64,000 nucleotides of DNA from Hyphomicrobiales bacterium. Its GTDB lineage: Bacteria; Pseudomonadota; Alphaproteobacteria; Rhizobiales; Rhizobiaceae. Below, in pieces: positions 1 through 64,000 of this stretch. Under the pieces are notes generated by a model. The model was not told the origin of the DNA. It saw only the letters and a program-made list of their open reading frames with translations, and did not search any database. Position 1 is the first letter of the stretch. Each line of letters starts with the position of its first letter. Position numbers and translations under genes: made by a program. The stretch spans positions 124,001-188,000 of the forward strand of contig UEGQ01000010.1 in the NCBI GenBank assembly GCA_900466005.1, in the 5' to 3' direction.

Positions 1-1
1 G

Positions 2-1165
2 ATGGACAAGGTGACCTTCGCCTATCGCCTGCATTTCGAGAACGAGCCGGCCGAGGAGCTGGCCCGCCGTCTCGCCGGGCTGATGCCGGAGGGTATGGAC
101 AAGGTTTTCTTCGTCTCCGGCGGATCGGAGGCGGTGGAATCCTGCCTGAAGCTCGCCCGCCAGTGGGCCGTCGCTGTGGGGCAGGCGAGCCGCTACAAGG
201 TGATCTCGCGCTTTCCCTCCTATCACGGCTCGACGCTCGGGGCGCTCGCCGTCACCGGTTATGATGCGCTCACCGCTCCCTTCCTGCCGATGATGCAGGC
301 GATGCCGAAGATCAAGGCGCCGACCGCCTATCTCGACCGTGACAACCTCTCGATGGAGGAGCGCGGGCAAAAATATGCCGACATGCTGGAGGAGAAGATC
401 CTCGCCGAAGGCCCGGAAAGCGTGCTCGCCTTCATCATGGAACCGATCGGCGGCGCCTCGACCGGCGCGCTGGTCGCGCCCGACAGCTACTATCCGCGCA
501 TCCGCGAGATCTGCGACCGCTACGGCATCCTGCTCATCCACGACGAGGTGATGAGCGGGGCGGGGCGCACCGGCAAATATCTCGGCGGCGACCACTGGAA
601 CTGCAAACCGGACCTGATCGCGCTCTCCAAGGGGCTCGGCGCCGGTTATTGCCCGCTCGGCGCGATGATCGCGCCCTCGCGCCTCGTCCAACCGGTGCTC
701 GATGCCGGCGGTTTCGCCCACGGCTATACCTATGCCGGCAATCCGCTCGCCTGTGCGGCGGGGCTCGCCGTCCTCGACGAGATCGAGAACCACGACCTGC
801 TCGGCAATGCGACACGCGCCGGCAATCTCCTGCGGCAGGAACTCGAAGGGCTTGCGGAACGCTTCCCCTTCATCGGCGACGTGCGCGGCAAGGGGCTGCT
901 GCTCGCCGCCGAATTCATCGCCGACCGCGAGACGATGGCACCGTTGCCGAAGGAAATGAACGCCTATCAGCGGGTGGTCGACATCGCCTACGAGCGTGGC
1001 CTCATCATCTATTCGCGGCGCACCCGCGGCGGCACCGAGGGCGACCACTTCCTGGTCTGCCCGCCGATGATCATCATGCCGGAAGAGATCGCCGAGACGG
1101 TCGGCATCCTCGAAAGCACGCTCGCCGAGCTCGCCGCCGAACTCGGCCTGCCCGTGAACCGCTGA
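2..1165 (+). CDS. Class III (PLP-dependent) aminotransferase, 5' end cut by window
   Basis: Fold-type I aminotransferase that moves an amino group between an amine or omega-amino acid and a keto acid. The visible 387 residues contain the SGGSEAVE region, an HDEV motif (about 180-183) and the PLP-binding lysine in LSKGLGAG (K210 of the visible part). Family members are usually 430-460 residues, so about 50-70 N-terminal residues lie before the window and the ATG at position 2 is probably internal. It is followed 11 bp later by a BKACE enzyme, then an acetyltransferase and an acetylpolyamine deacetylase, which points to catabolism of a polyamine or omega-amino acid. The substrate cannot be fixed from sequence. 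Confidence 0.9.
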   Translation: MDKVTFAYRLHFENEPAEELARRLAGLMPEGMDKVFFVSGGSEAVESCLKLARQWAVAVGQASRYKVISRFPSYHGSTLGALAVTGYDALTAPFLPMMQAMPKIKAPTAYLDRDNLSMEERGQKYADMLEEKILAEGPESVLAFIMEPIGGASTGALVAPDSYYPRIREICDRYGILLIHDEVMSGAGRTGKYLGGDHWNCKPDLIALSKGLGAGYCPLGAMIAPSRLVQPVLDAGGFAHGYTYAGNPLACAAGLAVLDEIENHDLLGNATRAGNLLRQELEGLAERFPFIGDVRGKGLLLAAEFIADRETMAPLPKEMNAYQRVVDIAYERGLIIYSRRTRGGTEGDHFLVCPPMIIMPEEIAETVGILESTLAELAAELGLPVNR

Positions 1166-1176
1166 AGGAGAGGCCG

Positions 1177-2127
1177 ATGACCACGAAGACCGACACCATG
1201 CGCAACAAGGTGATCATCACCTGCGCCGTCACCGGCTCGGTGCACACGCCGACCATGTCGCCCTACCTGCCTGTGACGCCGGACGAGATTGCCGCCGAGG
1301 CGATCGCCGCCGCGGAGGCCGGTGCGGCGATTCTGCACCTGCACGCCCGCGACCCGAAGGACGGCCGCCCGAGCGCCGATCCGGCGTTCTTCCGACAGTT
1401 CTTGCCGCGCATCAAGCAGGCGACGGACGCGGTGGTCAACATCTCGACCGGCGGCTCGTCGCTGATGGCGCTCGACGCGCGTCTCGCTCCGGCACTCGAC
1501 GCGGGCCCCGAGATGGCTTCCCTCAACATGGGCTCGATGAACTTCGCCCTGTTCCCGGCGCTCGACAAACCGCTGGAATGGAAGCACGCCTGGGAGCCGC
1601 AGCTTCTCGAGGCGACCCGCGGCACGATCTTCAAGAACACCTTCGAGGACATGGAATTCATCCTCGACCGGCTCGGCCGAGGCTGCGGCACCCGCTTCGA
1701 ATTCGAGTGCTACGATGTCGGGCACCTCTACTCGCTCGCCCATCTGCGCGACCGCGGCCTCGTCTCCGGCCGGCTCTTCATCCAGTTCGTCTTCGGCGTG
1801 CTCGGCGGCATCGGCGCCGATCCGGAAAACCTCACCCACATGAAGCGCATCGCCGACAAGCTCTTCGGTGCGGACTACAGCTTCTCGGTGCTGGCCGCCG
1901 GCCGCCACCAGATGCCGATGATCACCATGTCCGCCGCCATGGGCGGCCATGTCCGCGTCGGGCTGGAGGACAGCCTCTACAGCGGCCGCGGCCGCCTCGC
2001 CCGCAGCAATGCCGAACAGGTCGAGCGCATCCGCACCGTCCTCGACGCCCTATCGCTCGAAGTCGCCACCCCGGCCGAGGCGCGTGCCCATCTCGGGCTG
2101 AAGGGCGCCGATGTGGTGGCCTTTTGA
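1177..2127 (+). CDS. BKACE-family beta-keto acid cleavage enzyme (3-keto-5-aminohexanoate cleavage type)
   Basis: Protein of 316 residues of the DUF849/BKACE family, Zn-dependent TIM-barrel enzymes that condense a beta-keto acid with acetyl-CoA to give acetoacetate and a new CoA ester. The metal-binding HLHARDP motif is at about residues 54-60 (H54, H56), preceded by a TCAVTGSVHTP stretch typical of the family. The ATG at 1177 has GAAGGAGAGG just upstream, 11 bp after the aminotransferase stop, so translation is probably coupled. Paired with an aminotransferase, it would cleave the keto acid made by deamination. Family members take different beta-keto acids, so lysine-fermentation Kce activity should not be assumed. 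Confidence 0.88.
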   Translation: MTTKTDTMRNKVIITCAVTGSVHTPTMSPYLPVTPDEIAAEAIAAAEAGAAILHLHARDPKDGRPSADPAFFRQFLPRIKQATDAVVNISTGGSSLMALDARLAPALDAGPEMASLNMGSMNFALFPALDKPLEWKHAWEPQLLEATRGTIFKNTFEDMEFILDRLGRGCGTRFEFECYDVGHLYSLAHLRDRGLVSGRLFIQFVFGVLGGIGADPENLTHMKRIADKLFGADYSFSVLAAGRHQMPMITMSAAMGGHVRVGLEDSLYSGRGRLARSNAEQVERIRTVLDALSLEVATPAEARAHLGLKGADVVAF

Positions 2128-2183
2128 TGGCGCGCGGCTATCATCGAGCCGGTGACGGGAACCATCAAGAGGACGGGCGGGCC

Positions 2184-2714
2184 ATGAGCGACGAGGGAAA
2201 CGAGGCGGCGGCACTGCGCATCCGCCCGGCGGAGCCGCAGGATGCCGAGGCGATGCACGCGGCAATCCTGGCGCTTGCCGGCCATCTCGGCCAGCAGGCG
2301 AAGATCCGGAGCACGGCCGAGGATTTCCGCCGCTACGGCTTCGGCCCGGAGGCGGCCTTTTCCGGCTTGATCGCCGAGGTGGACGGTGAGTTCGCCGGGC
2401 TCTGCCTGTTCTTCCCGATCTTCTCGACCTGGCTCGGCCGGCCGGGCGTCTACGTGCAGGACCTTTTCGTCGACGAGCGTTTCCGCGGCCGGCGGATCGG
2501 CGAAAGCCTCCTGCGCGCGGTCGCCTCCTGGTCACGAAAACGTGGCGGCGTCTATCTGCGCCTTGCCGTCGACACCGAAAACGTCTCCGCCCACGGCTTC
2601 TACGAGCGCGTGGGCCTCGCCTGGCTCCAGACCGACCGCGAGCACGGCGCCTATGGCGAGGCCTTCCTGGCGCTCGCCGGTCCCGATGAAACCCGACACG
2701 AGGAAATGCGATGA
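2184..2714 (+). CDS. GNAT-family N-acetyltransferase (diamine acetyltransferase-like)
   Basis: Predicted cytosolic acetyltransferase of 176 residues that uses acetyl-CoA. The acetyl-CoA pyrophosphate-binding motif A is visible as VDERFRGRRIGESLL (about residues 93-107), followed by the ENVSAHGFYERVG motif B region. The layout resembles spermidine/spermine or diamine acetyltransferases, but so do many GNATs of other specificity. The ATG at 2184 follows GGACGGGCGG. The 3' end overlaps the deacetylase gene by 4 bp (ATGA), so the two are likely co-translated. An acetyltransferase and a deacetylase in one operon is notable and suggests an acylated amine as pathway intermediate. Confidence 0.82.
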   Translation: MSDEGNEAAALRIRPAEPQDAEAMHAAILALAGHLGQQAKIRSTAEDFRRYGFGPEAAFSGLIAEVDGEFAGLCLFFPIFSTWLGRPGVYVQDLFVDERFRGRRIGESLLRAVASWSRKRGGVYLRLAVDTENVSAHGFYERVGLAWLQTDREHGAYGEAFLALAGPDETRHEEMR

Positions 2715-3742
2715 AAGCCTTCTACGCCGACGAGCAAAAGCGGCACGACCCGAAGATGTTCCTGTCGAGCGGAGCGCCGCTTCCCAATCCGGAACAGCCC
2801 GAACGGGTTGAACGCCTGCTCCTTGGCGCGAAGGCTGCCGGCTGCGAGATCGTCCGGCCACGCGCTCACGGGCTCGGCCCGATCGCGGCCGTCCACACGC
2901 CGGAATATCTGGAATTCCTGGAGCATATCTTCGCGCGCTGGCAGCGCATTGCCGGCGCCTCGGAGGAGGTGATCCCGAACATCCATCCGCTCGCCCGCAC
3001 CGGGCGCTATCCCGCATCCGCCGTCGGCCAGGCCGGCTACCACATGGCCGACACCGCCTGTCCGATCTCTGCGGAAACGTGGCAGAGCGTGTGCTGGAGC
3101 GCCTGGAGCGCGGTCGAGGCGGCAGAGGCGGTGCTCGCCGGCGCGCCGGCGGCTTACGCGCTCTGCCGGCCGCCGGGCCACCATGCCTTCGCCGATGTCG
3201 CCGGCGGCTTCTGCTTCGTCAACAATTCGGCGGTCGCCGCGCAGCATTTGCGCGGGACGGCGGCGCGCGTCGTGATCCTCGACGTCGACCTCCATCACGG
3301 CAATGGCACGCAGGGCATCTTCTATGCCCGCTCCGACGTGCTGACGATCTCGCTCCATGCCGATCCGGTGCGCTTCTACCCCTTCTTCTGGGGACATGCG
3401 GACGAGCGCGGAGAGGGTGCGGGGCTCGGCTATAACCTCAATCTGCCGCTGCCGCGCCAGTCCGGCGACGAGGAGTTCCTGCTCGCCCTCGGCGCCGCCT
3501 TCCGCCGCATCCGCGCCTTTTCTCCCGATGCGCTCGTCGTGGCGCTCGGGCTCGACGCCTTCGAGGGTGATCCCTTCGGCGGGCTTTCGGTCACGACGCC
3601 CGGTTTTTCGAGGATCGGCGAGGCGATCGCAGGCCTCGGCCTGCCGACCGTCGTCGTCCAGGAGGGCGGCTATCTCTGCGACGCGCTTTCCGACAATCTC
3701 ACCGCCTTCCTCACCGCCTTCGGGGCAGGCGCCGGCGGCTGA
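2711..3742 (+). CDS. aphA: Acetylpolyamine amidohydrolase / class II histone-deacetylase-family protein
   Basis: Zn-dependent amidohydrolase of 343 residues that removes acetyl groups from acetylated polyamines or related amides. Landmarks are PPGHH (H157/H158, charge relay), DVDLHHGNGTQ with predicted Zn ligands D193 and H195, and GLDAFEGDPFGG with D282. Spacing and length match the Mycoplana ramosa acetylpolyamine amidohydrolase (341 aa; D195, H197, D284) with a two-residue offset. It overlaps the GNAT gene by 4 bp and is last in the operon. A role in catabolism of acetylated polyamines is inferred from family and context; another acylated amine is possible. Confidence 0.85.
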   Translation: MKAFYADEQKRHDPKMFLSSGAPLPNPEQPERVERLLLGAKAAGCEIVRPRAHGLGPIAAVHTPEYLEFLEHIFARWQRIAGASEEVIPNIHPLARTGRYPASAVGQAGYHMADTACPISAETWQSVCWSAWSAVEAAEAVLAGAPAAYALCRPPGHHAFADVAGGFCFVNNSAVAAQHLRGTAARVVILDVDLHHGNGTQGIFYARSDVLTISLHADPVRFYPFFWGHADERGEGAGLGYNLNLPLPRQSGDEEFLLALGAAFRRIRAFSPDALVVALGLDAFEGDPFGGLSVTTPGFSRIGEAIAGLGLPTVVVQEGGYLCDALSDNLTAFLTAFGAGAGG

Positions 3743-3992
3743 TCGGCACGCGGCCGGACGCTTCGTCGTATCGTTGCGTCCGGCTGCATCTTGAAACGGA
3801 CACAATGCATAGTCATCTATAGGTTCGGTATCGGGCTTGATGCGGCTGGCGCTCCAGGGAGAGCGCCTCTTGAATGCACGCATCGGACATCGGCTCTCGA
3901 CAGGAGCCCTCAGCTTTCCCCTGCAGCCTGACGACACTCTCCAAGACATGATCGCGGCCGGTCCGATCTGAGGACCGCCGCCTAGGAAACCT

Positions 3993-4169
3993 ATGCAAAA
4001 GACACAAAAACTGACAACCAAGAACCTGAATACCGTCTCGCCGCCGCGGCGTATGCCGATCGCGGCAGCAGCCACAAGGCGCGTCGCCGGACCCGCAGCC
4101 TGGAGGCCGGCAGTCGTGCGCTTCAGCCGCGAGGAAATGCGCGCGATCGTCGCCGAACAGATCGACTGA
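3993..4169 (+). CDS. Small hypothetical protein (58 aa)
   Basis: Short ORF ATG...TGA encoding a basic, Pro/Ala-rich N-terminal half and an acidic C-terminal segment (VRFSREEMRAIVAEQID). The C-terminal pattern looks like a coding sequence rather than chance, and codon use favours G/C at third positions. It lies 82 bp before the DUF4167-like gene on the same strand. No family is recognised and no strong ribosome-binding site is visible, so the call is tentative. Confidence 0.4.
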   Translation: MQKTQKLTTKNLNTVSPPRRMPIAAAATRRVAGPAAWRPAVVRFSREEMRAIVAEQID

Positions 4170-4250
4170 CGGCGCGGCACTTTCCACCGAACCATTCATA
4201 ACGAATTTTCCACCAAGGAGAGACCGGCGAGACCGGTCTGAACACCAAGA

Positions 4251-4508
4251 ATGAGCAAACGACAGACCCGCGCGCCTCGCCAGAAGAGCCAGGCAAGCAA
4301 CCGCGCCCGCAACAACGGCGCGCGCGGCCCGGCGACTTCGCCCAAGGCCGCAAGGGATCGCTACGAGCACTATCTTGCGCTTGCGCAGGAGACGGCGCGC
4401 TCCGGCGACCGCATCGAAGCGGAAAACTACTACCAGCACGCCGAGCACTATTTCCGCAGCGCCGCGGCCATCGCCGCCGCTGCTGCCGAGAAGACCCACG
4501 AGGCCTGA
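4251..4508 (+). CDS. Short DUF4167-like protein (85 aa)
   Basis: Basic N-terminus (about residues 1-35, rich in Arg, Gln and Asn) followed by a helical segment reading ARDRYEHYLALAQETARSGDRIEAENYYQHAEHYFR. That segment matches the conserved core of DUF4167 proteins of Rhizobiales, where the pattern is KYLQLARDAQ..GDRVAAENYLQHAEHYFR. Canonical DUF4167 proteins are several hundred residues long with a long disordered tail, so this is an abbreviated relative. A role in RNA or nucleic acid binding has been suggested from the basic N-terminus but is not established. It converges on the cyclo-ligase gene 14 bp downstream. Confidence 0.75.
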   Translation: MSKRQTRAPRQKSQASNRARNNGARGPATSPKAARDRYEHYLALAQETARSGDRIEAENYYQHAEHYFRSAAAIAAAAAEKTHEA

Positions 4509-4521
4509 GGCGTGCCTTCCC

Positions 4522-5193
4522 TCACGACCGGCGGCGAACGCACCGCTCCGTGATGATCGCCTGCATGGGCACGTCGTGCCGCTGCGGGTGGATGGTCGGG
4601 ATCTCCTGCAATCCATAACCGACGCCGATCGCCATCGGCCGGCCGGCAAGCGCCGCCAGCGTGCGGTCGTAATAGCCGCCGCCGTAGCCGAGGCGATAGA
4701 AGTCCCGGTCGAAACCGACCAGCGGCGCGATCACCACGTCCGGCGTGATCTCCGGCCCCTCGGCGGGGTAGGGGATGTTCCACACCCCGCGTTCAAGCTT
4801 CTCGCCCTCCGCCCAGGCGCGGAAGGTGAGCGGCAGGCCCTTGCCGGTGACGACCGGGAGCAGAGCTTTGCCGCCTCGTGCCGTCACCGTCGCCATCCAG
4901 GGCCTGAGGTCCGGTTCTCCGCGAAAAGGCCAGTAGAGGCTGATCGCCTTGCCTGCGACCTCGGGAATGAGCCCGTCGAGCCGCTCGGCGATCAGTCTTG
5001 AATAACTCGCCCGCGCATCCGGCGACAGCGCCATGCGGGCGGCGATCAGCCGCTCCCGCTCCACCGAGCGCCAGCGCACGATATCGTGCGGTTCTGCCGG
5101 CGCGAGCCCCATATAGGCCGGATCGATCTCGTGCATGAAGCAGGCCGGCGAAGCATATTCGCGGCTTTCCTCGTCGTCGTCGCGACCGGACAT
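4522..5193 (-). CDS. 5-formyltetrahydrofolate cyclo-ligase
   Basis: ATP-dependent enzyme that converts 5-formyl-THF to 5,10-methenyl-THF, recycling an inhibitory folate form in one-carbon metabolism. The 223-residue product has the SRLIAERL region, the VIAPLVGFDRDFYRLGYGGGYYDR motif that binds ATP/Mg and folate, and a C-terminal HPQRHDVPMQAIITE. The ATG at 5193 was chosen because AGGGAGG lies about 5 nt upstream; a longer frame to 5250 lacks such a site. The N-terminal about 40 residues (acidic, then SPACFMHEIDPAYMGL) extend beyond the E. coli YgfA core, as in other rhizobial homologues. Confidence 0.92.
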   Translation of the reverse strand: MSGRDDDEESREYASPACFMHEIDPAYMGLAPAEPHDIVRWRSVERERLIAARMALSPDARASYSRLIAERLDGLIPEVAGKAISLYWPFRGEPDLRPWMATVTARGGKALLPVVTGKGLPLTFRAWAEGEKLERGVWNIPYPAEGPEITPDVVIAPLVGFDRDFYRLGYGGGYYDRTLAALAGRPMAIGVGYGLQEIPTIHPQRHDVPMQAIITERCVRRRS

Positions 5194-5350
5194 CAAACCT
5201 CCCTTTGCCGGCGTGGAACGAACTTTCCCCGCAAGCCGGCGAAGCGGCAATAATCTTCCTTGAGTAGCATTCCGGTATCGCCAATAAAACGGGCAGCCTG
5301 CTCTTTTCGGAAGCAGGAACTGTCCAAAGAGCGAGCAAATAGCCGAGAAA

Positions 5351-6508
5351 ATGACCGACGGACCCGTTCGACGCCGACGCTTCCCGCCTGAAAACCGCTT
5401 CCCCTTCTTTCATCCCATCCTTGCCGGCGCGACGCTGCGCGAGCGCCTGCTCGCCTGCGTCGGCGCGCTGCTCGCGACCACACTCACCGGCTTCATCTGC
5501 GGGGCGCTGCTCGGACCCGATTCGCATCTGCCGCTGATCGTCGCGCCGATCGGCGCGTCCGCGGTCATTCTCTTCGTCGTTCCCTCGAGCCCGCTCGGAC
5601 AGCCCTGGTCGGTCATCGGCGGCAACGTCATTTCGGCCATGGTCGGGCTCACCGTCGCGCAAATGGTGCCGGAGCCCGTTCTTGCGACTGGGATTGCCGC
5701 GGCACTTGCGATCGCCGCGATGTCGCTCACCCGCTCGCTCCATCCGCCCGGCGGCGCCGTCGCCATGACGGCGGTGCTCGGCAATGCCGCGCTCGCCAAA
5801 TGGGGCTATCTCTATCCCTTCATTCCGGTCGGGCTGAATTCCTGCCTGCTGGTCGGCCTCGCCTTCCTCTTCCATAGGGCGACCGGCCGCGCCTATCCGC
5901 ATGTCGCAGCACCCCGCCCGGTGAACAGCCACGAGACCCGCGACCTGCCGCCGCCCGTCCGCGTCGGTTTCCGCGAGGAGGACATCGATGCGGCGCTCGC
6001 CGTCCTCGACGAGACCTTCGACATCGACCGCGGGGACCTCGAACGCCTGCTGAAACAGGTCGAGCTGGAGGCGACGATCCGCGCGCACGGCCCGCTCTCC
6101 TGCGGCGACATCATGTCCCGCGATGTCGTCACCCTCGGCGACAGGGCCTCGCCGGACGAGGCACGCCAGCTGCTCCTGCATCACAACATCCGCACGCTGC
6201 CGGTCACCGGCGAGAACGGCCGACTGCTCGGCACCGTCGGTCTCAGGGAACTCGCCCATGCCGACAAGGAGATCTCCGGCGTCATCTCCGCCGCGGCGAC
6301 CGCCGCCGTCGATGATCCGGCGCTCGGCTTGCTGCCGCTCCTGACCGACGGACGCACCCATGCCGTCGTCATTGTCGACTGCGACCGCCACATCACGGGG
6401 CTGATTTCGCAGACCGATCTGCTTGCGGCACTCGCCCGGACCTTGCCCGATAGGGGCGAGCATGCGAGCTTCGCGATTGCGCCGCCGGTGCTGGTCGCGG
6501 CGCAGTAG
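5351..6508 (+). CDS. HPP-family membrane protein with C-terminal CBS pair
   Basis: Protein of 385 residues. The first about 180 contain four or more hydrophobic segments and the family motif SLHPPGGAVAM, with the PLIVAPIGASAVILFVVPSSPLGQPW signature in the N-terminal half. After a hydrophilic linker (about 190-235) come two CBS modules (from CGDIMSRDVVTLGD and from GVISAAATAAVDDPAL), which usually bind adenine nucleotides and gate transport. HPP proteins of the chloroplast envelope have been linked to nitrite transport; the bacterial CBS fusions are uncharacterised. Its place next to the nos cluster makes a role in nitrite or N-oxide handling attractive but unproven. Confidence 0.85.
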   Translation: MTDGPVRRRRFPPENRFPFFHPILAGATLRERLLACVGALLATTLTGFICGALLGPDSHLPLIVAPIGASAVILFVVPSSPLGQPWSVIGGNVISAMVGLTVAQMVPEPVLATGIAAALAIAAMSLTRSLHPPGGAVAMTAVLGNAALAKWGYLYPFIPVGLNSCLLVGLAFLFHRATGRAYPHVAAPRPVNSHETRDLPPPVRVGFREEDIDAALAVLDETFDIDRGDLERLLKQVELEATIRAHGPLSCGDIMSRDVVTLGDRASPDEARQLLLHHNIRTLPVTGENGRLLGTVGLRELAHADKEISGVISAAATAAVDDPALGLLPLLTDGRTHAVVIVDCDRHITGLISQTDLLAALARTLPDRGEHASFAIAPPVLVAAQ

Positions 6509-6523
6509 GACGGGAGCCGGGCG

Positions 6524-6814
6524 ATGAAGATCGAACGCGATGCGAAGGGAGATTTTCTCGTCGATTCCGCCGAGATCGCCGGCCGGTTCGGCCTTTCGGA
6601 AGAGGATTTCCGTCAGCGCATGCGCCACGGGCTCGTCAAGAGCACGGTGGAGGTCGGCGAGGGCGAGGATGCCGGCACCCGCCGCCTGAGCCTTCGCCTC
6701 GGCAACCGCGTCTGGCGGGCGATCCTCGACGGCGAGGACCGCGTGGTCCGGGAGGGTGTTTCCTTCGTCCGTGGCGAGCTCCTGCGCCGTCCGGAGTCCG
6801 GCGGGCAGGAGTGA
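6524..6814 (+). CDS. DUF6522-family protein (96 aa)
   Basis: Small soluble protein starting MKIERDAKGDFLVDSAEIAGRFGLSEEDFRQRM and containing a GTRRLSLRLGNRVWRAILD segment, the conserved layout of DUF6522 proteins. Function is unknown. It begins 16 bp after the HPP-CBS gene, so the two probably form an operon, and it ends 17 bp before the convergent nosX stop. Family members recur beside nitrogen-oxide genes in alphaproteobacteria as far as I recall; here that is context, not proof. Confidence 0.7.
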   Translation: MKIERDAKGDFLVDSAEIAGRFGLSEEDFRQRMRHGLVKSTVEVGEGEDAGTRRLSLRLGNRVWRAILDGEDRVVREGVSFVRGELLRRPESGGQE

Positions 6815-6830
6815 CACGCCAGCCCTTGCG

Positions 6831-7835
6831 TCAGAGCGGGCGGCCGAAACGGAAGTGCCTTCCGTCCGCCGTCGTGAGGTCGACGGTCATCTCGGGTGCG
6901 GCCGTCGCCACTGCCCGGATATCCTCCTGCTTCATCAGGCTGAAGGCGGTCGAGAAGGCGTCGGCCACCGTCGCCGACGGTGCCACCACGCTCATGCGGC
7001 GATAGAGCGGCGGCACCGCGCCCTGTCGCGGATCGAGAATATGGCCGAAGCGTCCGGACGGATCGAAATGAAAGCCCGAGGCGCTGGAGGTCGCGACCGC
7101 CCTGTCGATCACCGGCAGGACGGTGTCCACCCGTTCCCCCGTCTCGGTTTCGGCAAGTCCGATCCGCCACGGGCTGCCGTCGGCCCTGGCGCCGATCGCA
7201 CGGCTCTCGCCCATCTCCACCAGGCTGCTGGTCACGCCGGCATCGCGCAGGAGGGCAACGACCCGGTCGGTGATGTAGCCCTGGGCAATGCCGTTCAGGG
7301 TGAGCGCCATGCCGGCCTTTGCGAAGGCGATGCGGTCGCCGTTGAAGCGTACACCATCGAAGCCGACCATGGAGAGCGCCTGCGTGAGCGCCCTGCTGTC
7401 CGGCCCGGAGGGATCGGCTCCGAGGGCCTGGAAGTGGCGCGCATAGAGCATCCAGAGCGGCTGCACGGTCGGGTCGAAGGCGCCGCCGGTCGTCTCCCAG
7501 GCGGTCCGGCAATGGCCGAGCAGGTCCACGAGATCGGCGGGCGGCGCCGCGAGTGCCCCCATGCGGTTGAGCTCGGAGAGGCCGGAGTCGGCGCGGTAGA
7601 GGCTGAAAATCGTCTCCAGCCGGCGAACCTCGGCGACGACGCGGGCGACGAGCGCCTCCGCCTCCGCCTTGTCGTGATGACTGAGGATCAGGGTCGCCGG
7701 TGCGCCGAGCGCCTGCCCCTGCCATATGACGGGGTCTGTCGCCGCGTGCGCACGGCCGGCGAAGGGAATGAGGGGGAGCCCGGCGACGGCGGCCATGATG
7801 GTCAGCGCCCGGCGGCGGTCGAAAGCCTCAGCCAT
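6831..7835 (-). CDS. nosX: NosX, ApbE-like FMN transferase for NosR
   Basis: Periplasmic flavin transferase of 334 residues in the ApbE family, needed to attach FMN covalently to NosR and so sustain N2O reduction. The N-terminus has a Tat-like signal (DRRRALTIMAAVAGLPLIPFA, cleavage near residue 30). The ApbE core is visible in ETIFSLYRADSGLSELNRMG, GAFDPTVQPLW, ALTLNGIAQGYITDRV and the metal/FMN segment YRRMSVVAPSATVADAFSTA. The start at 7835 overlaps nosL by 8 bp. It is the last gene of nosRZDFYLX, the order seen in rhizobia. Confidence 0.95.
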   Translation of the reverse strand: MAEAFDRRRALTIMAAVAGLPLIPFAGRAHAATDPVIWQGQALGAPATLILSHHDKAEAEALVARVVAEVRRLETIFSLYRADSGLSELNRMGALAAPPADLVDLLGHCRTAWETTGGAFDPTVQPLWMLYARHFQALGADPSGPDSRALTQALSMVGFDGVRFNGDRIAFAKAGMALTLNGIAQGYITDRVVALLRDAGVTSSLVEMGESRAIGARADGSPWRIGLAETETGERVDTVLPVIDRAVATSSASGFHFDPSGRFGHILDPRQGAVPPLYRRMSVVAPSATVADAFSTAFSLMKQEDIRAVATAAPEMTVDLTTADGRHFRFGRPL

Positions 7836-8355
7836 TGTCCTGTCCTTTCTCGTCCGTGCCGTTGCCGAGCACGTAATCCTGCGGCACCTCGTCGAAGCGG
7901 ACGACGCGGCCGCCGTTTTTCGCCGCAAAATCCCTGGCCGCCGCCTCGGTCGAGAACGGCACCGTCTCCTCGGTGCCCATGCCGCCGCGTACCGAACTGC
8001 CGATGACGAAGAAGGCCTTGCGGGCATCGACCCAGTTCTCCGCCCCCGGTTCGTCCCAGTTCGGCGCCTTCGCCATGTCGGAAACGTAGATCGCCGCGAT
8101 GTCCTTCGGTTCCTCCGGCAGCATGGTGAAGGCGAGTGCGTCGCGGGCCGACGAGAACCAGATCGGTTCGGGGATCTGTTCCAGGATGATCTGCCCCTTC
8201 GGACCCGCATGCTCCAGAACGTTCATGCCGCAATAGCGACCCATCGCCTCTTCGGTCAGCGCGTAAGGGGCGGGGGCTTCCGCCTTCTTCTCCTCGCTGC
8301 ATCCGGAAAGCAGCAGGAAGGCCAGAAGGCTCGATGCGAGAACAGACGGTCTCAT
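7828..8355 (-). CDS. nosL: NosL, copper-binding outer lipoprotein
   Basis: Lipoprotein of 175 residues that supplies Cu(I) during assembly of the NosZ CuZ centre. A signal peptide ends in the lipobox LLSGC (Cys19). The Cu-binding CGM motif occurs in GRYCGMNVLEHAGPKGQI, followed by the NosL-type IWFSSARDALAF segment and FVIGSSVRGGMG. It overlaps nosY by 4 bp and nosX by 8 bp, so translation of the last genes is coupled. Length and motifs are normal for the family. Confidence 0.95.
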   Translation of the reverse strand: MRPSVLASSLLAFLLLSGCSEEKKAEAPAPYALTEEAMGRYCGMNVLEHAGPKGQIILEQIPEPIWFSSARDALAFTMLPEEPKDIAAIYVSDMAKAPNWDEPGAENWVDARKAFFVIGSSVRGGMGTEETVPFSTEAAARDFAAKNGGRVVRFDEVPQDYVLGNGTDEKGQDNG

Positions 8356-9179
8356 AGTTCTCTCCTCGAGAAAAGCAGGGTTGCGGCGGCAAGCGGCGCG
8401 AGCGTCCAGACCGCAAGGGCGACGAGAAGCAGCGCCGGCGAAAGCCCGGTATGGGCGGCGATCCCGCCGAGGCCGGAAAGCGCACCCGCTTCGCCCGAGC
8501 CGAGATTGAGGAGCCGGTAGGCGTCGGTCGGGTTGGCGAGCAGCAGGAGGTCGAGGAGCCAGGACGGCACCGTCTTTCCCTGCGCGGCGACGAGGGCGCC
8601 GAGCAGCGCCATGTCGTAGATCAGGACGAAGAACAGCCAGATGCCGACGGCAATCCCGCCCGCCGTGCTGCGCTCGCCGGAAAGCGCGCTCGCGACATAG
8701 CCGATCGCGGTGAAGACGGCGCCGAGCAACACCGACGAGGCGATCATCGCGAGGAAGGCCCGCAGGCTTTCCGCGTCGATCGCCGTGCCGGTGGCGGCGA
8801 GTGCGGCGGCGGCGGCGCCGTAGCCGAAGACGGTCGCGAAGGCGAGGATCGCCAGATGCCCGAGGAATTTGCCGAAGATCACCTCACGTCGGCCGAGCGG
8901 ATAGCTGAGCAGCAGCAGCATCGTGCCGCGCTCCATCTCGCCGACGATCGCATCGTGGGAGAGCAGAAGCGCGATCAGCGGCACGAGAAAGATGGTCAGG
9001 CTCGCAAGCGAGACGATGACCACGTCGAGCCGCCCGGCGCCGATATTGCCGGTGGGGGCGCTGCCGAGAAAGGTGAGCGTCAGGGCAAGCGCCGCAAGCA
9101 GCAGCGTGGTCGCGAGCACCCAACGGTTCCGGAGCCCCTCCTGGATTTCTTTGCGGGCGATGATCAACAGGTTGGTCAT
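8352..9179 (-). CDS. nosY: NosY, ABC-2 type permease of the NosDFY complex
   Basis: Inner-membrane permease of 275 residues with about six hydrophobic segments. It pairs with the ATPase NosF and the periplasmic NosD to mature the tetranuclear copper site of nitrous oxide reductase. The cytosolic N-terminus (IIARKEIQEGLRNRWV) and the segment GEMERGTMLLLLSYPLGRREVIFGKFLGH are typical of ABC-2 permeases of this group. The ATG overlaps the nosF stop by 4 bp. Confidence 0.95.
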   Translation of the reverse strand: MTNLLIIARKEIQEGLRNRWVLATTLLLAALALTLTFLGSAPTGNIGAGRLDVVIVSLASLTIFLVPLIALLLSHDAIVGEMERGTMLLLLSYPLGRREVIFGKFLGHLAILAFATVFGYGAAAAALAATGTAIDAESLRAFLAMIASSVLLGAVFTAIGYVASALSGERSTAGGIAVGIWLFFVLIYDMALLGALVAAQGKTVPSWLLDLLLLANPTDAYRLLNLGSGEAGALSGLGGIAAHTGLSPALLLVALAVWTLAPLAAATLLFSRREL

Positions 9180-10090
9180 GGTCTCTGCTGCCCTCTCAGG
9201 AAATGCGCGTAGAGATCGTCGAGCGTCGGCTCGGCGACGGTGAGGGCGCTCAGCACCGCCGGTGCCGACGTCACCCTCCGGAGCAGCGCGATCTTCTCCT
9301 CGGGCGTGACGTCCGTTTCGAAGGCGCCGTCGCCGAGGTCTCTCCAGGGCGTGGTGCCGTTGATCCCCTGCGGCTTCTCGGTGCCCTCGGCGACCTTGAG
9401 GCTGATCCGCGTCGGCAGGCGTGCGATACGGCGCAGGTCGTCGAGCGTGCCGTCGGCGATCTTGACGCCGTCGTTGACGATGACGACGCGGTCGGCGCGG
9501 CCCTCGAGTTCGGTGAGCGCATGCGAGGAGAGAAGCACCGTCGTGCCCTTGTCCCGCAGCGCGGCGATGAGATCGTAGAAACTGCGGCGGAGCGCCGGGT
9601 CGAGGCCGCTCGTCGGCTCGTCGAGGAGCAGGATGCGCGGTTCGCCGAGCAGCGCCTGCGCGAGCCCGAGGCGCTGCCGCATGCCCTTGGAATAGGTCCG
9701 GACCGGTCGGTCGGCGGCGAGCGGCGCGAGCCCCACCCGCTCGAAGAGGCCGGGGATCTCTGCCTCGTCGACACGCTTCAGCCGCGCATAGAAGGAAAGC
9801 GTCTCACGACCGGTGAGCGCCATGTGGAAGGAGACGCTCTCGGGAAGATAGCCGAGCCGGCGGCGCACGGCGAAATCGCCGCTGGAGGGGTCTTCGCCGA
9901 GCACCTCGACCTTGCCGGTCGTCGGCCGGATGAGGCCGAGCATGAGCTTGATGAGCGTGGTCTTGCCGGCGCCGTTGTGGCCGACGAGCGCGATCGTCTC
10001 GCCGGCGCCGAGCGTGAAGGAAACGTCACGCACGGCGTCCACCTTGCCATAGCGCTTGCCGACGGCGGAGAGGATGACGGTTTCGGTCAT
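9176..10090 (-). CDS. nosF: NosF, ABC transporter ATPase
   Basis: Cytoplasmic ATPase of 304 residues that drives NosDFY. Walker A is GHNGAGKTT (residues 37-45), the ABC signature YSKGMRQRLGLAQALL, Walker B ILLLDEPTSGLDP, and a switch histidine lies in LLSSHALTELE. The roughly 80-residue C-terminal tail matches NosF and related ABC-2 ATPases. The ATG at 10090 overlaps the nosD stop by 4 bp. Longer upstream frames run through nosD and were rejected. Confidence 0.95.
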   Translation of the reverse strand: MTETVILSAVGKRYGKVDAVRDVSFTLGAGETIALVGHNGAGKTTLIKLMLGLIRPTTGKVEVLGEDPSSGDFAVRRRLGYLPESVSFHMALTGRETLSFYARLKRVDEAEIPGLFERVGLAPLAADRPVRTYSKGMRQRLGLAQALLGEPRILLLDEPTSGLDPALRRSFYDLIAALRDKGTTVLLSSHALTELEGRADRVVIVNDGVKIADGTLDDLRRIARLPTRISLKVAEGTEKPQGINGTTPWRDLGDGAFETDVTPEEKIALLRRVTSAPAVLSALTVAEPTLDDLYAHFLRGQQRP

Positions 10091-11478
10091 CGGACGACCC
10101 CTTTGCCGGCTGGCTGCATGGCGGCGGGCGGCGTCATCAGCGGCCGGCTGTCGACCACACCGCCCGGCAGCAGGGCGGGAAACTGCGCCTGCGCCCAGCG
10201 GATCACCTGCACCGCCGGGCTGCTGGTCAGCAGCTTCGCCTGCGGTGCGGTCCAGAGCACCCGGTCGATGAGATCGTTCGGCCGGTACGGCGTGTCGCCG
10301 ATGCCGTCGCCGTCGAGGTCGAAGGCCGGGTTGTCGCTCCAGTAGTTGCCGCGCCCGCCTTCCGACCAGTCGAGATAGCGGGTGCCGACATATTTGACCT
10401 GGTTGCGGTTGTCGATGAATGCATTGCCGCTCATGCGGTTGCCCTCCGAGCCGGCGGTGAAGTGGATGCCGATCGCACAGCCTTCGAACAGGTTGTCGGC
10501 GAAACGGTTCCGGTTGGCGTTGTAGATGAAGACGCATTTCTCCGGCCCGAGACGGCTGTCGCCGAGGCTGACGGTCTCGTCCTCGCTCGATTGCGGCACG
10601 CCGTGCTCCGAGCGCGTACCGGCGCCGAGCCAGCGGTCGATCGGCTGCATGCGGCCGATCACCGTGTTGCCGGTGATGACGGAGCCGTTGGCCGAGTTGA
10701 GCAACAGGCCGTGATCACGGTCGCCGTCGGAGATGTTGCCGGTGACCTTCAGGCGCTGCGAGAACATGATGGCATAGCCGACCGAATTGCCGGTCGAGAC
10801 GTTGTCGCTCACTTCGCTGTCGTTCGTGTACATGTAGTGCACGGCAAAGCGCAGGTCGCGGAAGCGGTTGCCGCGGAAGACGTTGTTCTTGCTGGCATTG
10901 GTGGCGATGCCGTCGCGGCCGAAGCGGATATCGTTGTCGAGCACCCTGGCGCCGGGCGCATTCCAGACGGTGACGCCGTTGCCGGCCTCGCTCATGCGGC
11001 CTTCCTGCAGGCCGACGATCTGGTTGCCGCGGGCGACGGAATCGCGGGCGCCGTGCAGGTAGATGCCGAAGAGGTTGCCGGTGATCTCGTTGTTCTCGAC
11101 GACCGCGCCCGTCGCCGTCTGCGCGACGAAGACCCCGGAATCGAGGGCCGCGATGTCCAGGCCCGATCCGGTGATCGAAAGGTTGCGGACGGTGACGTTC
11201 TCGGCCTTGACGGTGACGACGCTGCCGCGGCCGGAGCCGGCGATAATGGCGCCGTCTTCACCGGCGAGCGTCAGCGGTTTGCCGATGGTCACCGGACCGC
11301 GATAGGTGCCGGCCTGCAGCGTGATCGTGTCACCGGGCGCGGCCCGGTCGATCACCGCCTGCAGGGCGGCATCCTCCGCCGGCGAAACCGTGAGTTCCGC
11401 CGCGAAGGCAAGGGCTGGGAGGGCGGCCGTGAAGGCCACCATCCCGATCAGTGTTGCCGCGGAAAGGCGGATCATCAT
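10087..11478 (-). CDS. nosD: NosD, periplasmic beta-helix Cu-site maturation protein
   Basis: Periplasmic protein of 463 residues with a cleavable signal peptide ([20 protein letters not shown], cleavage near AFA-AEL). The body is a right-handed parallel beta-helix built from repeated G-N-x-I/F turns (for example [41 protein letters not shown]), the CASH/NosD fold. It delivers copper or sulfur equivalents to apo-NosZ together with NosF and NosY. The ATG at 11478 was chosen because ATGA overlaps the nosZ stop; the frame extends further upstream only inside nosZ. Confidence 0.95.
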
Positions 11479-13394
11479 GCCGCCCGCGGTTCGACGAACA
11501 TGCGGCCCTTCATTTCCATGTGCATCGCATGGCAGAACCATGAGCAGTAGTACCAGTAGACGCCGGGCTTGGTGGCCTTGAACGTCACCGAAGAGGTCGC
11601 CTGCGGGCCGATCTCCATGTTGATGCCGTAGTTGACGATGGCGAAGCCGTGCGTCAGATCCTCGACCTCGTCGATATTGGTGACGTAGACGGTGACTTCG
11701 TCGCCCTGCTTGACGGTGAAGTCCTCGAGCCCGAAGGCCGGCGCCGAGGAGGTCATGTAGACGCGCACCTTGTCGCCGTCGCGGATGACCGTGCTGTCGG
11801 CCATCAGGTCGACGCCGTCGGCCTTCGCCTGCTCCACCGCGTCGGCGAAGAACGGGTCGTCGCGCTTCCAGACCTGCAGCGGGTTGATCTTCGAGGCATG
11901 GACCAGCGTCGCGTCATGCGGCTCGGCGAAGGTCGGGTTGTCGTGGACGATCACCATCTCGTCGCCGGAAATGTCGATCAGCTGGTCGTTCTCCGGCTTC
12001 AGCGGGCCGACGTTCAGGTAGCGGTCCTTGGAGAACTTGTTGAGCGACACCAGCCACTTGCCGTCGGCTTCCTTGGTCTGGCCCATGGAGCTGTGGTTGT
12101 GGCCCGGCTGGTAGTGGACGTCGAGCTTCTGGCGGATCGGATCGACCTTCTCGCCGGCATAGGCGCGCCTGGCGTCATCGATGTTCCACTTGCAGATCTG
12201 GCTGTCGATGAAGAGCGTCGTGTAGGCGTTGCCGCGGCCGTCATAGGCGGTGTGCAGCGGGCCCAATCCGAGTTCCGGCTCGGCGACGACCGTGTCGCGC
12301 GGCTGGATCTTGTCGTCGAACAGGTCGTCGAACTTGCGAACGTCGAAGACTGTCACGGTCGGCGAGAGCTTGCCGTTCGCCACGACGTGGATGCCGTCCG
12401 GCGCGGTGTTGATGCCGTGCGGGCTGTTCGATACCGGGATGTAGCGGGTGTAGGGCGAGCCGTGTCGGCCGTCGAGGACGGGCACGCCGCCCAGTTCCTC
12501 GAAGTCGCCCTTGGCGACGGCCTCTTCGATGCGCTTCAGGTTGAACACGACGACCCAGTCCTGCTCGCTCGCCATCATCTCGGCGAGGTTCACGCCCTCT
12601 TCGGAGTTGTAGCAGGTGGCGAAGGCGTACTTGCCCTGGTAGTCGGCGTCGACGTTGTCGAGGTTGCCGTCGACCTTGATCTGCCAGGCGACCTTCATCG
12701 TGTCGCCGTCGATCGCCGAGAAGATCGCGTGATACTGCTTGTGGTCGTTGAGGATCTTGCCGTCGTTCGGGATCGGCACGCGGTCTTCACCGTTGGCAAA
12801 GACGTAGCCGGTGCGCGGATACTTCTGGACGCGCAGACCGTGCACGGTGTGCTGGTTCGGCAGCTCGATGATCTTGTCGCACTTCATCACGTCGAGACGG
12901 ATACGGCAAACGCGGGTGTTCGCCTTGTCGTTGGCGAAGAGGTAGCGGCCGTCATAGGTCCCGTCGGTTTGCGACGGATGCGGATGGTGCAGGTCGCCGT
13001 TCATGTAGATGCCGCCCTTGTCCGCCAGGAATTCCTTCGATTCCGGCTGCAGTCCCTCGGTCAGCACCTTGCGGCTCTCGTTGGTGAGGCCCCAACCCGT
13101 CGCGCTGCAGCGGTTGAAGACCGGGATGCGCATCATCTCGCGCATGGACGGCACGCCGACGACGCGCACTTCGCCCGTCTGGCCGCTCGAGAAGAAGGCG
13201 TAGTATTCATCGAGTTCGCCGGGCTTCACCTCGTAATTGTTGCGGCCCGCCGCCTCCTGCGCCTTTGCCGGGGTCGCGGTGCCGCCGGTCAGCGTCAGCG
13301 CCCCGCTGATGCTTGCCGCGCCGGCCGCCGCGGCGATCGCCGTGGTCCCGAGCATCTGGCGTCTGTTCAGGCGTATTTTCTCTTCGTTTGACAT
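11475..13394 (-). CDS. nosZ: NosZ, nitrous oxide reductase (clade I, Tat-exported)
   Basis: Catalytic multicopper enzyme of 639 residues that reduces N2O to N2 in the periplasm. A Tat signal ([18 protein letters not shown]) marks clade I. The CuZ region begins with the HHPHPS histidine pair; the CuA site is the C-terminal C617-x3-C621-x3-H625-x2-M628 in a cupredoxin domain. The ATG at 13394 is preceded by AAGGAGAGG; the longer frame to 13721 lies inside nosR. It is the second gene of the nos operon, 23 bp after nosR. Confidence 0.98.
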
Positions 13395-13417
13395 ACTACC
13401 TCTCCTTGGGTGGTTGG

Positions 13418-15706
13418 TCAGGTCGGATTTGCACCGGCGCCGCCCGCGGGTGCGATCGGTTCGCCGTTGTGGGTCACGCGCGTCTTCACCGGTGCCTCGC
13501 CGCGCGAGGAAGGGGTGGAGAGCGCCATGAACTTCTCCCGCTTCAGCCGCACCTGGATCATGTGCGGACAGCGGTGGTCGTCGTGGTAGAGTTCCTGGCA
13601 GTGCATGCAGTAGATGCACTCGTTGACGTTGATCTGCCCTTCCGGATGGATCGACTGCACGGGACATTCCTTGGCGCAGCGCTGGCAGGGCGAGCCGCAT
13701 TCCGGCCACCGCTTCAGCCATTCGAACATGCGGATGCGGCCGGGGATCGCGAGTGCCGCGCCGAGCGGACAGAGATAGCGGCAGTAGAAGCGTTCGATGA
13801 ACAGGCCGGCGATCAGCAGCGCCACCGCGAAGACGACGAAGGGCCAGTCGCGGACGAATTTGAGGATGATCGCCGTCTTGAAGGGTTCGACCTCGGCATA
13901 GACCTCGGCAAGCGCCACCGAATAGAGCGAGAGGCCGAAGAGACCGAGGAAGATCATGTACTTGATCGGCCAGAGCCGCTCATGCAGGCCCCAGGGCAGG
14001 GTGATCTGCGGCACCTTCAGCCATTTGGCGACGGTATTCGTCAGTTCCTGCAGCGCGCCGAAGGGGCAGAGCCAGCCGCAGAACGGTCCGCGGCCCCAGA
14101 AGAGCAGTGACACGGCGACGGCGCCCCACAGGACGAAGATCAGCGGCGCGGAGAGGAAGAACTCCCAGCTGAAGCCGGTGATCAGCGCATTGAAGAAAGT
14201 GAAGACGTTGACGACCGAAAGCTGGGCATTGGCATACCAGCCGAGCCAGACGAGCGTGAACAAGAGGTAGCCGCGCCGGACCCAGGCGAACAGGACCGGA
14301 CGTCTGACCAGCCAGTCCTGGAAGAAGAAGATCGCGGTCAGAACGACCAGCGCGGCGACCGTGATTGCGATCGACACAGTGTTCATCTGCCACATCTTCA
14401 CCCAGAGGGGCTGTTCGCTGGCAATCGGGCTCAAAGGGGGTGCTTCGCCCGCCGGCGCGGCTTGCGGCGTCGGGGCAGGGGGGGCGTCCTGCGCCGGCGG
14501 CGCTTTCTCGATGGTGACGTAGGAATCCGGCAGGGTGTAGCCGAGATTGTAAGGGATGACCGCCTTCTCGCGACCGCCCGCACCGCGCTGGACGAGAAGT
14601 TGCAGTTCGAAGGGCGAGGTGACGTCGAAGGCGAACTGTTCGGGGATCACGAAGAGCGCGATCTCGCGCAGCCGCGGCGCGCCCGCGGCGGCAAGCACCG
14701 GCAGGCGCTGGTGGTCGCGGTCGCGGAAGCGCAGGCCTTGGCCGTTCTGGAGAAGTTCGATGCGGTCGAAGATGCCGCCGCGAACATAGCCGGAGCCCTT
14801 GAAGGAATAGGCGCCGTCGCCGGCGACGATGATCGCCGACTGGCCGGGCTTCAGCCGCGAGGTCAGGCGTTCGTATCCGCTGTCGCCGAGAAGCGAACGG
14901 CCGATGAGCGGCACGCTGACGGGGGCGACGTAGAGGTCGATGAAACGGTCCTGCGGATTGTGCGTCTCCGGATGGTCGGCGGCGGCCGGCTGTCCCGCCT
15001 GCCGGAATGCGTCGCTCACCTCGCCGACGGTCAGCCGCAGGCTGCGCACGGAGCCGTCGCCGAGAAGCGTCTGCCAGTCGGCCGTCCCGGTCTTGGACAT
15101 GTCGAGCTTGCGGATGTCGGCGGTCGCGGCAGCGGCGGCGGCCGTGCCATCGCCGGCGAGCCGGCCGCTGCGGATCAGTTGCACGGCCGAGCGCACGACG
15201 CTGTCCCCCATGACCAGCACCGTCACGGTCGCACCGCTGACGATGTCGGCCTGCGGCGGGCGTTCCGCGCCGGCGGCGACCTTACCCATGTCACGGCCGA
15301 TGAAGGTGTTGAGCGAGGCGACGACCTTCGCCTCCGGAATGCCGATCAGCACGATCGGCTCCTTGTGGGCGACGAGCTTCAGCCCGCGCAGCACGCCTTG
15401 CCGGTCGATGCCGACGACGATCTGGATCGGCTTGCCGGAATAGCCGACCGAGCTTGTGACGTCGGAATTGAGGTAGGCGTAGCCGAGCACCTCGTCGCCG
15501 CGCATCACAGGCGCGATCGGCGGCTCGCCGACCGGCGCGCCGAAGCGGTCTGCGCCCTCGAATAGCTCGGAGGGCTGCAGCTTGTCGAGGAAGGAGGCGA
15601 GCTGCCCGGCCTGCGAAGAGAAGGCAGGGACCAGAAAGGTGGAAAGAAGAATGAACCAGAAGGCGAGGAGGCGGGAAATAGGGGAAGAGTCTGAATGCGA
15701 GAGCAT
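13418..15706 (-). CDS. nosR: NosR, membrane flavo-iron-sulfur protein for N2O reduction
   Basis: Polytopic membrane protein of 762 residues needed for nosZ expression and electron supply to NosZ. After a signal/TM segment comes a periplasmic FMN-binding domain with [14 protein letters not shown] (FMN-linked Thr), then about six TM helices. In the cytosolic C-terminus are polyferredoxin motifs: two membrane CxxxCP sites ([20 protein letters not shown]) and [13 protein letters not shown] plus CIYCMHC for [4Fe-4S] clusters. A perfect TTGAT-N4-ATCAA box lies 71 bp before the start. First gene of nosRZDFYLX. Confidence 0.96.
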
Positions 15707-15776
15707 GCTTTTCGGCCTCTTTCTTCGTCTGCCGCGCGGTCAAGCGACGGTTTATAAACGCCGATCGTGAAACTCT

Positions 15777-15790
15777 TTGATTCAAATCAA
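15777..15790. promoter_or_regulatory. FNR/NnrR-type box between nosR and the ferritin-like gene
   Basis: TTGATTCAAATCAA is a perfect 5-bp inverted repeat with a 4-bp spacer, the pattern bound by FNR, FixK and NnrR/DNR regulators. It lies 71 bp before the nosR ATG and 87 bp before the divergent gene at 15877, so one site may serve both directions. Which regulator binds is inference; nnrR is encoded in this window. Confidence 0.8.
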
Positions 15791-15876
15791 CTATAACAGA
15801 TGTATCTTTTAATCATAGTTCGAAAGCCGACCCGAGGGGCGCTTCCGTCCCTGTCGCGATGAGGAGAACCGTTGAG

Positions 15877-16731
15877 ATGAACAGCTGGAGCAATACCGAG
15901 GAACCGTGGGCCCTATCCTCCATGGGCGAGTTGCTGGCGCTTGCCCGCGCGATGGAAAAGGAGGCGATCGACGGCTATCTGGCGCTTGCCGAGCGCATGC
16001 GTGCCGAGGGGCGTCCGGACCTCGCCGAGGTCTTCGACCGGCTGACCGCGGAGGAGCGCGGCCATCTCGGCAATGTCGATCGCTGGGTCGAAGCGAGGTA
16101 TGAAACGGTGCCGCCGGCTGCTTCCCTGCCGGAACCGCTGTTCGACGACGAAGGGGCGGCTCTCGTCGCGCCGGAGCTTCTCAATTCCTACCGCGCCTTC
16201 TCGATGGCGGTGCGCAACGAGGAGCGCGCCTTTGTCTTCTGGACATACGTCGCGGCCCATGCCCCGAGCGACGAGATCCGCGAGGCCGCGGAGAGGATGG
16301 CGATGGAGGAGCTCGGCCATGTCGCGACGCTCAGGCGCGAGCGGCGGCGGGCCTTCCACCAGCTCCGCCGGATCGAGACCGATTGCAGCCCGGGCGATCT
16401 CGCCACGCTCGAAATGCGGCTCGCCGACCATCTGGAGAGCCGGGCAGCCCTTGCCGGCGGCGAGCGTGGCGAGCGGTTGCGCGCCTTCGCCCGCGACGCC
16501 CAGGCGCGGGCGGCGCATCTCGCACGCACGCCACCGCCCGAGACGCCGATCCTCGAGCGGGTGCCGGACACGGTCCGCGACCGGCTGGTGCCGCTCTGCG
16601 AACTCATTCTCGACGCCTATCTCGATCTCGCCGAACGCAGCAAGCCCGAGGAGGAGCGCATCCGCGCGCAGGCCTTCGCCGGCGCCGTCGTCCAGTGTCT
16701 GCTGGTGGTCCGCGGCCTGCAGTCCCACTGA
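15877..16731 (+). CDS. Ferritin-like (rubrerythrin-type) diiron protein, 284 aa
   Basis: Four-helix-bundle protein with the full ferritin-like metal pattern: E27/E29 (MEKEAIDGY), E60-x-x-H63 (AEERGHL), E115/E116 (NEERAFVFW) and E145-x-x-H148 (MEELGHV). A third helical region (about 170-284) follows and contains two cysteines. The ATG at 15877 is preferred over 15859 because GAGGAG lies 10 nt upstream. No rubredoxin domain is present, so it is not a classical rubrerythrin. It is divergent from nosR and shares its FNR-type box, suggesting co-expression under denitrifying conditions. A role in iron, NO or peroxide handling is inference. Confidence 0.8.
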   Translation: MNSWSNTEEPWALSSMGELLALARAMEKEAIDGYLALAERMRAEGRPDLAEVFDRLTAEERGHLGNVDRWVEARYETVPPAASLPEPLFDDEGAALVAPELLNSYRAFSMAVRNEERAFVFWTYVAAHAPSDEIREAAERMAMEELGHVATLRRERRRAFHQLRRIETDCSPGDLATLEMRLADHLESRAALAGGERGERLRAFARDAQARAAHLARTPPPETPILERVPDTVRDRLVPLCELILDAYLDLAERSKPEEERIRAQAFAGAVVQCLLVVRGLQSH

Positions 16732-16756
16732 AGGAAGGTGCCATTCGGCGAATTAT

Positions 16757-16770
16757 TTGCGTTTCGACAA
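16757..16770 (+). promoter_or_regulatory. Candidate NnrR-type box before the DUF2249 operon
   Basis: TTGCGTTTCGACAA has the TTG-N8-CAA layout of FNR/NnrR sites, though the right arm (GACAA) is not a perfect complement of the left. It lies 106 bp before the DUF2249 start at 16876. The left arm TTGCG is the same as in the pseudoazurin upstream box. Confidence 0.5.
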
Positions 16771-16875
16771 CTTGGCGGCGGCCGCCTTGGCCTAGGTTCG
16801 GACATGCCCGGAAGCGCGTCGGCCGCCGCCTGCCGGGACGGACCCTCGGGCGGCCGAAGCACACAAGGAATGCCC

Positions 16876-17157
16876 ATGTCAGACGCAATCTCCAAACCGC
16901 AAATCGATGTCCGCACCATCCCGCCGCATCTGCGCCATCCGGCGATCTTCGAGATGGTCGGTTCGCTGAAGCTCGGCCAATCCTTCATCGTCGTCGCCGA
17001 CCATGCGCCCCGGCCGCTGCATTACCATCTCGAGACCCGTTACCCCGGGCAGTTCTCCTGGGACTACATCGAGGAAGGTCCGGAGGTCTGGCGCGTCGAG
17101 ATCGGTCGCGTCAACGCGCATGTCGAGGACCACGTCTGCACCTGCGGCGGCCACTGA
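16876..17157 (+). CDS. DUF2249 protein, single domain (93 aa)
   Basis: Small soluble protein with a DUF2249 fold (TusA-like). It carries QIDVRTIPPHLRHPAIFEMVGSLKLGQ, then HAPRPLHYHLETRYPGQFSWDYIEEGPEVWRVEIGR, and ends in a C-x-C-x2-H tail (CTCGGH) that could bind metal. The ATG at 16876 has AAGGA 6 nt upstream; an ATG at 16870 abuts that site and is less likely. It heads an operon with a 12-helix membrane protein, a tandem DUF2249 protein and a DUF59 protein. DUF2249 genes recur in denitrification loci but have no assigned biochemical role. Confidence 0.85.
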   Translation: MSDAISKPQIDVRTIPPHLRHPAIFEMVGSLKLGQSFIVVADHAPRPLHYHLETRYPGQFSWDYIEEGPEVWRVEIGRVNAHVEDHVCTCGGH

Positions 17158-17198
17158 AGGCCGGCGCTGAACATTGCCGTTTTCGGGGTGAGGTCGAA

Positions 17199-18578
17199 AT
17201 GCCCGGTACAACACTGTCCCGCTGGACCATGTCCTTCTTCGCCACGGCGCTCTCCTTCCTCATCGGCGGGGAGGTCATGATGGCGCTCGGCTACGGTTTT
17301 CCGTCCGCCGATATCGCCGCTCCGGAAACGCTGCTTCTCGTGCACGTCGTCGCCATCGGCTGGCTCTCGCTGCTGATGGCGGGCGCGCTCCTGCAGTTCG
17401 TCCCCGTTCTCGTCGCCCGTCCGCTCTGCGGAGAACGCTTCGCCCTGCCGGCGCTGGTGCTGATCGTCACCGGCCTTTTTGCGTTGCTCTTCGGCTTTGC
17501 CGATCTTTCCGGCGGTGGCGGCTGGGTGAGCCTTGCGCTGCCCACGGGCGCCTTGCTGCTCGCCGCCGGTTTTTCCACCCTTGTCGGCATCCTCGCCGTC
17601 ACGCTCTGGCGGGCGCGGCCGCTGCCGCTTCCCGCCCGCTTCGTCGCGGTCGGCCTTGCCGCACTCGCCGTGACCACGCTGCTCGGCGGCTGCTTCGCCC
17701 TGACGCTTGCCGGGATCGCGACGGACGGCGCGATGGCCGGGCTCGTGGTGAGCGGGGTTCCGCTGCACGCGATCCTCGGTCTCGCCGGCTGGCTGAGCTT
17801 CACCGCCGTCGGCGTCAGCTACCGGCTGCTGCCGATGTTCATGCTGTCGCCGGAAAAGGAAAAGTGCACGAACCGCTTCGTGCTCGGCGCCGGAGGCCTC
17901 GCACTGCTTCTGGTGGCGGCCGCAGCACCGGCAGCGATCGCCTGGGAGGCGGGCATGGCCGGCATGCTGGTTGCGGCCCTGCTCCTTGGCCTCGCCGCCA
18001 TTGCGGTCTACGGTGGCGATGCCGTCGAAATCTATCGCAGGCGCAAGCGCAGGACCATGGAACTCAACAGCCGCATGACGATCGTCGCGCTGGCCGGCCT
18101 TCTCGCCACCGTCCCGCTCTCCGCGGGCGCCGTCTTCCTCGGCCTTTCGGAGGCGCTCATCGGCGCGCTGGTCTTCCTCGCGGCCTTCGGCTGGCTGACC
18201 TTTCTCGGCCTCGCCCAGCTCTACAAGATCATTCCCTTCATGACCTGGCTCGAATGCTACGGTCCGGTGCTCGGCCGGGCGCCCACCCCACGGGTGCAGG
18301 ATCTCGTCGACGAGCGCAATGCCGTCGCCTGGTTCGCGCTCTTCGGCGGCAGCGTCGCGGTCGCGACGCTTGCGATCCTCTTCTCCCATGCCGGTCTCTT
18401 CCGGATCGCGGCCGTCGGTCTGCTTATCGCGACGATCGGCCTCGTTTGCGAATTCGCGCTTGCCCGCCGGCTCGCGCACGTCTCGTCCGCCCTGCGCCAC
18501 CCGCAGGGCGCCGTCCGTCCCAATCTCTTCCTTCCCCACATGCCCCGAGGAGGTCACCATGGCCCTGCCGCCCTATGA
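17199..18578 (+). CDS. 12-helix membrane protein with threefold internal repeat, denitrification-associated
   Basis: Very hydrophobic 459-residue protein with about 12 predicted helices. Three copies of a G-W-L/T...P helix are spaced about 140 residues apart: GWLSLLMAGALLQFVPVL (54-71), GWLSFTAVGVSYRLLPMF (197-214) and GWLTFLGLAQLYKIIPFM (331-348). The W-to-P distance is 14 in all three. Conserved histidines H49 and H190 precede the first two, a pattern reminiscent of haem-bearing helices in NnrS and CcoN-like proteins, but the full oxidase ligand set is not evident. The start at 17199 is 41 bp after the DUF2249 gene. Function unknown; a haem-binding or NO-related role is inference. Confidence 0.75.
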   Translation: MPGTTLSRWTMSFFATALSFLIGGEVMMALGYGFPSADIAAPETLLLVHVVAIGWLSLLMAGALLQFVPVLVARPLCGERFALPALVLIVTGLFALLFGFADLSGGGGWVSLALPTGALLLAAGFSTLVGILAVTLWRARPLPLPARFVAVGLAALAVTTLLGGCFALTLAGIATDGAMAGLVVSGVPLHAILGLAGWLSFTAVGVSYRLLPMFMLSPEKEKCTNRFVLGAGGLALLLVAAAAPAAIAWEAGMAGMLVAALLLGLAAIAVYGGDAVEIYRRRKRRTMELNSRMTIVALAGLLATVPLSAGAVFLGLSEALIGALVFLAAFGWLTFLGLAQLYKIIPFMTWLECYGPVLGRAPTPRVQDLVDERNAVAWFALFGGSVAVATLAILFSHAGLFRIAAVGLLIATIGLVCEFALARRLAHVSSALRHPQGAVRPNLFLPHMPRGGHHGPAAL

Positions 18579-19077
18579 ACTCGATGTCCGCCCGATCCTG
18601 AAGAACGGCGGCGAACCCTTCCAGGCCATCATGCAGGCCGTCCAGTCGCTCGGGGCCGGGCAGTCGTTGCGCCTTCTTGCGACCTTCCGGCCGGTGCCGC
18701 TGTTCCAGGTCATGGCCGGCCGCGGCTACGACCATATCGATCGTGAAATCGACGGCGGCGACTGGGAGGTGCTGTTCACGCCCAAGGTCGGCGCATCCGA
18801 CGCCGACGTTTCCGAGGACGCCGACGAACCGGCGGTCTGGCCGGAGCCCGAACGCTATCTTGATCTCGCCGATCTCGATCCGCCGGAGCCGATGGTGCGC
18901 GTGCTCGCCGCCACGGAGAAGATGGAGCCGGGCGAGGTGCTCTTCGCGCTGCTCTCGCGCGAGCCGGTCTTCCTGTTTCCGGAGCTGAAGAAGCGTGGCC
19001 ACCAGTGGGCCGGAAATCTGAGTGAAGACGGCGCGGTCTATCGCCTCCTCGTTCGCATCGGCCCGAGGCCGGAGTGA
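18559..19077 (+). CDS. Tandem DUF2249 protein (172 aa)
   Basis: Contains two DUF2249-like halves: residues about 5-70 (YELDVRPILKNGGEPFQAIMQAVQSLGAGQ ... VMAGRGYDHIDREIDGGDWEVLF) and about 98-170 (YLDLADLDPPEPMVRVLAATEKMEPGEV ... LKKRGHQWAGNLSEDGAVYRLLVR). They are joined by an acidic linker. No TusA-type catalytic cysteine is visible in either half. The ATG at 18559 follows GAGGAGGT and overlaps the membrane protein gene by 20 bp, so translation is coupled. Together with the 93-residue protein the operon encodes three DUF2249 units. Confidence 0.82.
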   Translation: MALPPYELDVRPILKNGGEPFQAIMQAVQSLGAGQSLRLLATFRPVPLFQVMAGRGYDHIDREIDGGDWEVLFTPKVGASDADVSEDADEPAVWPEPERYLDLADLDPPEPMVRVLAATEKMEPGEVLFALLSREPVFLFPELKKRGHQWAGNLSEDGAVYRLLVRIGPRPE

Positions 19078-19082
19078 CGGTC

Positions 19083-19403
19083 ATGGCGAACCTTGCCACC
19101 GTAGACAGTGACCGCATCGCGCTGCTGATCGACGAGCGCCTGCGCACGGTGATCGATCCGGAACTCGGCGAGAACATCGTCGACCTCGGCCTGATCTACG
19201 GAATCGTCGTCTCGCCCTCGGGTGCCGTGCGCGTGACGATGACGACGACGACGAAGGGATGCCCCGCGACGAGCTTCCTCACGGGGGCGGTCGAGGCCTG
19301 CGTGCGCGGTGTCGATGGCGTCCGCAGTGTCGAGATCGACCTCACCTACGAGCCGCCGTGGTCGCCGGACCTGATGGCGAGTGCCGCGGCGATGCGATTC
19401 TGA
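19083..19403 (+). CDS. DUF59 / MIP18-family metal-sulfur cluster assembly factor
   Basis: Protein of about 106 residues with the MIP18 fold. The key segments are VIDPELGENIVDLGLIYGIVV and the cysteine motif TTKGCPATSFL, as in SufT/PaaD-like factors that help deliver Fe-S clusters. The ATG at 19083 has GGAG 8 nt upstream; a GTG at 19074 overlapping the previous stop is an alternative start. It is the last gene of the DUF2249 operon and converges on the nsrR-like gene 13 bp away. Its presence suggests that a client of this operon carries an Fe-S or other metal-sulfur site. Confidence 0.85.
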   Translation: MANLATVDSDRIALLIDERLRTVIDPELGENIVDLGLIYGIVVSPSGAVRVTMTTTTKGCPATSFLTGAVEACVRGVDGVRSVEIDLTYEPPWSPDLMASAAAMRF

Positions 19404-19416
19404 GCGACGGTCTGAT

Positions 19417-19845
19417 TCAGGCGGCCCGGACGATGCCGAAGTCTTCCGGCCGCAACGCGAGGTCCGCGAGCGTGTAGCGGTCGAGCACGGCAAGGAAGGC
19501 CTCCAGCGCCTCGCCGAGCACGCCCTTCAGCCGGCAGGGCGCGCTGATCCTGCACTTGTTGCCGCTGGCGAAGCATTCGACCATGGCAAAATCGGTTTCC
19601 GTCACCCGCACCAGCGCGCCGAGCCGGATCTCTTCCGGCGGGCGGGCGAGCCGCAAGCCGCCGGTCCGTCCGCGCACAGCTTCCAGAAAGCCCTGTCGCG
19701 TCAGAAGGTTCGCGACCTTCATCAGATGGGCGCGGGAAATGTCGTAGGCGTTGGCGGTCTCCTCGATGGTGACCAGCCGGTCGGGGTGGGCGGCCGCCAT
19801 CATCATCAGCCGCATCGAATAGTCGGAAAAGGTCGTCAGTTGCAT
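19417..19845 (-). CDS. nsrR: Rrf2-family regulator, NsrR-like NO sensor
   Basis: Winged-helix repressor of 142 residues. The HTH is in TIEETANAYDISRAHLMKVANLLTRQGFLEAVRGRTGG. Three cysteines (C91, C98, C104 in CFASGNKCRISAPC) match the [4Fe-4S] ligands of NsrR, which is disabled by NO. The N-terminal MQLTTFSDYSMRLMM is also NsrR-like. An inverted repeat lies upstream. Location beside nirK, nnrS and the DUF2249 operon fits NO-responsive control. IscR or RirA are less likely because of the cysteine spacing. Confidence 0.85.
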   Translation of the reverse strand: MQLTTFSDYSMRLMMMAAAHPDRLVTIEETANAYDISRAHLMKVANLLTRQGFLEAVRGRTGGLRLARPPEEIRLGALVRVTETDFAMVECFASGNKCRISAPCRLKGVLGEALEAFLAVLDRYTLADLALRPEDFGIVRAA

Positions 19846-19897
19846 GGCGTCGGCAGTCGGTTGTGCATCGCGTCATTATATATGGTGATGCGGAAAT

Positions 19898-19920
19898 GCA
19901 TCTATGAATATCCATGATGC
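19898..19920. promoter_or_regulatory. Candidate Rrf2/NsrR operator
   Basis: A 23-bp element upstream of the nsrR-like gene with outer arms GCATC/GATGC and an inner near-palindrome ATGAATATCCAT. It is AT-rich within a GC-rich genome and 53 bp before the start codon, as expected of an autoregulatory site. Binding is inference. Confidence 0.4.
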
Positions 19921-20114
19921 TATATGTCGCGGCGTGCGGGCGCAAGAATCGGTCGCCGCACCGGCTGTCTGCCGAAAAGATATTTCGTGCCAGAGGCTTG
20001 ATGTTCGAAGGGCCGCGACGGTACCGCCGCGGTCCTTCACAGATGATTATGAGCCTGCGACCTAATCCGGTGCCTCGGGCGATCACCCCGTAGACGCCGG
20101 AGCGAAAACGCCGC

Positions 20115-21338
20115 CTAGCAGGAGGCGAGCGGCGTCCGCCTGACGGCGAGCAGCATCGGCCCATGTTCGAAAAGGAAGAGGCCGAAGGCGACGATCCAGG
20201 CGAGGCCGGCCGCCGCGAGCATCGGCTCGTAGAGATCCGGCATGAGGTCGGCGAGCGGCCGCAGGACAGCCGCGACGATCAGTGAGAGATAGGAGAGCGC
20301 CGTCGTCGTCGAGGCGCTGAGCTGGCGGCCGGTATGCCCGCGGGTCACGCGGGTGATGACCGCGAGCATCATCACGCCGATCGCCCCGACGGTCAGGATG
20401 TGCAGCACCGAGAAGTCGTCGATGAGGCCCGTTGCGCCGAGCGCGATGCCGAGGAAGCCGAGCGGCACGAAGGCGTAGCCGACATGCAGGATGATGAGCA
20501 GTTTCTCCGCCCGGGTTTCCCAGCCCCGCCAGCGGGAGAGGCGGGCGACGTGCAGGCCGGCGGCGAGTGCCGCGGCAACTGCCGTCACCGGATGGGACGG
20601 CTCGAAAATCCACGCCGCCAACGCCAGACCTCCGAAGGTGATCGCGACACTGTCGAAGCGGTTGAACGGCACCGGAAAGACGGTCCGGCCCGCCTTGTTC
20701 AGCCAGTTGCGGGTGAAGCTCGGCACGATCCGGCCGCCGATGATCATGATCAGCATCACATAGGCCGAGACGGCGAGGCGATCGGCGAAGCCGTCGTGGA
20801 CGCCGATGATCACCATCCGGTGGAAGAAGATGTTGGCGAGCGTGAGGGCGGCAAGGCCGCCGAGCACCTTGAGGTCGCGCCACTTGCGGCCGGCGATGAT
20901 CTCGCGGCCGTTGATGAAGAGGAGGGCCGGCAGGAAGAGCGCGTCGATAGTGGCGGAGACCGGCACGCCGAGGAGATCGGGCGCGAGCATGGCGAGCCGC
21001 CCGGCGACCCAGATCGAGAACAGGATGATGAGCGGCCGCCCCGAAACCGGCAGGCGTCCGGTCCAGTTCGGCACGGCGGTCATCAGGAAGCCGGCGAGCA
21101 CCGCGGGCGCGAAGCCGAAGAGCATCTCGTGTGCGTGCCAGTGCGGTGCGCCGTAGTCGCCGCCGATCGGCCAGCCGAATGCCAGCGCGCCGATCCAGAG
21201 CGCCATCGCCGCGACGGCCCAGACACCGGCGCCGAGAAAGAAGGGCCGGAAGCCGTAGGAAAAGAGGACAGGGCCGGTCTGCGCCAGCCCGCGCGGCACG
21301 GCGCGGCCGGTGCGGGGCTCGTGGGGAATGTCGTTCAT
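20115..21338 (-). CDS. nnrS: NnrS-family haem-copper membrane protein
   Basis: Polytopic membrane protein of 407 residues with about 12 helices. NnrS proteins bind haem and copper and protect against nitrosative stress during denitrification. Family motifs are FSYGFRPFFLGAGVWA near the N-terminus, WHAHEMLFGFAPAVLAGFLMTAVPNWTG (residues about 67-94), GGRIVPSFTRNWL, and LHILTVGAIGVMMLAVITRVTRGHTGR. The start is divergent from nirK with a perfect FNR-type box between them, so both are likely activated by NnrR. Confidence 0.95.
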   Translation of the reverse strand: MNDIPHEPRTGRAVPRGLAQTGPVLFSYGFRPFFLGAGVWAVAAMALWIGALAFGWPIGGDYGAPHWHAHEMLFGFAPAVLAGFLMTAVPNWTGRLPVSGRPLIILFSIWVAGRLAMLAPDLLGVPVSATIDALFLPALLFINGREIIAGRKWRDLKVLGGLAALTLANIFFHRMVIIGVHDGFADRLAVSAYVMLIMIIGGRIVPSFTRNWLNKAGRTVFPVPFNRFDSVAITFGGLALAAWIFEPSHPVTAVAAALAAGLHVARLSRWRGWETRAEKLLIILHVGYAFVPLGFLGIALGATGLIDDFSVLHILTVGAIGVMMLAVITRVTRGHTGRQLSASTTTALSYLSLIVAAVLRPLADLMPDLYEPMLAAAGLAWIVAFGLFLFEHGPMLLAVRRTPLASC

Positions 21339-21426
21339 GGGTCTAGCTCCGGATTGCGTGAACCCGCTCAGCCCTAAGGGACTTCATCGCCTGCTTCTTT
21401 GCGAAAACGCAATTATGGAGGCGTCA

Positions 21427-21440
21427 TTGATCTGGATCAA
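21427..21440. promoter_or_regulatory. FNR/NnrR-type box between nnrS and nirK
   Basis: TTGATCTGGATCAA is a perfect 5-bp inverted repeat with a 4-bp spacer. It is 89 bp before the nnrS start and 215 bp before the nirK start in a 316-bp divergent intergenic region. The rest of that region is AT-richer leader DNA with no recognisable gene. Confidence 0.8.
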
Positions 21441-21654
21441 TCGCCCTGCAGCGATGCATGGGAAATATTGTCGCACCTGAAATAAAGGACAAGTCGAAAT
21501 GATAAGCGGTAAAGTCTTTATTCCGGCAACATAAAGCAATGATTGCGACTATTCAAATATGTTTGCTTTGCAGCAAAGAAGGCGTCGGGGAAGCGTTTTA
21601 AGAAAGGTCATGGCCGGGCGGAAAGCGTCGCGGCAGTTTTCAAGGAGAACGAAG

Positions 21655-22788
21655 ATGACCGACCAGTTTCAACTTTCGCGCCGCGCCGTTTTGGCTGGTG
21701 CGGCTTTGACGGGCGCTGTCGGCACGCTGATCGCCAATGGTACGGTCGCGCGCGCCAACCAGCCGGCGCCGAAGCTCTCGGCAGCCGACATCGCCGCCCT
21801 GCCGCGGGTCAAGGCCGAGCTCGTCGCGCCGCCCTTCGTTCACGCCCATACCCAGAAGGCCGAGGGCGGCCCGAAGATCGTCGAGTTCACGATGACGATC
21901 GAGGAAAAGAAGCTCGTCATCGACGACCAGGGCACCGAGGTTCAGGCCATGACCTTCAACGGTTCGGTTCCCGGCCCGCTGATGGTCGTCCACGAAGGCG
22001 ACTACGTCGAGCTCACCCTCATCAACCCGGAAACCAATACGCTTCAGCACAATATCGACTTCCATGCCGCCACCGGCGCACTGGGCGGCGGTGCGCTGAC
22101 CGAGATCAATCCGGGCGAAAGCACAATCCTGCGCTTCAAGGCGACCCGCGCCGGCGTCTTCGTCTACCACTGCGCACCTCCCGGAATGGTTCCGTGGCAC
22201 GTCACCTCGGGCATGAACGGCGCCATCATGGTGCTGCCGCGCGACGGCCTGAAGGACGCCAAGGGCAACGACATCACTTACGACAAGGTCTACTACGTCG
22301 GCGAACAGGACTTCTATGTCCCGCGTGACGAGAAGGGCAACTTCAAGAAGTACGAAAGCCCCGGCGACGCCTATGTCGATACGCTGGAAGTCATGCGCAA
22401 GCTGACCCCGAGCCATGTCGTCTTCAACGGTGCCGTCGGCGCGTTGACCGGCGACAAGGCGATGACGGCAGCCGTCGGCGAACGGGTTCTGATCGTCCAC
22501 TCGCAGGCGAACCGCGACACCCGTCCGCACCTGATCGGCGGCCATGGTGATTATGTCTGGGCGGGCGGCAAGTTCAACAACCCGCCGGATGTCGATCAGG
22601 AAACCTGGTTCATCCCGGGCGGTGCGGCCGCAGCGGCGCTCTACACCTTCCTGCAGCCGGGCATCTACGCCTACGTCAACCACAACCTCATCGAGGCCTT
22701 CGAGCTCGGTGCCGCCGCCCACTTCAAGGTTACCGGCGAGTGGAACGACGACCTGATGACGTCGGTCAAGCCGGGCGCGTCGATCTGA
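21655..22788 (+). CDS. nirK: Copper-containing nitrite reductase NirK
   Basis: Periplasmic trimeric enzyme (377 residues) reducing nitrite to NO. A Tat signal is present ([16 protein letters not shown]). Type 1 Cu ligands are H132, C173, H182 and M187; type 2 ligands are H137 and H172, with a third His in the C-terminal domain ([12 protein letters not shown]). Two cupredoxin domains and the family length are intact. The ATG at 21655 is preceded by AAGGAG; in-frame upstream codons lack such a site. nirV follows 79 bp later. Confidence 0.98.
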
Positions 22789-22827
22789 CGGACCGGACCC
22801 AGGGCTTCGGCCCCGTGACGGCAGCCT

Positions 22828-22848
22828 GCCGCGGAACTCCTCCGCGGC
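22828..22848 (+). other. Hairpin between nirK and nirV
   Basis: Perfect 8-bp stem (GCCGCGGA / TCCGCGGC) with a 5-nt loop and no T-tract. It may stabilise the nirK message or reduce read-through into nirV; this is inference. Confidence 0.4.
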
Positions 22849-22867
22849 GGGTGGAAAGGACAGGATC

Positions 22868-23782
22868 ATGGCAACGACACTTCACAAGCCCTCCGTCTCC
22901 GCCGCCTCGCTCCTTGCTCCGGCGCTCATCCTCGCCGCGCTCGCCTCCGCCGTCGGCGTGAGTTCGGGGATGATTGGCGGCAATCCCGGGACGGAAGGCG
23001 TCGTCCCGCCCGAGACGGTGGTCGTTGCGCCGCGAACCTTCAGCTACCGCAGTCCCGCCGATTACCTGCGCAACGGCTTTGCCGTCGACGCGCCGATGGT
23101 GACGGCGACCGTCGATGCGCCGCTCGAAATCATGAAATACCAGGTGACCGCCGCCGACTACGCGCGCTGCGTCATGGACGGCGCCTGCGCGGCCACAGAC
23201 CCGAAGGCAGAGATGCCGTCGGGTGAAGTGCCGGTAACCGGCGTCAGCTATGACGATGCCGTCGCCTATGCCCGCTGGCTCTCGGAGCGGACCGGCAGCG
23301 TCTGGCGCCTGCCGACCGCCGAGCAATGGGCCTTCGCCGCCGGCTCGCGCGGGTCCGACGACGCGCTCGGCGTCGATGCCGACAGCCGCAACCCGGCGCT
23401 GCGCTGGATTGCCGACTATGAGCGCGAAGCCGCCCGCAAGGCGGCCCGCAATCCGGTCGCCCAGCCGCTCGGCGCCTTCGGCGAGAACGAGTTCGGCATC
23501 GCCGATCTCGCCGGCAATGTCTGGGAGTGGACGACGACCTGCGACACGCGGATCAATGTCGATGGCGACGGCAAGCTGCTCAGCAAGGCCAGTGCCTGCG
23601 GCATCTACGTGACCGAGGGCAAGCACCGCGCGCCGATGAGTTCCTTTATCCGCGACCCGAAGAGCGGCGGCTGCTCGGTCGGCACACCACCCGACAATCT
23701 CGGCTTCCGCCTCGTTCGCGACAGTCGCTGGTATGCGCCGCTCATGAGGGCGCTGACCCGCGGGACGGCATTCGAAAGCTGA
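22868..23782 (+). CDS. nirV: NirV, formylglycine-generating-enzyme-family protein
   Basis: Protein of 304 residues with an N-terminal hydrophobic segment (about 10-40) that acts as signal or anchor, then an FGE-sulfatase (SUMF1-like) domain. Typical parts are VTAADYARCVMDGACAATD, VPVTGVSYDDAVAYARWLSERTG, WRLPTAEQWAFAAG and IADLAGNVWEWTTTCD. NirV is encoded next to nirK in many denitrifiers but its role is not settled; it is not needed for all NirK enzymes. Cys residues are present but I cannot assign a Cu-dependent FGE active site. Confidence 0.93.
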   Translation: MATTLHKPSVSAASLLAPALILAALASAVGVSSGMIGGNPGTEGVVPPETVVVAPRTFSYRSPADYLRNGFAVDAPMVTATVDAPLEIMKYQVTAADYARCVMDGACAATDPKAEMPSGEVPVTGVSYDDAVAYARWLSERTGSVWRLPTAEQWAFAAGSRGSDDALGVDADSRNPALRWIADYEREAARKAARNPVAQPLGAFGENEFGIADLAGNVWEWTTTCDTRINVDGDGKLLSKASACGIYVTEGKHRAPMSSFIRDPKSGGCSVGTPPDNLGFRLVRDSRWYAPLMRALTRGTAFES

Positions 23783-23951
23783 TCCGCGCGTGCGGTCTCC
23801 CCGTTCTCGCCCTGCGACAAAGCGTCCACGGCCCCGTGTCGCAAAGGCGTTGAAAACCGGAGAGAAAGACTCCGAAAATCGCCGCCGCGGCTTTGCCCCC
23901 CTTCCCGATACGGGTATAACGGTCGAAAGTTATCCACCGTTCGAGGATACC

Positions 23952-24650
23952 GTGGCTGCCATAGACCGGACACTCGTCAGGTCGCTTTCGCTCTTCGAGA
24001 AGATGGGCGATGCGGACCTGGACAAGCTTCTCGCCTTCGCCAACTCCCGCCGCGTCCCGCAAGGGGAGTCGGTGTTCGAGCAGGGCGATGCGGCGACCCA
24101 CTTCTATCTGCTGCTGCACGGTCGGCTGAAGGTGATGCAGGTCACCCCGGACGGCCAGCAGATCATCGTCAGGGTGGTCCATCCCGGCGATCTCTTCGGC
24201 TTCGCCAAGGCGCTGAGGCGGAGCGACTATCCGGGCACGGCCGTCGCCGCCGCGGAATCGATCGTGCTCGCCTGGGCGACTGATCTATGGCCGGTCTTCG
24301 TGGAACAGAATCCCGACCTTGCCGTCAGTGCCATGCAGACGATCGGTGAAAGGCTCGAGGAAGCACATACCCGCCTGCGCGAGATGTCGACCGAGGAGGT
24401 CGAACGCCGCGTCGCCCATACGGTCTTGCGGCTCACCAAGCGGGCCGGCAAGCCGGAGGGCGGCGGCATCCGCATCGACTTCCAGATCTCCCGCCAGGAC
24501 ATCGCCGAGATGACCGGAACCACCCTGCACACCGTCTCCCGCATCTTGAGCGGCTGGGAGTCCCGCGGCCTCGTCGAAGGCGGCCGCCAGCGCCTCGTGG
24601 TGCTCGATCCGCAGAAGCTGGCGCAACTTGCCGAGGGCCGGGACAAGTAG
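23952..24650 (+). CDS. nnrR: NnrR, Crp/Fnr-family nitrogen-oxide regulator
   Basis: Transcription activator of about 232 residues. The N-terminal cyclic-nucleotide-binding-like beta-barrel (VPQGESVFEQGDAATHFYLLLHGRLKVM) is followed by a dimer helix and an HTH (ISRQDIAEMTGTTLHTVSRILSGWESRGLVE). The FNR cluster cysteines are absent, as in NnrR/DNR, which respond to NO. The GTG at 23952 gives MAAIDRTLVRSLSLFEKMGDADLDK, like known NnrR N-termini, with GAGGA upstream; an ATG at 23790 would add 54 residues of no family likeness. It probably acts at the boxes at 15777, 16757, 21427 and 24704. Confidence 0.92.
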   Translation: MAAIDRTLVRSLSLFEKMGDADLDKLLAFANSRRVPQGESVFEQGDAATHFYLLLHGRLKVMQVTPDGQQIIVRVVHPGDLFGFAKALRRSDYPGTAVAAAESIVLAWATDLWPVFVEQNPDLAVSAMQTIGERLEEAHTRLREMSTEEVERRVAHTVLRLTKRAGKPEGGGIRIDFQISRQDIAEMTGTTLHTVSRILSGWESRGLVEGGRQRLVVLDPQKLAQLAEGRDK

Positions 24651-24703
24651 CGGCGCGCGTCTCTTCTTCTTGCCGAAAAAGATTCATCCTGAATGAATCT
24701 AAT

Positions 24704-24717
24704 TTGCGTTGTGTCAA
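24704..24717 (+). promoter_or_regulatory. NnrR-type box before the pseudoazurin gene
   Basis: TTGCGTTGTGTCAA has the TTG-N8-CAA layout with the same left arm as the DUF2249 operon box. It lies 79 bp before the pseudoazurin start, a normal distance for activation. Confidence 0.6.
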
Positions 24718-24795
24718 AGATGGAAGGGCGTCTCCATCCTATTGAGAGGGCAACGGGCATCCACCCCGGGATGCCCTGACACCAAGGAGAATGAC

Positions 24796-25233
24796 ATGCG
24801 TTCCGTTACCAAGTATCTCATCGGCGCCGCCCTGCTGACCGCCTTCGGCGCCCCCGCCATGGCCGCCGATTTCGAGGTCCACATGCTGAACAAGGGCAAG
24901 GACGGCGTCATGGTGTTCGAACCCGCGCTGACCAAGGTCGCGGCCGGCGACACGATCACCTTTCTGCCCACCGACAAGGGCCACAATGCCGAAACCGTCA
25001 AGGACATGATCCCGGAAGGCGCCGAAGCGTTCAAGGGCAAGATCAACGAGACGGTCAAGGTCACCTTCACCGTGCCCGGCGCCTATGTGATCAAGTGCAA
25101 CCCGCATTTCAGCATGGGCATGGTCGCCGTGGTCGTCGTCGGTGACGCTCCCGCCAACGTCGACGAGATCAAGAGCGTCAAGGCGCCGAAGAAGGCCCAC
25201 GAGCGCATCGAGAAGGAACTGGCTCAGCTCTGA
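24796..25233 (+). CDS. Pseudoazurin, type 1 copper electron donor
   Basis: Periplasmic blue copper protein of 145 residues with a 23-residue signal peptide ending AMA. Copper ligands are H63, C101, H104 and M109; after signal removal they are H40, C78, H81 and M86, exactly the pseudoazurin numbering. It is the likely electron carrier to NirK and perhaps NosZ. The ATG at 24796 has AAGGAGA upstream. It is single-gene, with an NnrR-type box before it and a strong terminator after it. Confidence 0.96.
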
Positions 25234-25278
25234 GCCGAGCAGTGCGCCCCACGCCCCCGGGGCGACGCAGAGGAGGAG

Positions 25279-25310
25279 AAAGCCCGCGAACCCCGCGGGC
25301 TTTTTCTTTT
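25279..25310 (+). terminator. Rho-independent terminator of the pseudoazurin gene
   Basis: Stem AAAGCCCGCG / CGCGGGCTTT with a 5-nt loop, followed by a T-rich tract (TTTTTCTTTT). It lies 46 bp after the stop codon. Confidence 0.9.
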
Positions 25311-25363
25311 CGGCGCGCGACTGCCGAGGCCGGCCGCCGCGGCCAGAGCGGCCACACCTCCTC

Positions 25364-25393
25364 CGTCACCCCGGCCTTGAGCCGGCATGACGG
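25364..25393. repeat. Short palindromic intergenic repeat
   Basis: A 30-bp element (starts CGTCACCCCGGCCTTGAGCC) with palindromic GCCGG arms. Close copies occur at 53891-53920 and, inverted, at 54001-54030. It sits in the 312-bp gap between the pseudoazurin terminator and the diguanylate cyclase, where I see no gene. Confidence 0.7.
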
Positions 25394-25545
25394 CAGCCTT
25401 GTGTTTGCGGGGCAGACCGCCGAACCTCGGAATGCAAGTCTGTCGGCAGGGTGTGTCCGCCACCCGCCAGGGGCGAAGGCTTAACGGAATTTCCATTCAT
25501 CATGCGCAGAATGTCGGCTTACTTGAATAAGGCCGGATTGCAGTA

Positions 25546-26790
25546 TTGGAGCAATTTCTACACCTGCCGACCATCATGGTCGTCTATGCCCTCGGTACGC
25601 TGGTCGTCGCCGTCATTTCGCTGGGCATCTGGTGGCATGACCGCAGCAACAAGGCTTCCGCCTTGCTCGGGCTCGCCTCGGTCGCCGGGATCATCGGCGC
25701 CGTCCTGCACGGGTTGCGCCTCGTCGTGCCGTTCTGGCTCTCCACCGGACTTGGTTTCCCGATCGCCTTCGTCGGCATCGGCCTCTTCTGGAGCGCCTTC
25801 GCGGTTTTCGACAACCGCCGGCCGAACTATCTCATGGCCTTTGCCGGGGCGCTTTTGAGCCTCGCCATCTATCCGCTGTCGCCCTTCCAGGACTCGACGG
25901 TGTTCCGTGCGGTCTTCGCAGCCGTGATCTTCGGCGCCTACAACGGGCTTGCCGCCTGGGAGGTCTATCGCGGCGGGCTTCGCGAGCCGCTGCCGTCGCG
26001 CACGCTCGCCTGCGCGATCAATCTCGGCCACGCGCTGCTCTGGCTCGCGCGCATTCCCTTCGCCCTCTTCGTGGCGCCCCCGGTCGATGCGCAGGAGCAC
26101 TACGCAGCCTGGTTCGTCGGCCTGTCGCTGCTCTCGGCGCTCTCCAACATGTTCGGCATGTTTTCGCTCGCCATGCTCGCCAAGGATCGATCCGAACGCC
26201 GCTACCGGATCGCGGCGGAAACCGATGCGCTGACGGGGCTCGACAACCGCCGCTCCTTCATCGCGAAGACGGAGGCGATGCTTGCGCGACCGGGCGTGCC
26301 GAGCGCGATGCTGCTCTGCGATCTCGATCACTTCAAGGCTGTCAACGACACCGATGGTCATCTCGCCGGCGACCGCGTGCTGGTCGCCTTTTCCGAACTG
26401 CTGCGCCGGCAGATGCCGGAAAACGCCGTCGTCGCGCGGTTCGGCGGCGAGGAATTCGCCTGTCTCGTCCCGGGGGCGGGGCTCGAAGAAGCCCGTGCGC
26501 TCGCCGATGTCTTCCGGCAGGCCGTCGAGCGGCAGGCGATCCCCTTCGAAGGCCGCAATCTCGCGATCACCGTCAGCATCGGCGTGGCGGTGAAGGGCGA
26601 GGGGGCCGCGACCCTCGATCTTCTTCTCGCCTCGTCCGACACCATGCTCTATCTGGCCAAGGCCGAGGGGCGCAATTGCGTCCGCGCCATGCAGCTGCCG
26701 GCTGCCCTGGCTGCATCCGCAGGGCGGGGCGGTGCCAGCGACCAGGCGGGCGCCGTCGCCGGCCGCACCCTGCATTCCCGTCCCGCCTGA
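25546..26790 (+). CDS. Membrane-bound diguanylate cyclase (GGDEF)
   Basis: Protein of 414 residues: six to seven hydrophobic segments in the first about 215 residues, then a GGDEF domain. The domain shows TDALTGLDNRRSF, the substrate segment CDLDHFKAVNDTDGHLAGD and an intact active-site loop RFGGEEF. It should make cyclic di-GMP. The frame opens with TTG at 25546 (MEQFLHLPTIMVV); an ATG at 25576 would remove ten residues. No EAL domain is present. The Ala/Gly-rich C-terminal tail of about 30 residues is probably disordered. Confidence 0.88.
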   Translation: MEQFLHLPTIMVVYALGTLVVAVISLGIWWHDRSNKASALLGLASVAGIIGAVLHGLRLVVPFWLSTGLGFPIAFVGIGLFWSAFAVFDNRRPNYLMAFAGALLSLAIYPLSPFQDSTVFRAVFAAVIFGAYNGLAAWEVYRGGLREPLPSRTLACAINLGHALLWLARIPFALFVAPPVDAQEHYAAWFVGLSLLSALSNMFGMFSLAMLAKDRSERRYRIAAETDALTGLDNRRSFIAKTEAMLARPGVPSAMLLCDLDHFKAVNDTDGHLAGDRVLVAFSELLRRQMPENAVVARFGGEEFACLVPGAGLEEARALADVFRQAVERQAIPFEGRNLAITVSIGVAVKGEGAATLDLLLASSDTMLYLAKAEGRNCVRAMQLPAALAASAGRGGASDQAGAVAGRTLHSRPA

Positions 26791-26815
26791 GCACCGGGCG
26801 GTCTATCCCGCGCCA

Positions 26816-27313
26816 TCAGGGCGTCGGGATGTTGATGAAGAGGCCGGCGGCGAGGCCGAGGCCGATCAGCGCGAAATGGGTGATCTGCGCGCCTTCCTGA
26901 CGAATGTAATAGGCAAACCACGCCCCGCCGATCAGCATGATCAGGCCCATTGCGACGAAGCCCGCAAGCGCGAGGTTCGCATGCTCCACGGCCGCCGCCG
27001 TATCCGCATAGCCGAGATAGGCGCCGAGAAAGGCGAGGGCGGCGTAGACGAGCAAGAGCGCCACGGCGATCTCCACGGTGACGACGAAGCCGTAGACCAG
27101 CCGGTGCCAGCCTTCGGACGTGACGCGGCGGGAGAGGAGCGGGGTGCTGATCGCCGGGGCTTGGTCGAAGAGCTGCATCGCCATCATCGATCCGACGGAA
27201 AAGACGCCGCCGCGAAAGGCGGTGAGGTTGTTGACGACGACGACCGAGAGCCAGAGCGCGAGCCCGGAGAGAAGCACGGTCTTGAAGAGAAGAAGCGAAG
27301 CGAGCTGGGTCAT
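26816..27313 (-). CDS. DUF2165-family small integral membrane protein
   Basis: Protein of 165 residues with four hydrophobic segments. Family features include SGLALWLSVVVVNNLTAFRGG near the N-terminus, the RRVTSEGWHRLVYGFVV segment, and the C-terminal GGAWFAYYIRQEGAQITHFALI. The role is unknown. It converges on the diguanylate cyclase gene 26 bp away. A purine-rich AGGAACCCC precedes the ATG. Confidence 0.82.
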   Translation of the reverse strand: MTQLASLLLFKTVLLSGLALWLSVVVVNNLTAFRGGVFSVGSMMAMQLFDQAPAISTPLLSRRVTSEGWHRLVYGFVVTVEIAVALLLVYAALAFLGAYLGYADTAAAVEHANLALAGFVAMGLIMLIGGAWFAYYIRQEGAQITHFALIGLGLAAGLFINIPTP

Positions 27314-27445
27314 GAGGGGTTCCTGTGTCTTGAGGTGTTATGCTCCCATGACGAGCGAGCCTTGCTGCCTGTGACATCGCCGGCCAAAAAACGAGGTGGA
27401 GCACCGTCGCGAGGAGCGAGCGTGTGACCTCGGCTGCACCCGGCG

Positions 27446-28000
27446 TCAGAGCATTTCGAGCCACTCGACCAGCATCCGCCGGATAGCCCGCCCTGCTGGT
27501 TCCTTTTGCGTGAAAGCCCACCAGGTATGGGCGCCCTGCCACACGGCCGCCATCTGCCACCCCAGCCGTCTTCCCTTCTCGCGGTCTTCGCAGAGGCGAC
27601 GGCCCAGCGCTTCGGCAACCGTATGACCCCAGGCGGCGCCCCGGGCACGGAGCTTCGGATTGCGGATGTCTTCCCTGAGCAGCAGGAGCCCGTCGGTCGC
27701 GTCGCGCTCGGCCGTCTCCGGAGGCATCAGCCGCATGAGGAGGTCGACCGCGCCTTGCGGTGTCACCGCTTCCTCGGCGTCGGCTGCGGCCGTTTCGGCG
27801 TCGAGCTTGTCCCAGGCGTGCAGCAGGATCGCTTCGACAAGCCGGTCCCGGCTGCCGTAGCGCTGCACGAGAGAAGCGGGGGAGAGGCCGCAGGCGGCCG
27901 CGCTCTTCGCAAAGGTCAGCCCGTCGGGGCCTGTTTCGACGATCAGGTCGAAGAGACGGTCGAGCACCTGCTCGTCGGAAATGGTCTTGTGTCTGGCCAT
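27446..28000 (-). CDS. TetR-family transcriptional repressor
   Basis: Regulator of 184 residues with an N-terminal HTH (LDRLFDLIVETGPDGLTFAKSAAACGLSPASLVQRYGSRDRLVEAI) and a variable helical ligand-binding domain rich in Trp near the C-terminus (GWQMAAVWQGAHTWW). The ligand is unknown. It is divergent from the DHFR-like gene with a 24-bp palindrome between them, so it likely represses both genes. Confidence 0.85.
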   Translation of the reverse strand: MARHKTISDEQVLDRLFDLIVETGPDGLTFAKSAAACGLSPASLVQRYGSRDRLVEAILLHAWDKLDAETAAADAEEAVTPQGAVDLLMRLMPPETAERDATDGLLLLREDIRNPKLRARGAAWGHTVAEALGRRLCEDREKGRRLGWQMAAVWQGAHTWWAFTQKEPAGRAIRRMLVEWLEML

Positions 28001-28006
28001 GGTTAT

Positions 28007-28030
28007 TTATAAATGTACGTTCGTTTATAA
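28007..28030. promoter_or_regulatory. TetR operator between regulator and DHFR-like gene
   Basis: A 24-bp imperfect palindrome: outer arms TTATAAA/TTTATAA are perfect, the centre is ACGT, with mismatches at two symmetric pairs. It lies 7 bp from the TetR start and 16 bp before the 28046 start, so a bound repressor would block both. Confidence 0.65.
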
Positions 28031-28045
28031 ATCAAGAGAGCGAAC

Positions 28046-28582
28046 ATGGCCAGAATCCTCGGATATATCGCGACCAGTCTGGACGGCATGATCGTCTCGG
28101 GGGACGACAGCCTCGACTGGCTCTACAAGTATGACGGCATGGACCTCGGCGAGCACGACTACACGCTTTTCCTGAAGCGCATCCGCACCGTCGTCATGGG
28201 GCGGAAGACCTATGATTTCCTGGCGAAAGAGCCGGTGCCATGGCCCTATTCCGAACAACGGGTGATCGTCGTCACCTCGCGCCCGATCGACGATCCGAAG
28301 GGCCCGCTTACGGTGCGCAGCGACGTCGACGGCCTCATTGAGGAGCTCCGTGCGCTGGACGACGGCGATGTCTGGATGCTCGGCGGCGGGCAGCTCCAGA
28401 TGGCGTTCATCGAGCGCGGGGCGCTCGACGAGATCGAGATCTACGTGATGCCGGAACTGATCGGCGGCGGCCAACCGCTTTTCCCGCCCACCGGGTTCCG
28501 GGCCGGTCTGGAACTCGTCAGCGCCAAGGTGATGGACCGTGGGTGCGTCCGGCTGCATTACCGGATGCCTCGGCCGGCCTAG
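28046..28582 (+). CDS. Dihydrofolate reductase-family (RibD C-terminal) protein
   Basis: Protein of 178 residues of the RibD_C/DHFR superfamily, NADPH-binding reductases. Recognisable parts are YIATSLDGMIVSGDDSLDWL, VVMGRKTYDF, VTSRPI and the C-terminal MLGGGQLQMAFIERGALDEIEIYVMPELIGGGQPLFP. These stand-alone proteins are usually not true DHFR or RibD, and the substrate is unknown. It is under apparent control of the divergent TetR regulator. Confidence 0.85.
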   Translation: MARILGYIATSLDGMIVSGDDSLDWLYKYDGMDLGEHDYTLFLKRIRTVVMGRKTYDFLAKEPVPWPYSEQRVIVVTSRPIDDPKGPLTVRSDVDGLIEELRALDDGDVWMLGGGQLQMAFIERGALDEIEIYVMPELIGGGQPLFPPTGFRAGLELVSAKVMDRGCVRLHYRMPRPA

Positions 28583-28600
28583 CTGTCACGGCCACTTGCC

Positions 28601-28628
28601 AAAAAAAGCCCGCCCCGGAAGGGGCGGG
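28601..28628 (-). terminator. Rho-independent terminator of the cysHDN unit
   Basis: On the minus strand a perfect 8-bp GC stem (CCCGCCCC / GGGGCGGG, GGAA-type loop) is followed by G then seven T. It lies 29 bp after the cysN stop. The plus strand has no T-tract here, so it does not terminate the DHFR-like gene in the same way. Confidence 0.85.
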
Positions 28629-28656
28629 AGGAGGTACACGCACGTCCTGAAAGAGA

Positions 28657-30138
28657 TCAGCCGTCGATGCCGTCGATGAGATCGCGGGCGGCGGCGGTCG
28701 TCAGCCGGCGGCTTTCGACCTCGTCGCGGCGGCTTGCGAGAAGCTCGGTCGCCATCAGCTGGTCGGCGAGGTCCGCCGGCAGCGACAGGATCACCCGCGC
28801 CTCGCCGGCATTGAGGCCGGAGAGATCGGCGCGCTTCGCCGTGATCATGCCGCCGGCCACCGTGTTGTTGGTGTCGGGATCGATCAGGATGAAGGCGCCG
28901 GTCGCGCGGTTCTGTTCGTAAGGGTCGAACATCGCCAGCTCGTCGAAGGCGAGATGCACCTTGCCGATGGCGTTCATCGAGAGGCTTTCGGCCGGGTTCC
29001 ATTTGCCGCTGTGGAGGTCGAGCTGGCTCACCGGCTGCACCTGCACGCGCTGGCGGCGCGCGCCCGCCTTCAGCCAGTAGCGCTTGCCCGGCTGAATGCC
29101 TTCCGGCTGCAGCGCAACGAGCTGGGCGTCGAAGGCAAGTCCCGTCTGCGGCTGGGCGTCGACCGAGACGATGAGGTCGCCGCGCGAGACGTCGACCTGC
29201 CGGTCGAGCACCAGCGTGATCGCATCGCCCGAGACCGCGGCATTGCGCACGAGGTCGAAGGTGACGATCTGCTTGACGTTGGCGACCTGGCCGGACGGCA
29301 GGATCGCGACGCTGTCGCCGGGCTTCACCGAGCCGCCGGCAACCGTGCCCTGATAGCCGCGGAAGCTCTCGCCGGGGCGGCAGACGCGCTGCACCGGAAG
29401 GCGGAAGCCGGTCGTCTGGTTGGAGCGCTGGGTCGCAAGCTCGAGCGTCTCGATGAGCGTCGGGCCGTCATACCAGGGCATCACCGCCTGGCCGGAATAG
29501 ACGACATTCTCGCCTTTGAGCGCCGACATCGGGATCGCCGTCACCTGGCGCACGCCGAGCGAGAGCGCCAGCGCCTTGAAGTCGTGGGCGATTTGCTCGA
29601 AGCCGGCTTTGTCGTAGTTGGTGAGGTCGATCTTGTTGACGGCCAGCACGAACTGCTTGATGCCCATCAGCGAGGCGATGGTGGCGTGCCGGCGGGTCTG
29701 TTCCAACAGGCCGGCGCGGGCGTCGACGAGCAGCACGGCGAGGTCGGCGGTCGAGGCGCCGGTCGCCATGTTGCGGGTATACTGCTCGTGGCCGGGCGTG
29801 TCGGCGACGATGAAGGAGCGCTTCTCCGAGGAGAAGTAGCGGTAGGCGACGTCGATGGTGATCCCCTGTTCGCGCTCGGCCTGCAGGCCGTCGAGAAGCA
29901 GCGCGAAGTCGGGCAGGCCGAGGTCGTTCTGCTTGCCGCTGTCGCGGTGGAGCGTCGCCGCCTGGTCTTCCTTGACCGCCTTGGTATCCCAGAGAAGCCG
30001 ACCGATCAGGGTCGACTTGCCGTCGTCCACCGAGCCGCAGGTGATGAGGCGCAGCGGGCGGGAATCGCGCCGGACGGCCTCCGGATGGATATCGGGAAGA
30101 GCGGTGGCGGTGGCGGTTGCGAGGGCGCTTGCGGTCAT
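28657..30138 (-). CDS. cysN: Sulfate adenylyltransferase subunit 1 (GTPase), CysN
   Basis: Regulatory GTPase subunit (493 residues) of ATP sulfurylase; GTP hydrolysis drives APS synthesis by CysD. G1 is GSVDDGKST (35-43), G3 DTPGHEQYTRNM, G4 NKIDL, followed by EF-Tu-like domains 2 and 3. No APS kinase domain is fused, unlike NodQ-type proteins, which fits direct APS reduction by the CysH encoded upstream. It starts 1 bp after cysD. Confidence 0.97.
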   Translation of the reverse strand: MTASALATATATALPDIHPEAVRRDSRPLRLITCGSVDDGKSTLIGRLLWDTKAVKEDQAATLHRDSGKQNDLGLPDFALLLDGLQAEREQGITIDVAYRYFSSEKRSFIVADTPGHEQYTRNMATGASTADLAVLLVDARAGLLEQTRRHATIASLMGIKQFVLAVNKIDLTNYDKAGFEQIAHDFKALALSLGVRQVTAIPMSALKGENVVYSGQAVMPWYDGPTLIETLELATQRSNQTTGFRLPVQRVCRPGESFRGYQGTVAGGSVKPGDSVAILPSGQVANVKQIVTFDLVRNAAVSGDAITLVLDRQVDVSRGDLIVSVDAQPQTGLAFDAQLVALQPEGIQPGKRYWLKAGARRQRVQVQPVSQLDLHSGKWNPAESLSMNAIGKVHLAFDELAMFDPYEQNRATGAFILIDPDTNNTVAGGMITAKRADLSGLNAGEARVILSLPADLADQLMATELLASRRDEVESRRLTTAAARDLIDGIDG

Positions 30139-30139
30139 C

Positions 30140-31096
30140 TCAGAAATATCCTTCGCGTTTCTTCTTTTCCATCGATCCCGACTGGTCGCGGTCGATGGCC
30201 CGGCCCTGGCGCTCGGACACGGTTGCGATTTCGAGCTCGGCGATCACGTCTTCGAGCGTGGTCGCGTGGCTGCGGATGGCGCCCGTCAGCGGGAAGCAGC
30301 CGAGCGTGCGGAAACGGATCATGCCTTCCTGGCGAACCTCGCCGGGCAGCAGTTCGAGGCGCGGGTCCTCGGCGAGGATCATCATGCCGTCGCGCTCCAC
30401 GAAGGGGCGCTTCTTGGCGAAGTAGAGCGGCACGAGCGGAATGTTCTCCGCCTGGATGTAGCGCCAGATGTCGACCTCGGTCCAGTTGGAGAGCGGAAAG
30501 GCGCGCACGCTTTCGCCGCGGCGGATCATGCCGTTGTAGAGGTTCCAGAGCTCCGGCCGCTGGTTGCGCGGGTCCCAGCGATGGTCGGGCGTGCGGAAGG
30601 AATAGATGCGCTCCTTGGCGCGGGAGGCTTCCTCGTCGCGCCGTGCGCCGCCGAAGGCCGCGTCGAACTTGCCGGCGTCGAGCGCCTGGCGCAGCGCCTC
30701 GGTCTTCATGATGTCGGTGTAAAGCGCCGAGCCGTGGCTGAAGGGCGTGATGCCTTCGGCCGCGCCGCGCGGATTGATGTGCTCGATCAGGTCGAGGTCG
30801 TAGCGCTCCACCATCTCGTCGCGGAAGGCGATCATTTCGGCGAACTTCCAGCCGGTGTTGACGTGCAGCAGCGGGAAGGGCACGCGGCCGGGATAGAAGG
30901 CCTTGCGGGCGAGATGCAGCAGGACGGAGGAATCCTTGCCGATCGAATAGAGCATCACCGGCTTGTCGAATTCTGCCGCGACCTCGCGGAAGATATGGAT
31001 CGCCTCGTTCTCCAGCGCCTTCAGATGCGGATCGAGCGGCGGCTTGGTGACGGGATCCTTCGAATGCGGATCGAACTCGGATGTGTGTACGTGCAT
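30140..31096 (-). CDS. cysD: Sulfate adenylyltransferase subunit 2, CysD
   Basis: Catalytic subunit (318 residues) that adenylates sulfate to APS. It belongs to the PP-loop ATP pyrophosphatase superfamily; the P-loop is [13 protein letters not shown], with the [16 protein letters not shown] and [19 protein letters not shown] segments characteristic of CysD. It is separated from cysH by a 202-bp gap that holds a palindromic repeat, yet all three genes point the same way. Confidence 0.97.
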
Positions 31097-31138
31097 TGCC
31101 TATCTGCCTTTATGGCCGCTGACGGCGGCATTTCCTGG

Positions 31139-31281
31139 CACCCCCCTCTGCCCTGCCGGGCATCTCCCCCTCAAGGGGGGAGATCGCTTCCCGCTGCCGT
31201 TCCAGTTTGCGGTACGGCGGTGGTCTGGCGCCCCGATCTCCCCCCTTGAGGGGGAGATGTCACGAAGTGACAGAGGGGGGT
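31139..31281. repeat. RIME-like palindromic repeat between cysH and cysD
   Basis: Two inverted copies of a palindromic unit of about 45-50 bp. The left copy starts CCCCCCTCTGCCCTGCCGGG and has a CTCCCCCTCAAGGGGGGAG stem; the right copy ends CAGAGGGGGGTG. This is the layout of Rhizobium-specific intergenic mosaic elements. Related units lie at 44199-44320. Being transcribed inside the cys unit, it could fold and affect cysH/cysDN stoichiometry. Confidence 0.75.
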
Positions 31282-31298
31282 GAATTCCTTGCTTCGGT

Positions 31299-32048
31299 TC
31301 AGGCCTGTGTCTGTGCGAGTGTGGAGGCGTCCGCCTCGGCCACATGCAGCCCGCATTCGCGCTTCTCGTCGTTTTCCCACCACCAGCGGCCGGCGCGCTC
31401 CGGCTCGCCGGGCTTGATCGCCCGCGTGCACGGCTCGCAGCCGATCGAGGGATAGCCGCGCGCGTGCAGCGGATTGACCGGCACCGCTTCAGCCTCGACG
31501 AAGGCCTTGATCTCCTCGATCGACCAGTCGGCGAGCGGGTTCACCTTGATGAGGTTGCGCTCGGCGTCGTATTCGGCAAACGGCGTCGCCGCGCGGTTGC
31601 CGGATTGTCCGCGGCGAAGGCCGGTCACCCAGACGGCAGCCCCTTCGAGCGCACGGGCGAGCGGCTTCAGCTTGCGCACGTGACAGCAGGCGTGGCGGGC
31701 TTCGACGCTCTCGTAGAAACCGTTCAGGCCGTATTTCACCGCATAGGCGTCGATATCCGCCTGTTCGGGATGGAAGCGTCTGATCTCGATGCCGAAGCGC
31801 TCTTCCGTTTCGGCGATCAGAGCCACCGTTTCGGGAAAGAGCCGGCCGGTCTCGAGCGTCGAAACCTCGATCGGCAGGCGCTCGGTGCCGATCACGGCGG
31901 TGATCACCTGGTCCTCGATGCCGAGGCTGGTCGTGAAGACGGCGCGGCCGCCCAGCTGTCCGACGAGTGCAAGCCGTCCTGCAAGGTCGAGGGCGGCGAG
32001 TTCCTGGTCGAGGCTGCGGGCCTGGTCTTCCTGGTGGCGGGTCGTCAT
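31299..32048 (-). CDS. cysH: Adenylyl-sulfate reductase (thioredoxin type), CysH
   Basis: Enzyme of 249 residues reducing APS to sulfite with thioredoxin. The four [4Fe-4S] cysteines C121-C122 (HACCHVRK) and C204-x2-C207 (GCEPCTR) mark it as an APS rather than PAPS reductase, and the catalytic cysteine is C232 in ECGLH. The nucleotide-binding region is FTTSLGIEDQV. The ATG at 32048 was chosen; the frame to 32252 extends into the regulator's upstream DNA and shows no family likeness. Confidence 0.96.
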   Translation of the reverse strand: MTTRHQEDQARSLDQELAALDLAGRLALVGQLGGRAVFTTSLGIEDQVITAVIGTERLPIEVSTLETGRLFPETVALIAETEERFGIEIRRFHPEQADIDAYAVKYGLNGFYESVEARHACCHVRKLKPLARALEGAAVWVTGLRRGQSGNRAATPFAEYDAERNLIKVNPLADWSIEEIKAFVEAEAVPVNPLHARGYPSIGCEPCTRAIKPGEPERAGRWWWENDEKRECGLHVAEADASTLAQTQA

Positions 32049-32338
32049 CTCGCAATCCTGCTGTTCTAATTGCCGGCAGTATCTCAAGAATTCACGGGTT
32101 CGGACAGAAACATGCATTTCGAATGATGCGGGGGCGGGAGCAAATATCTCTCTGCGCAGCGCGATCCGCAGAAAAGCCGCCGCCCGGGAGAATGATGCAC
32201 CGGTTCGCGCGGTCTGACAAATCGCGGCCCGCGAAATTGTATTTTGCGCCATTGTGGTTTAGTGACCGCGGGGACCGTAAGGCCGGTGTTTCGAAAGGCG
32301 GCGCGCCGCCGGATGCGGATGACGGGAAGCGGCATGCG

Positions 32339-32773
32339 ATGATCTCGCAAAGGGCTAAATATGCGCTGAGGGCGCTGTCGATGCTGGCGCGTGCGCCGGC
32401 CGGTGAGCCCGTGCAGATTTCCGAGATCGCCGAACGGCAGAACATTCCGAAGAAGTTCCTCGAACAGATCCTGCTCGAACTGAAGCGCAGCGGCATCGTC
32501 ATCAGCCGCCGGGGCAAGCAGGGCGGTTACCTGCTCCTGAAACCCGCGGGCGAGGTCACCTACGGCGAGATCCTGCGGCTGATCGACGGGCCGATCGCGC
32601 CGCTGCCGTGCCTGTCGATCACCGCCTACCGCAAATGCGAGGATTGCAGCGGCGAGGCCGATTGCGAGATCCGCCGCGTCTTCGCCCGCGTCGCCGACGC
32701 CACCCGCCGCATCCTGTTCGAGGCGACGCTCGCCGACAGCGTGAGCGTCGGGGAGATCGCCGAAGCCGTCTGA
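32339..32773 (+). CDS. Rrf2-family regulator divergent from cysHDN
   Basis: Regulator of 144 residues with a winged HTH (SEIAERQNIPKKFLEQILLELKRSGIVISRRGKQGGY) and four cysteines in the effector loop (C91, C100, C103, C109), different from the three-Cys NsrR pattern. It is placed between cysHDN and the sulfate ABC transporter, so it most likely controls sulfur assimilation, in the manner of CymR/CysR-like Rrf2 proteins. The ligand is unknown; an Fe-S cluster is possible. The 290-bp gap to cysH contains no other gene. Confidence 0.82.
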   Translation: MISQRAKYALRALSMLARAPAGEPVQISEIAERQNIPKKFLEQILLELKRSGIVISRRGKQGGYLLLKPAGEVTYGEILRLIDGPIAPLPCLSITAYRKCEDCSGEADCEIRRVFARVADATRRILFEATLADSVSVGEIAEAV

Positions 32774-32982
32774 CGGTCGACGGCCGTGCCGCCGTCCGGC
32801 ACTCATCGAGATCCGCCTTGATCCCCGTCATTGCCTCCCCCGAACACCGGTGGCATCGTTCGTTCATTTCACCGGAAGCGCTTGCGGCGGACGATTTGCC
32901 GTCCCCGAGCGGCTTTCGGCAGCACGGCTTTTGCGCTGGAAATGCCGGGAGGGAAAGACTTTTGCGAGCCCCTCCGGTCATG

Positions 32983-33009
32983 TTGACTAAGTCTACTGAC
33001 TAAGTAGTC
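32983..33009 (+). promoter_or_regulatory. Promoter/operator of the sulfate transporter operon
   Basis: Two copies of TGACTAAGT (32984-32992 and 32997-33005) spaced 13 bp apart, the second forming a palindrome GACTAAGTAGTC. A TTGACT hexamer at 32983 could be the -35 element. It is 34-60 bp before the sbp start. The direct repeats are a candidate site for the adjacent Rrf2 regulator; this is inference. Confidence 0.5.
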
Positions 33010-33042
33010 TTAAGCCGCAATCAGATGAGAGGGACAGCTGTG

Positions 33043-34065
33043 ATGACCACATTCCTGAAGCATTTGAGCGGTTTTCTGGTCGGCCTGTCGTTGACGGCCG
33101 GTATGGCCGCCCCGGCCTTCGCCGACACGAAGCTGCTGAATGTCTCCTATGATCCGACGCGGGAGTTCTACAAGGAATACAACGCCGTCTTCGCCAGGCA
33201 CTGGAAGGCCGAGACCGGCGAAGACGTCTCCGTCCAGCAGTCCCACGGTGGTTCGGGCAAGCAGGCCCGCTCGGTCATCGACGGGCTCGACGCCGACGTC
33301 GTGACGCTGGCGCTCGAAGGCGACATCGACGCGATCGCCAAGGCGACGGGCAAGATCCCGTCCGACTGGCGCAAGCGCCTGCCGAACAACTCCTCGCCCT
33401 ATACCTCGACGATCGTCTTTCTGGTCCGCAAGGGCAATCCGAAGGGCATCCACGACTGGGGCGACCTCGTGAAGGGGGATGTCCAGATCGTCACCCCGAA
33501 CCCGAAGACCTCGGGCGGCGCCCGCTGGAACTATCTCGCCGCCTGGGCCTGGGCCCATAGGGAATTCGGCGGCGACGAAGCGAAGATCAGGGAATATGTC
33601 GCGGAGATCTTCCGTCGCACGCCGGTCCTCGACACCGGCGCCCGCGGTTCGACCGTGACTTTCGCCCAGCGCGAGATCGGGGACGTGCTGATCGCCTGGG
33701 AAAACGAGGCCTATCTCGCCGGCAGGGAATTCGGCGACGACGCCTTCGATATCGTCGTGCCGAAGCTCTCGATCCTCGCCGAGCCGCCGGTCGCCGTCGT
33801 CGACGGAAACGTCGACGCCAAGGGCACCCGCAAGGTCGCCGAAGCCTATCTCGAATATCTCTATTCGCCCGAAGGCCAGACGCTCGCCGCCAAGCACTTC
33901 TACCGTCCCGCCAAGCCCGAGCTCGTGCCCGCCGACCAGCCGACGCTGCCGAAGCTCGATCTCGTCAAGATCGACGACCCGGTCTTCGGCGGCTGGGCCA
34001 AGGCGCAGCCGACCCACTTCGGCGACGGCGGCATCTTCGACCAGATCTACAAGCCGGCCAGGTAA
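33043..34065 (+). CDS. sbp: Sulfate/thiosulfate-binding periplasmic protein
   Basis: Solute-binding protein of 340 residues with a signal peptide (cleavage after AFA, near residue 28). Family features are [43 protein letters not shown], and [22 protein letters not shown]. The ATG at 33043 has AGAGGGA about 8 nt upstream; the ATG at 33025 overlaps that site. It heads sbp-cysTWA. Sulfate versus thiosulfate preference cannot be read from sequence. Confidence 0.95.
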
Positions 34066-34084
34066 CCGGCGATCCTTTCCAATC

Positions 34085-34117
34085 GGCAAGCCCGGCCTTC
34101 GGAAGGCCGGGCTTGCC
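34085..34117 (+). other. Perfect 15-bp hairpin between sbp and cysT
   Basis: Left arm GGCAAGCCCGGCCTT and its exact complement, with a 3-nt loop and no T-tract. Such intercistronic hairpins after a binding-protein gene commonly protect the upstream message, giving more binding protein than permease. That role is inferred here. Confidence 0.7.
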
Positions 34118-34158
34118 GGCGAATGATTTGAAGGCATGATAGAAAACGCGACGGGGCG

Positions 34159-35010
34159 ATGGCGGGAACATTCATGAAGAACTGGCGACAGCCGAGCATT
34201 CTGCCGGGCTTCGGCCTGACGCTCGGCTATACGATCTTTTACCTGACGGCGATCATCCTGATCCCGCTCGCCGCCCTCGTCTGGCGCTCGGCCTCGCTCG
34301 GCTGGGACGAGTTCGTCGCGATCGCGCTCGATGAGCGCACGCTGCAGGCGCTGAAGGTGAGCTTCGGCTGCTCGCTCATCGCCGCGTCGATCAACGCCGT
34401 CTTCGGCGTCGTGACCGCTTGGGTGCTGGTGCGTTATCATTTTCCGGGCCGCCGCCTGCTCGACGCGATCATCGACCTGCCGTTCGCACTGCCGACGGCG
34501 GTCGCCGGCATCTCGCTCGCCGCGCTCTACGCGCCGAAGGGCTGGGTGGGTTCGCTGTTTGCGCCGCTCGGCATCAAGATCGCCTTCACCCCGCTCGGCA
34601 TCGTCGTGGCGCTCGTCTTCGTCGGCCTGCCGTTCGTCGTGCGCACTGTCCAGCCGGTCATGCAGGAGATCGACCGCGAGGTCGAGGAGGTCGCAGCAAC
34701 CCTCGGGGCGAACCGCTTCCAGACGATCGTCCGCGTCCTCCTGCCGGGCCTCGTGCCGGCGATCCTCACCGGCTTCGCGCTCGCCTTCGCGCGCGCCGTC
34801 GGCGAGTACGGCTCCGTCATCTTCATCGCCGGCAACATCCCTTACGTTTCGGAAATCGCGCCGCTGCTGATCGTCATCCGGCTGGAGGAGTTCAACTATG
34901 CCGGCGCCACCTCGATCGCCTGCATCATGCTGATCATCTCCTTCGCAATGCTGCTGCTGATCAATCTTCTGCAGATGTGGAGCCGCCGGAGGTACACCAA
35001 TGTCCGCTAA
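34159..35010 (+). CDS. cysT: Sulfate ABC transporter permease CysT
   Basis: Inner-membrane permease of 283 residues with about six helices. The EAA loop that contacts the ATPase is [27 protein letters not shown]. The segment [28 protein letters not shown] equivalent is typical of CysT/CysU. The start is taken at 34159; ATG 34174 is an alternative. The 3' end overlaps cysW by 11 bp. Confidence 0.95.
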
Positions 35011-35872
35011 GCCCGCCGATACCCGCGCCGCCTTCCACGAGGCCGCCGAGGAGACCGCCGGCTGGCGCGTCGTGCTCACCGCCGTCGCCGTCTTGTTCAT
35101 GGCGCTCGTCGTGCTGCTACCGCTCGTCCTCGTCTTCGTCGAGGCCTTCCGCAAGGGCACTTCCGCGTTCATCGCCGCCCTTGCCGAGCCCGACGCGCTC
35201 TCGGCGATCCGGCTGACGCTCACCGTCGCGGCGATCGCCGTGCCGCTGAACCTCGTCTTCGGGATTGCCGCCGCCTGGGCGATCGCCAAGTTCGAATTCC
35301 GCGGCAAGGCCTTCCTGACCACGCTCATCGACCTGCCGTTCTCGATCTCGCCGGTCATCTCCGGCTTGGTCTACGTGCTGCTCTTCGGCTCCCAGAGCCT
35401 CATGGGCCCCTGGCTGAAGAGCCACGGCGTCGAGATCATCTTCGCCGTGCCGGGCATCGTGCTCGCCACCGTCTTCGTTACCTTCCCCTTCATCGCTCGC
35501 GAGCTGATCCCGCTGATGGAACAGCAGGGTTCGGGCGACGAGGAGGCGGCGATCTCGCTCGGCGCCACAGGCTGGCAGACCTTCCGCTATGTGACGCTCC
35601 CGAACATCAAATGGGGCCTGCTCTACGGCGTGCTGCTCTGCAACGCCCGCGCGATGGGCGAGTTCGGCGCCGTCTCGGTTGTCTCCGGCCATGTCCGTGG
35701 CCTGACCGAGACCATGCCGCTCCACATCGAGGTTCTCTACAACGAATACAATTTCGTCGCGGCCTTCGCCGTCTCGACCCTTCTCGCTCTGCTCGCCCTC
35801 GTCACGCTCGCGCTCAAGACCGTTCTGGAGCTGCACTACGGCGAGGAAATCGCAGCCAGCCGCAAACATTGA
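35000..35872 (+). CDS. cysW: Sulfate ABC transporter permease CysW
   Basis: Second permease subunit, 290 residues, about six helices. The EAA loop is [26 protein letters not shown], followed by [29 protein letters not shown], highly typical of CysW. It overlaps cysT by 11 bp and is 13 bp before cysA. Confidence 0.95.
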
Positions 35873-35885
35873 AAGGCCTTCGTGA

Positions 35886-36920
35886 ATGGATGTCACCATC
35901 ACCAATATCCGCAAGGAATTCGGACAGTTCCCGGCGCTGCACGACGTTTCGCTATCCGTCGGCTCCGGTGAGCTGATCGCGCTCCTCGGTCCCTCCGGCT
36001 CCGGCAAGACGACGCTTCTGCGCCTGATCGCCGGGCTCGAACAGCCGACCGCGGGCCAGATCTTCTTCGGCGACGAGGATGCCTCGCTGAAGAGCGTGCA
36101 GGAGCGTCATATCGGTTTCGTCTTCCAGCACTACGCGCTCTTCCGCCACATGACGGTCGCCGAAAACGTCGCCTTCGGCCTCAAGGTGCGACCGGGCGCC
36201 ACCCGCCCGCCGGCCGCCGAAATCCGCCGCCGCGTCTCCGAGCTCCTCGACATGGTGCACCTGAGCGGGCTGGACAAGCGCTATCCCGCCCAGCTTTCCG
36301 GCGGCCAGCGCCAGCGCGTGGCGCTCGCCCGCGCGATGGCGATCGAGCCGACCGTCCTGCTGCTCGACGAACCCTTCGGCGCACTCGACGCCAAGGTCCG
36401 CAAGGAGCTTCGCCGCTGGCTGAAGGAGTTCCACGACCGCACCGGCCACACCACCTTCTTCGTGACCCACGACCAGGAGGAGGCGCTCGAGCTCGCCGAC
36501 CGCGTGGTGGTGATGAGCCAGGGGACGATCGAGCAGGTCGGCACGGCGGACGACGTCTACGACCGCCCGAACAGCCCCTTCGTCTTCTCCTTCATCGGCG
36601 ATTCCTCCAGCCTGCCGGTCTCGGTCAAGGATGGCGCCGTGCTCTTCGAGGGCAAGAGGATCGGCATCGGCGACGCGGGTCCGGATGGTGACGGTAGCAT
36701 CTTCTTCCGCCCGCAGGACGTCGAGGCCGTCGTGGACGGCGACGCGCTTCGGGGGCGGGTGATCGCGAGCCGGCGTCTCGCCGGCACCCGGATCGTCGAG
36801 GTCGACATCTCGACCGACGGCACCGGCCACCACATCGAGATCGAGGTGCCGCTGGAGGCCCAGGTTGTGGTGGGCGGCGATATCCGCTTCCGCCTGCAGC
36901 ACTGGAAGCTGTTCCGGTAG
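35886..36920 (+). CDS. cysA: Sulfate ABC transporter ATPase CysA
   Basis: ATPase of 344 residues. Walker A is GPSGSGKTT (35-43), Q-loop FVFQHYALF, signature [14 protein letters not shown], Walker [13 protein letters not shown], switch [10 protein letters not shown]-terminal TOBE-like regulatory region follows. It energises the CysTW permease. Last gene of the operon; a GC hairpin follows. Confidence 0.96.
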
Positions 36921-36923
36921 GGC

Positions 36924-36945
36924 AGGGGGAGGCGCACGTCCCCCT
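36924..36945. terminator. Hairpin between convergent cysA and dctM
   Basis: AGGGGGA / TCCCCCT stem of 7 bp with an 8-nt loop in the 24-bp gap between the stops. No clear T-tract, so a bidirectional terminator is only likely. Confidence 0.4.
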
Positions 36946-38255
36946 TACACCAGGAAGATCGAGATGATCGGAAAGGCGGTGAGGATGACGATGCGCAGGA
37001 GGTCGGCGGTCACGAAGGGAACGATCCCGCGGTAGGTCTCGCGGATTTCGACGTCCCGCGACATCCCGGAGATGATGAACAGGTTGAGGCCGACCGGCGG
37101 GGTAATCATGCCGATCTCGGCCACCATCAGCACGAGGATGCCGAACCAGATCGCGAAATGCTCGGGGCTGAGCCCGAAATCCATGGCGGTGACGATCGGG
37201 AAGAAGATCGGCACGGTGAGTACGATCATCGACAGCGAATCCATGATGCAGCCGAAGACGATGTAGAGCAGCAGGATGATGACGAGCACCGTCATCGGGG
37301 CAAATCCCTGCGCCGTCACCCATTCCGCCCCCACCTGCGGCAGGCGGGAGAAGGCGAGGAAGGAGTTGAACACCGAGGCGCCGAGCACGATGAAGAAGAT
37401 CATGCCGGTCGAAACCGCCGTGTCCTTGAAGCAGGCGAGCAGCGACCTGCGGTCGAGGCCACCCTTCGCCCAGGCGACGAGGCCTGCACCGCCGGCGCCG
37501 ATCGCGGCGGCCTGCGTCGGCGTGAACCAGCCGAGATAGATGCCGCCGACGACGAGGAAGAAGATCGCCGCGACAGGCCAGACGGCGATGAGGGCCGGCA
37601 CACGCTCGGCCCACGGAACGCGTGCGGCGTGGCCGGCGCTCTCCGGCTTCACCCGCACGTAGATTGCGATCACCAGCAGGTAGGAGAGGGCGGCGAGCAG
37701 TCCCGGCACGAAGGCGGCGAGGAAGAGCTTGGCGATGTTCTGCTCGGCGAGGATCGCATAGATGACGAGTACCACCGAGGGCGGAATGAGAATGCCGAGC
37801 GTGCCGCCGGCGGCGAGCGTCGCGCTCGCAAGCCCCCCCGAATAGCCGTTGCGTTTCAGCTCCGGCAGGGCCACCTGCGCCATGGTCGCGGCGGTCGCAA
37901 GCGACGAGCCGCAGATCGAGCCGAAGCCGGCGCAGGCCCCGACGGCCGCCATCGCGACTCCACCCTTGCGATGCCCGAGAAAGGCGGCGGCGGCGTTGAA
38001 GAGCGCCTGGCTCATGCCGCCGCGGGCGGCGAATTGCCCCATCAGCAGGAAGAGCGGAATGATCGACAGCGAATAGTTGGCGTTCGTCGCCCAGGAGATC
38101 GCCTTCATCTGCGAGAGGATCGGCGTCCACTTGCCGAGCACGATATAGGTGCCGACGATGCCCGTGCCGAGCATGGCCGCGGCGATCGGCACGCGCATGA
38201 AGATCAGGAGAATGAGAACCGGAAAGGACCAGAGACCGATTTCGACGCTGCTCAT
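36945..38255 (-). CDS. TRAP transporter large permease, DctM family
   Basis: Membrane protein of 436 residues with about 12 helices, the ion-coupled translocation subunit of a TRAP transporter. Family segments include GSICGSSLATAATMAQVALPELKRNGYS, AAGGTLGILIPPSVVLVIYAILAEQN and ITPPVGLNLFIISGMS. The start overlaps the dctQ stop by one base (ATGA). Substrate class is probably an organic acid. Confidence 0.94.
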   Translation of the reverse strand: MSSVEIGLWSFPVLILLIFMRVPIAAAMLGTGIVGTYIVLGKWTPILSQMKAISWATNANYSLSIIPLFLLMGQFAARGGMSQALFNAAAAFLGHRKGGVAMAAVGACAGFGSICGSSLATAATMAQVALPELKRNGYSGGLASATLAAGGTLGILIPPSVVLVIYAILAEQNIAKLFLAAFVPGLLAALSYLLVIAIYVRVKPESAGHAARVPWAERVPALIAVWPVAAIFFLVVGGIYLGWFTPTQAAAIGAGGAGLVAWAKGGLDRRSLLACFKDTAVSTGMIFFIVLGASVFNSFLAFSRLPQVGAEWVTAQGFAPMTVLVIILLLYIVFGCIMDSLSMIVLTVPIFFPIVTAMDFGLSPEHFAIWFGILVLMVAEIGMITPPVGLNLFIISGMSRDVEIRETYRGIVPFVTADLLRIVILTAFPIISIFLV

Positions 38256-38794
38256 CAGTGGCTACCCATGGAGACGAGGATGGAGTTGCCGTGGCGGAGC
38301 GCGCGAAGATCGGCGGCGACGACGAAGAGACAGATGAGGAGATTGGCGAGCATCAGCACGAAGGCGGCGGCAAAGCCCCACCAGACCGGCAGCAGCAGCA
38401 GCGGGGTCGTTTCGCCGTTGGCATATTTGTCGAGAAGCCCGATGCCGTGCCGCCACGTGAGCACCGCAAAGAGGATGGCGACGATGAGGTCGCCGGCAAG
38501 TTGTGCGTAGTCCATCGCCTTGCCGCCGAAGGCGCTCATCACGAGATCGACGCCGACATGCCCGCGTTTCAGCTGGCAATAGGGCAGGAAGGCGAAGACC
38601 GCCAGACCGCAGAGCGCCTCGACGAGTTCGATTTCGCCGGGAAGCGGGCGGATGGTCACGCTGCCGACGATCGAAACGCCGGTGAGGAGGCAGGCGAGAA
38701 CGAGGCAGGCGCCGCCGAAGACGACGAGCGTGGTGGCGAGCCCAGCGGCCCGGCGCTCCCAGCGCCCGAATGCGGAAATAGTCTCGATCGCCAT
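38255..38794 (-). CDS. TRAP transporter small permease, DctQ family
   Basis: Membrane protein of 179 residues with four helices, the DctQ-type partner of the large permease. Visible features are RRAAGLATTLVVFGGACLVLACLLTGVSIVGSV, PGEIELVEALCGLAVFAFLPYCQLKRGHVGVDLV (the conserved RGHI/VxVD motif) and a third/fourth helix pair. It is 94 bp after dctP. Confidence 0.93.
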   Translation of the reverse strand: MAIETISAFGRWERRAAGLATTLVVFGGACLVLACLLTGVSIVGSVTIRPLPGEIELVEALCGLAVFAFLPYCQLKRGHVGVDLVMSAFGGKAMDYAQLAGDLIVAILFAVLTWRHGIGLLDKYANGETTPLLLLPVWWGFAAAFVLMLANLLICLFVVAADLRALRHGNSILVSMGSH

Positions 38795-38888
38795 GTCTTC
38801 CTCGATGTCTCCTCGATCCGGAACGCGGCACCCGTGGTGCGGAAAGGACGGGGCCGGGCGCCCTGCGGCAAACCCGGCCCGCCGGGGC

Positions 38889-39923
38889 TTACTTGCTGTA
38901 CTGGTCGATCAGCGCGACGGCGTCGTTGTAGAGCGTCGTCCCGTCGAGGCCCTTGGCGTCCATGTCGGCGATCCAGGCCTTGGTCACGTTCTCGCCGGCG
39001 GCCCGCCAGCGGGCGGTTTCGGCCTCGTCCAGCATGATCGTCGTGTTGCCGGCCTTGTCGGCAATCTCCTTGCCGCGGATGTCGCCCTTGTCCATGGCAA
39101 CGCCGAAGAGGCGGGCGAGTTCGCGGCCGGAATTGGCGTCGACCACCTTCTTGAGGTCGTCCGGCATGGCATCATAGCTGTCCTTGTTCATCGCGAACAG
39201 GAAGGTGCCGGTATAGAGGCCGTTCTTGCCGGAAAAACCGGTGTGGTTCGGCGCGAGTTCGGCAATCTTGATCGCCGGCGTGACTTCCCACGGAACGACG
39301 GTGCCGTCGATGACGCTCTTCGACAGGCTCTCCGGCACGGCCGTCACCGGCATGCCGATCGCCGAGGCGCCCATCGCCTCCAGCATCTGGTTGACCACCT
39401 TGGAGGTGCCGCGCAGCTTCAGCCCGTTCATGTCCTCCAGCGATTTCACCGGCTTGGAGCCGATCGTGTGGATGAGGCCGGGGCCGTGGGTATGCACGGC
39501 AAGCACGTGGTAGTCCTGCAATTCGTCCTTCAGGTGCTTCTCGTAGTAGTCGTAGAAGGCAAGCGAGGTCGCTTCGCCCGTCGTCACCATGAAGGGCAGT
39601 TCGAAGGCTTCCGATTTCGGGAAGCGGCCGGGCGTGTAGCCGATGACGGTCCAGATCAGGTCGACGACGCCGTCCTTCACTTGGTCGACGAGTTCGGACG
39701 GCTTGCCGCCGAGCTGCATCGCCGGATAGAGCTCGACTTCGATGCGTCCGCCCGAATCGGCCTTGACCTTCTCCGCCCAGGGCGTGAGCACCTTGGCCGG
39801 AATGGTCGCCTGCGGCGGCAACATCTGGTGCAGTCTGAGAACGACGTCCGCCGCAAAGGATGCGGTGGCGGACAGCGCGAGTGCGAGGCCGGCGAGCCCC
39901 GTCATGACGGTCTTGTGAAGCAT
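38889..39923 (-). CDS. TRAP transporter solute-binding protein, DctP family
   Basis: Periplasmic binding protein of 344 residues with a signal peptide (MLHKTVMTGLAGLALALSA, cleavage near SFA-ADV). DctP features include LRLHQMLPPQATIPAKVLTPWAEKV, GGRIEVELYPAMQLGGKPSELVDQVKDGVVDL and the specificity-helix segment LKLRGTSKVVNQMLEAMGASAIGMPVTAVPESL with the conserved carboxylate-binding Arg. The ATG at 39923 has GGGAGGAG upstream; ATG 39941 lacks one. Ligand unknown. Confidence 0.93.
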   Translation of the reverse strand: MLHKTVMTGLAGLALALSATASFAADVVLRLHQMLPPQATIPAKVLTPWAEKVKADSGGRIEVELYPAMQLGGKPSELVDQVKDGVVDLIWTVIGYTPGRFPKSEAFELPFMVTTGEATSLAFYDYYEKHLKDELQDYHVLAVHTHGPGLIHTIGSKPVKSLEDMNGLKLRGTSKVVNQMLEAMGASAIGMPVTAVPESLSKSVIDGTVVPWEVTPAIKIAELAPNHTGFSGKNGLYTGTFLFAMNKDSYDAMPDDLKKVVDANSGRELARLFGVAMDKGDIRGKEIADKAGNTTIMLDEAETARWRAAGENVTKAWIADMDAKGLDGTTLYNDAVALIDQYSK

Positions 39924-40082
39924 GTTCTCCTCCCAAAGCATGCGGACATGGCGCGAAGCGGATGCCGGTTTTCTCCCTGTCGTCGGCGCCGTGCCGCGGC
40001 TTTTGCCCGCACGGTTCGCCGCCGTCTCCCGGCAATCCTCCGATGATCATGCTTGCAGAAGTCCGCCGCGTCATCAAATAAC

Positions 40083-40103
40083 GTTATGATCCGAAATCAT
40101 AAC
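40083..40103. promoter_or_regulatory. Perfect inverted repeat upstream of dctPQM
   Basis: GTTATGAT-N5-ATCATAAC, perfect 8-bp arms with a 5-bp spacer, 160 bp before dctP. AT-rich in a GC-rich context, it looks like an operator for a GntR- or LysR-type regulator not encoded nearby. The rest of the 443-bp gap (39924-40366) holds no convincing gene; a 71-codon frame at 40113-40325 has atypical codon use. Confidence 0.5.
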
Positions 40104-40366
40104 TATTCTGGTATGGAAAACGGCCATCCTTGGCATTTTTCCCTACTGTTGTGTTTCGGTTTTCTCCTGCCGGACCGTGTTCTGACTGCGGCTGGCGGCG
40201 CCGATGAAGGGGACCACAAGCGCGCTCGTCGCGGTGCGGGTCACTGCCATCTCAACGCCTTCGGGATGCGACAACTACTACCGGAATCTTGGGGTTATAT
40301 TTCCGCTTTAGTTGTGCTCTGCTAGGCGCGCAGGGGTATTTTTTGTCAAGGTAGGGGAAGTGCACC

Positions 40367-41446
40367 ATGGTCGTCGTCAGTACGTTCAATGTCGAAAATC
40401 TGTTCTCGCGTCCGAAGGTTCTGAACATGGCGGACCACGCGCAGGCGGCGGAGATACTGAAGCGCGTCAACCGGTTTTCCGAACTCCTGGACATGCGCAA
40501 CTATCGCCCTTATGCCGACGAAATCCGGACGCTCTACGTCGAGCTCAAGGACTATCTGACGATCAATATCCGTTCCTCGCGGGTCGGCCGCAACATCCTG
40601 ACGGCCGACGGCGACCTGATCGCCAAGGGGCGGGAGGACTGGGACGGCTTCGTCGACCTCAAGCGCGAACGCTTCAGTGAGGAGCAGATCCAGTTCACCG
40701 GCAAGGTGATCAAGGAGGTCGAGCCCGACATCCAGTGCTTCGTCGAGGTCGAGAGCGCCGGCACGCTGGCGCGGTTCAACACCGACATCCTGAACTCGTG
40801 GTTCAAGGACAAGATCGTCGTCGACGGCAACGATCCGCGCGGCATCGACGTCGCGCTCGCGAGCCGCGCCCTCTACCCGATCAGGACGGCAAAGACCAAT
40901 GTCTTCGCGCGGGATACCGAAGGCATCATCTTCTCCCGCGACTGCCTCGAAGTGGAGATCGACATCGACGGCCGGTCGCTCTTCATCCTGGTCAACCATT
41001 TCAAGGCAAAGGACGCGACGCCTGCGGTGTCGGACCATAAGCGCATGCGCCAGGCGAAGGCGGTCGCGCAGATTCTCAGGACCCGCTACGACCTTTCGAC
41101 GGACCTCGTGCTGGTCGCCGGCGACTTCAACGACGAGCCGGACAGCGGTCCGCTGGAGCCGCTCCTCGCGGCCCCGGAACTCACCAATGTCCTCGATGTC
41201 GTCGACTGGCCGCAGGATGACCGCTGGACCTACTATTACGGCAAGAAGCACGAGCGCAACGCGATCGACTACATCCTCGTCTCGGATGCGCTGAAGCCGT
41301 TCGTGACGCGGGCGGGCTTCGAGCGTCGCGGCATCGCCGGGCTCGACGAGATCACCGGCGGCGCCGAGAGCTCTTTCCCCGGCATCACAAGCTGGAAGCT
41401 TGCCGCTTCCGATCATGCGGCACTCTGGGTCGAACTCGACCTCTGA
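40367..41446 (+). CDS. Endonuclease/exonuclease/phosphatase-family protein
   Basis: Protein of 359 residues with the DNase I-like fold. Motifs: STFNVENLF (metal-binding Asn/Glu), FVEVESAG, LFILVNHFKAK, VLVAGDFNDEPDSGP (catalytic D and N) and the C-terminal SDHAALWVEL (catalytic D-H). No signal peptide is visible. Substrate could be DNA, a phospholipid or another phosphodiester. It faces the convergent betA gene 32 bp away. Confidence 0.85.
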   Translation: MVVVSTFNVENLFSRPKVLNMADHAQAAEILKRVNRFSELLDMRNYRPYADEIRTLYVELKDYLTINIRSSRVGRNILTADGDLIAKGREDWDGFVDLKRERFSEEQIQFTGKVIKEVEPDIQCFVEVESAGTLARFNTDILNSWFKDKIVVDGNDPRGIDVALASRALYPIRTAKTNVFARDTEGIIFSRDCLEVEIDIDGRSLFILVNHFKAKDATPAVSDHKRMRQAKAVAQILRTRYDLSTDLVLVAGDFNDEPDSGPLEPLLAAPELTNVLDVVDWPQDDRWTYYYGKKHERNAIDYILVSDALKPFVTRAGFERRGIAGLDEITGGAESSFPGITSWKLAASDHAALWVELDL

Positions 41447-41478
41447 GAGCCGGAGCGCCTCGCAGCGCTCCGCGACGG

Positions 41479-43131
41479 TCAGCGGTCGCTCGTTTCCCAG
41501 CGCGGATTGATCCACGGCTCCTGGTTCGACCGCGGCAGCGGCTGCTTGCCGAGAATGTGGTCGGACGCCTTCTCGCCGGTCATGATCGACGGGCCGTTGA
41601 GGTTGCCGTAGGTGATGTCCGGGAAGATCGAGGAGTCCGCGACGCGCAGGCCCTCGACGCCGATCACCCGGCATTCCGGATCGACCACCGCTTGTCGGTC
41701 GTCCTTCGATCCCATCTTGTTCGTGCCGCAGGGATGGTAGGCGCTTTCCAGGTGCTCGCGCAGGAAGGCGTCGATTTGCTCGTCCGTCTGCACGTGCTCG
41801 CCCGGCTGGATTTCCGGACCGCGATAATCGTCGAATGCCTTCTGCCCGAAGATCTCGCGGGTGAGGCGCACGCAGTGGCGGAACTTCACCCAGTCTTCCT
41901 CGGTGCTCATGTAGTTGAAGCGGATCACCGGATCGGCCATCGGGTCGGGTGAGCGCAGCGTCACCGCGCCGCGCGACTTCGAGTGATTGTATCCGACATG
42001 CACCTGGAAGCCGTGGCTCTTCGCCGCCGCCTTGCCGTCGTAGGAGATGGCGACGGGCAGGAAGTGGAACTGGATGTCCGGCTGCTTCACGCCCGGCGCC
42101 GAGCGCACGAAGGCGCAGGTCTCGAACTGGTTCGAGGCGCCAAGCCCGGTGCCGGAGAACAGCCATTGGGCGCCTGCGACCCCCTGCCAGAACCACGGCA
42201 GCCAGGAATAGAGCGAGACCGGCTTCGTCGAGACCTGCTGGAAGTAGAACTCCATGTGGTCCATCAGATTGGCGCCCACGCCCGGCCGGTCGGCCACGAC
42301 CTCGATGCCCATCTCCTTCAGATGCGCCGCCGGCCCGATACCCGAGAGCATCAGCAGCTTCGGCGAATTGAAGGCCGAGGCCGAGACGATCACCTCGCGG
42401 TTGGCGCGCACCACCTCGATCTTGCCGGCGCGCTCGATTTCCACGCCGACCGCGCGGCCGTTCTCGACGACGACCTTGCGGGCGAAGCAGCGCACGAGTT
42501 CGACGTTCGGCCGTTTCAGCGCGGGCTTCAGATAGGCATTGGCGGCGGACCATCGGCGCGACTTCCAGATGGTCTGCTCCATCAGGCCGAAGCCTTCCTG
42601 CTTCTCGCCGTTATAGTCGTCCGTGACCTCGAAGCCCGCCTGCCGGCCCGCCTCGACGAAGGCCTTGAACAGCGGGTTCTTCACCGGCCCGCGCTGGACG
42701 TGCAGCGGCCCGTCGGTGCCGCGCCAGCCCTCCTGGCCGCCATGGGAATGCTCCATGCGCTTGAAGTAGGGCAGCACGTCCGCATAGCCCCAGCCCTTGG
42801 CGCCGGCCTCTTCCCAGCGGGTGAAGTCTTCCGCCGAACCGCGCACATAGACCATGCCGTTGATCGAGGACGAGCCGCCGATCACCTTGCCGCGCGGCGC
42901 GGTGATGCGCCGGTTGTTGAGGTTCGGCTCGGGCTCGGAGAGATAGCCCCAGTTGTAGCGCTTCATGCTCATCGGCCAGGCGAGCGCCGCCGGCATCTGG
43001 ATGAATGGCCCGGCATCCGACCCGCCATATTCGAGCACCATGACGGTATGCTTGCCGTCTTCCGACAGGCGGTAGGCCATGGCCGATCCGGCCGACCCGG
43101 AACCGATGATGATGTAGTCTGCGTTCTGCAT
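41479..43131 (-). CDS. betA: Choline dehydrogenase BetA
   Basis: GMC-family FAD oxidoreductase of 550 residues that oxidises choline to betaine aldehyde. The FAD motif GSGSAGS is at residues 10-16; [14 protein letters not shown] is GMC signature 1, [16 protein letters not shown] is signature 2, and the catalytic His is in [13 protein letters not shown]. Normally directly follows betB; here two small genes on the other strand lie between. A short relic of another betA start is at 44068-44106. Confidence 0.95.
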
Positions 43132-43261
43132 GGTGTTGGCCCGCTTAAGCTCTGTTAGGCATGGTTGAAGTTTGTGTCGTTAGTCCGCACGTGTCGGTTG
43201 ATTTCATTTCCGGCAACGCGTTCTCTTGGCGTGAAGTAACGATGACCGGTGGGCAGGTTGC

Positions 43262-43630
43262 ATGGCCACGAATGGCTTCCAGGACAGGTTGATACGAAAG
43301 CTGAGCGTGATTGAGCATGCCCGGCTGGCTAGCGAGGATGAGCGCAGGCGACAGCGCACGTCTGTCAGGGGCGGATTTCTGCGTGAATTCTGGAAGGATT
43401 TCTCGCGAGAGATGCAGCGGGGACTTGGCAAGAGTCTTCGCGCCGCCACGGTGATCTGTGCATTCGTTCTGCTTGGTGTGCTGGCTGGACACGTGTCCGG
43501 CCTGCTTTTCGTCATCTGGCTGGCTGTGACCTGCGGTCTGTTGGTCTATATGGCCGGCAAGACCCTGCACATCTTCTATGTGGTGACCGCTGCCTTGGTG
43601 ACCTTCGCCACTTGGAAGAGCACGCGGTAA
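43262..43630 (+). CDS. Small membrane protein between betA and betB (122 aa)
   Basis: Basic, charged N-terminal half (about 1-58, many Arg) followed by two hydrophobic helices (about 62-80 and 82-112). No family recognised. The N-terminus (MATNGFQDRLIRKL) resembles that of the next gene (MANERFTSKLINRL), so the two may be distant paralogues. Local base composition is lower in GC than the flanking bet genes. It lies antisense to the bet genes in a spot that is normally a short spacer. Confidence 0.6.
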   Translation: MATNGFQDRLIRKLSVIEHARLASEDERRRQRTSVRGGFLREFWKDFSREMQRGLGKSLRAATVICAFVLLGVLAGHVSGLLFVIWLAVTCGLLVYMAGKTLHIFYVVTAALVTFATWKSTR

Positions 43631-43740
43631 CGCAACAAACATCAGACTGTAGCTAGATTTCTCGAAGCCGGCGGTGTTTGTCATGATGTGAGACCAAGAG
43701 TTGCTTGGTTAGACTGGAAGTTGAGGTTGGATAAAGACGC

Positions 43741-44070
43741 ATGGCCAACGAGCGCTTCACCAGCAAGCTCATTAATCGCCTCAAAAACATGGAGCTTACC
43801 GAAGCCGATGCGTCGCGCCGTCGAGAGCAGGCGGCCATCGGCAGGAACATCTACCGGGATCGCCGCGATGTGCGTTCGCCATGCTACCGGATGCGCATCA
43901 AACGGATGCGCGACCTTGCCATTGCAGCGGGCCTGTTCGGCGCAATTGTTGTGCATGAGGTGTTTGGTATCAATCTGACCTTTTGCGCGATTGCCTTTGG
44001 AGTCTGCGGCGTCCTCATTTTCGAATGGCAGCGTCGGGAACGAGAAAAACGGGAACAGCATTTCGACTGA
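43741..44070 (+). CDS. Small membrane protein between betA and betB (109 aa), paralogue-like
   Basis: Charged N-terminal region (about 1-58) and two hydrophobic helices (about 59-75 and 80-95), then a highly charged tail. The start resembles that of the 43262 gene. The stop codon TGA falls within the relic of a betA start on the other strand, so the 3' end may have been created at an insertion junction. GC is lower than neighbours. Function unknown. Confidence 0.5.
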   Translation: MANERFTSKLINRLKNMELTEADASRRREQAAIGRNIYRDRRDVRSPCYRMRIKRMRDLAIAAGLFGAIVVHEVFGINLTFCAIAFGVCGVLIFEWQRREREKREQHFD

Positions 44071-44106
44071 GCCGGAACCGATGATGACGAAATTTGCGTT
44101 GTTCAT
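44068..44106 (-). pseudogene. Relic of a betA 5' end (13 codons)
   Basis: The minus strand reads MNNANFVIIGSGS, closely matching the BetA N-terminus [13 protein letters not shown], then diverges completely. At DNA level the segment ATCATCGGTTCCGG is identical to betA. It is about 940 bp upstream of the intact betA, just where the original betB-linked betA would begin. Confidence 0.7.
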
Positions 44107-44198
44107 GTTCTGATCCCAGCTCCGAGTATTCAACAAACCCTCCGTCAGATCCCGTCAAGCTGCTCCGGGTCTGAATGCCGCTGCCGTAGCCGCAATCC

Positions 44199-44320
44199 GA
44201 TCTCCCCCCTTGAGGGGGAGATGCCCGGCAGGGCAGAGGGGGGTAACGAAAGGCACTGCACGTGAGGGTCACCCCCCTCTGTCGGCTACGCCGACATCTC
44301 CCCCTCAAGGGGGGAGATCA
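44199..44320. repeat. RIME-like palindromic repeat pair upstream of the betA relic
   Basis: Two palindromic units in inverted orientation, each with a CTCCCCC...GGGGGAG stem. They match the units at 31139-31281 but in the opposite relative order. The element fills most of the 223-bp gap between the betA relic and the betB stop. Confidence 0.75.
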
Positions 44321-44329
44321 CCTCAAAGC

Positions 44330-45793
44330 TCAATACGGCGCCTCGCATTTGCCCATGCCGACATAGACCGTCTTCAACTCGGTATAGTGCTCCAGCGCGG
44401 CGGCCGAATTCTCCCGTCCGAAGCCGGATTGCTTCGAGCCGCCGAAGGGGATCTCGACCGGGCAGAGATTGTAGGTGTTGATCCAGAGCGTACCGGCTTC
44501 GAGTTCGTCGACCACTCTGTGTGCACGGGTGACGTCGGCGGTGAAGACGCCGCCGGCCAGCCCGAATTCGGTGGCGTTGGCGCGTGCGATCACGTCCGCC
44601 TCGTCGTCGAAGTCGAGCACGCACATCACCGGCCCGAAGATCTCTTCCCTGGCGATCGTCATCGTGTCGGTCACGTCGGCGAACACGGTCGGCTGGACGA
44701 AATAGCCTTCGCCGGAGACATTGTTCGGGATGCCGCCGCCGGTGACGAGGGTCGCACCTTCCGCCTTGCCCTTGGCGATGTAGCCGAGAACCTTCTCGCG
44801 CTGCGCCCAGGAAACGAGCGGCCCCATCTGCGTCGCCTCGTCCTGCGGATCACCGATCGCGATCGCCTCGGTCCGTTCCTTGAGGCGGGTGAGGAACTTT
44901 TCCTTGATGTCCGTATGCACGAAGACGCGGGTGCCGTTCGAGCAGACCTGGCCGGTCGAATAGAAATTGGCAAGCATGGCGCCGGAGATCGCGCTTTCGA
45001 CATCGGCATCGTCGAAGATGATCAGCGGCGACTTGCCGCCGAGTTCCATGGTGACGTGCTTCAGCTGCGAGGCCGCGGCACCCGCCACCTTGCGGCCGGT
45101 CGGCACCGAGCCGGTCAGGGACACCTTGGCGACGTCGGGATGCGAAACGAGCAGCGGACCGGTGTCGCGGTCGCCCTGGATGACGTTGTAGACACCCTTC
45201 GGCAGGCCCGCCTCGATCAGGATTTCAGCGATCTTCAACGCCCCGAGCGGGGTCACTTCCGACGGCTTGAAGACCATGGCGTTTCCGGCGGCGAGTGCCG
45301 GCGCGCCCTTCCAGCAGGCGATCTGCTGCGGGTAGTTCCACGCACCGATGCCGACGACCACGCCGAGCGGCACCCGCTTGGTATAGGCCCAGTCGGAGCC
45401 GAGCGGGATCTGGCTGCCGTTCAGCGCCGTCGCGGCGATGCCGCCGAAGAACTCGAAGCTGTCGGCGCCCGAGGTCGGATCGGCGACGATCGTCTCCTGG
45501 ATCGGCTTGCCGGTGTCGAGCGTTTCGAGCTCGGAGAGTTCGCGGTTGCGCTCGCGCATGATCTCGGCGGCTTTCTTGAGCACGCGCCCGCGTGCCGTCG
45601 GGCTCCACGACGCCCATTCCTTCTGCGCGCGCTTGGCGGAAGCGATCGCCTTCTCGACGATCTCCGGGGTGGCGGCGTGCAGCCTTGCGATCACCTCGCC
45701 GGTCGCCGGATAGATGCTCTCGATGACGGTGCCGCCGGTATCCTCGACGTATTCCCCGTCGATGAAGTGGGAGGCTTTCGGTTGGGCTTTCAT
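44330..45793 (-). CDS. betB: Betaine aldehyde dehydrogenase BetB
   Basis: NAD(P)-dependent dehydrogenase of 487 residues converting betaine aldehyde to glycine betaine. Catalytic residues are E250 (MELGGKSPL) and C284 ([10 protein letters not shown]). The coenzyme site includes [22 protein letters not shown] and the TGSVPTG turn. Length and motifs are standard. It follows betI with a 106-bp gap containing palindromic repeats. Confidence 0.96.
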
Positions 45794-45822
45794 GTCCTGT
45801 CTCCTGACGGGGTGTTGGCTTC

Positions 45823-45961
45823 CACCTCCCCCTCGAGGGGGGAGGTCGCCGCGAAGCGGCGGGTGGGGGGGATCTCGGTCTTAGGCTTCGCTGCGGTCAT
45901 TATGGCTCACCCCACCCCGGACCTCCGGTCCGACCCTCCCCCTCGAGGGGAGGGTGGGAGG
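45823..45961. repeat. Palindromic repeats between betB and betI, reaching into betI
   Basis: A hairpin unit at 45823-45871 (CTCCCCCTCGAGGGGGGAG stem, then GCCGC/GCGGC arms) and a second at 45906-45961 with CCTCCCCCTCGAGGGGAGGG. The second unit forms the end of the betI coding sequence. Confidence 0.65.
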
Positions 45962-46532
45962 CGAGCTGCCCGGCCACATAATCCTCGACCAATGCGACGG
46001 AGGCATCGATCGACAGCGGCGCGGCCTTCAGAGATTGCCGGATGTAGAGCCCGTCGATCATCGCCGCGGCGCCATCGGCGATGCGGCTTGCGTCATCGAC
46101 GGGGCAGAGCGGCGCAAGGCCCGACATCAGGTTGGAGTGCAGCCGCCGCGCATAGAGGGCGAGCAGCCGCCGCACCTCTTCCGAGCGCTGCGCCTGCGAA
46201 TAGAAGGCGAGCCAGGCGGCGACCGTCTCGGGCGCGAACTGGTCGGCGTGGAAGCTGACCCGGATCACCGCCGAGACCCGCTCACGCGGCGTCTTTGCGG
46301 CGCGGAGTGCCTCGGCCGCGTCGTGGCGAAGCGCCTGCAACAGGTTGCGGATGGTGGCGATCAGCAGCTGGTCCTTGCTGCCGAAATAGTGGTGCGCAAG
46401 CGCCGGCGACACACCGGCCTCGCGGGCGATCTCCGACATGGTCACGGCAAGCGATCCATGATGGCCGATCGCCCGGAGGGCCGCGTCGACGAGCGCCTTG
46501 CGGCGCACCGGCTCCATTCCGACCTTGGGCAT
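45900..46532 (-). CDS. betI: BetI, choline-sensing TetR-family repressor
   Basis: Repressor of 210 residues with the BetI N-terminus [23 protein letters not shown] and [31 protein letters not shown]. The last about 18 residues ([17 protein letters not shown]) are encoded by a palindromic repeat and are not part of the family, so the native stop seems lost. The ATG at 46532 has GGAG 7 nt upstream; ATG 46556 is an alternative. First gene of betIBA; betC is absent. Confidence 0.92.
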
Positions 46533-46563
46533 TGCTTTCTCCAGCGTTTCGGCCATTTTATTT

Positions 46564-46583
46564 TTGATTGACTGATCAATCAA
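46564..46583. promoter_or_regulatory. BetI operator
   Basis: TTGATTGA-CTGA-TCAATCAA, a perfect 8-bp inverted repeat flanked by A/T tracts, 31 bp before betI. Known BetI boxes are built from TTGA-containing inverted repeats, so autoregulation is likely. Confidence 0.75.
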
Positions 46584-46739
46584 TAAAAATCTGACCGGCA
46601 GCCGGCGGCGCGGCGGAAGCCGGGAATGGCAGTACGCCGCGCCCGTCCTCAAGGTTGTCCGCAGCTCGGTCCTGCAACTCTTTCAATGACTTTGCGCGCG
46701 CCGGGTGGTATCGTCGGTTCGACACAGGAGGGTGCTGCC

Positions 46740-47288
46740 ATGATTGACGATCTCGGGCCTGTCCGTTTCCCTGAACTGCGCGCCAAGTGGGGCTGGCTTC
46801 TTGCCCTCGGCGTGATCACGCTGATCTTCGGGGGCCTTGCGCTCGCCAACCTCTTCCTCGCGACCGTCGCCTCGGTCTATTACATCGGCGCACTGATGCT
46901 GGTCGCCGGCGTCATGCACCTCATCCACGCCTTCCAGGTGAAGGGCTGGGAGGCGGTGCTCTTCTGGGCGCTGAGCGGCATCCTTTATACGCTCGCCGGC
47001 ATCATGACCTTCCAGAACCCGCTTCTGGCGTCCGCCGTGCTCACGCTGCTGATCGGCATCGCGCTGATCGCCGCCGGCATCTTCCGACTCTGGGCAGGCC
47101 TCAAGCTCAAGGGCACGCGCGGCTGGGGCTGGCTCGCCTTCAGCGGTGCGGTGACCATCCTCGCCGGCTTCGTCATCGCCATGGGCTGGCCCGTGAACAG
47201 CCTCTGGGTGCTCGGCCTCTTCCTCGCCGTCGACCTTCTGATGCAGGGCTGGTCGATGATTGCGCTGGCGTTCGCGCTGAAGCCCTGA
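46740..47288 (+). CDS. HdeD-family membrane protein
   Basis: Membrane protein of 182 residues with six predicted helices. The family pattern is WGWLLALGVITLIFGGLALANLFLATVASVYYIGALMLVAGVMHLIHAF and a second copy of the fold in the C-terminal half (GWLAFSGAVTILAGFVIAMGWP). HdeD contributes to acid resistance in E. coli at high cell density; the rhizobial role is unknown. AGGAGGG lies upstream of the ATG at 46740. Confidence 0.85.
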   Translation: MIDDLGPVRFPELRAKWGWLLALGVITLIFGGLALANLFLATVASVYYIGALMLVAGVMHLIHAFQVKGWEAVLFWALSGILYTLAGIMTFQNPLLASAVLTLLIGIALIAAGIFRLWAGLKLKGTRGWGWLAFSGAVTILAGFVIAMGWPVNSLWVLGLFLAVDLLMQGWSMIALAFALKP

Positions 47289-47394
47289 CGGTCACGAAAC
47301 TTTCATCCAAATGTCATGTTTGGGAAAGGGTTTCTTGACGATTTTCCCCGAGCCTTCCGGCCAAAAGACAAGGCCTTGCTCGGAGAAAACTCAC

Positions 47395-49203
47395 ATGATC
47401 GCCAGCGTTGCCACGGAAGCGGGGAATGTGCGCCGCTTCGCCAAGGATCAATTGCTGACGCTTGCGAAACTCGTCGTTGAAAACGCCCTGCAGCCGATCG
47501 TCGAGATCGGCACCGGCGAGGTCTTCGGCTACGAGAGCCTGATGCGCGGCCACGAGCGCCTCGGCTTCAATTCGCCGCTCGAAATGCTCGACCAGGCGGA
47601 AAGCGCCGGCGATCTCCTCGCCTTCGAGCAGATGGTCGCGAGCAGGGCGCTCGCGAAATTCTCGGCGGTGCCGAATTTCGCCGGCCACACGCTGTTCCTC
47701 AATCTCGACGTCCGGCTGATCCCGCACGGCGACCAGTTGCTCGACACGCTGCTGGAGCACCTGCGCAAGGCCAGCATTCCGCCGTCCTCGGTCTGCTTCG
47801 AGCTTTCCGAACGCTTCGACAATACCAGCGTCCCGGAATTTGCCGAACTCGTCGCGCGCATGCGCCGCTCCGGCTTCAAGCTCGCGATCGACGATTTCGG
47901 CGTCGGCCACGGCGAGATGAAGCTGCTCTGCGATTTCCCGATCGACTACGTGAAGATCGACCGCCATTTCATCGCCGGCCTCGACGAGAACCCGCGCAAG
48001 CGCCACCTCGTCCGCAACATCGTCAGCTTCTCCCATGTGCTCGGCGTGCGGGTGATCGCCGAAGGCATCGAGACGGAAGGCGAGTTCCTCGCCTGCCGCG
48101 AATTCGGCGTCGACCTCGTGCAGGGCTGGTATATCGCCCGGCCGTCCACCTTGCTTGCCGAGCTCAAGCCCTCCTTCCACCACCTGCAGGACGTCGGCAA
48201 GGCCCGCCGCAGCAGCCAGTCGCTGGACGAGATCCTGATCCGCCGGCAGATCGAGCTTCTGCCGACGGTCTACGAGCATGAAGGTATCGACAGCGTCTTC
48301 GATCTCTTCCGGCGCAATCCGCAGCAGTCCTTCTTTCCCGTGCTGAACGCCAACAACGAGCCGCGCGGCATCATCTGCGAGGCGCCGCTCAAGGAGTTCA
48401 TCTACCGGCCCTTCGGCCGCGACCTCCTGAAGAACAAGGTCTACGAGCGCTCCGTCGCCAATTTCGTCGAGCGCGCGCCGATCATCGGCCTCGACGCCGA
48501 CGCCGAGCGGCTGATGTCGATCTTCGCCAATATGGAAGGGTCGGACTGCGTCATCCTCACCGAAAACATGCGCTATGCCGGCGTCGTCTCCGCCGCCTCG
48601 CTGATCCGCGTCATCAATGAGAAACAGCTGCAGATCGCCCAGGACCAGAACCCGCTGACCGGGCTTCCCGGCAATCGCGCGATCCGCGACTTCATGCAGG
48701 ATGCCGCCCGCGACGGCGACGACGTCCGGCACCTGTGCTACTGCGACTTCGACAACTTCAAGCCCTTCAACGATCACTACGGCTTCCACCTCGGCGACCA
48801 TGCGATCACGCTGTTTGCCGCGCTGCTGCGCCGCTATTTCTTCTCGGAGGGCGATTTCCTCGGTCATGTCGGTGGCGACGATTTCTTCATCGGCGTCCGC
48901 GACTGGACCCGCGAGGAGCTGACGGAAATCCTCGACCGGCTGCTCTCGGATTTCCACGCCGATGCCGCCGAGCTCTATTCGCCGGAGGACCGGGCGGCCG
49001 GCATGATCCGCGGCCACGACCGGCAGGGCAGGGAGCGCGAGTTTCCGCTGATGCGCTGCTCGATCGGCGTGCTCGAACTGCCGGCGGACCTCGTGATCGA
49101 GGATATCCAGCGCGTCAGCGCCGAGATTGCCGGCATCAAGAAGAAGGCCAAGGAGAGCGAGAGCGGCCTTGCCGTCGAGGTTTTCGGCGGACACGGCGCC
49201 TGA
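47395..49203 (+). CDS. Cyclic di-GMP protein with EAL-CBS-GGDEF architecture
   Basis: Protein of 602 residues. The N-terminal EAL domain keeps the catalytic pattern (YESLMRG, LNLD, ELSE, DDFGVGHG, KID, EGIET, QGWYIARP), so hydrolysis of c-di-GMP is plausible. A CBS pair (about 275-410) follows, then a GGDEF domain with DFDNFKPFNDHYGFHLGD and a variant active-site loop GGDDF. No TM segments, so it is cytosolic. The ATG at 47395 has GGAG upstream; the frame opens at 47311. Net activity cannot be predicted. Confidence 0.88.
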   Translation: MIASVATEAGNVRRFAKDQLLTLAKLVVENALQPIVEIGTGEVFGYESLMRGHERLGFNSPLEMLDQAESAGDLLAFEQMVASRALAKFSAVPNFAGHTLFLNLDVRLIPHGDQLLDTLLEHLRKASIPPSSVCFELSERFDNTSVPEFAELVARMRRSGFKLAIDDFGVGHGEMKLLCDFPIDYVKIDRHFIAGLDENPRKRHLVRNIVSFSHVLGVRVIAEGIETEGEFLACREFGVDLVQGWYIARPSTLLAELKPSFHHLQDVGKARRSSQSLDEILIRRQIELLPTVYEHEGIDSVFDLFRRNPQQSFFPVLNANNEPRGIICEAPLKEFIYRPFGRDLLKNKVYERSVANFVERAPIIGLDADAERLMSIFANMEGSDCVILTENMRYAGVVSAASLIRVINEKQLQIAQDQNPLTGLPGNRAIRDFMQDAARDGDDVRHLCYCDFDNFKPFNDHYGFHLGDHAITLFAALLRRYFFSEGDFLGHVGGDDFFIGVRDWTREELTEILDRLLSDFHADAAELYSPEDRAAGMIRGHDRQGREREFPLMRCSIGVLELPADLVIEDIQRVSAEIAGIKKKAKESESGLAVEVFGGHGA

Positions 49204-49314
49204 CCTGCCCGCCGGCCGCCCGCGACCATTGCCCGCCGCGGCAATGAGCCTCCTTTTCACCACAGGCATGCTACTTTATGCCATCTCCAGTGAGTGCAAA
49301 GAGGAGTTGCCGCC

Positions 49315-50316
49315 ATGACGCTGCCCGCATCGATGTGCTTTGTCGATCTCCCGTCCTACGGCCCGCCGGAGGTGATGGTGCTCGGTTCCTCGGCGCTGCC
49401 GAGCCTCGGGCCGGGCGATGTCCTGGTCCGTGTCGAGGCTGCCGGCGTCAACCGGCCGGACGTCGCCCAGCGGCAGGGCATCTATCCGCCGCCGAAGGGC
49501 GCAAGCCCCGTGCTCGGCCTCGAGGTCGCCGGTGAGGTCGTGGCGCTCGGCCACGGCGTCGAGGAGTATGAGATCGGCGACAAGGTCTGCGCGCTCGCCA
49601 ATGGCGGCGGCTATGCCGAATATTGCGCCGTGCCCGCAGGGCAGGCGCTTCCCTGGCCGAAGGGCTTCGACGCGGTGCAGGCCGCGGCGCTGCCGGAGAC
49701 CTTCTTCACCGTCTGGGCCAACCTCTTCCAGATGGCCGGCCTCACCGAAGGCGAGAGCGTTCTCATCCACGGCGGCACCAGCGGCATCGGCACGACGGCG
49801 ATCCAGCTCGCCAGGGCCTTCGGCGCCGACGTCTTCGCGACCGCCGGCTCGGCGGAAAAATGCGAGGCCTGCGTGCGGCTCGGCGCCCGGCGCGCCATCA
49901 ACTACCGTGAGGAGGATTTCGTCGAGGTGATCCGCGCCGAGACCGGCAAGCGCGGCGTGGACTCGATCCTCGACATGATCGGGGCGCGCTACTTCGAGAA
50001 GAACCTCGCCTGCCTCGCCAAGGACGGCTGCCTGTCGATCATCGCCTTCCTCGGTGGTTCGGTCGTCGAGAAGCTCGACTTGACCCCGATCATGGTGAAG
50101 CGCCTGACGATCACCGGCTCGACCATGCGGCCGCGGACGGCCGAGGAGAAGCGCGGCATCCGCGACGAGCTCGTCGCCGAGGTCTGGCCGCTGATCGAGG
50201 CCGGCACCGTCGCCCCGGTCATCCACAGCGTCCTGCCTTTCGCCAACGTGGTCGAGGCGCACCGGCTGATGGAATCGAGCCGGCACATCGGCAAGATCAT
50301 CCTCAAGCTTCCCTGA
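49315..50316 (+). CDS. Zinc-type alcohol dehydrogenase-like quinone oxidoreductase (PIG3 family)
   Basis: MDR-superfamily protein of 333 residues. It has the QOR pattern [36 protein letters not shown], the NADPH-binding [28 protein letters not shown], and no structural Zn cysteines. Likely reduces quinones or other enones with NADPH. The ATG at 49315 has GAGGAG 8 nt upstream. Confidence 0.9.
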
Positions 50317-50447
50317 TCCGGCTCGAAATCGGTCATCTTCCGGCAGAGCGGCAACGATGCCGCTGCGGCCAGGCGCTTGACGCCCGCCCGTTGGCGGGGG
50401 AGTGTCAGGCGTAACACCGGGGGGCTTGGCATCGGGAGCGGTGAAAC

Positions 50448-52376
50448 ATGACGGAGGCATTCTCACAGGCTGTTCGCGAGTTCGAGGCGGGGCGTTTCCG
50501 CTCGGCCCTTGCGAAGGCCGGTGAGGCGCTCGCCGCATCCGCCGGGGAGGAGGATGCGGCGTTGCTCCGTCTCATCGGTGATATCCGCCTGAAGATGGGC
50601 GAGCGCATCGAGGCGGCCGACGCTTTCGTCCGGGCGGCGGATGCGTCGGACACGCCTGCTGCGGCGCAATGCCTGAAACGCGCGGTCACGCTCTATGCCG
50701 CCGAGGGGGCGACGGACCGCATCCTTCCGGTCGGCACGCGGGCGGCCAGCCTCAATCCGGACGACAGCGAGCTCGCCTTCGCGGTGGCGAGCGCCTTCTT
50801 CAGCCGCGGCCGGCTTCACGACATGGAGCCGCTTCTCGACCGCCTCGACCGCGGGATCGACCGCCATCTCGCCCTCGTCGTCAACCATCACCGGCTGACC
50901 GGCCGCTTCGAGGAGCTCTGCCGCGAGCTCGACGAGGGTCTGAAGGTGAGCCCGTGGAACTGGTTCCTCAACACCTCCCGTTTCGCCGTTGCCCGCGAAG
51001 CGCTGGATTTTGCCGCCATGGCCCGCCACGAGGCGTTGATGAAGGAGCCGGACGCGCCGTTTTCGGCCGGCCTGCTTGCCCGCGAACGGGCGCTCACCCG
51101 GCTGATCTGGAGCGAGGACGAGGCGCTCAATGCGCGTCCCTCGCTGGAGACGGCGGGCTATGCCGTGACGCTCCCGACCGCCGGGCACGGAAAGCGCCGG
51201 CCCTTTTCCGCAACCGGCGAGAAGATCCGCGTCGGCTATCTCTCCAACGATTTCTACTGTCATCCGATGATGACGCTCTTCCTGCGGACCATGGCGTCGC
51301 ACGACACGGAGCGCTTCGAACTGCGCCTGTTCTCCTATACCGAACCCCATGCCGCCACCAAGCAGGAGGAGTGGCCGGAGCATCTGCGCCGGGCGGTGAT
51401 CCCGGTCGGCGAACTGAGCGACGCCGCGGCCGCCGCCTGCATCGACGCCGAGCGGATCGATATCCTCGTCGACCTGAAGGGGCACACGATGGGTGCCCGC
51501 CTCGGCATCGTCAATCTCTGCGGCGCGCCGGTGAAGGCGACCTATCTCGGCTATCCGGGCAGCGTGACCGGCGTCGATCTCGACTACGCGATCACCGATC
51601 CGGTGGTGACGCCGGATACGAGCAAGCCCTTCTACGGCGAGAAGCTCTGCCGCCTGCCGGAGACCTACCAGGCGAATGACTGGCAGGCGCGGCCGCTGCC
51701 GGCCTTCATGGAGCGCGAGGATGCCGGCCTGCCGGAGGATGCCTTCGTCTTCGGCGCCTTCAACGCCCCCTACAAGATCACCCCGCGCACGCTCTCCCTC
51801 TGGGCCGAGGTGCTGCGGGCCGTTCCGGACGCGGTTCTCTGGGTTCTCTGCCCGCTGCCGCTCGCCAGACGCAACCTGCTCGCCGCGCTGGAGGCCTTGG
51901 GCGTCGCACGTCACCGGGTCTTCTTCGCCGAGCGCAAGGCGGGCGCCGCCCATATCGACCGCCTGCCGCTCGCCGATCTCGGCCTCGACACGCTTCCCTT
52001 CAACGGCGGCGCGACGACGGCCGACCTGCTCTGGGCGGGGCTGCCGCTTCTCACCGTCCGCGGGCGGGCCTTCGCGGCGCGGACGTCCGCGAGCCTCCTT
52101 CTCGCCGCCGGCCTGCCGGAACTCGTTGCCGAAGACGACGGCGCCTTCATCGATACCGCCGTGATGCTCGCCCGCGATCCCTTTGCGCTGACCGGGCTTC
52201 GCCAGCGCCTCGATGCCGGGCGCTTCGTCGGCCCGCTCTTCGACGGCGAGCGCTTCGCCCGCCATCTCGAACGCGGCTACGAGATGATGGCGGCACGGGC
52301 GCGGGCGGGACTTCCGCCCGACCATACCGACGTGCCCGCCGATCCGCCGCGCGAGGCACCGTTCCACGGTCCGTGA
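50448..52376 (+). CDS. SPINDLY/OGT-like glycosyltransferase (GT41) with TPR-like N-terminus
   Basis: Protein of 642 residues. The first about 250 residues are helical and TPR-like. The C-terminal GT41 domain shows IRVGYLSNDFYCHPMMTLFLRTMASHD, ERIDILVDLKGHTMGARLGI, APVKATYLGYPGSVTGVDLDYAITDPVVTP, FGAFNAPYKITPRTLSLWAEVLRAVPDAVLWV and LDTLPFNGGATTADLLWAGLPLLTVRG, the UDP-sugar-binding end. Bacterial members may modify proteins or glycans; acceptor unknown. Stand-alone gene. Confidence 0.9.
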   Translation: MTEAFSQAVREFEAGRFRSALAKAGEALAASAGEEDAALLRLIGDIRLKMGERIEAADAFVRAADASDTPAAAQCLKRAVTLYAAEGATDRILPVGTRAASLNPDDSELAFAVASAFFSRGRLHDMEPLLDRLDRGIDRHLALVVNHHRLTGRFEELCRELDEGLKVSPWNWFLNTSRFAVAREALDFAAMARHEALMKEPDAPFSAGLLARERALTRLIWSEDEALNARPSLETAGYAVTLPTAGHGKRRPFSATGEKIRVGYLSNDFYCHPMMTLFLRTMASHDTERFELRLFSYTEPHAATKQEEWPEHLRRAVIPVGELSDAAAAACIDAERIDILVDLKGHTMGARLGIVNLCGAPVKATYLGYPGSVTGVDLDYAITDPVVTPDTSKPFYGEKLCRLPETYQANDWQARPLPAFMEREDAGLPEDAFVFGAFNAPYKITPRTLSLWAEVLRAVPDAVLWVLCPLPLARRNLLAALEALGVARHRVFFAERKAGAAHIDRLPLADLGLDTLPFNGGATTADLLWAGLPLLTVRGRAFAARTSASLLLAAGLPELVAEDDGAFIDTAVMLARDPFALTGLRQRLDAGRFVGPLFDGERFARHLERGYEMMAARARAGLPPDHTDVPADPPREAPFHGP

Positions 52377-52472
52377 CGGGCGAGTGCATCTCTTTTGCCG
52401 TCTGCGCTTGCAACGCGGCGGTTCCGCTCCTATCTTCTGTCCAACGTCAACGTAACGAAGGGAGGTGATCCG

Positions 52473-52547
52473 ATGTCTAGTGAGATTTCGGTTTGCGTGA
52501 AGGGCTTGGTCAAGGCGTCGGTCACGACGGGGCAGCCCTCGGCCTGA
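52473..52547 (+). CDS. Candidate leader peptide (24 aa) upstream of asparaginase
   Basis: ATG...TGA ORF of 25 codons with a very strong Shine-Dalgarno (GGGAGGTGAT) 4-5 nt before the ATG. The peptide starts MSSEISVCVKGLVKAS and is rich in Ser, Val and Thr. It is followed by two hairpins, the second a terminator. The arrangement is that of an attenuator leader; no single amino-acid run points to the regulating tRNA. Confidence 0.5.
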   Translation: MSSEISVCVKGLVKASVTTGQPSA

Positions 52548-52583
52548 TCCGAGCTTTGATCGGAGCGGCGATACGCCGATCCG

Positions 52584-52599
52584 GGTCCTTCAGCGGACC
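52584..52599 (+). promoter_or_regulatory. Anti-terminator-competing hairpin in the asparaginase leader
   Basis: GGTCC-TTCAGC-GGACC hairpin. Its left arm plus the next TT (GGTCCTT, 52584-52590) is also exactly complementary to AAGGACC (52610-52616), the left arm of the terminator, so the two structures are mutually exclusive. Confidence 0.5.
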
Positions 52600-52609
52600 A
52601 GACTCATGG

Positions 52610-52636
52610 AAGGACCGCCTCGTGCGGTCCTTTTTT
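52610..52636 (+). terminator. Intrinsic terminator in the asparaginase leader
   Basis: Stem AAGGACCGC / GCGGTCCTT with a 5-nt loop followed by a T-tract of six. It lies 84 bp before the asparaginase ATG, so transcripts from upstream could stop here unless attenuated. It could alternatively end a small RNA starting near 52440. Confidence 0.85.
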
Positions 52637-52719
52637 CGTTCGGGGGCATGCCTCCCCGATGCATCGCGCGGCCGGATGGTCTATCAACGACGGCAGTCGA
52701 AACAGGATCGAGATCTGCC

Positions 52720-53727
52720 ATGTCGAACCCCGTCACCGTCGAAGTCACCCGCGGAAACATCGTCGAAAGCCGCCATCGCGGCATCGCCGTCGTGGTCGAC
52801 GGCCGGGGAGACGTGATCACGGCGGTGGGCGACATCGAGGCGCCGACCTTCCCGCGCTCGGCCTGCAAGGCCATGCAGGCGCTGCCGCTGGTCGAGAGCG
52901 GCGCGGCCGACGCCTACGGCTTCGGCAACCGCGAACTGGCGCTCGCCTGCTCCTCCCATTCCGGCGAGGACGCTCATGTCGAGACGGCCGCCGCCATGCT
53001 TGCGCGGGCCGGGCGCAGCGTCGAGACGCTCGAATGCGGCGCCCACTGGTCCTTCGACCAGGCGACCCTCATCCATCAGGCCCGCACGCTGGACAAGCCC
53101 ACGGCGCTTCACAACAACTGCTCCGGCAAGCATTCCGGTTTCGTCTGCGCCTGCTGCCACATGGGCTTCGATCCGAAGGGTTATGTCGGCTACGGTCATC
53201 CGCTGCAGGCGGAGATCCGCGCCGTCATGGCGGACCTGACCGGCGCGCCGCTCGGCCGCGACAATTGCGGCACCGACGGCTGCTCGATCCCGACCTATGC
53301 CGTGCCGCTCGTCGCGCTCGCTCGCGGCTTCTCGAAGATGGCGACCGGCAGGGGGCTTGGCGCCCACCGCGCCGCCGCCTCCCGCCGATTGATCGAGGCC
53401 TGTATGGCCGAACCCTTCTTCGTCGCCGGCACGAAGCGCTTCTGCACGAAGCTGATGGAGGTCGCGCCGGGCAAGATCTTCGCCAAGACCGGTGCCGAGG
53501 GCGTCTTCTGCGCGCTGATCCCGGAAACCGGCGTCTCGATCGCCGTCAAGTGCGAGGACGGCTCCGCCCGCGCCGCCGAGGCCATGGTCACGGCACTCCT
53601 CGCCCGCCAGTTCGAAAAGGACAGCACGGAAGAGGCAGCACTGACGGGCATGGCCAATCACGCCATGCGCAACTGGAACGGCCTGCACGTCGGCGACGTG
53701 CGGGTGACGGACGCGCTGTTTTCGTGA
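52720..53727 (+). CDS. Rhizobium etli-type (class 3) L-asparaginase
   Basis: Enzyme of 335 residues of the Asparaginase_II family (ReAIV/ReAV type), unrelated to E. coli AnsA/AnsB. Active-site features match ReAV with a one-residue offset: S47-x2-K50 (SACK), S79 in CSSHSGE, C134 and K137 in NNCSGKHSG, C188 in DNCGTDGC. C134, K137 and C188 form the zinc site in ReAV. It hydrolyses asparagine to aspartate and ammonia. The ATG at 52720 follows a leader with a terminator. Confidence 0.92.
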   Translation: MSNPVTVEVTRGNIVESRHRGIAVVVDGRGDVITAVGDIEAPTFPRSACKAMQALPLVESGAADAYGFGNRELALACSSHSGEDAHVETAAAMLARAGRSVETLECGAHWSFDQATLIHQARTLDKPTALHNNCSGKHSGFVCACCHMGFDPKGYVGYGHPLQAEIRAVMADLTGAPLGRDNCGTDGCSIPTYAVPLVALARGFSKMATGRGLGAHRAAASRRLIEACMAEPFFVAGTKRFCTKLMEVAPGKIFAKTGAEGVFCALIPETGVSIAVKCEDGSARAAEAMVTALLARQFEKDSTEEAALTGMANHAMRNWNGLHVGDVRVTDALFS

Positions 53728-53748
53728 GGCTCGAGCACCTCACTTCTG

Positions 53749-53863
53749 CCCCTCACCCTGACCCTCTCCCCGTTTGGCGGGGAGAGGGAATGGCCGGCGC
53801 GGTGCCACATGTCCCTTCTCCCCGTGAGAACGGGGAGAAGGTGGCGGCAGCCGGATGAGGGGC
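53749..53863. repeat. Palindromic intergenic repeat with two hairpins
   Basis: Element bounded by CCCCTCACCCTGACC and GGATGAGGGG, containing two stems (CTCTCCCCG/CGGGGAGAG and CTTCTCCCCG/CGGGGAGAAG). It resembles the interspersed repeats common in Rhizobiales genomes. It is in the 400-bp gap after the asparaginase, in which I see no gene. Confidence 0.75.
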
Positions 53864-53890
53864 GGTGTCTCCGGCGCCTGCCTCCTTCTC

Positions 53891-54030
53891 CGTCATCCCG
53901 GCCTTGAGCCGGGATCCAGCCGGCGAGCGTCCGCGAGCCGAAAAGACTCTTCTCCTACGCGTCACTCCCAAAGAGTCCCCCCGCGCGATGGACATCGCGC
54001 GACTGGATGCCGGGTCAAGCCCGGCATGAC
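53891..54030. repeat. Inverted pair of short palindromic repeats
   Basis: A unit at 53891-53920 (CGTCATCCCGGCCTTGAGCC...) and its inverted partner at 54001-54030, related to 25364-25393. Just before the second is a perfect hairpin CGCGCGAT/ATCGCGCG (53982-54001). Likely a composite interspersed element. Confidence 0.7.
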
Positions 54031-54127
54031 GGCAAGGTGTTTGCATCGCCGAAGAGACTCTTCCCGTGCCCATAAAATCTTCCGCGTGATGGTCATCGCC
54101 TCGTCATCACGCCCCGTCCCATCCTCA

Positions 54128-54547
54128 TCACACGGCGAAGATCGCGAGGTCGTCGGTGAAGGCCTTGAATTCCAGCGCATTGCCGGAGGGATCGAAGACG
54201 AACATGGTGCGCTGCTCGCCGGCCTGTCCCTCGAAGCGCAGCTTGGGTTTCAGCCCCCAGCGGGTGTCAGGATCGGCCTCCAGCCGGCGTGCCAGCCCGA
54301 TGAAGTCGTCGGTGCCGAGGATCACTCCGAAATGCGGGATCGGCACGGCGTCGCCGTCGACCGAGCCGGTCGCCGTGTCCTTCGGCATTTCCGCGCGCAG
54401 GTGCGCCGACATCTGGTGCCCGAAGAGATCGAAGTCGATCCACTTGCCGGGGCTTTCGCGGCCGATCCGGCAACCGAGCACGGTGCCGTAGAAATGCCGC
54501 GTCGCCTCGAGGTCGGTGACGGGAAAAGCCAGATGAAACGGGCGCAT
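54128..54547 (-). CDS. VOC (glyoxalase/bleomycin-resistance) family protein
   Basis: Protein of 139 residues: FHLAFPVTDLEATRHFYGTVLGCRIGRESPGKWIDFDLFGHQMSAHL in the first beta-alpha-beta unit and PHFGVILGTDDFIGLARRLE ... RTMFVFDPSGNALEFKAF in the second, with potential metal ligands H4, H49, H86 and E130. Substrate unknown. The ATG at 54547 has GGAGG upstream. A longer frame to 54823 runs into the GST gene. Confidence 0.88.
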   Translation of the reverse strand: MRPFHLAFPVTDLEATRHFYGTVLGCRIGRESPGKWIDFDLFGHQMSAHLRAEMPKDTATGSVDGDAVPIPHFGVILGTDDFIGLARRLEADPDTRWGLKPKLRFEGQAGEQRTMFVFDPSGNALEFKAFTDDLAIFAV

Positions 54548-54626
54548 GGATCCTCCTACGAAGTCTGTTCCGCCCTCAAGCCTAGCGCCTTCCCGCCACC
54601 ATGCAAGCGGGGCAGGGGCATGGCCG

Positions 54627-55283
54627 TCAGGGCGTCGGCTCGGAAAGACGCTTTTCCCACATCGCCTTGAACGCGGCACGCGACTGGCAGCGCGAGAGCC
54701 AGGCCTTGAGCTTCGGATGCGCGTCGAAGAGCGGCGTGTGCGCCTGCGCATAGCGCACGATTTCGGCGAGGTTGATGTCGGCGACGGTGAAGCGGCCACC
54801 GACCAGATGGTCGTTGTCGGCAAAATGGCGTTCGAGCACGGCGAACGGCCGCTTCAGGAGCCGTGCCACCGCCTTGATCTCGTCCTTGCTGCTTTCGAGC
54901 CGGCCCTCGGCGGCGGCCGTCGAAATCTTCAGCGCATTCGTCTCGATCTCGGTGGCGCCGAAGAACGACCATTGCGTCATCAGCGCGTCTTCGCGCAGAT
55001 CGGCGGGCGCGAGCGGCCCGCCGTGTTTCTTGGCGAGGTAGAGGTTGATCGCCATGCTCTCGAAGAGCACCAGCCCGTCATCCTCGATCGCCGGGATGAC
55101 GCCCATCGGGCAGAGCTCGAGAAAGGCGGGCGTGCGGGTATTGATCTGCGCGCCCTCGGCAAGCGGGTCGTCGAGCTTGCGGGCCTGGAGCACCGGCACG
55201 TGCTCGAAGGCGAGGCCGAGTTCGCCGGCGAGCCAGAGCGGGCGCGTCGCCCTCGATTTGTAGACGCCGTAGATCTTGAGCAT
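54627..55283 (-). CDS. Glutathione S-transferase-family protein
   Basis: Protein of 218 residues with an N-terminal thioredoxin-like domain ([22 protein letters not shown], then [25 protein letters not shown], including the cis-Pro and ES glutathione-binding pair) and an all-helical C-terminal domain ([23 protein letters not shown]). The ATG at 55283 has AGGAGG about 10 nt upstream; ATG 55343 was rejected. It is 79 bp before the VOC gene on the same strand and may share a transcript. Confidence 0.88.
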
Positions 55284-55469
55284 AGGGGGAAAACCTCCTT
55301 CAGGGGGGATGGATGGCAAGGCCGTCGGACTGACTCGCGACACTAGCGGGAAAGCGGCGGCGCTTGAAGCCGGCCGCAGGCGCCCGGCACCGCCGAACGT
55401 TGACAGGGAAGGCCCGAACGGCGTATTTCCTCGGCCGGGGTCCGCAGTTCACCCAGGCGTCACCGCTCC

Positions 55470-55499
55470 TTGACGAGTGCTAAACCTGCTTCATAGACA
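55470..55499 (+). promoter_or_regulatory. Possible sigma70-type promoter for the DUF2087 gene
   Basis: TTGACG, an 18-bp spacer, then TAGACA, 92 bp before the start at 55591. The rest of the 307-bp gap after the GST gene shows nothing further. Match is reasonable but by eye only. Confidence 0.3.
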
Positions 55500-55590
55500 A
55501 TCACGACCGACACTTTTCCCGTGCCGTGTCGGAAAGACGGTGACCTCCGGCATGATCAGTTTCTGACGGCACGATATCGAGGAAAAGACG

Positions 55591-56133
55591 ATGTCGCGAG
55601 TATCGCTCCCCTATCAGGCGCCGGATGTATCGGCGCTCGCCCGCCTCTTGAAGCGGGAAATCCACGCCCGCGAAGACAAACCGGGCCATGTCGAATTGCT
55701 GAACATCCTTGCGAAGGCCGCCGGCTACCGCAATTTCCAGCATCTGAAGGCCTCCGACGCCGCCCGTGACCGCCTCGCGGCGCCGCAACCGGAGCCGGAA
55801 GCGGTCGATTTCCGCCGCGTCGAGGATGCCGCCCGCTGCTTCGACGCAGACGGCGTGCTCATGCGCTGGCCGGCGCGCACGGTGATCCAGCAGCTCTGCC
55901 TCTGGCGGCTCTGGGCGCGCTTTCCCGCCGACCGCGCGCTTTCCGAGCGCGAGGTCAACGACATCCTGAAGGCGGCACACGCCTTCGGCGATCATGTGCT
56001 GCTGCGCCGCGAGATGTTCAACCAGAAGCTCCTCGACCGCACGGCCGACTGCCGCGTCTACCGCCGCATCGAGCAACGGCCGCCGCCGGAGGCGCTGGCG
56101 CTGATCCGCGGCGCCCGCGCACCCGGCGCCTGA
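55591..56133 (+). CDS. Glyoxalase_8-like / DUF2087 two-domain protein
   Basis: Protein of 180 residues. Residues about 12-55 (LLKREIHAREDKPGHVELLNILAKAAGYRNFQHLKA) match the short helical segment found in glyoxalase-superfamily proteins. Residues about 100-165 are a DUF2087 domain (LCLWRLWARFPADRALSEREVNDILKAAHAFGDHVLLRREMFNQKLLDRTADCRVYRRI), which is DNA-binding-like and often fused to ArsR-type HTHs. Role unknown; regulation is a guess. Confidence 0.8.
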   Translation: MSRVSLPYQAPDVSALARLLKREIHAREDKPGHVELLNILAKAAGYRNFQHLKASDAARDRLAAPQPEPEAVDFRRVEDAARCFDADGVLMRWPARTVIQQLCLWRLWARFPADRALSEREVNDILKAAHAFGDHVLLRREMFNQKLLDRTADCRVYRRIEQRPPPEALALIRGARAPGA

Positions 56134-56136
56134 CGC

Positions 56137-57507
56137 TCAGAATGCGCGGTTGCCTTCGACCACCAGATGGTCGGGGGCGTCGCCGCCGGCGACGAGGTCG
56201 CCGGTCGCCCGGTCCTTCCATCGGTAGCCGACGATTGCGCCGTCCTTGGCGCCGTCGATCAGGTTGCCGGAAAGCATCGCCGTGCCGACCCCTTCGACCA
56301 CCGAGACGGCGATGCCGACCGGCGCACTGCGGATGATGTTGCCGCTCGCCACCACGTCGCGCAGGTAGGGGCCCCAGCCGATCGTGAGCCCGGCGCGCGG
56401 GGCGTTTTCGATCACGTTGCCGGAGATCGCCGTGTCCGCCTCGGCCGAGATGCCGATCCCGAAGCCCGCCTCGTCGTTCGGGTAGGGGCCTTTGAGCGAC
56501 AGGTTGCGGATGACGTTCCCGCCGACGGTCGCAAGCCGCCCGCCCTCGTTGAAGTTGACGACCACAATGCCGTTCGCCGCGCCGTCGACGAGGTTGGACG
56601 AGACGATCGCCCCCTCGAAGGCGAATTCCACGAAGATCGCCGTCTCGCCCGAGCGCAGGCACTGGTTGCCGGTGATCTGCACGTTGGAGGACGAGTTGGC
56701 GCGGATCGCCGAGAAGGCGCAGTCGGAGACGTGGTTGCCGGAAACGATAACATTGGCTGCGCGGAAGAGATTGATGCCGTTGCCGTTCTGCCCCGTCCCG
56801 CCGTCATTGGCGGCGATCCGCGCGATGCGGTTGCCGGAGATCACGCTCTCGTCGGCGCCCTTCGTCCAGCGATGCACGAGGATACCGCCGTTGCCGCAGT
56901 CGGAAATGTGGTTGCCGGTGACGGAGAGCGCCTTGCCCTCGTGCGAGATCAGCGCGGCGAGTGCCGCCCCGGTGATGCGGTTGTCCGCGATCCGTCCGCC
57001 GCAGCGCTCCAGCGAGACGGCGTGCTTGCGGCTGCCGGCGATCTCGCAATTGACGATCCTGAGGTCCGCGACGTTGCGGAAGGACAGAAGCGCCTCGGTA
57101 TGATCGCCGAGCCAGCGGTTGGCGCCGTCGAGCACCACGTCGGTGATGTCGATGCGCGCCGCGTCGGCGGCGGCGATCAGGTGGCCGTCGCCGCTGTAGG
57201 AGAGCCGGGTGGCGCCGGGCACGCCGGAAAGCCGGGTGCCGTTCGGCAGGCTGAGGTTGGAAACGCTGTAGTTGCCGGGCGGCAGGAAGACCTCCAGCCC
57301 CTTGTCGGCCGCCTCGTCGAGGAGGGCCTGCATCCGCCGGCTCAGATTGTCGGAGGCGCCGGGCAGGATGCCGGCGCCGGCGGCGTCGATTGCGCCGCGC
57401 AATTCGGTGCCTGCCACATTGGAGGCGGCGGCCGCCGGCCGGCTGCCGATCGCGGCGGCAAGCGCCCCGCCCATGAGCCCGGTGATCACCTCGCGTCTCG
57501 TCGCCAT
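56137..57507 (-). CDS. Tat-exported repetitive beta-helix protein (TIGR03808 type)
   Basis: Protein of 456 residues with a Tat signal (TRREVITGLMGGALAAAIG, cleavage near AAA-ASN) followed by a right-handed beta-helix of G-N-x-I/V/Q repeats (VTGNHISDCGNGGILV, ISGNRIARI, VSGNHVSDCAFSAIRA, ISGNVIENAPRAGLTIG). The head PPGNYSVSNLSLPNGTRLSGVPG resembles pectate-lyase-like proteins. The family is known from Rhizobiales but has no assigned function. It converges on the DUF2087 gene 3 bp away. Confidence 0.88.
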   Translation of the reverse strand: MATRREVITGLMGGALAAAIGSRPAAAASNVAGTELRGAIDAAGAGILPGASDNLSRRMQALLDEAADKGLEVFLPPGNYSVSNLSLPNGTRLSGVPGATRLSYSGDGHLIAAADAARIDITDVVLDGANRWLGDHTEALLSFRNVADLRIVNCEIAGSRKHAVSLERCGGRIADNRITGAALAALISHEGKALSVTGNHISDCGNGGILVHRWTKGADESVISGNRIARIAANDGGTGQNGNGINLFRAANVIVSGNHVSDCAFSAIRANSSSNVQITGNQCLRSGETAIFVEFAFEGAIVSSNLVDGAANGIVVVNFNEGGRLATVGGNVIRNLSLKGPYPNDEAGFGIGISAEADTAISGNVIENAPRAGLTIGWGPYLRDVVASGNIIRSAPVGIAVSVVEGVGTAMLSGNLIDGAKDGAIVGYRWKDRATGDLVAGGDAPDHLVVEGNRAF

Positions 57508-57696
57508 CGTGCCCCGCCTGTCTGTCGTCTTTTCCCCGCCCTTGCGGCGGCGCGATCATGCGCGAACTTGCCGCAGGGCGACAAGGGCGATTTGTGCCGC
57601 CGCGTGTTCTCCGCGCCCGCATCGTTTGTTCTAGATCAATGCGCCTCACCCTCGCAGTAATAGTCTCGGATGCGTGATATTTGACGGAGGTCATAA

Positions 57697-57897
57697 ATGT
57701 TTCGTCTTTCTGCGGTCCTCTATATTCTTGTCGCGACGGCGCTGGCCGGCGCTGCTGTGACGGCTGTTCTTTCGCTCGGCATGATGGAGCGCTGGCAGAT
57801 CGCCGGTGCCTTCGCCGCCGGCTGCGTGCTGGCATTGCCGATCTCGGCGGTTCTGGGCAAGAAGATCTATACGGCGCTGAAGCCGCCGATGGCATGA
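57697..57897 (+). CDS. Small membrane protein (66 aa)
   Basis: Two hydrophobic helices (about 4-25 and 34-54) with a short cytosolic tail (KKIYTALKPPMA). The ATG has GGAGG about 8 nt upstream. The sequence looks like small rhizobial inner-membrane proteins of unknown function. A GC-rich inverted repeat with T-tract occurs after it near 57985-58030 (GGCCGGCCGG...TTTCTTTTTTATTC), possibly a terminator. Confidence 0.7.
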   Translation: MFRLSAVLYILVATALAGAAVTAVLSLGMMERWQIAGAFAAGCVLALPISAVLGKKIYTALKPPMA

Positions 57898-58154
57898 TCC
57901 CTAAGGGGGAAGCGAGGCGCGCCTGCCGACGCCGAGCGGCGGTCAGGTATCGGCGGACCCTTGGGCGCGCCACTGCTGGCTCCGGCTGGCCGCGACCCGA
58001 CGTCGCCGGCCGGCCGGAGTTTCTTTTTTATTCTTGCGAAGTAGTTTCAAGTATAAGTCGGTCCTTCATTCGGGCCACGGGTCGTTGCCGCCGTCGGCCG
58101 CGACGACAGCTTCGCGCCAGCCGCGTCTGGCAGGGTGTCGCAAGTTTGAGCGGC

Positions 58155-58982
58155 ATGAAGCGGTGGACGATGGTGGCAAAGGCTATTTCTTCGAAGGTCG
58201 GGACCTTGCGGCGCGTGGGCGGCCTCGTCGCCGGCGCCGTGATGCTTTCGTCGCTGGGCGGTTGCCTCTTCGTGACCGACACCAGCCGCATGAACATCGA
58301 GGTCTTCCAGGACGAGGTGGCGCCGGTCTGGAACGAGCCGGCCCGGGTGCCGCCGGCCGAGAAGCAGCCGGTGCCGCAGCAGCGGCTCTACACCACCCAG
58401 TTCCACCAGACCTACGGGCTTCCCGTCACCAATCCGGTCCATCGCACGATGTATGGGATCATCCGCGACGACGGCCATACGCTGCCGCCGATCCCGCTCG
58501 ACCGCGTCGACCGGCGCTACCTGCGCGAGGAGGTGGATTATCCGACCTCGGAGAAGCCGGGCACCATCGTCGTCGATACCAAGGCGCACTTCCTCTATTT
58601 CGTCGAGTCGGGTGGCAAGGCGATCCGCTACGGCGTCGGCCTCGGCCGCGCCAGCTTCTCCTGGTCGGGACGCGGCGTCATCGCGCTGAAGCAGAAATGG
58701 CCGCGCTGGACCCCGAGCGGCGAGATGGTGTCGCGCCAGCCGGACCTGCGTCCCTTCTCCGCGGCGGAAGGTGGGCTGGAGGCCGGCCTCAACAATCCGC
58801 TCGGCGCGCGTGCGCTCTACATCTACCAGGACGGCAAGGACACGCTCTACCGCGTCCACGGGACGCCGGACTGGCAGTCCGTCGGCAAGGCGACCTCGTC
58901 GGGCTGCGTGCGCATGTTCAACCAGGACATCATCGATCTCTACGATCGCGTCGGCGCAAAGGCCCCGATCGTCGTCCTCTGA
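58155..58982 (+). CDS. L,D-transpeptidase (YkuD) lipoprotein, copy 1
   Basis: Protein of 275 residues with a lipobox (LSSLGGC, Cys37). The YkuD catalytic domain runs from about 130 (GTIVVDTKAHFLYFVESGGKAIRYGVGLGR) to the end and has the active-site motif HGTPDWQSVGKATSSGCVRM with catalytic Cys. It crosslinks peptidoglycan (3-3) or attaches proteins to it. ATG 58155 was chosen over the upstream frame (57681), which covers unrelated DNA; 58170 is another option. Confidence 0.9.
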   Translation: MKRWTMVAKAISSKVGTLRRVGGLVAGAVMLSSLGGCLFVTDTSRMNIEVFQDEVAPVWNEPARVPPAEKQPVPQQRLYTTQFHQTYGLPVTNPVHRTMYGIIRDDGHTLPPIPLDRVDRRYLREEVDYPTSEKPGTIVVDTKAHFLYFVESGGKAIRYGVGLGRASFSWSGRGVIALKQKWPRWTPSGEMVSRQPDLRPFSAAEGGLEAGLNNPLGARALYIYQDGKDTLYRVHGTPDWQSVGKATSSGCVRMFNQDIIDLYDRVGAKAPIVVL

Positions 58983-59158
58983 TCGCCACGGCGAAATCTC
59001 TTCGCCATCGCGCAAAAGTGAACGCTTCCTGCGGCATCACCGTGTATGTCTTTTAGCGATTCGTCATGTCACAACATGGTGCGTAAGGGGAACGTTTAGG
59101 GTTTCACGGCTTTAATCCTTCCCCGAACCCGAAACTGCACAGGAAGCCCGATTCCCCC

Positions 59159-59881
59159 ATGACACGTCCCGGTTCTCTCTCGCGGCGCGCTTTTCTCTCC
59201 CTCTCCGGCGTCGGCGCCGCAAGCCTGCTTGCCGGCTGCGCCTCCTCCGGCACCTACAATCGCCCTTACGCCCCGGCGCCGGCCTATGGCGGCCCGATGA
59301 CCATCGCCCGCCCGCCGGCCCGCGGTTCGGCCGAGGTCGCGGCGATGTACAGCGAGGTGGTCGACGGCGGCTTCGTCATCCCGGCCGTGCCGTATGAGCG
59401 GATCGATCCGCGCTATTATCGCCAGCGGGTCATCGACCCGACCGGCCAGCCGCCGGGCACCATCGTCGTCGATACGCCCTCGCGCTTCCTCTACCTCGTC
59501 GAATCGGGCGGAACCGCGATGCGCTACGGTGTCGGCATCGGCCGCGAGGGCTTCGCCTGGCAGGGCACCGGCGTCATCCAGTGGCGCCAGAAATGGCCGA
59601 AATGGACGCCGCCGGCGGAAATGATCGCCCGCCAGCCGGAGCTTGCGAAATATTCGGCCGACAACGGCGGCATGCCGCCCGGCCTCGAGAACCCGCTCGG
59701 CGCCCGCGCGCTCTACATCTTCCAGAACGGCGAGGACACACTCTACCGCCTGCACGGCTCGCCGGAATGGCAGTCGATCGGCAAGGCGGTCTCCTCCGGC
59801 TGCGTGCGCCTGATGAACCAGGACATCATCGACCTCTACGACCGCGTGCCGAACAAGGCCCGCATCGTCGTCTGGCAGTAG
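59159..59881 (+). CDS. L,D-transpeptidase (YkuD) lipoprotein, copy 2
   Basis: Protein of 240 residues with a Tat-like N-terminus (SRRAFLSLSGVGAASLLAGC, lipobox Cys27) and a YkuD domain that closely matches copy 1: GTIVVDTPSRFLYLVESGGTAMRYGVGIGR, WPKWTPPAEMIARQPEL and HGSPEWQSIGKAVSSGCVRL. It is 176 bp after copy 1. The two genes look like a tandem duplication with diverged leaders. Confidence 0.9.
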   Translation: MTRPGSLSRRAFLSLSGVGAASLLAGCASSGTYNRPYAPAPAYGGPMTIARPPARGSAEVAAMYSEVVDGGFVIPAVPYERIDPRYYRQRVIDPTGQPPGTIVVDTPSRFLYLVESGGTAMRYGVGIGREGFAWQGTGVIQWRQKWPKWTPPAEMIARQPELAKYSADNGGMPPGLENPLGARALYIFQNGEDTLYRLHGSPEWQSIGKAVSSGCVRLMNQDIIDLYDRVPNKARIVVWQ

Positions 59882-60115
59882 GACCGTTTCGGTGTTTCGG
59901 GGCCGGGGAGGGCGGGGCCGAGGGGCATCCGGCAAAATCTTGCGGATTTGTCGGCAAATGCCACTAGCGAGAGCTTTCCGGTCGTTGCGGTCATTCGGCC
60001 CGTCATAAGACTCGGTCACGAATTCCTACTTTTGCGAAGGGCTTTTGCCACAGTTCCCCCCGAGTCTTTAGACCCAGCTTCGTCACAAAAGTTAGGACCT
60101 TCGCGACAAAGCTGG

Positions 60116-60952
60116 TCACTCTCTCTCACGCCGTTTGGCCGAAGACATAACCTTTGCGACCACGCTGGCAGGAAGGGCATCACCAGCGTATGTGAACGTA
60201 CCAGTCGCCTTCACCTCTTCAGCGGCACGCATCAACGCGCCAAGCGCGGCTCTCGCGAACGATCCGCCGACGCTTACACGGCGTACGCCTGCTTCCGACA
60301 ATTCCTTGATTGAAAAATTAGGCCCCTTCAGTCCCATAACCACGTTGACGGGCTTGTCCACGGCGGCGCAGACGGTTCTGATCGCGTCCAAGTCCGGTAA
60401 TCCGGGTGCATAGAGTACATCCGCTCCCGCGTCGGCAAAGGCTTGTAGCCTCCTAATCGTATCGTCTAGATCGGGCCTGTCCCAGAGAAAGTTCTCGGCT
60501 CGTGCTGTCAGAAGGAAGGGCAGATTCCGCGCCGTTTCAGCCGCCGCCCGAACGCGCTCAATCGCATGAGAAAAATCGTATATCGGAGTGGTCGGGTCGC
60601 CCGTCGCGTCCTCAATCGACCCACCGACAAGTCCGATCTCGCAGGCAAGCAGGATGGTTTCCGCGCAAGTCTCGGGTTCAGCTCCAAAGCCATCTTCAAG
60701 ATCAGCCGAAACAGGCAAAGTGGTGGCGCTGACGATCTCGGCTGCATTGTCGAGAATTTCATGGCGCTCGAGGCTGGCAAAGGAATCCAGTCTGCCTCTC
60801 GAAAAAGCGTAGCCTGCGCTTGTCGTTGCGAGCGCTTCAAACCCGAGACTGGCCAATAGCCGAGCTGAGCCAGCGTCCCAAGGATTGGGGATTACGAACG
60901 TGCGCTCATGTAATGCTTTGAAGCGTTCAAACTTCCGATGCTGGTCTAACAT
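60116..60952 (-). CDS. Isocitrate lyase/PEP mutase-family protein
   Basis: TIM-barrel protein of 278 residues. Family features: NPWDAGSARLLASLGFEALATTSAGYA, LPVSADLEDGFG (metal-binding DLEDG), GGSIEDATGDPTTPIYD, and a C-terminal VSVGGSFARAALGALM. It resembles the carboxyphosphonoenolpyruvate phosphonomutase/methylisocitrate lyase-like group. The catalytic KKCG-type loop of isocitrate lyase is not evident, so the substrate is open. Base composition is less GC-rich than neighbours. Confidence 0.85.
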   Translation of the reverse strand: MLDQHRKFERFKALHERTFVIPNPWDAGSARLLASLGFEALATTSAGYAFSRGRLDSFASLERHEILDNAAEIVSATTLPVSADLEDGFGAEPETCAETILLACEIGLVGGSIEDATGDPTTPIYDFSHAIERVRAAAETARNLPFLLTARAENFLWDRPDLDDTIRRLQAFADAGADVLYAPGLPDLDAIRTVCAAVDKPVNVVMGLKGPNFSIKELSEAGVRRVSVGGSFARAALGALMRAAEEVKATGTFTYAGDALPASVVAKVMSSAKRRERE

Positions 60953-61172
60953 ATCCGTCCCTCACATGATCTTGATATAAAGCTATCAGAAAAGAACATA
61001 AAAAGAACGCTGAAGAGTGTGGTGTGCGCAAGATCCCAATCTAAGCGGTGCTGGTTTTCCTGCCACGTTCGAGCCAGCAACGGCCTCAATTGGCAGCACA
61101 GCTGCCAACGCTGTGCACACCGTCTTGCGGACGAAGGAATTGTCTTCGTATGGTCAGGCAACCAAGAGGTCC

Positions 61173-61793
61173 ATGATGATTGTTGTCATCGAAGGCATCA
61201 GCGCGGCTGGTAAGACGACCTGGTGCAGATCGCACGGTGCGCCATACCTGATTCCCGAGACGTTCCCGGCTGATCGACAAGCTCAGCCCCTGACCGGGGT
61301 AGCAACCGCTGAATACTGGACGGACTGGAATGCCAAGCGATGGGGCGATGCGCTCCGGATGGAACGCGAGAAGGGTCGTGCCATATGCGACACAGACCCC
61401 TTGAAGCTTCACTATTCCTGGTGCCTTTGCCAGGTCGGCGAGCTCCCGGAACGTCAGTGGGAACTCCAACTTCAGGCGACCAGACGAGCATTCCTGCAGA
61501 AGCGGCTTGGATTCGCAGATGCCTATTTCGTCAAAGTCGTCGACCCCTTGATCGCAAAGCAGCAATGCGAGGGCGACACCTCGCGCGTGCGCGACCGTTT
61601 CGACTTGCACGTTCGGTTACAACCATTCCTTATCCAGTGGTATGAACGACTGGATGCGGCTGTCGGACGTAGGGTGTGGTGGACCTTGCCAGACGATGGG
61701 CTGCCGACCGATGCCATTTTGAACAATGAACTGCGCTACGATGTCGACGTATTCGATCGCTTCGTTTCTTCATTGGACGCCAATGTGATGTAG
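61173..61793 (+). CDS. P-loop kinase-like protein (206 aa)
   Basis: Starts MMIVVIEGISAAGKTTW, a Walker A loop (GISAAGKT, residues 8-15) with a nucleoside/thymidylate-kinase-like context. Further conserved-looking parts are CDTDPLKLHYSWCL and a C-terminal DRFDLHVRLQPFLIQWYERLD. AAGAGGT precedes the ATG (61176 is an alternative). Function unknown, a small-molecule kinase is the best guess. It is divergent from the PEP-mutase-like gene, in a lower-GC pocket. Confidence 0.7.
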   Translation: MMIVVIEGISAAGKTTWCRSHGAPYLIPETFPADRQAQPLTGVATAEYWTDWNAKRWGDALRMEREKGRAICDTDPLKLHYSWCLCQVGELPERQWELQLQATRRAFLQKRLGFADAYFVKVVDPLIAKQQCEGDTSRVRDRFDLHVRLQPFLIQWYERLDAAVGRRVWWTLPDDGLPTDAILNNELRYDVDVFDRFVSSLDANVM

Positions 61794-61883
61794 GCCCTCT
61801 TTGCCCGTGAAGTCCGCCATCGGCCCCAAAGCCGCCATTCGCGGCATCCTCCCCATAACCCCGCAAATACCCGCCGCTGCCCT

Positions 61884-62333
61884 CTATTCCTCCGGCGCGA
61901 GCTGCCGGCGCAGCGCATGCAGCTTCTCGCGCATGCTGTCGATCTCCTCGATGCTGCAGCCGGTCGCGATACCGATCGACTGCATGACGTCTGCCGCCTT
62001 CTGCTGCAGGGCGGCGCCGGTCTCCGTCAGCGAGATGATGACCTGCCGCTCGTCGCCGGACGAGCGCTCGCGGGCGACATAGCCCGCCTGCTGCAGGCGC
62101 TTCAGCAGCGGTGAGAGCGTGCCGGAATCGAGGCCGAGGCGTTCGCCGATCGCCTTCACCGACTGAGAGTCGTTCTCCCAGAGCACCATCATCACCAGAT
62201 ATTGCGGATAGGTGAGCCCGAGCGGCTCGAGCAGCGGCTTGTAGGCCCGGTTGAAAGCATGTGCGGCGCCGTAGATGGCAAAGCAGAGCTGGTTGTCGAG
62301 ACGCGGTCCTTTTACGGCCTTCTTGTTCTGCAT
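61884..62333 (-). CDS. ohrR: OhrR, MarR-family peroxide-sensing repressor
   Basis: Regulator of 149 residues with the reactive cysteine C17 in NQLCFAIYGA, the hallmark of OhrR, and a winged HTH (SVKAIGERLGLDSGTLSPLLKRLQQAGYVARERSSGDERQVIISLT). Organic hydroperoxides oxidise C17 and release DNA. The ATG at 62333 has GGAAG upstream; a longer frame to 62405 includes promoter DNA. Divergent from ohr with inverted repeats between them. Confidence 0.93.
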   Translation of the reverse strand: MQNKKAVKGPRLDNQLCFAIYGAAHAFNRAYKPLLEPLGLTYPQYLVMMVLWENDSQSVKAIGERLGLDSGTLSPLLKRLQQAGYVARERSSGDERQVIISLTETGAALQQKAADVMQSIGIATGCSIEEIDSMREKLHALRRQLAPEE

Positions 62334-62454
62334 GATTCTTCCGATCCGTCGATCGGCCCCCTGATTCTTCCGGGCCTGAACGGCCGGCCCTGTCTGCCCC
62401 GGCACATTCTCTCAATTTTGTGCCGTGGTCGCAACGTGCAAAAATCAATTGCGC

Positions 62455-62484
62455 ACGATTCAATCGTTCGATATATAAATATCG
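62455..62484. promoter_or_regulatory. Two inverted repeats between ohrR and ohr
   Basis: ACGATT-C-AATCGT (62455-62467) and CGATAT-ATAA-ATATCG (62469-62484), both perfect. They lie 28-57 bp before ohr and are candidate OhrR operators or promoter-overlapping sites. Confidence 0.5.
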
Positions 62485-62511
62485 GCAAACCCGAAGACAA
62501 GGAGCAAGAAC

Positions 62512-62934
62512 ATGAGCATTCTCTATACCGCCCAGGCTTCCGCCACCGGTGGCCGCGCCGGCCGCGCCGTCTCCGACAACGGCGTTCTCGACGTGAAGCT
62601 GACGGTGCCGAAGGAGATGGGCGGCGACGGCGCCACCGGCACCAATCCGGAGCAGATGTTTGCCGCCGGCTATTCCGCCTGCTTCCTCGGCGCGCTGAAG
62701 GCCGTCGCCGGCAAGGAGAAGATGAAGCTTTCGGAAGACACGACGGTGACGGCGCGCGTCGGCATCGGCCCGCGCGACGACGGCACCGGTTTCCACATCG
62801 AGGTTGCACTTTCCGTCAATATCCCGGGCGTCGAACGCGCGGTCGCCGAACGTCTCGCCGCCGCCGCCCACATCGTCTGCCCCTACAGCCACGCCATGCG
62901 CACCTCGACCGAGGTTCCGGTCAGCGTCGAGTAA
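62512..62934 (+). CDS. ohr: Organic hydroperoxide resistance protein Ohr
   Basis: Thiol peroxidase of 140 residues that reduces organic hydroperoxides. The catalytic cysteine C57 (AAGYSACFLGAL) and resolving C123 (HIVCPYSHAMR) are in place, as are R18 and E47 used in activation. Length is typical. AAGGAGCAAG lies upstream of the ATG. Under OhrR control. Confidence 0.96.
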   Translation: MSILYTAQASATGGRAGRAVSDNGVLDVKLTVPKEMGGDGATGTNPEQMFAAGYSACFLGALKAVAGKEKMKLSEDTTVTARVGIGPRDDGTGFHIEVALSVNIPGVERAVAERLAAAAHIVCPYSHAMRTSTEVPVSVE

Positions 62935-63041
62935 GGCGGACGGCGGCAGCGGGTCCCAATCGAGGGCAGGGCGGCCCGTGCGGGCCGTCCGATGTCTGCC
63001 GCGATGGTTTCGAAAAGGGTGTTTCCCACCGGAGATGCCCT

Positions 63042-63060
63042 TTTCCCTTGTCTTGGGAAA
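63042..63060 (+). promoter_or_regulatory. Inverted repeat before the Xre/RES operon
   Basis: TTTCCC-N7-GGGAAA, 40 bp before the antitoxin start, in a stretch that also contains repeated TTCC/GGAA elements up to 63092. Candidate autoregulatory operator. Confidence 0.4.
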
Positions 63061-63099
63061 GAAATCTCCTATATTTCTTCCAAGGAAAGGAATGTGGCC

Positions 63100-63483
63100 A
63101 TGCTGGAAGCTCTGGAAAAACCATCCGCGCCCGCCTCCGAAGCCACGGTCGTCACCAAGGCCGTGGTCAATGCGGCCGACCGGCTCGGCCTCAGCGCCCG
63201 CGCGCTCGCCGCCGTGCTCGGCCTCTCCGAGGCGAGCGTCTCGCGCATGAAGCGGCTCGATTTCCGCCTGGAGCGCGGCAGCAAGCCCTTCGAACTGGCG
63301 CTCCTCTTCATCCGTGTCTTCCGCTCGCTCGATGCGATCGCCGGCGGCGACGAGGCCGTGGCGCGCAACTGGCTGCGCAACGAGAACACCGCGCTCGGGG
63401 GCGTACCGGCGCAGAAGATCCTCACCATATCCGGGCTCGTCGATGTCCTTGCCTATCTGGACGCCCGCCGCGCTCTCGTCTGA
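63100..63483 (+). CDS. Xre/MbcA/ParS-type antitoxin
   Basis: Protein of 127 residues with an N-terminal HTH (ATVVTKAVVNAADRLGLSARALAAVLGLSEASVSRMKR) and a C-terminal MbcA/ParS region (ELALLFIRVFRSLDAIAGGDEAVARNWLRNENTALGGVPAQKILTISGLVDVLAYLDARRA). It should neutralise and autoregulate the RES toxin that follows. The ATG at 63100 follows AAGGAAAGGA; GTG 63094 is an alternative. Overlaps the toxin start by 41 bp. Confidence 0.92.
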   Translation: MLEALEKPSAPASEATVVTKAVVNAADRLGLSARALAAVLGLSEASVSRMKRLDFRLERGSKPFELALLFIRVFRSLDAIAGGDEAVARNWLRNENTALGGVPAQKILTISGLVDVLAYLDARRALV

Positions 63484-64000
63484 GTTCCGTGCCGTCTCGG
63501 GCGCCTGGTGGCGGCTCGTCGAGGCGCAGCACCAGGTCTCGACGATGAAGCTCGTCGACACGGTCGAGGAACAATCGCTGCTCGAAAGCCTGATCGAAGA
63601 GACCAAGCCGGCGCTGCCGCCGGAATGCGCCGGTCTCGACTATCTTCTCGCCACCCCGTTTCGCTACGGCGCGGTCTACCCGAAGGGCTCGCGCTTTCGC
63701 AGGGCGGGCCGCACGCCCGGCGTCTTCTACGCCGCCGAGAGCGTGACGACGGCCCTTGCCGAAATGGCCTTCTACCGGTTGCTCTTCTACGCCGAATCGC
63801 CAGACACGCCGCTGCCCGCCAACGCTGCGGAATACACCGCCTTTTCCGCGCCCGTCGCGACCACGCGGGCGCTCGACCTCACCGCGCCGCCGCTTGCGCG
63901 CGACGCCGCCGCCTGGGAGGACCCGGTCTCCTACGAGGCTTGCCAGTCGCTGGCCGATGCCGCGCGCGCGGCGGACGGGCAGGCGATCCTCTACCGCTCG
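63443..64000 (+). CDS. RES-domain toxin (3' end beyond window)
   Basis: Open frame of 186 codons running to the window end without a stop. It starts MSLPIWTPAALSSEF, then WWRLVEAQHQVSTMKLVDT, and carries the RES residues in TPFRYGAVYPKGSRFRRAGRTPGVFYAAE and the Glu in TALAEMAFYR. RES toxins such as MbcT and Res destroy NAD+. The start lies within the antitoxin gene. Typical RES proteins of this type are about 220-240 residues, so only the last part is missing. Confidence 0.9.
   Translation, partial: MSLPIWTPAALSSEFRAVSGAWWRLVEAQHQVSTMKLVDTVEEQSLLESLIEETKPALPPECAGLDYLLATPFRYGAVYPKGSRFRRAGRTPGVFYAAESVTTALAEMAFYRLLFYAESPDTPLPANAAEYTAFSAPVATTRALDLTAPPLARDAAAWEDPVSYEACQSLADAARAADGQAILYRS

Follow-up and report, generated by a model that had tools for sequence, protein, structure and literature searches.

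Our analysis covered a window of 64,000 nucleotides from the genome of a Hyphomicrobiales bacterium. Four packed open reading frames (ORFs) on the + strand occupy positions 16876-19403 of this window, between the nos genes and nirK. The nosL-to-nosR genes, on the - strand, precede this cassette, and nnrS, nirK, nirV, nnrR and a pseudoazurin gene come after it. nosL, nnrS and nirK were named by profile or sequence match, and the remaining neighbours by eye from their ORFs. The features of the locus are as follows.

15777..15790, strand not assigned: perfect FNR-type box TTGATTCAAATCAA, in the gap separating nosR from the rubrerythrin-like gene
15877-16731 (or start at 15859), + strand: rubrerythrin-like ferritin-fold gene (PF02915, 4.7e-14)
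16757-16770, + strand: candidate NnrR box TTGCGTTTCGACAA, 119 bases 5' of the DUF2249-A start
16876-17157, + strand: DUF2249-A, 93 aa, single DUF2249 domain (PF10006, E 4.6e-27)
17199-18578, + strand: HCOH membrane protein, 459 aa, predicted haem-copper-oxidase fold with twelve helices
18559-19077, + strand: DUF2249-B tandem protein, 172 aa (PF10006, E 1.7e-32, and PF01206)
19083-19403, + strand: DUF59/SufT-like protein, 106 aa (PF01883, E 2.9e-18)
19417-19845, - strand: Rrf2 regulator, NsrR- or RirA-like (PF02082, 1e-33)
20115..21338, - strand: nnrS (PF05940, 5.8e-109)
21559..22788, + strand: nirK, copper nitrite reductase (TIGR02376, 551 bits), given as the ORF, the true start probably lying further in
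23790..24650, + strand: CRP/FNR-type regulator, probably nnrR, given as the ORF and named by eye

A gap of 41 bases separates DUF2249-A from the membrane gene, the membrane gene overlaps the tandem gene by 20 bases, and an alternative GTG start at 19074 would give the DUF59 gene a 4-base overlap with the tandem gene. The cassette of the initial annotation, four genes with overlapping or short junctions inside the nos-nirK denitrification region, is therefore real. We gathered related loci by their similarity to the membrane protein of the window and counted 48 after dropping the duplicates L094, L117, L118 and L122 (of L017, L011, L013 and L018). All four genes were present in order in 38/48 loci and the last three genes in 9 more, as expected of one conserved unit; because the loci were picked by similarity to the window protein, these neighbourhood counts do not represent a random sample. 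The rubrerythrin-like gene immediately 5' of the cassette had gone unmentioned in the initial annotation; a relative was found in 5 of the 48 loci, each with nosR, which makes it an optional upstream partner. The box TTGATTCAAATCAA was the best site of its gap and scored p 0.318 (not significant) with the NnrR matrix.

The AlphaFold model of the membrane protein (pTM 0.88) shows twelve long helices, as had been annotated, and a fold search with this model matched CcoN (Z 33.5) and cNOR/NorB (Z 32.5) over nearly the whole length among the matches listed, in line with the suggestion of a haem-binding fold. Furthermore, three internal repeats were detected (E 1.1e-5 to 7.8e-8; reversed controls at least 0.012). 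The protein matched no named Pfam family. COX1 (PF00115) did not match it at E up to 1 and matched 2 of 22 relatives weakly (best 6e-4), and a PDB sequence search with the single protein and with a profile gave no match at E up to 10. The ligand histidines of haem-copper oxidases number six: TM2, TM6, a TM7 pair and a TM10 pair. Of this set, H49 (TM2) and H190 (TM6) alone remain. In an 81-row alignment containing 4 duplicate rows, H49 was invariant in 79/79 and H190 in 80/80 of the rows reaching the respective column, and no other column was more than 90% histidine. The window protein has no histidine in TM7 or TM10, and its relatives conserve none there except at position 352 in a distant group. 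Thus, in contrast to CcoN and NorB, the ligands of the haem pair and of CuB/FeB are gone. As modelled, the membrane protein is a complete haem-copper-oxidase fold without the binuclear-centre ligands, and probably a stripped-down relative of the respiratory oxidases holding one haem; the fold by itself is no proof of haem, and H49 and H190 could bind copper or nothing. We infer that the membrane protein itself is not an NO reductase.

The oxidase fold could also serve an enzyme of its own kind, in which NO or another N-oxide would be converted at a single haem, the electrons being supplied by quinol or by partners of the polyferredoxin or ferredoxin type. Genes for such partners were found, namely a CcoG/FixG-type polyferredoxin gene 9 bases 3' of the DUF59 gene in L087, and cytochrome c and [2Fe-2S] ferredoxin genes 5' of the cassette in L092. 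However, each was seen in one locus, and the missing TM7 and TM10 histidines also count against catalysis; we regard this reading as improbable.

With its oxidase fold, three repeats and two conserved histidines, the window protein has the features by which HCO-homology (HCOH) proteins are defined. Pei et al. 2014 reportedly described these proteins as having a three-repeat oxidase fold, two conserved histidines and DUF2249 neighbours. By that account the likeness extends to the twelve helices and the denitrification context, whereas the DUF59/Nfu_N proteins and the swap of regulators described below are observations of the present analysis. The HCOH paper is cited in PMC11218638.

The three DUF2249 units initially annotated were recovered with PF10006 at 94, 62 and 53 bits and are the sole ones found in this genome; as whole proteins, DUF2249-A scored 94.1 and DUF2249-B 111.5 bits against a curated cut-off of 29.5. 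In DUF2249-A, R20-H21 and D42-H43 are invariant and the tail contains Cys (alignment of 15). The third unit also matches TusA (PF01206, 2.5e-9), and the second half of the DUF2249-B model has the TusA fold (Z 11.2, rmsd 2.0 over 74 residues, among the matches listed). The catalytic cysteine of TusA sits in a CPxP motif; it is absent from DUF2249-B, where PPEPM stands in 11/11 rows with the second unit (13 rows in total). Units that have this fold but lack the cysteine may serve purely as adaptors, or as sensors.

The DUF59 protein scored 66.4 bits with PF01883 (cut-off 23.5), and Nfu_N is fused to DUF59 in six of ten cassettes scanned (L013, L026, L089, L092, L111 and L123); these fusions agree with the metal-sulfur factor originally proposed. 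SufT and Nfu reportedly have overlapping roles as Fe-S carriers (PMC8593673). The cassette shares the DUF59 domain and, in the six loci, the Nfu_N fusion with these carriers, but the window protein stays below the SufT-type cut-offs (TIGR02945, 89.9/143.4 bits; TIGR03406, 75.4/202.6 bits), and the C-terminal cluster-binding Nfu domain had no match among the ten cassettes scanned.

Predicted control sites of the NO type precede the cassette; depending on the lineage, these are NnrR-type boxes or NsrR-type palindromes. In the window, TTGCGTTTCGACAA at -119 scored p 0.045 when compared with 200 shuffled versions of the 250 bp. The NnrR consensus box is ctTTGcgnnnncgCAAag (PMC1274295); the 3' half of TTGCGTTTCGACAA differs from cgCAA at two bases, and we counted the site as an NnrR-type box. 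Such boxes, at shuffle p <= 0.05, were present in 21/33 DUF2249-A promoters, where p values are uncorrected across 34 tests and the duplicate L094 is among the 33; 19 of the 21 lie at -99 to -119. The candidate box of the initial annotation thus recurs at a near-equal distance in other genomes. The DUF2249-A promoter was unusable for box scoring in seven loci (L010, L011, L020, L029, L087, L088 and L093). ORFs 66-77% identical to the probable nnrR of the window are present in related nirK clusters.

In box-less loci with a nearby Rrf2 gene, an NsrR-type palindrome lies 5' of the cassette in 6 of 7 and is weak in the seventh. The matrix used for scoring was derived from five sites in six loci, which it afterwards recovers. 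L111, L029 and the sites beside qNOR lie outside the matrix-building set, and L111 also has the palindrome. The L089 promoter was judged solely by a weak NsrR-type site (13.0). Of eight NsrR-type cassettes, five carry the Nfu_N-DUF59 fusion, and L007, L012 and L016 are without it. In L021 the fetched stretch includes an Rrf2 ORF, although the promoter carries an NnrR-type box. On the tree, the NsrR promoter type needs at least two changes, with 13/47 inner branches left open; L123, which has a truncated promoter, was placed with the non-NsrR group. These predicted sites suggest that one cassette has come under two unrelated NO sensors, NnrR or NsrR by lineage. As for the nsrR gene said to lie beside the cassette, the window does hold an Rrf2 gene there, but it misses the curated NsrR cut-off (123.3/182 bits) and scores similarly with RirA (127.2/193 bits); because both models match under cut-off, the name is likely rather than settled.

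Cassette carriers made up 21/397 genomes of one order, so the majority of nirK-positive genomes lack it. nirK was present in 17/21 carriers vs 70/376 non-carriers (OR 18.6, p 4.6e-9, in genomes that share ancestry), and the cassette occurs mostly in nitrite-reducing bacteria. By contrast, norB was found in 10/21 carriers vs 27/58 nirK-positive, cassette-negative genomes (p 1), after 12/70 of the latter had been removed (5 less than 90% complete, 7 with nirK below 350 bits). Co-occurrence with denitrifiers, which the initial annotation named as a check, holds for nirK, whereas norB is no more frequent than expected; the scattering outside denitrifiers that it named as contrary evidence is seen mildly, 4/21 carriers being without nirK. 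In one of these four, G326, the cassette sits behind an NsrR-type palindrome and no nirK, nosZ, cNorB or qNOR match was found (PF02239 partial), a gene set that suggests defence against NO, not denitrification itself. NirS was considered in seven genomes, where the PF02239 matches were partial, at most 29.3 bits, and were read as not NirS. Distant homologues of the membrane protein adjoin DUF2249-hemerythrin fusions: among 21 aligned neighbours, DUF2249 was present in 19 (PF10006 missing in 2) and hemerythrin in 16. A DUF2249 neighbour was absent at 10/31 distant loci fetched, some of them at contig ends.

These distributions bear on a role as helper of an NO reductase, in assembly or electron supply, as was suggested for COG4309 in 2005. 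One palindrome type precedes both the cassette and, between the Rrf2 and qNOR genes, qNOR in L012 and L016, a shared site that also fits such a helper, and L115, L121 and L122 each have cNorB inside the 18 kb retrieved, as does S. meliloti 1021 (L032). In this last locus, on pSymA near 687-690 kb and read from its ORFs, the cassette adjoins nnrS, hemN and nor genes. However, 11/21 carriers had no match at E 1e-50 to cNorB or qNOR, the types sought; 7 of these are nirK-positive, and one, G043, is an assembly in 1,890 contigs. Since norB is no commoner with the cassette than without it, electron delivery to NO reductase, one of the initially proposed functions, is unsupported as a general role, and we think a helper role unlikely. 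The cassette was also considered, and rejected, as the organism's sole NO reductase: norE-, norC-, norB- and norQ-like ORFs lie on another contig (norB by PF00115 match, the cluster read by eye).

Cofactor maturation for NirK or NosZ, such as sulfur for the NosZ copper-sulfur site, would suit the TusA fold of the tandem protein and the position of the cassette near nosR in the window, L011, L023, L024, L087 and L092. The association with nosZ is, however, weak (8/21 carriers vs 79/376, p 0.098), and the tandem protein is without the TusA cysteine. Maturation of either enzyme is thus very improbable, and an assembly helper for the NosZ copper-sulfur site was rejected on these two grounds.

A further possibility is an NO or nitrite sensing relay in which the membrane and DUF2249 proteins would signal to regulators, by analogy with DrpA/DrpB of Thermus. 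According to PMC6282519, DrpA is a DUF2249 protein and DrpB a DUF1858 domain with two DUF2249 units, the double deletion gives nitrate-independent nar expression, and a sensory role was proposed. The two systems share single and tandem DUF2249 proteins, in Thermus in a nitrate-respiration operon, and genes for DUF1858 proteins occur close to the cassette in L019, L022 and L088 (below cut-off in L010). Unlike the cassette, drpAB is described as bicistronic, without an oxidase-like or DUF59 gene. Moreover, the cassette is without a recognised output domain and stays while regulators differ by lineage, and cofactor traffic is a better fit for the Nfu_N-DUF59 fusions. We consider a relay rather unlikely.

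NnrS, reportedly a 12-helix oxidase homologue and a neighbour in the window, is likewise a membrane protein that is encoded in denitrification loci and controlled by NO. It belongs to a different sequence family: PF05940 did not match the cassette membrane protein, and homology by profile was rejected (P 0.027 and 0.14, with partial alignments in different places). Because this comparison is unconvincing, the likeness to NnrS rests on context. NnrS is reported to shield the iron pool from dinitrosyl-iron, though it does not remove NO (PMC9246220).

The NO control signals 5' of the cassette suggest that it probably guards cell iron from NO, and its partner genes belong to iron-sulfur and di-iron families. 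Our preferred reading, to which we give a little less than an even chance, is that the cassette, induced by NO, serves to protect or repair iron and Fe-S proteins in the manner of NnrS. NO would relieve NsrR or activate NnrR and so induce the cassette. The membrane protein would bind a single haem b through H49 and H190, close to the periplasmic face. On its cytoplasmic side, the DUF2249 proteins, with TusA/IF3-type folds lacking the TusA cysteine, would dock and link it to the DUF59 carrier, fused to Nfu_N in some species. Together, these proteins may keep iron and Fe-S proteins from nitrosyl-iron trapping, or help restore them. Counting against protection, most scanned cassettes were recorded as being without Nfu_N, and the DUF59 protein falls under the SufT-type cut-offs. 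A bolder version, which we hold to be a long shot, seats the haem in the space between helices TM2 and TM6. This is the third interface of the oxidase fold, haem-free in oxidases and NO reductases. By means of this haem, the membrane protein would pass electrons or NO to a complex of the DUF2249 and DUF59 proteins in the cytoplasm, which would free nitrosylated iron of its NO and reload Fe-S proteins; the whole would be a dedicated denitrosylation machine, tied to the membrane and distinct from the NO reductases.

That DUF2249 is linked to denitrification and to the oxidase superfamily has already been published. In the open-licence literature we found neither the cassette anatomy, the regulator swap and the histidine pair, nor DUF2249 together with NnrR, nor candidate gene tags of the S. 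meliloti cassette. Denitrifiers and nitrite reducers must tolerate NO of their own making, for which NO reductases, flavohaemoglobin, NnrS and di-iron repair proteins are the known solutions. If protection of iron is the role of the cassette, it would form a separate layer of NO tolerance, one that accompanies nirK in genomes both with and without a detected NO reductase, and could alter how much NO and N2O leaks. The DUF2249 family would gain a cellular role, and the cassette would offer a natural experiment in which the oxidase fold is reused without its catalytic centre.

The initial annotation had described four genes in this cassette, and all four proved real, three with family matches and the membrane protein with none:

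16876-17157, + strand: DUF2249-A, matching PF10006 (DUF2249)
17199-18578, + strand: oxidase-like membrane protein ("HCOH", 459 aa), matching no family
18559-19077, + strand: tandem protein (DUF2249-B, 172 aa), matching PF10006 and PF01206 (TusA)
19083-19403, + strand: DUF59 protein, matching PF01883 (DUF59)

The three DUF2249 units were the only ones found in the genome. A rubrerythrin-like gene (15877-16731, +) lies upstream, and genes for an Rrf2 regulator (19417-19845, -), nnrS (20115-21338, -) and nirK (21559-22788, +) lie downstream. The Rrf2 gene had been annotated as nsrR; its product did match the NsrR model, and also the RirA model, both below cut-offs. Elsewhere in the genome are norE-, norC-, norB- and norQ-like ORFs and a second NirK-type match (G000:C20:40073-40957, 323 bits). 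A DUF6522 gene (PF20132; window 6524-6811) adjoins an HPP/CBS membrane protein; DUF6522 genes also lie close to the cassette in loci L011 and L095 and next to an NsrR-type site in L029.

The membrane protein had no sequence match in Pfam, NCBIfam or PDB. Its AlphaFold model, built from 22 sequences, contained twelve transmembrane-length helices (mean pLDDT 86.4, pTM 0.88), and a Foldseek search with it returned cbb3 oxidase and cNOR as best matches, followed by bo3 and ba3 oxidases (best E 2.8e-5, TM-scores ~0.6-0.7). Furthermore, VIA-align superposed the model on CcoN (Z 33.5, rmsd 3.3 over 395 residues) and on cNOR (Z 32.5, rmsd 3.8 over 392 residues). The protein's three thirds aligned mutually over 127-129 columns (E 1.1e-5, 7.8e-8 and 5.9e-6; reversed controls 0.012 or worse), the internal repetition that a threefold oxidase fold predicts. 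When a profile built from 35 relatives was compared with a two-sequence oxidase alignment, the two matched with a one-repeat shift (E 5.2e-5, probability 67%); profile comparison with NnrS was weak. In the same genome (L067 1378-1830; C35, ~181 kb), a membrane-protein ORF of 150 aa with a weak PF00115 match (20.2 bits) is possibly a single-unit oxidase homologue.

We surveyed histidines in 81 homologue rows, including 4 duplicates, counting only rows that reached the column. H49 in TM2 was histidine in 79/79 rows and H190 in TM6 in 80/80, and no other column of the homologue alignment exceeded 90% histidine. The repeat alignment superposes these two residues, and the third repeat has no histidine at that place. 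TM7 and TM10 of the window protein contain no histidine; position 352 is a histidine common to 28 distant rows and Glu in 53 near rows. In oxidase chemistry, this histidine set cannot build a binuclear centre. The membrane protein is thus, as modelled, a predicted oxidase fold without the oxidase centre. If the chains are superposed in sequence order, H49 should take the place of the TM2 ligand of the low-spin haem and H190 that of a TM6 ligand of CuB. Across the fold, the pair may instead point into the third interface, the one left without haem in oxidases. Pei et al. in 2014 reportedly described HCOH proteins with two conserved histidines and one haem.

The four genes travel together: among 48 distinct related loci, nearly all alphaproteobacterial and two from Burkholderiales, all four stand in order in 38, the last three are kept in 9 (some cut by contig ends), and one locus stops inside the third gene. 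In 44 of the 48, the fetched stretch contains nirK, nnrS, nnrR, an Rrf2 gene or nosZ. Homologues further away (19-26% identity to the window protein across the aligned part) often adjoin a DUF2249 gene, in most cases one that encodes a fusion of DUF2249 with hemerythrin (PF10006 in 19/21 and PF01814 in 16/21 neighbours aligned); no DUF2249 neighbour was seen in 10 of 31 distant loci. Thus, the oxidase-like protein and DUF2249 look like an older core, with DUF59 belonging to the denitrifier-type cassette. A divergent hemerythrin gene adjoins the cassette in L114, and a CcoG/FixG-type polyferredoxin gene (L087 5782-7209) lies 9 bases 3' of the cassette's DUF59 gene.

The partners include proteins of Fe-S carriage and, in relatives, di-iron proteins. 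In 6 of 10 cassettes scanned (L013, L026, L089, L092, L111, L123), an Nfu_N domain is fused to the N terminus of the DUF59 protein. The model of the tandem protein (pLDDT 84.5, pTM 0.46) shows a pair of small alpha/beta domains, the first resembling IF3-type domains (Z 7.6 at best) and the second TusA (Z 11.2). TusA has a cysteine at a position that is replaced by PPEP in all 11 rows having that unit. The Cys-containing tail of DUF2249-A, HVCTCGGH, is possibly a metal site; it has counterparts in several relatives (e.g. CDCCCGGH) and is absent in others.

We scored 33 DUF2249-A promoters with a matrix of seven Bradyrhizobium NnrR boxes, taken from PMC6710368, at shuffle p <= 0.05. An NnrR-type box was present in 21; its distance to the start downstream was 99 to 119 bases in 19 of these. 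The candidate box annotated in the window was recovered at p 0.045. The 12 promoters without a box at this threshold formed two sets. Five rows, representing four distinct loci (L008, L017 with its copy L094, L032 from Sinorhizobium meliloti, and L096), had TTG-N8-CAA sites with lower matrix scores. In the other seven loci (L007, L012, L013, L016, L026, L089, L092) an Rrf2 gene adjoins the cassette, and six of these promoters contain a 23-base palindrome built on the pattern AAGATATAT-TGACA-ATATATCTT; the one in the seventh is weak. This kind of palindrome resembles the NsrR operator. The corresponding site upstream of the cassette in L111, a locus outside the training set, is a perfect palindrome (44.7 bits). 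L012 and L016 each have the palindrome at a further place, between the Rrf2 gene and a gene for a quinol NO reductase. At least 2 changes are needed to account for the NsrR type on a 50-row tree. With NnrR-type boxes in some promoters and NsrR-type palindromes in others, one cassette therefore appears, from these sites, tied to NO sensors of two kinds that are unrelated to each other: an activator of the FNR family in one case and an Fe-S repressor in the other. Weak NsrR-type sites also occur in the window upstream of the pseudoazurin gene (24679-24701, score 17.5) and in the nosR/rubrerythrin gap (15786-15808, 17.0; maximum possible 34.8, best 15.5 in 30 block-shuffled windows). At L111 16788, such a site (26.3) precedes a ccoN-like gene of the COX1 family; no denitrification genes were found in this cassette-bearing genome.

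Among 397 genomes of the order, 21 carried the membrane protein, 87 nirK and 87 nosZ; the tests below ignore shared ancestry. nirK was present in 17/21 carriers versus 70/376 others (OR 18.6, p 4.6e-9), and in a carrier for 10 of 13 carrier genera; nosZ was present in 8/21 versus 79/376 (p 0.098). cNorB occurred in 10/21 carriers versus 27/58 nirK-positive non-carriers (p 1), qNOR in none of the 21, and 11 carriers matched neither. In one genome, G326, an NsrR-type palindrome accompanies the cassette; nirK, nosZ, cNorB and qNOR gave no match there, and PF02239 matched only in part. Thus, the cassette is common among bacteria that reduce nitrite to NO, independent of NO reductase of the cNorB and qNOR kinds. 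This bears on COG4309, the DUF2249 family. PMC1274295 (2005) proposed that COG4309 acts in the service of NO reductase; the co-occurrence counts above do not favour this as the general role.

DUF2249 is linked with denitrification or nitrate respiration in PMC1274295 (2005), PMC6282519 (2018) and PMC11218638 (2024), the last citing a 2014 paper of Pei et al. for a link with the oxidase superfamily. Searches of open-licence papers returned no description of the cassette with DUF59 or of its Nfu_N fusions, of the swap between NnrR and NsrR, of the TM2/TM6 histidine pair, or of a cassette that occurs independently of NO reductase. NnrS is described in PMC9246220 as protecting the pool of iron against the formation of dinitrosyl-iron, not as removing NO, and SufT in PMC8593673 as overlapping Nfu in Fe-S carriage. 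Given these descriptions, a fold without an oxidase centre, NO-type control sites, a nirK link without an NO reductase link, Fe-S partners and, in relatives, di-iron partners, we therefore tentatively read the cassette, at slightly under an even chance, as an iron/Fe-S protection module working like NnrS. From the steps observed here, namely the predicted fold, the histidines, the gene unit, the boxes and palindromes and the nirK link, the proposed mechanism would continue with a membrane protein that binds haem at one of the positions suggested, partner proteins that dock on it, a protective chemistry, and a response to NO.
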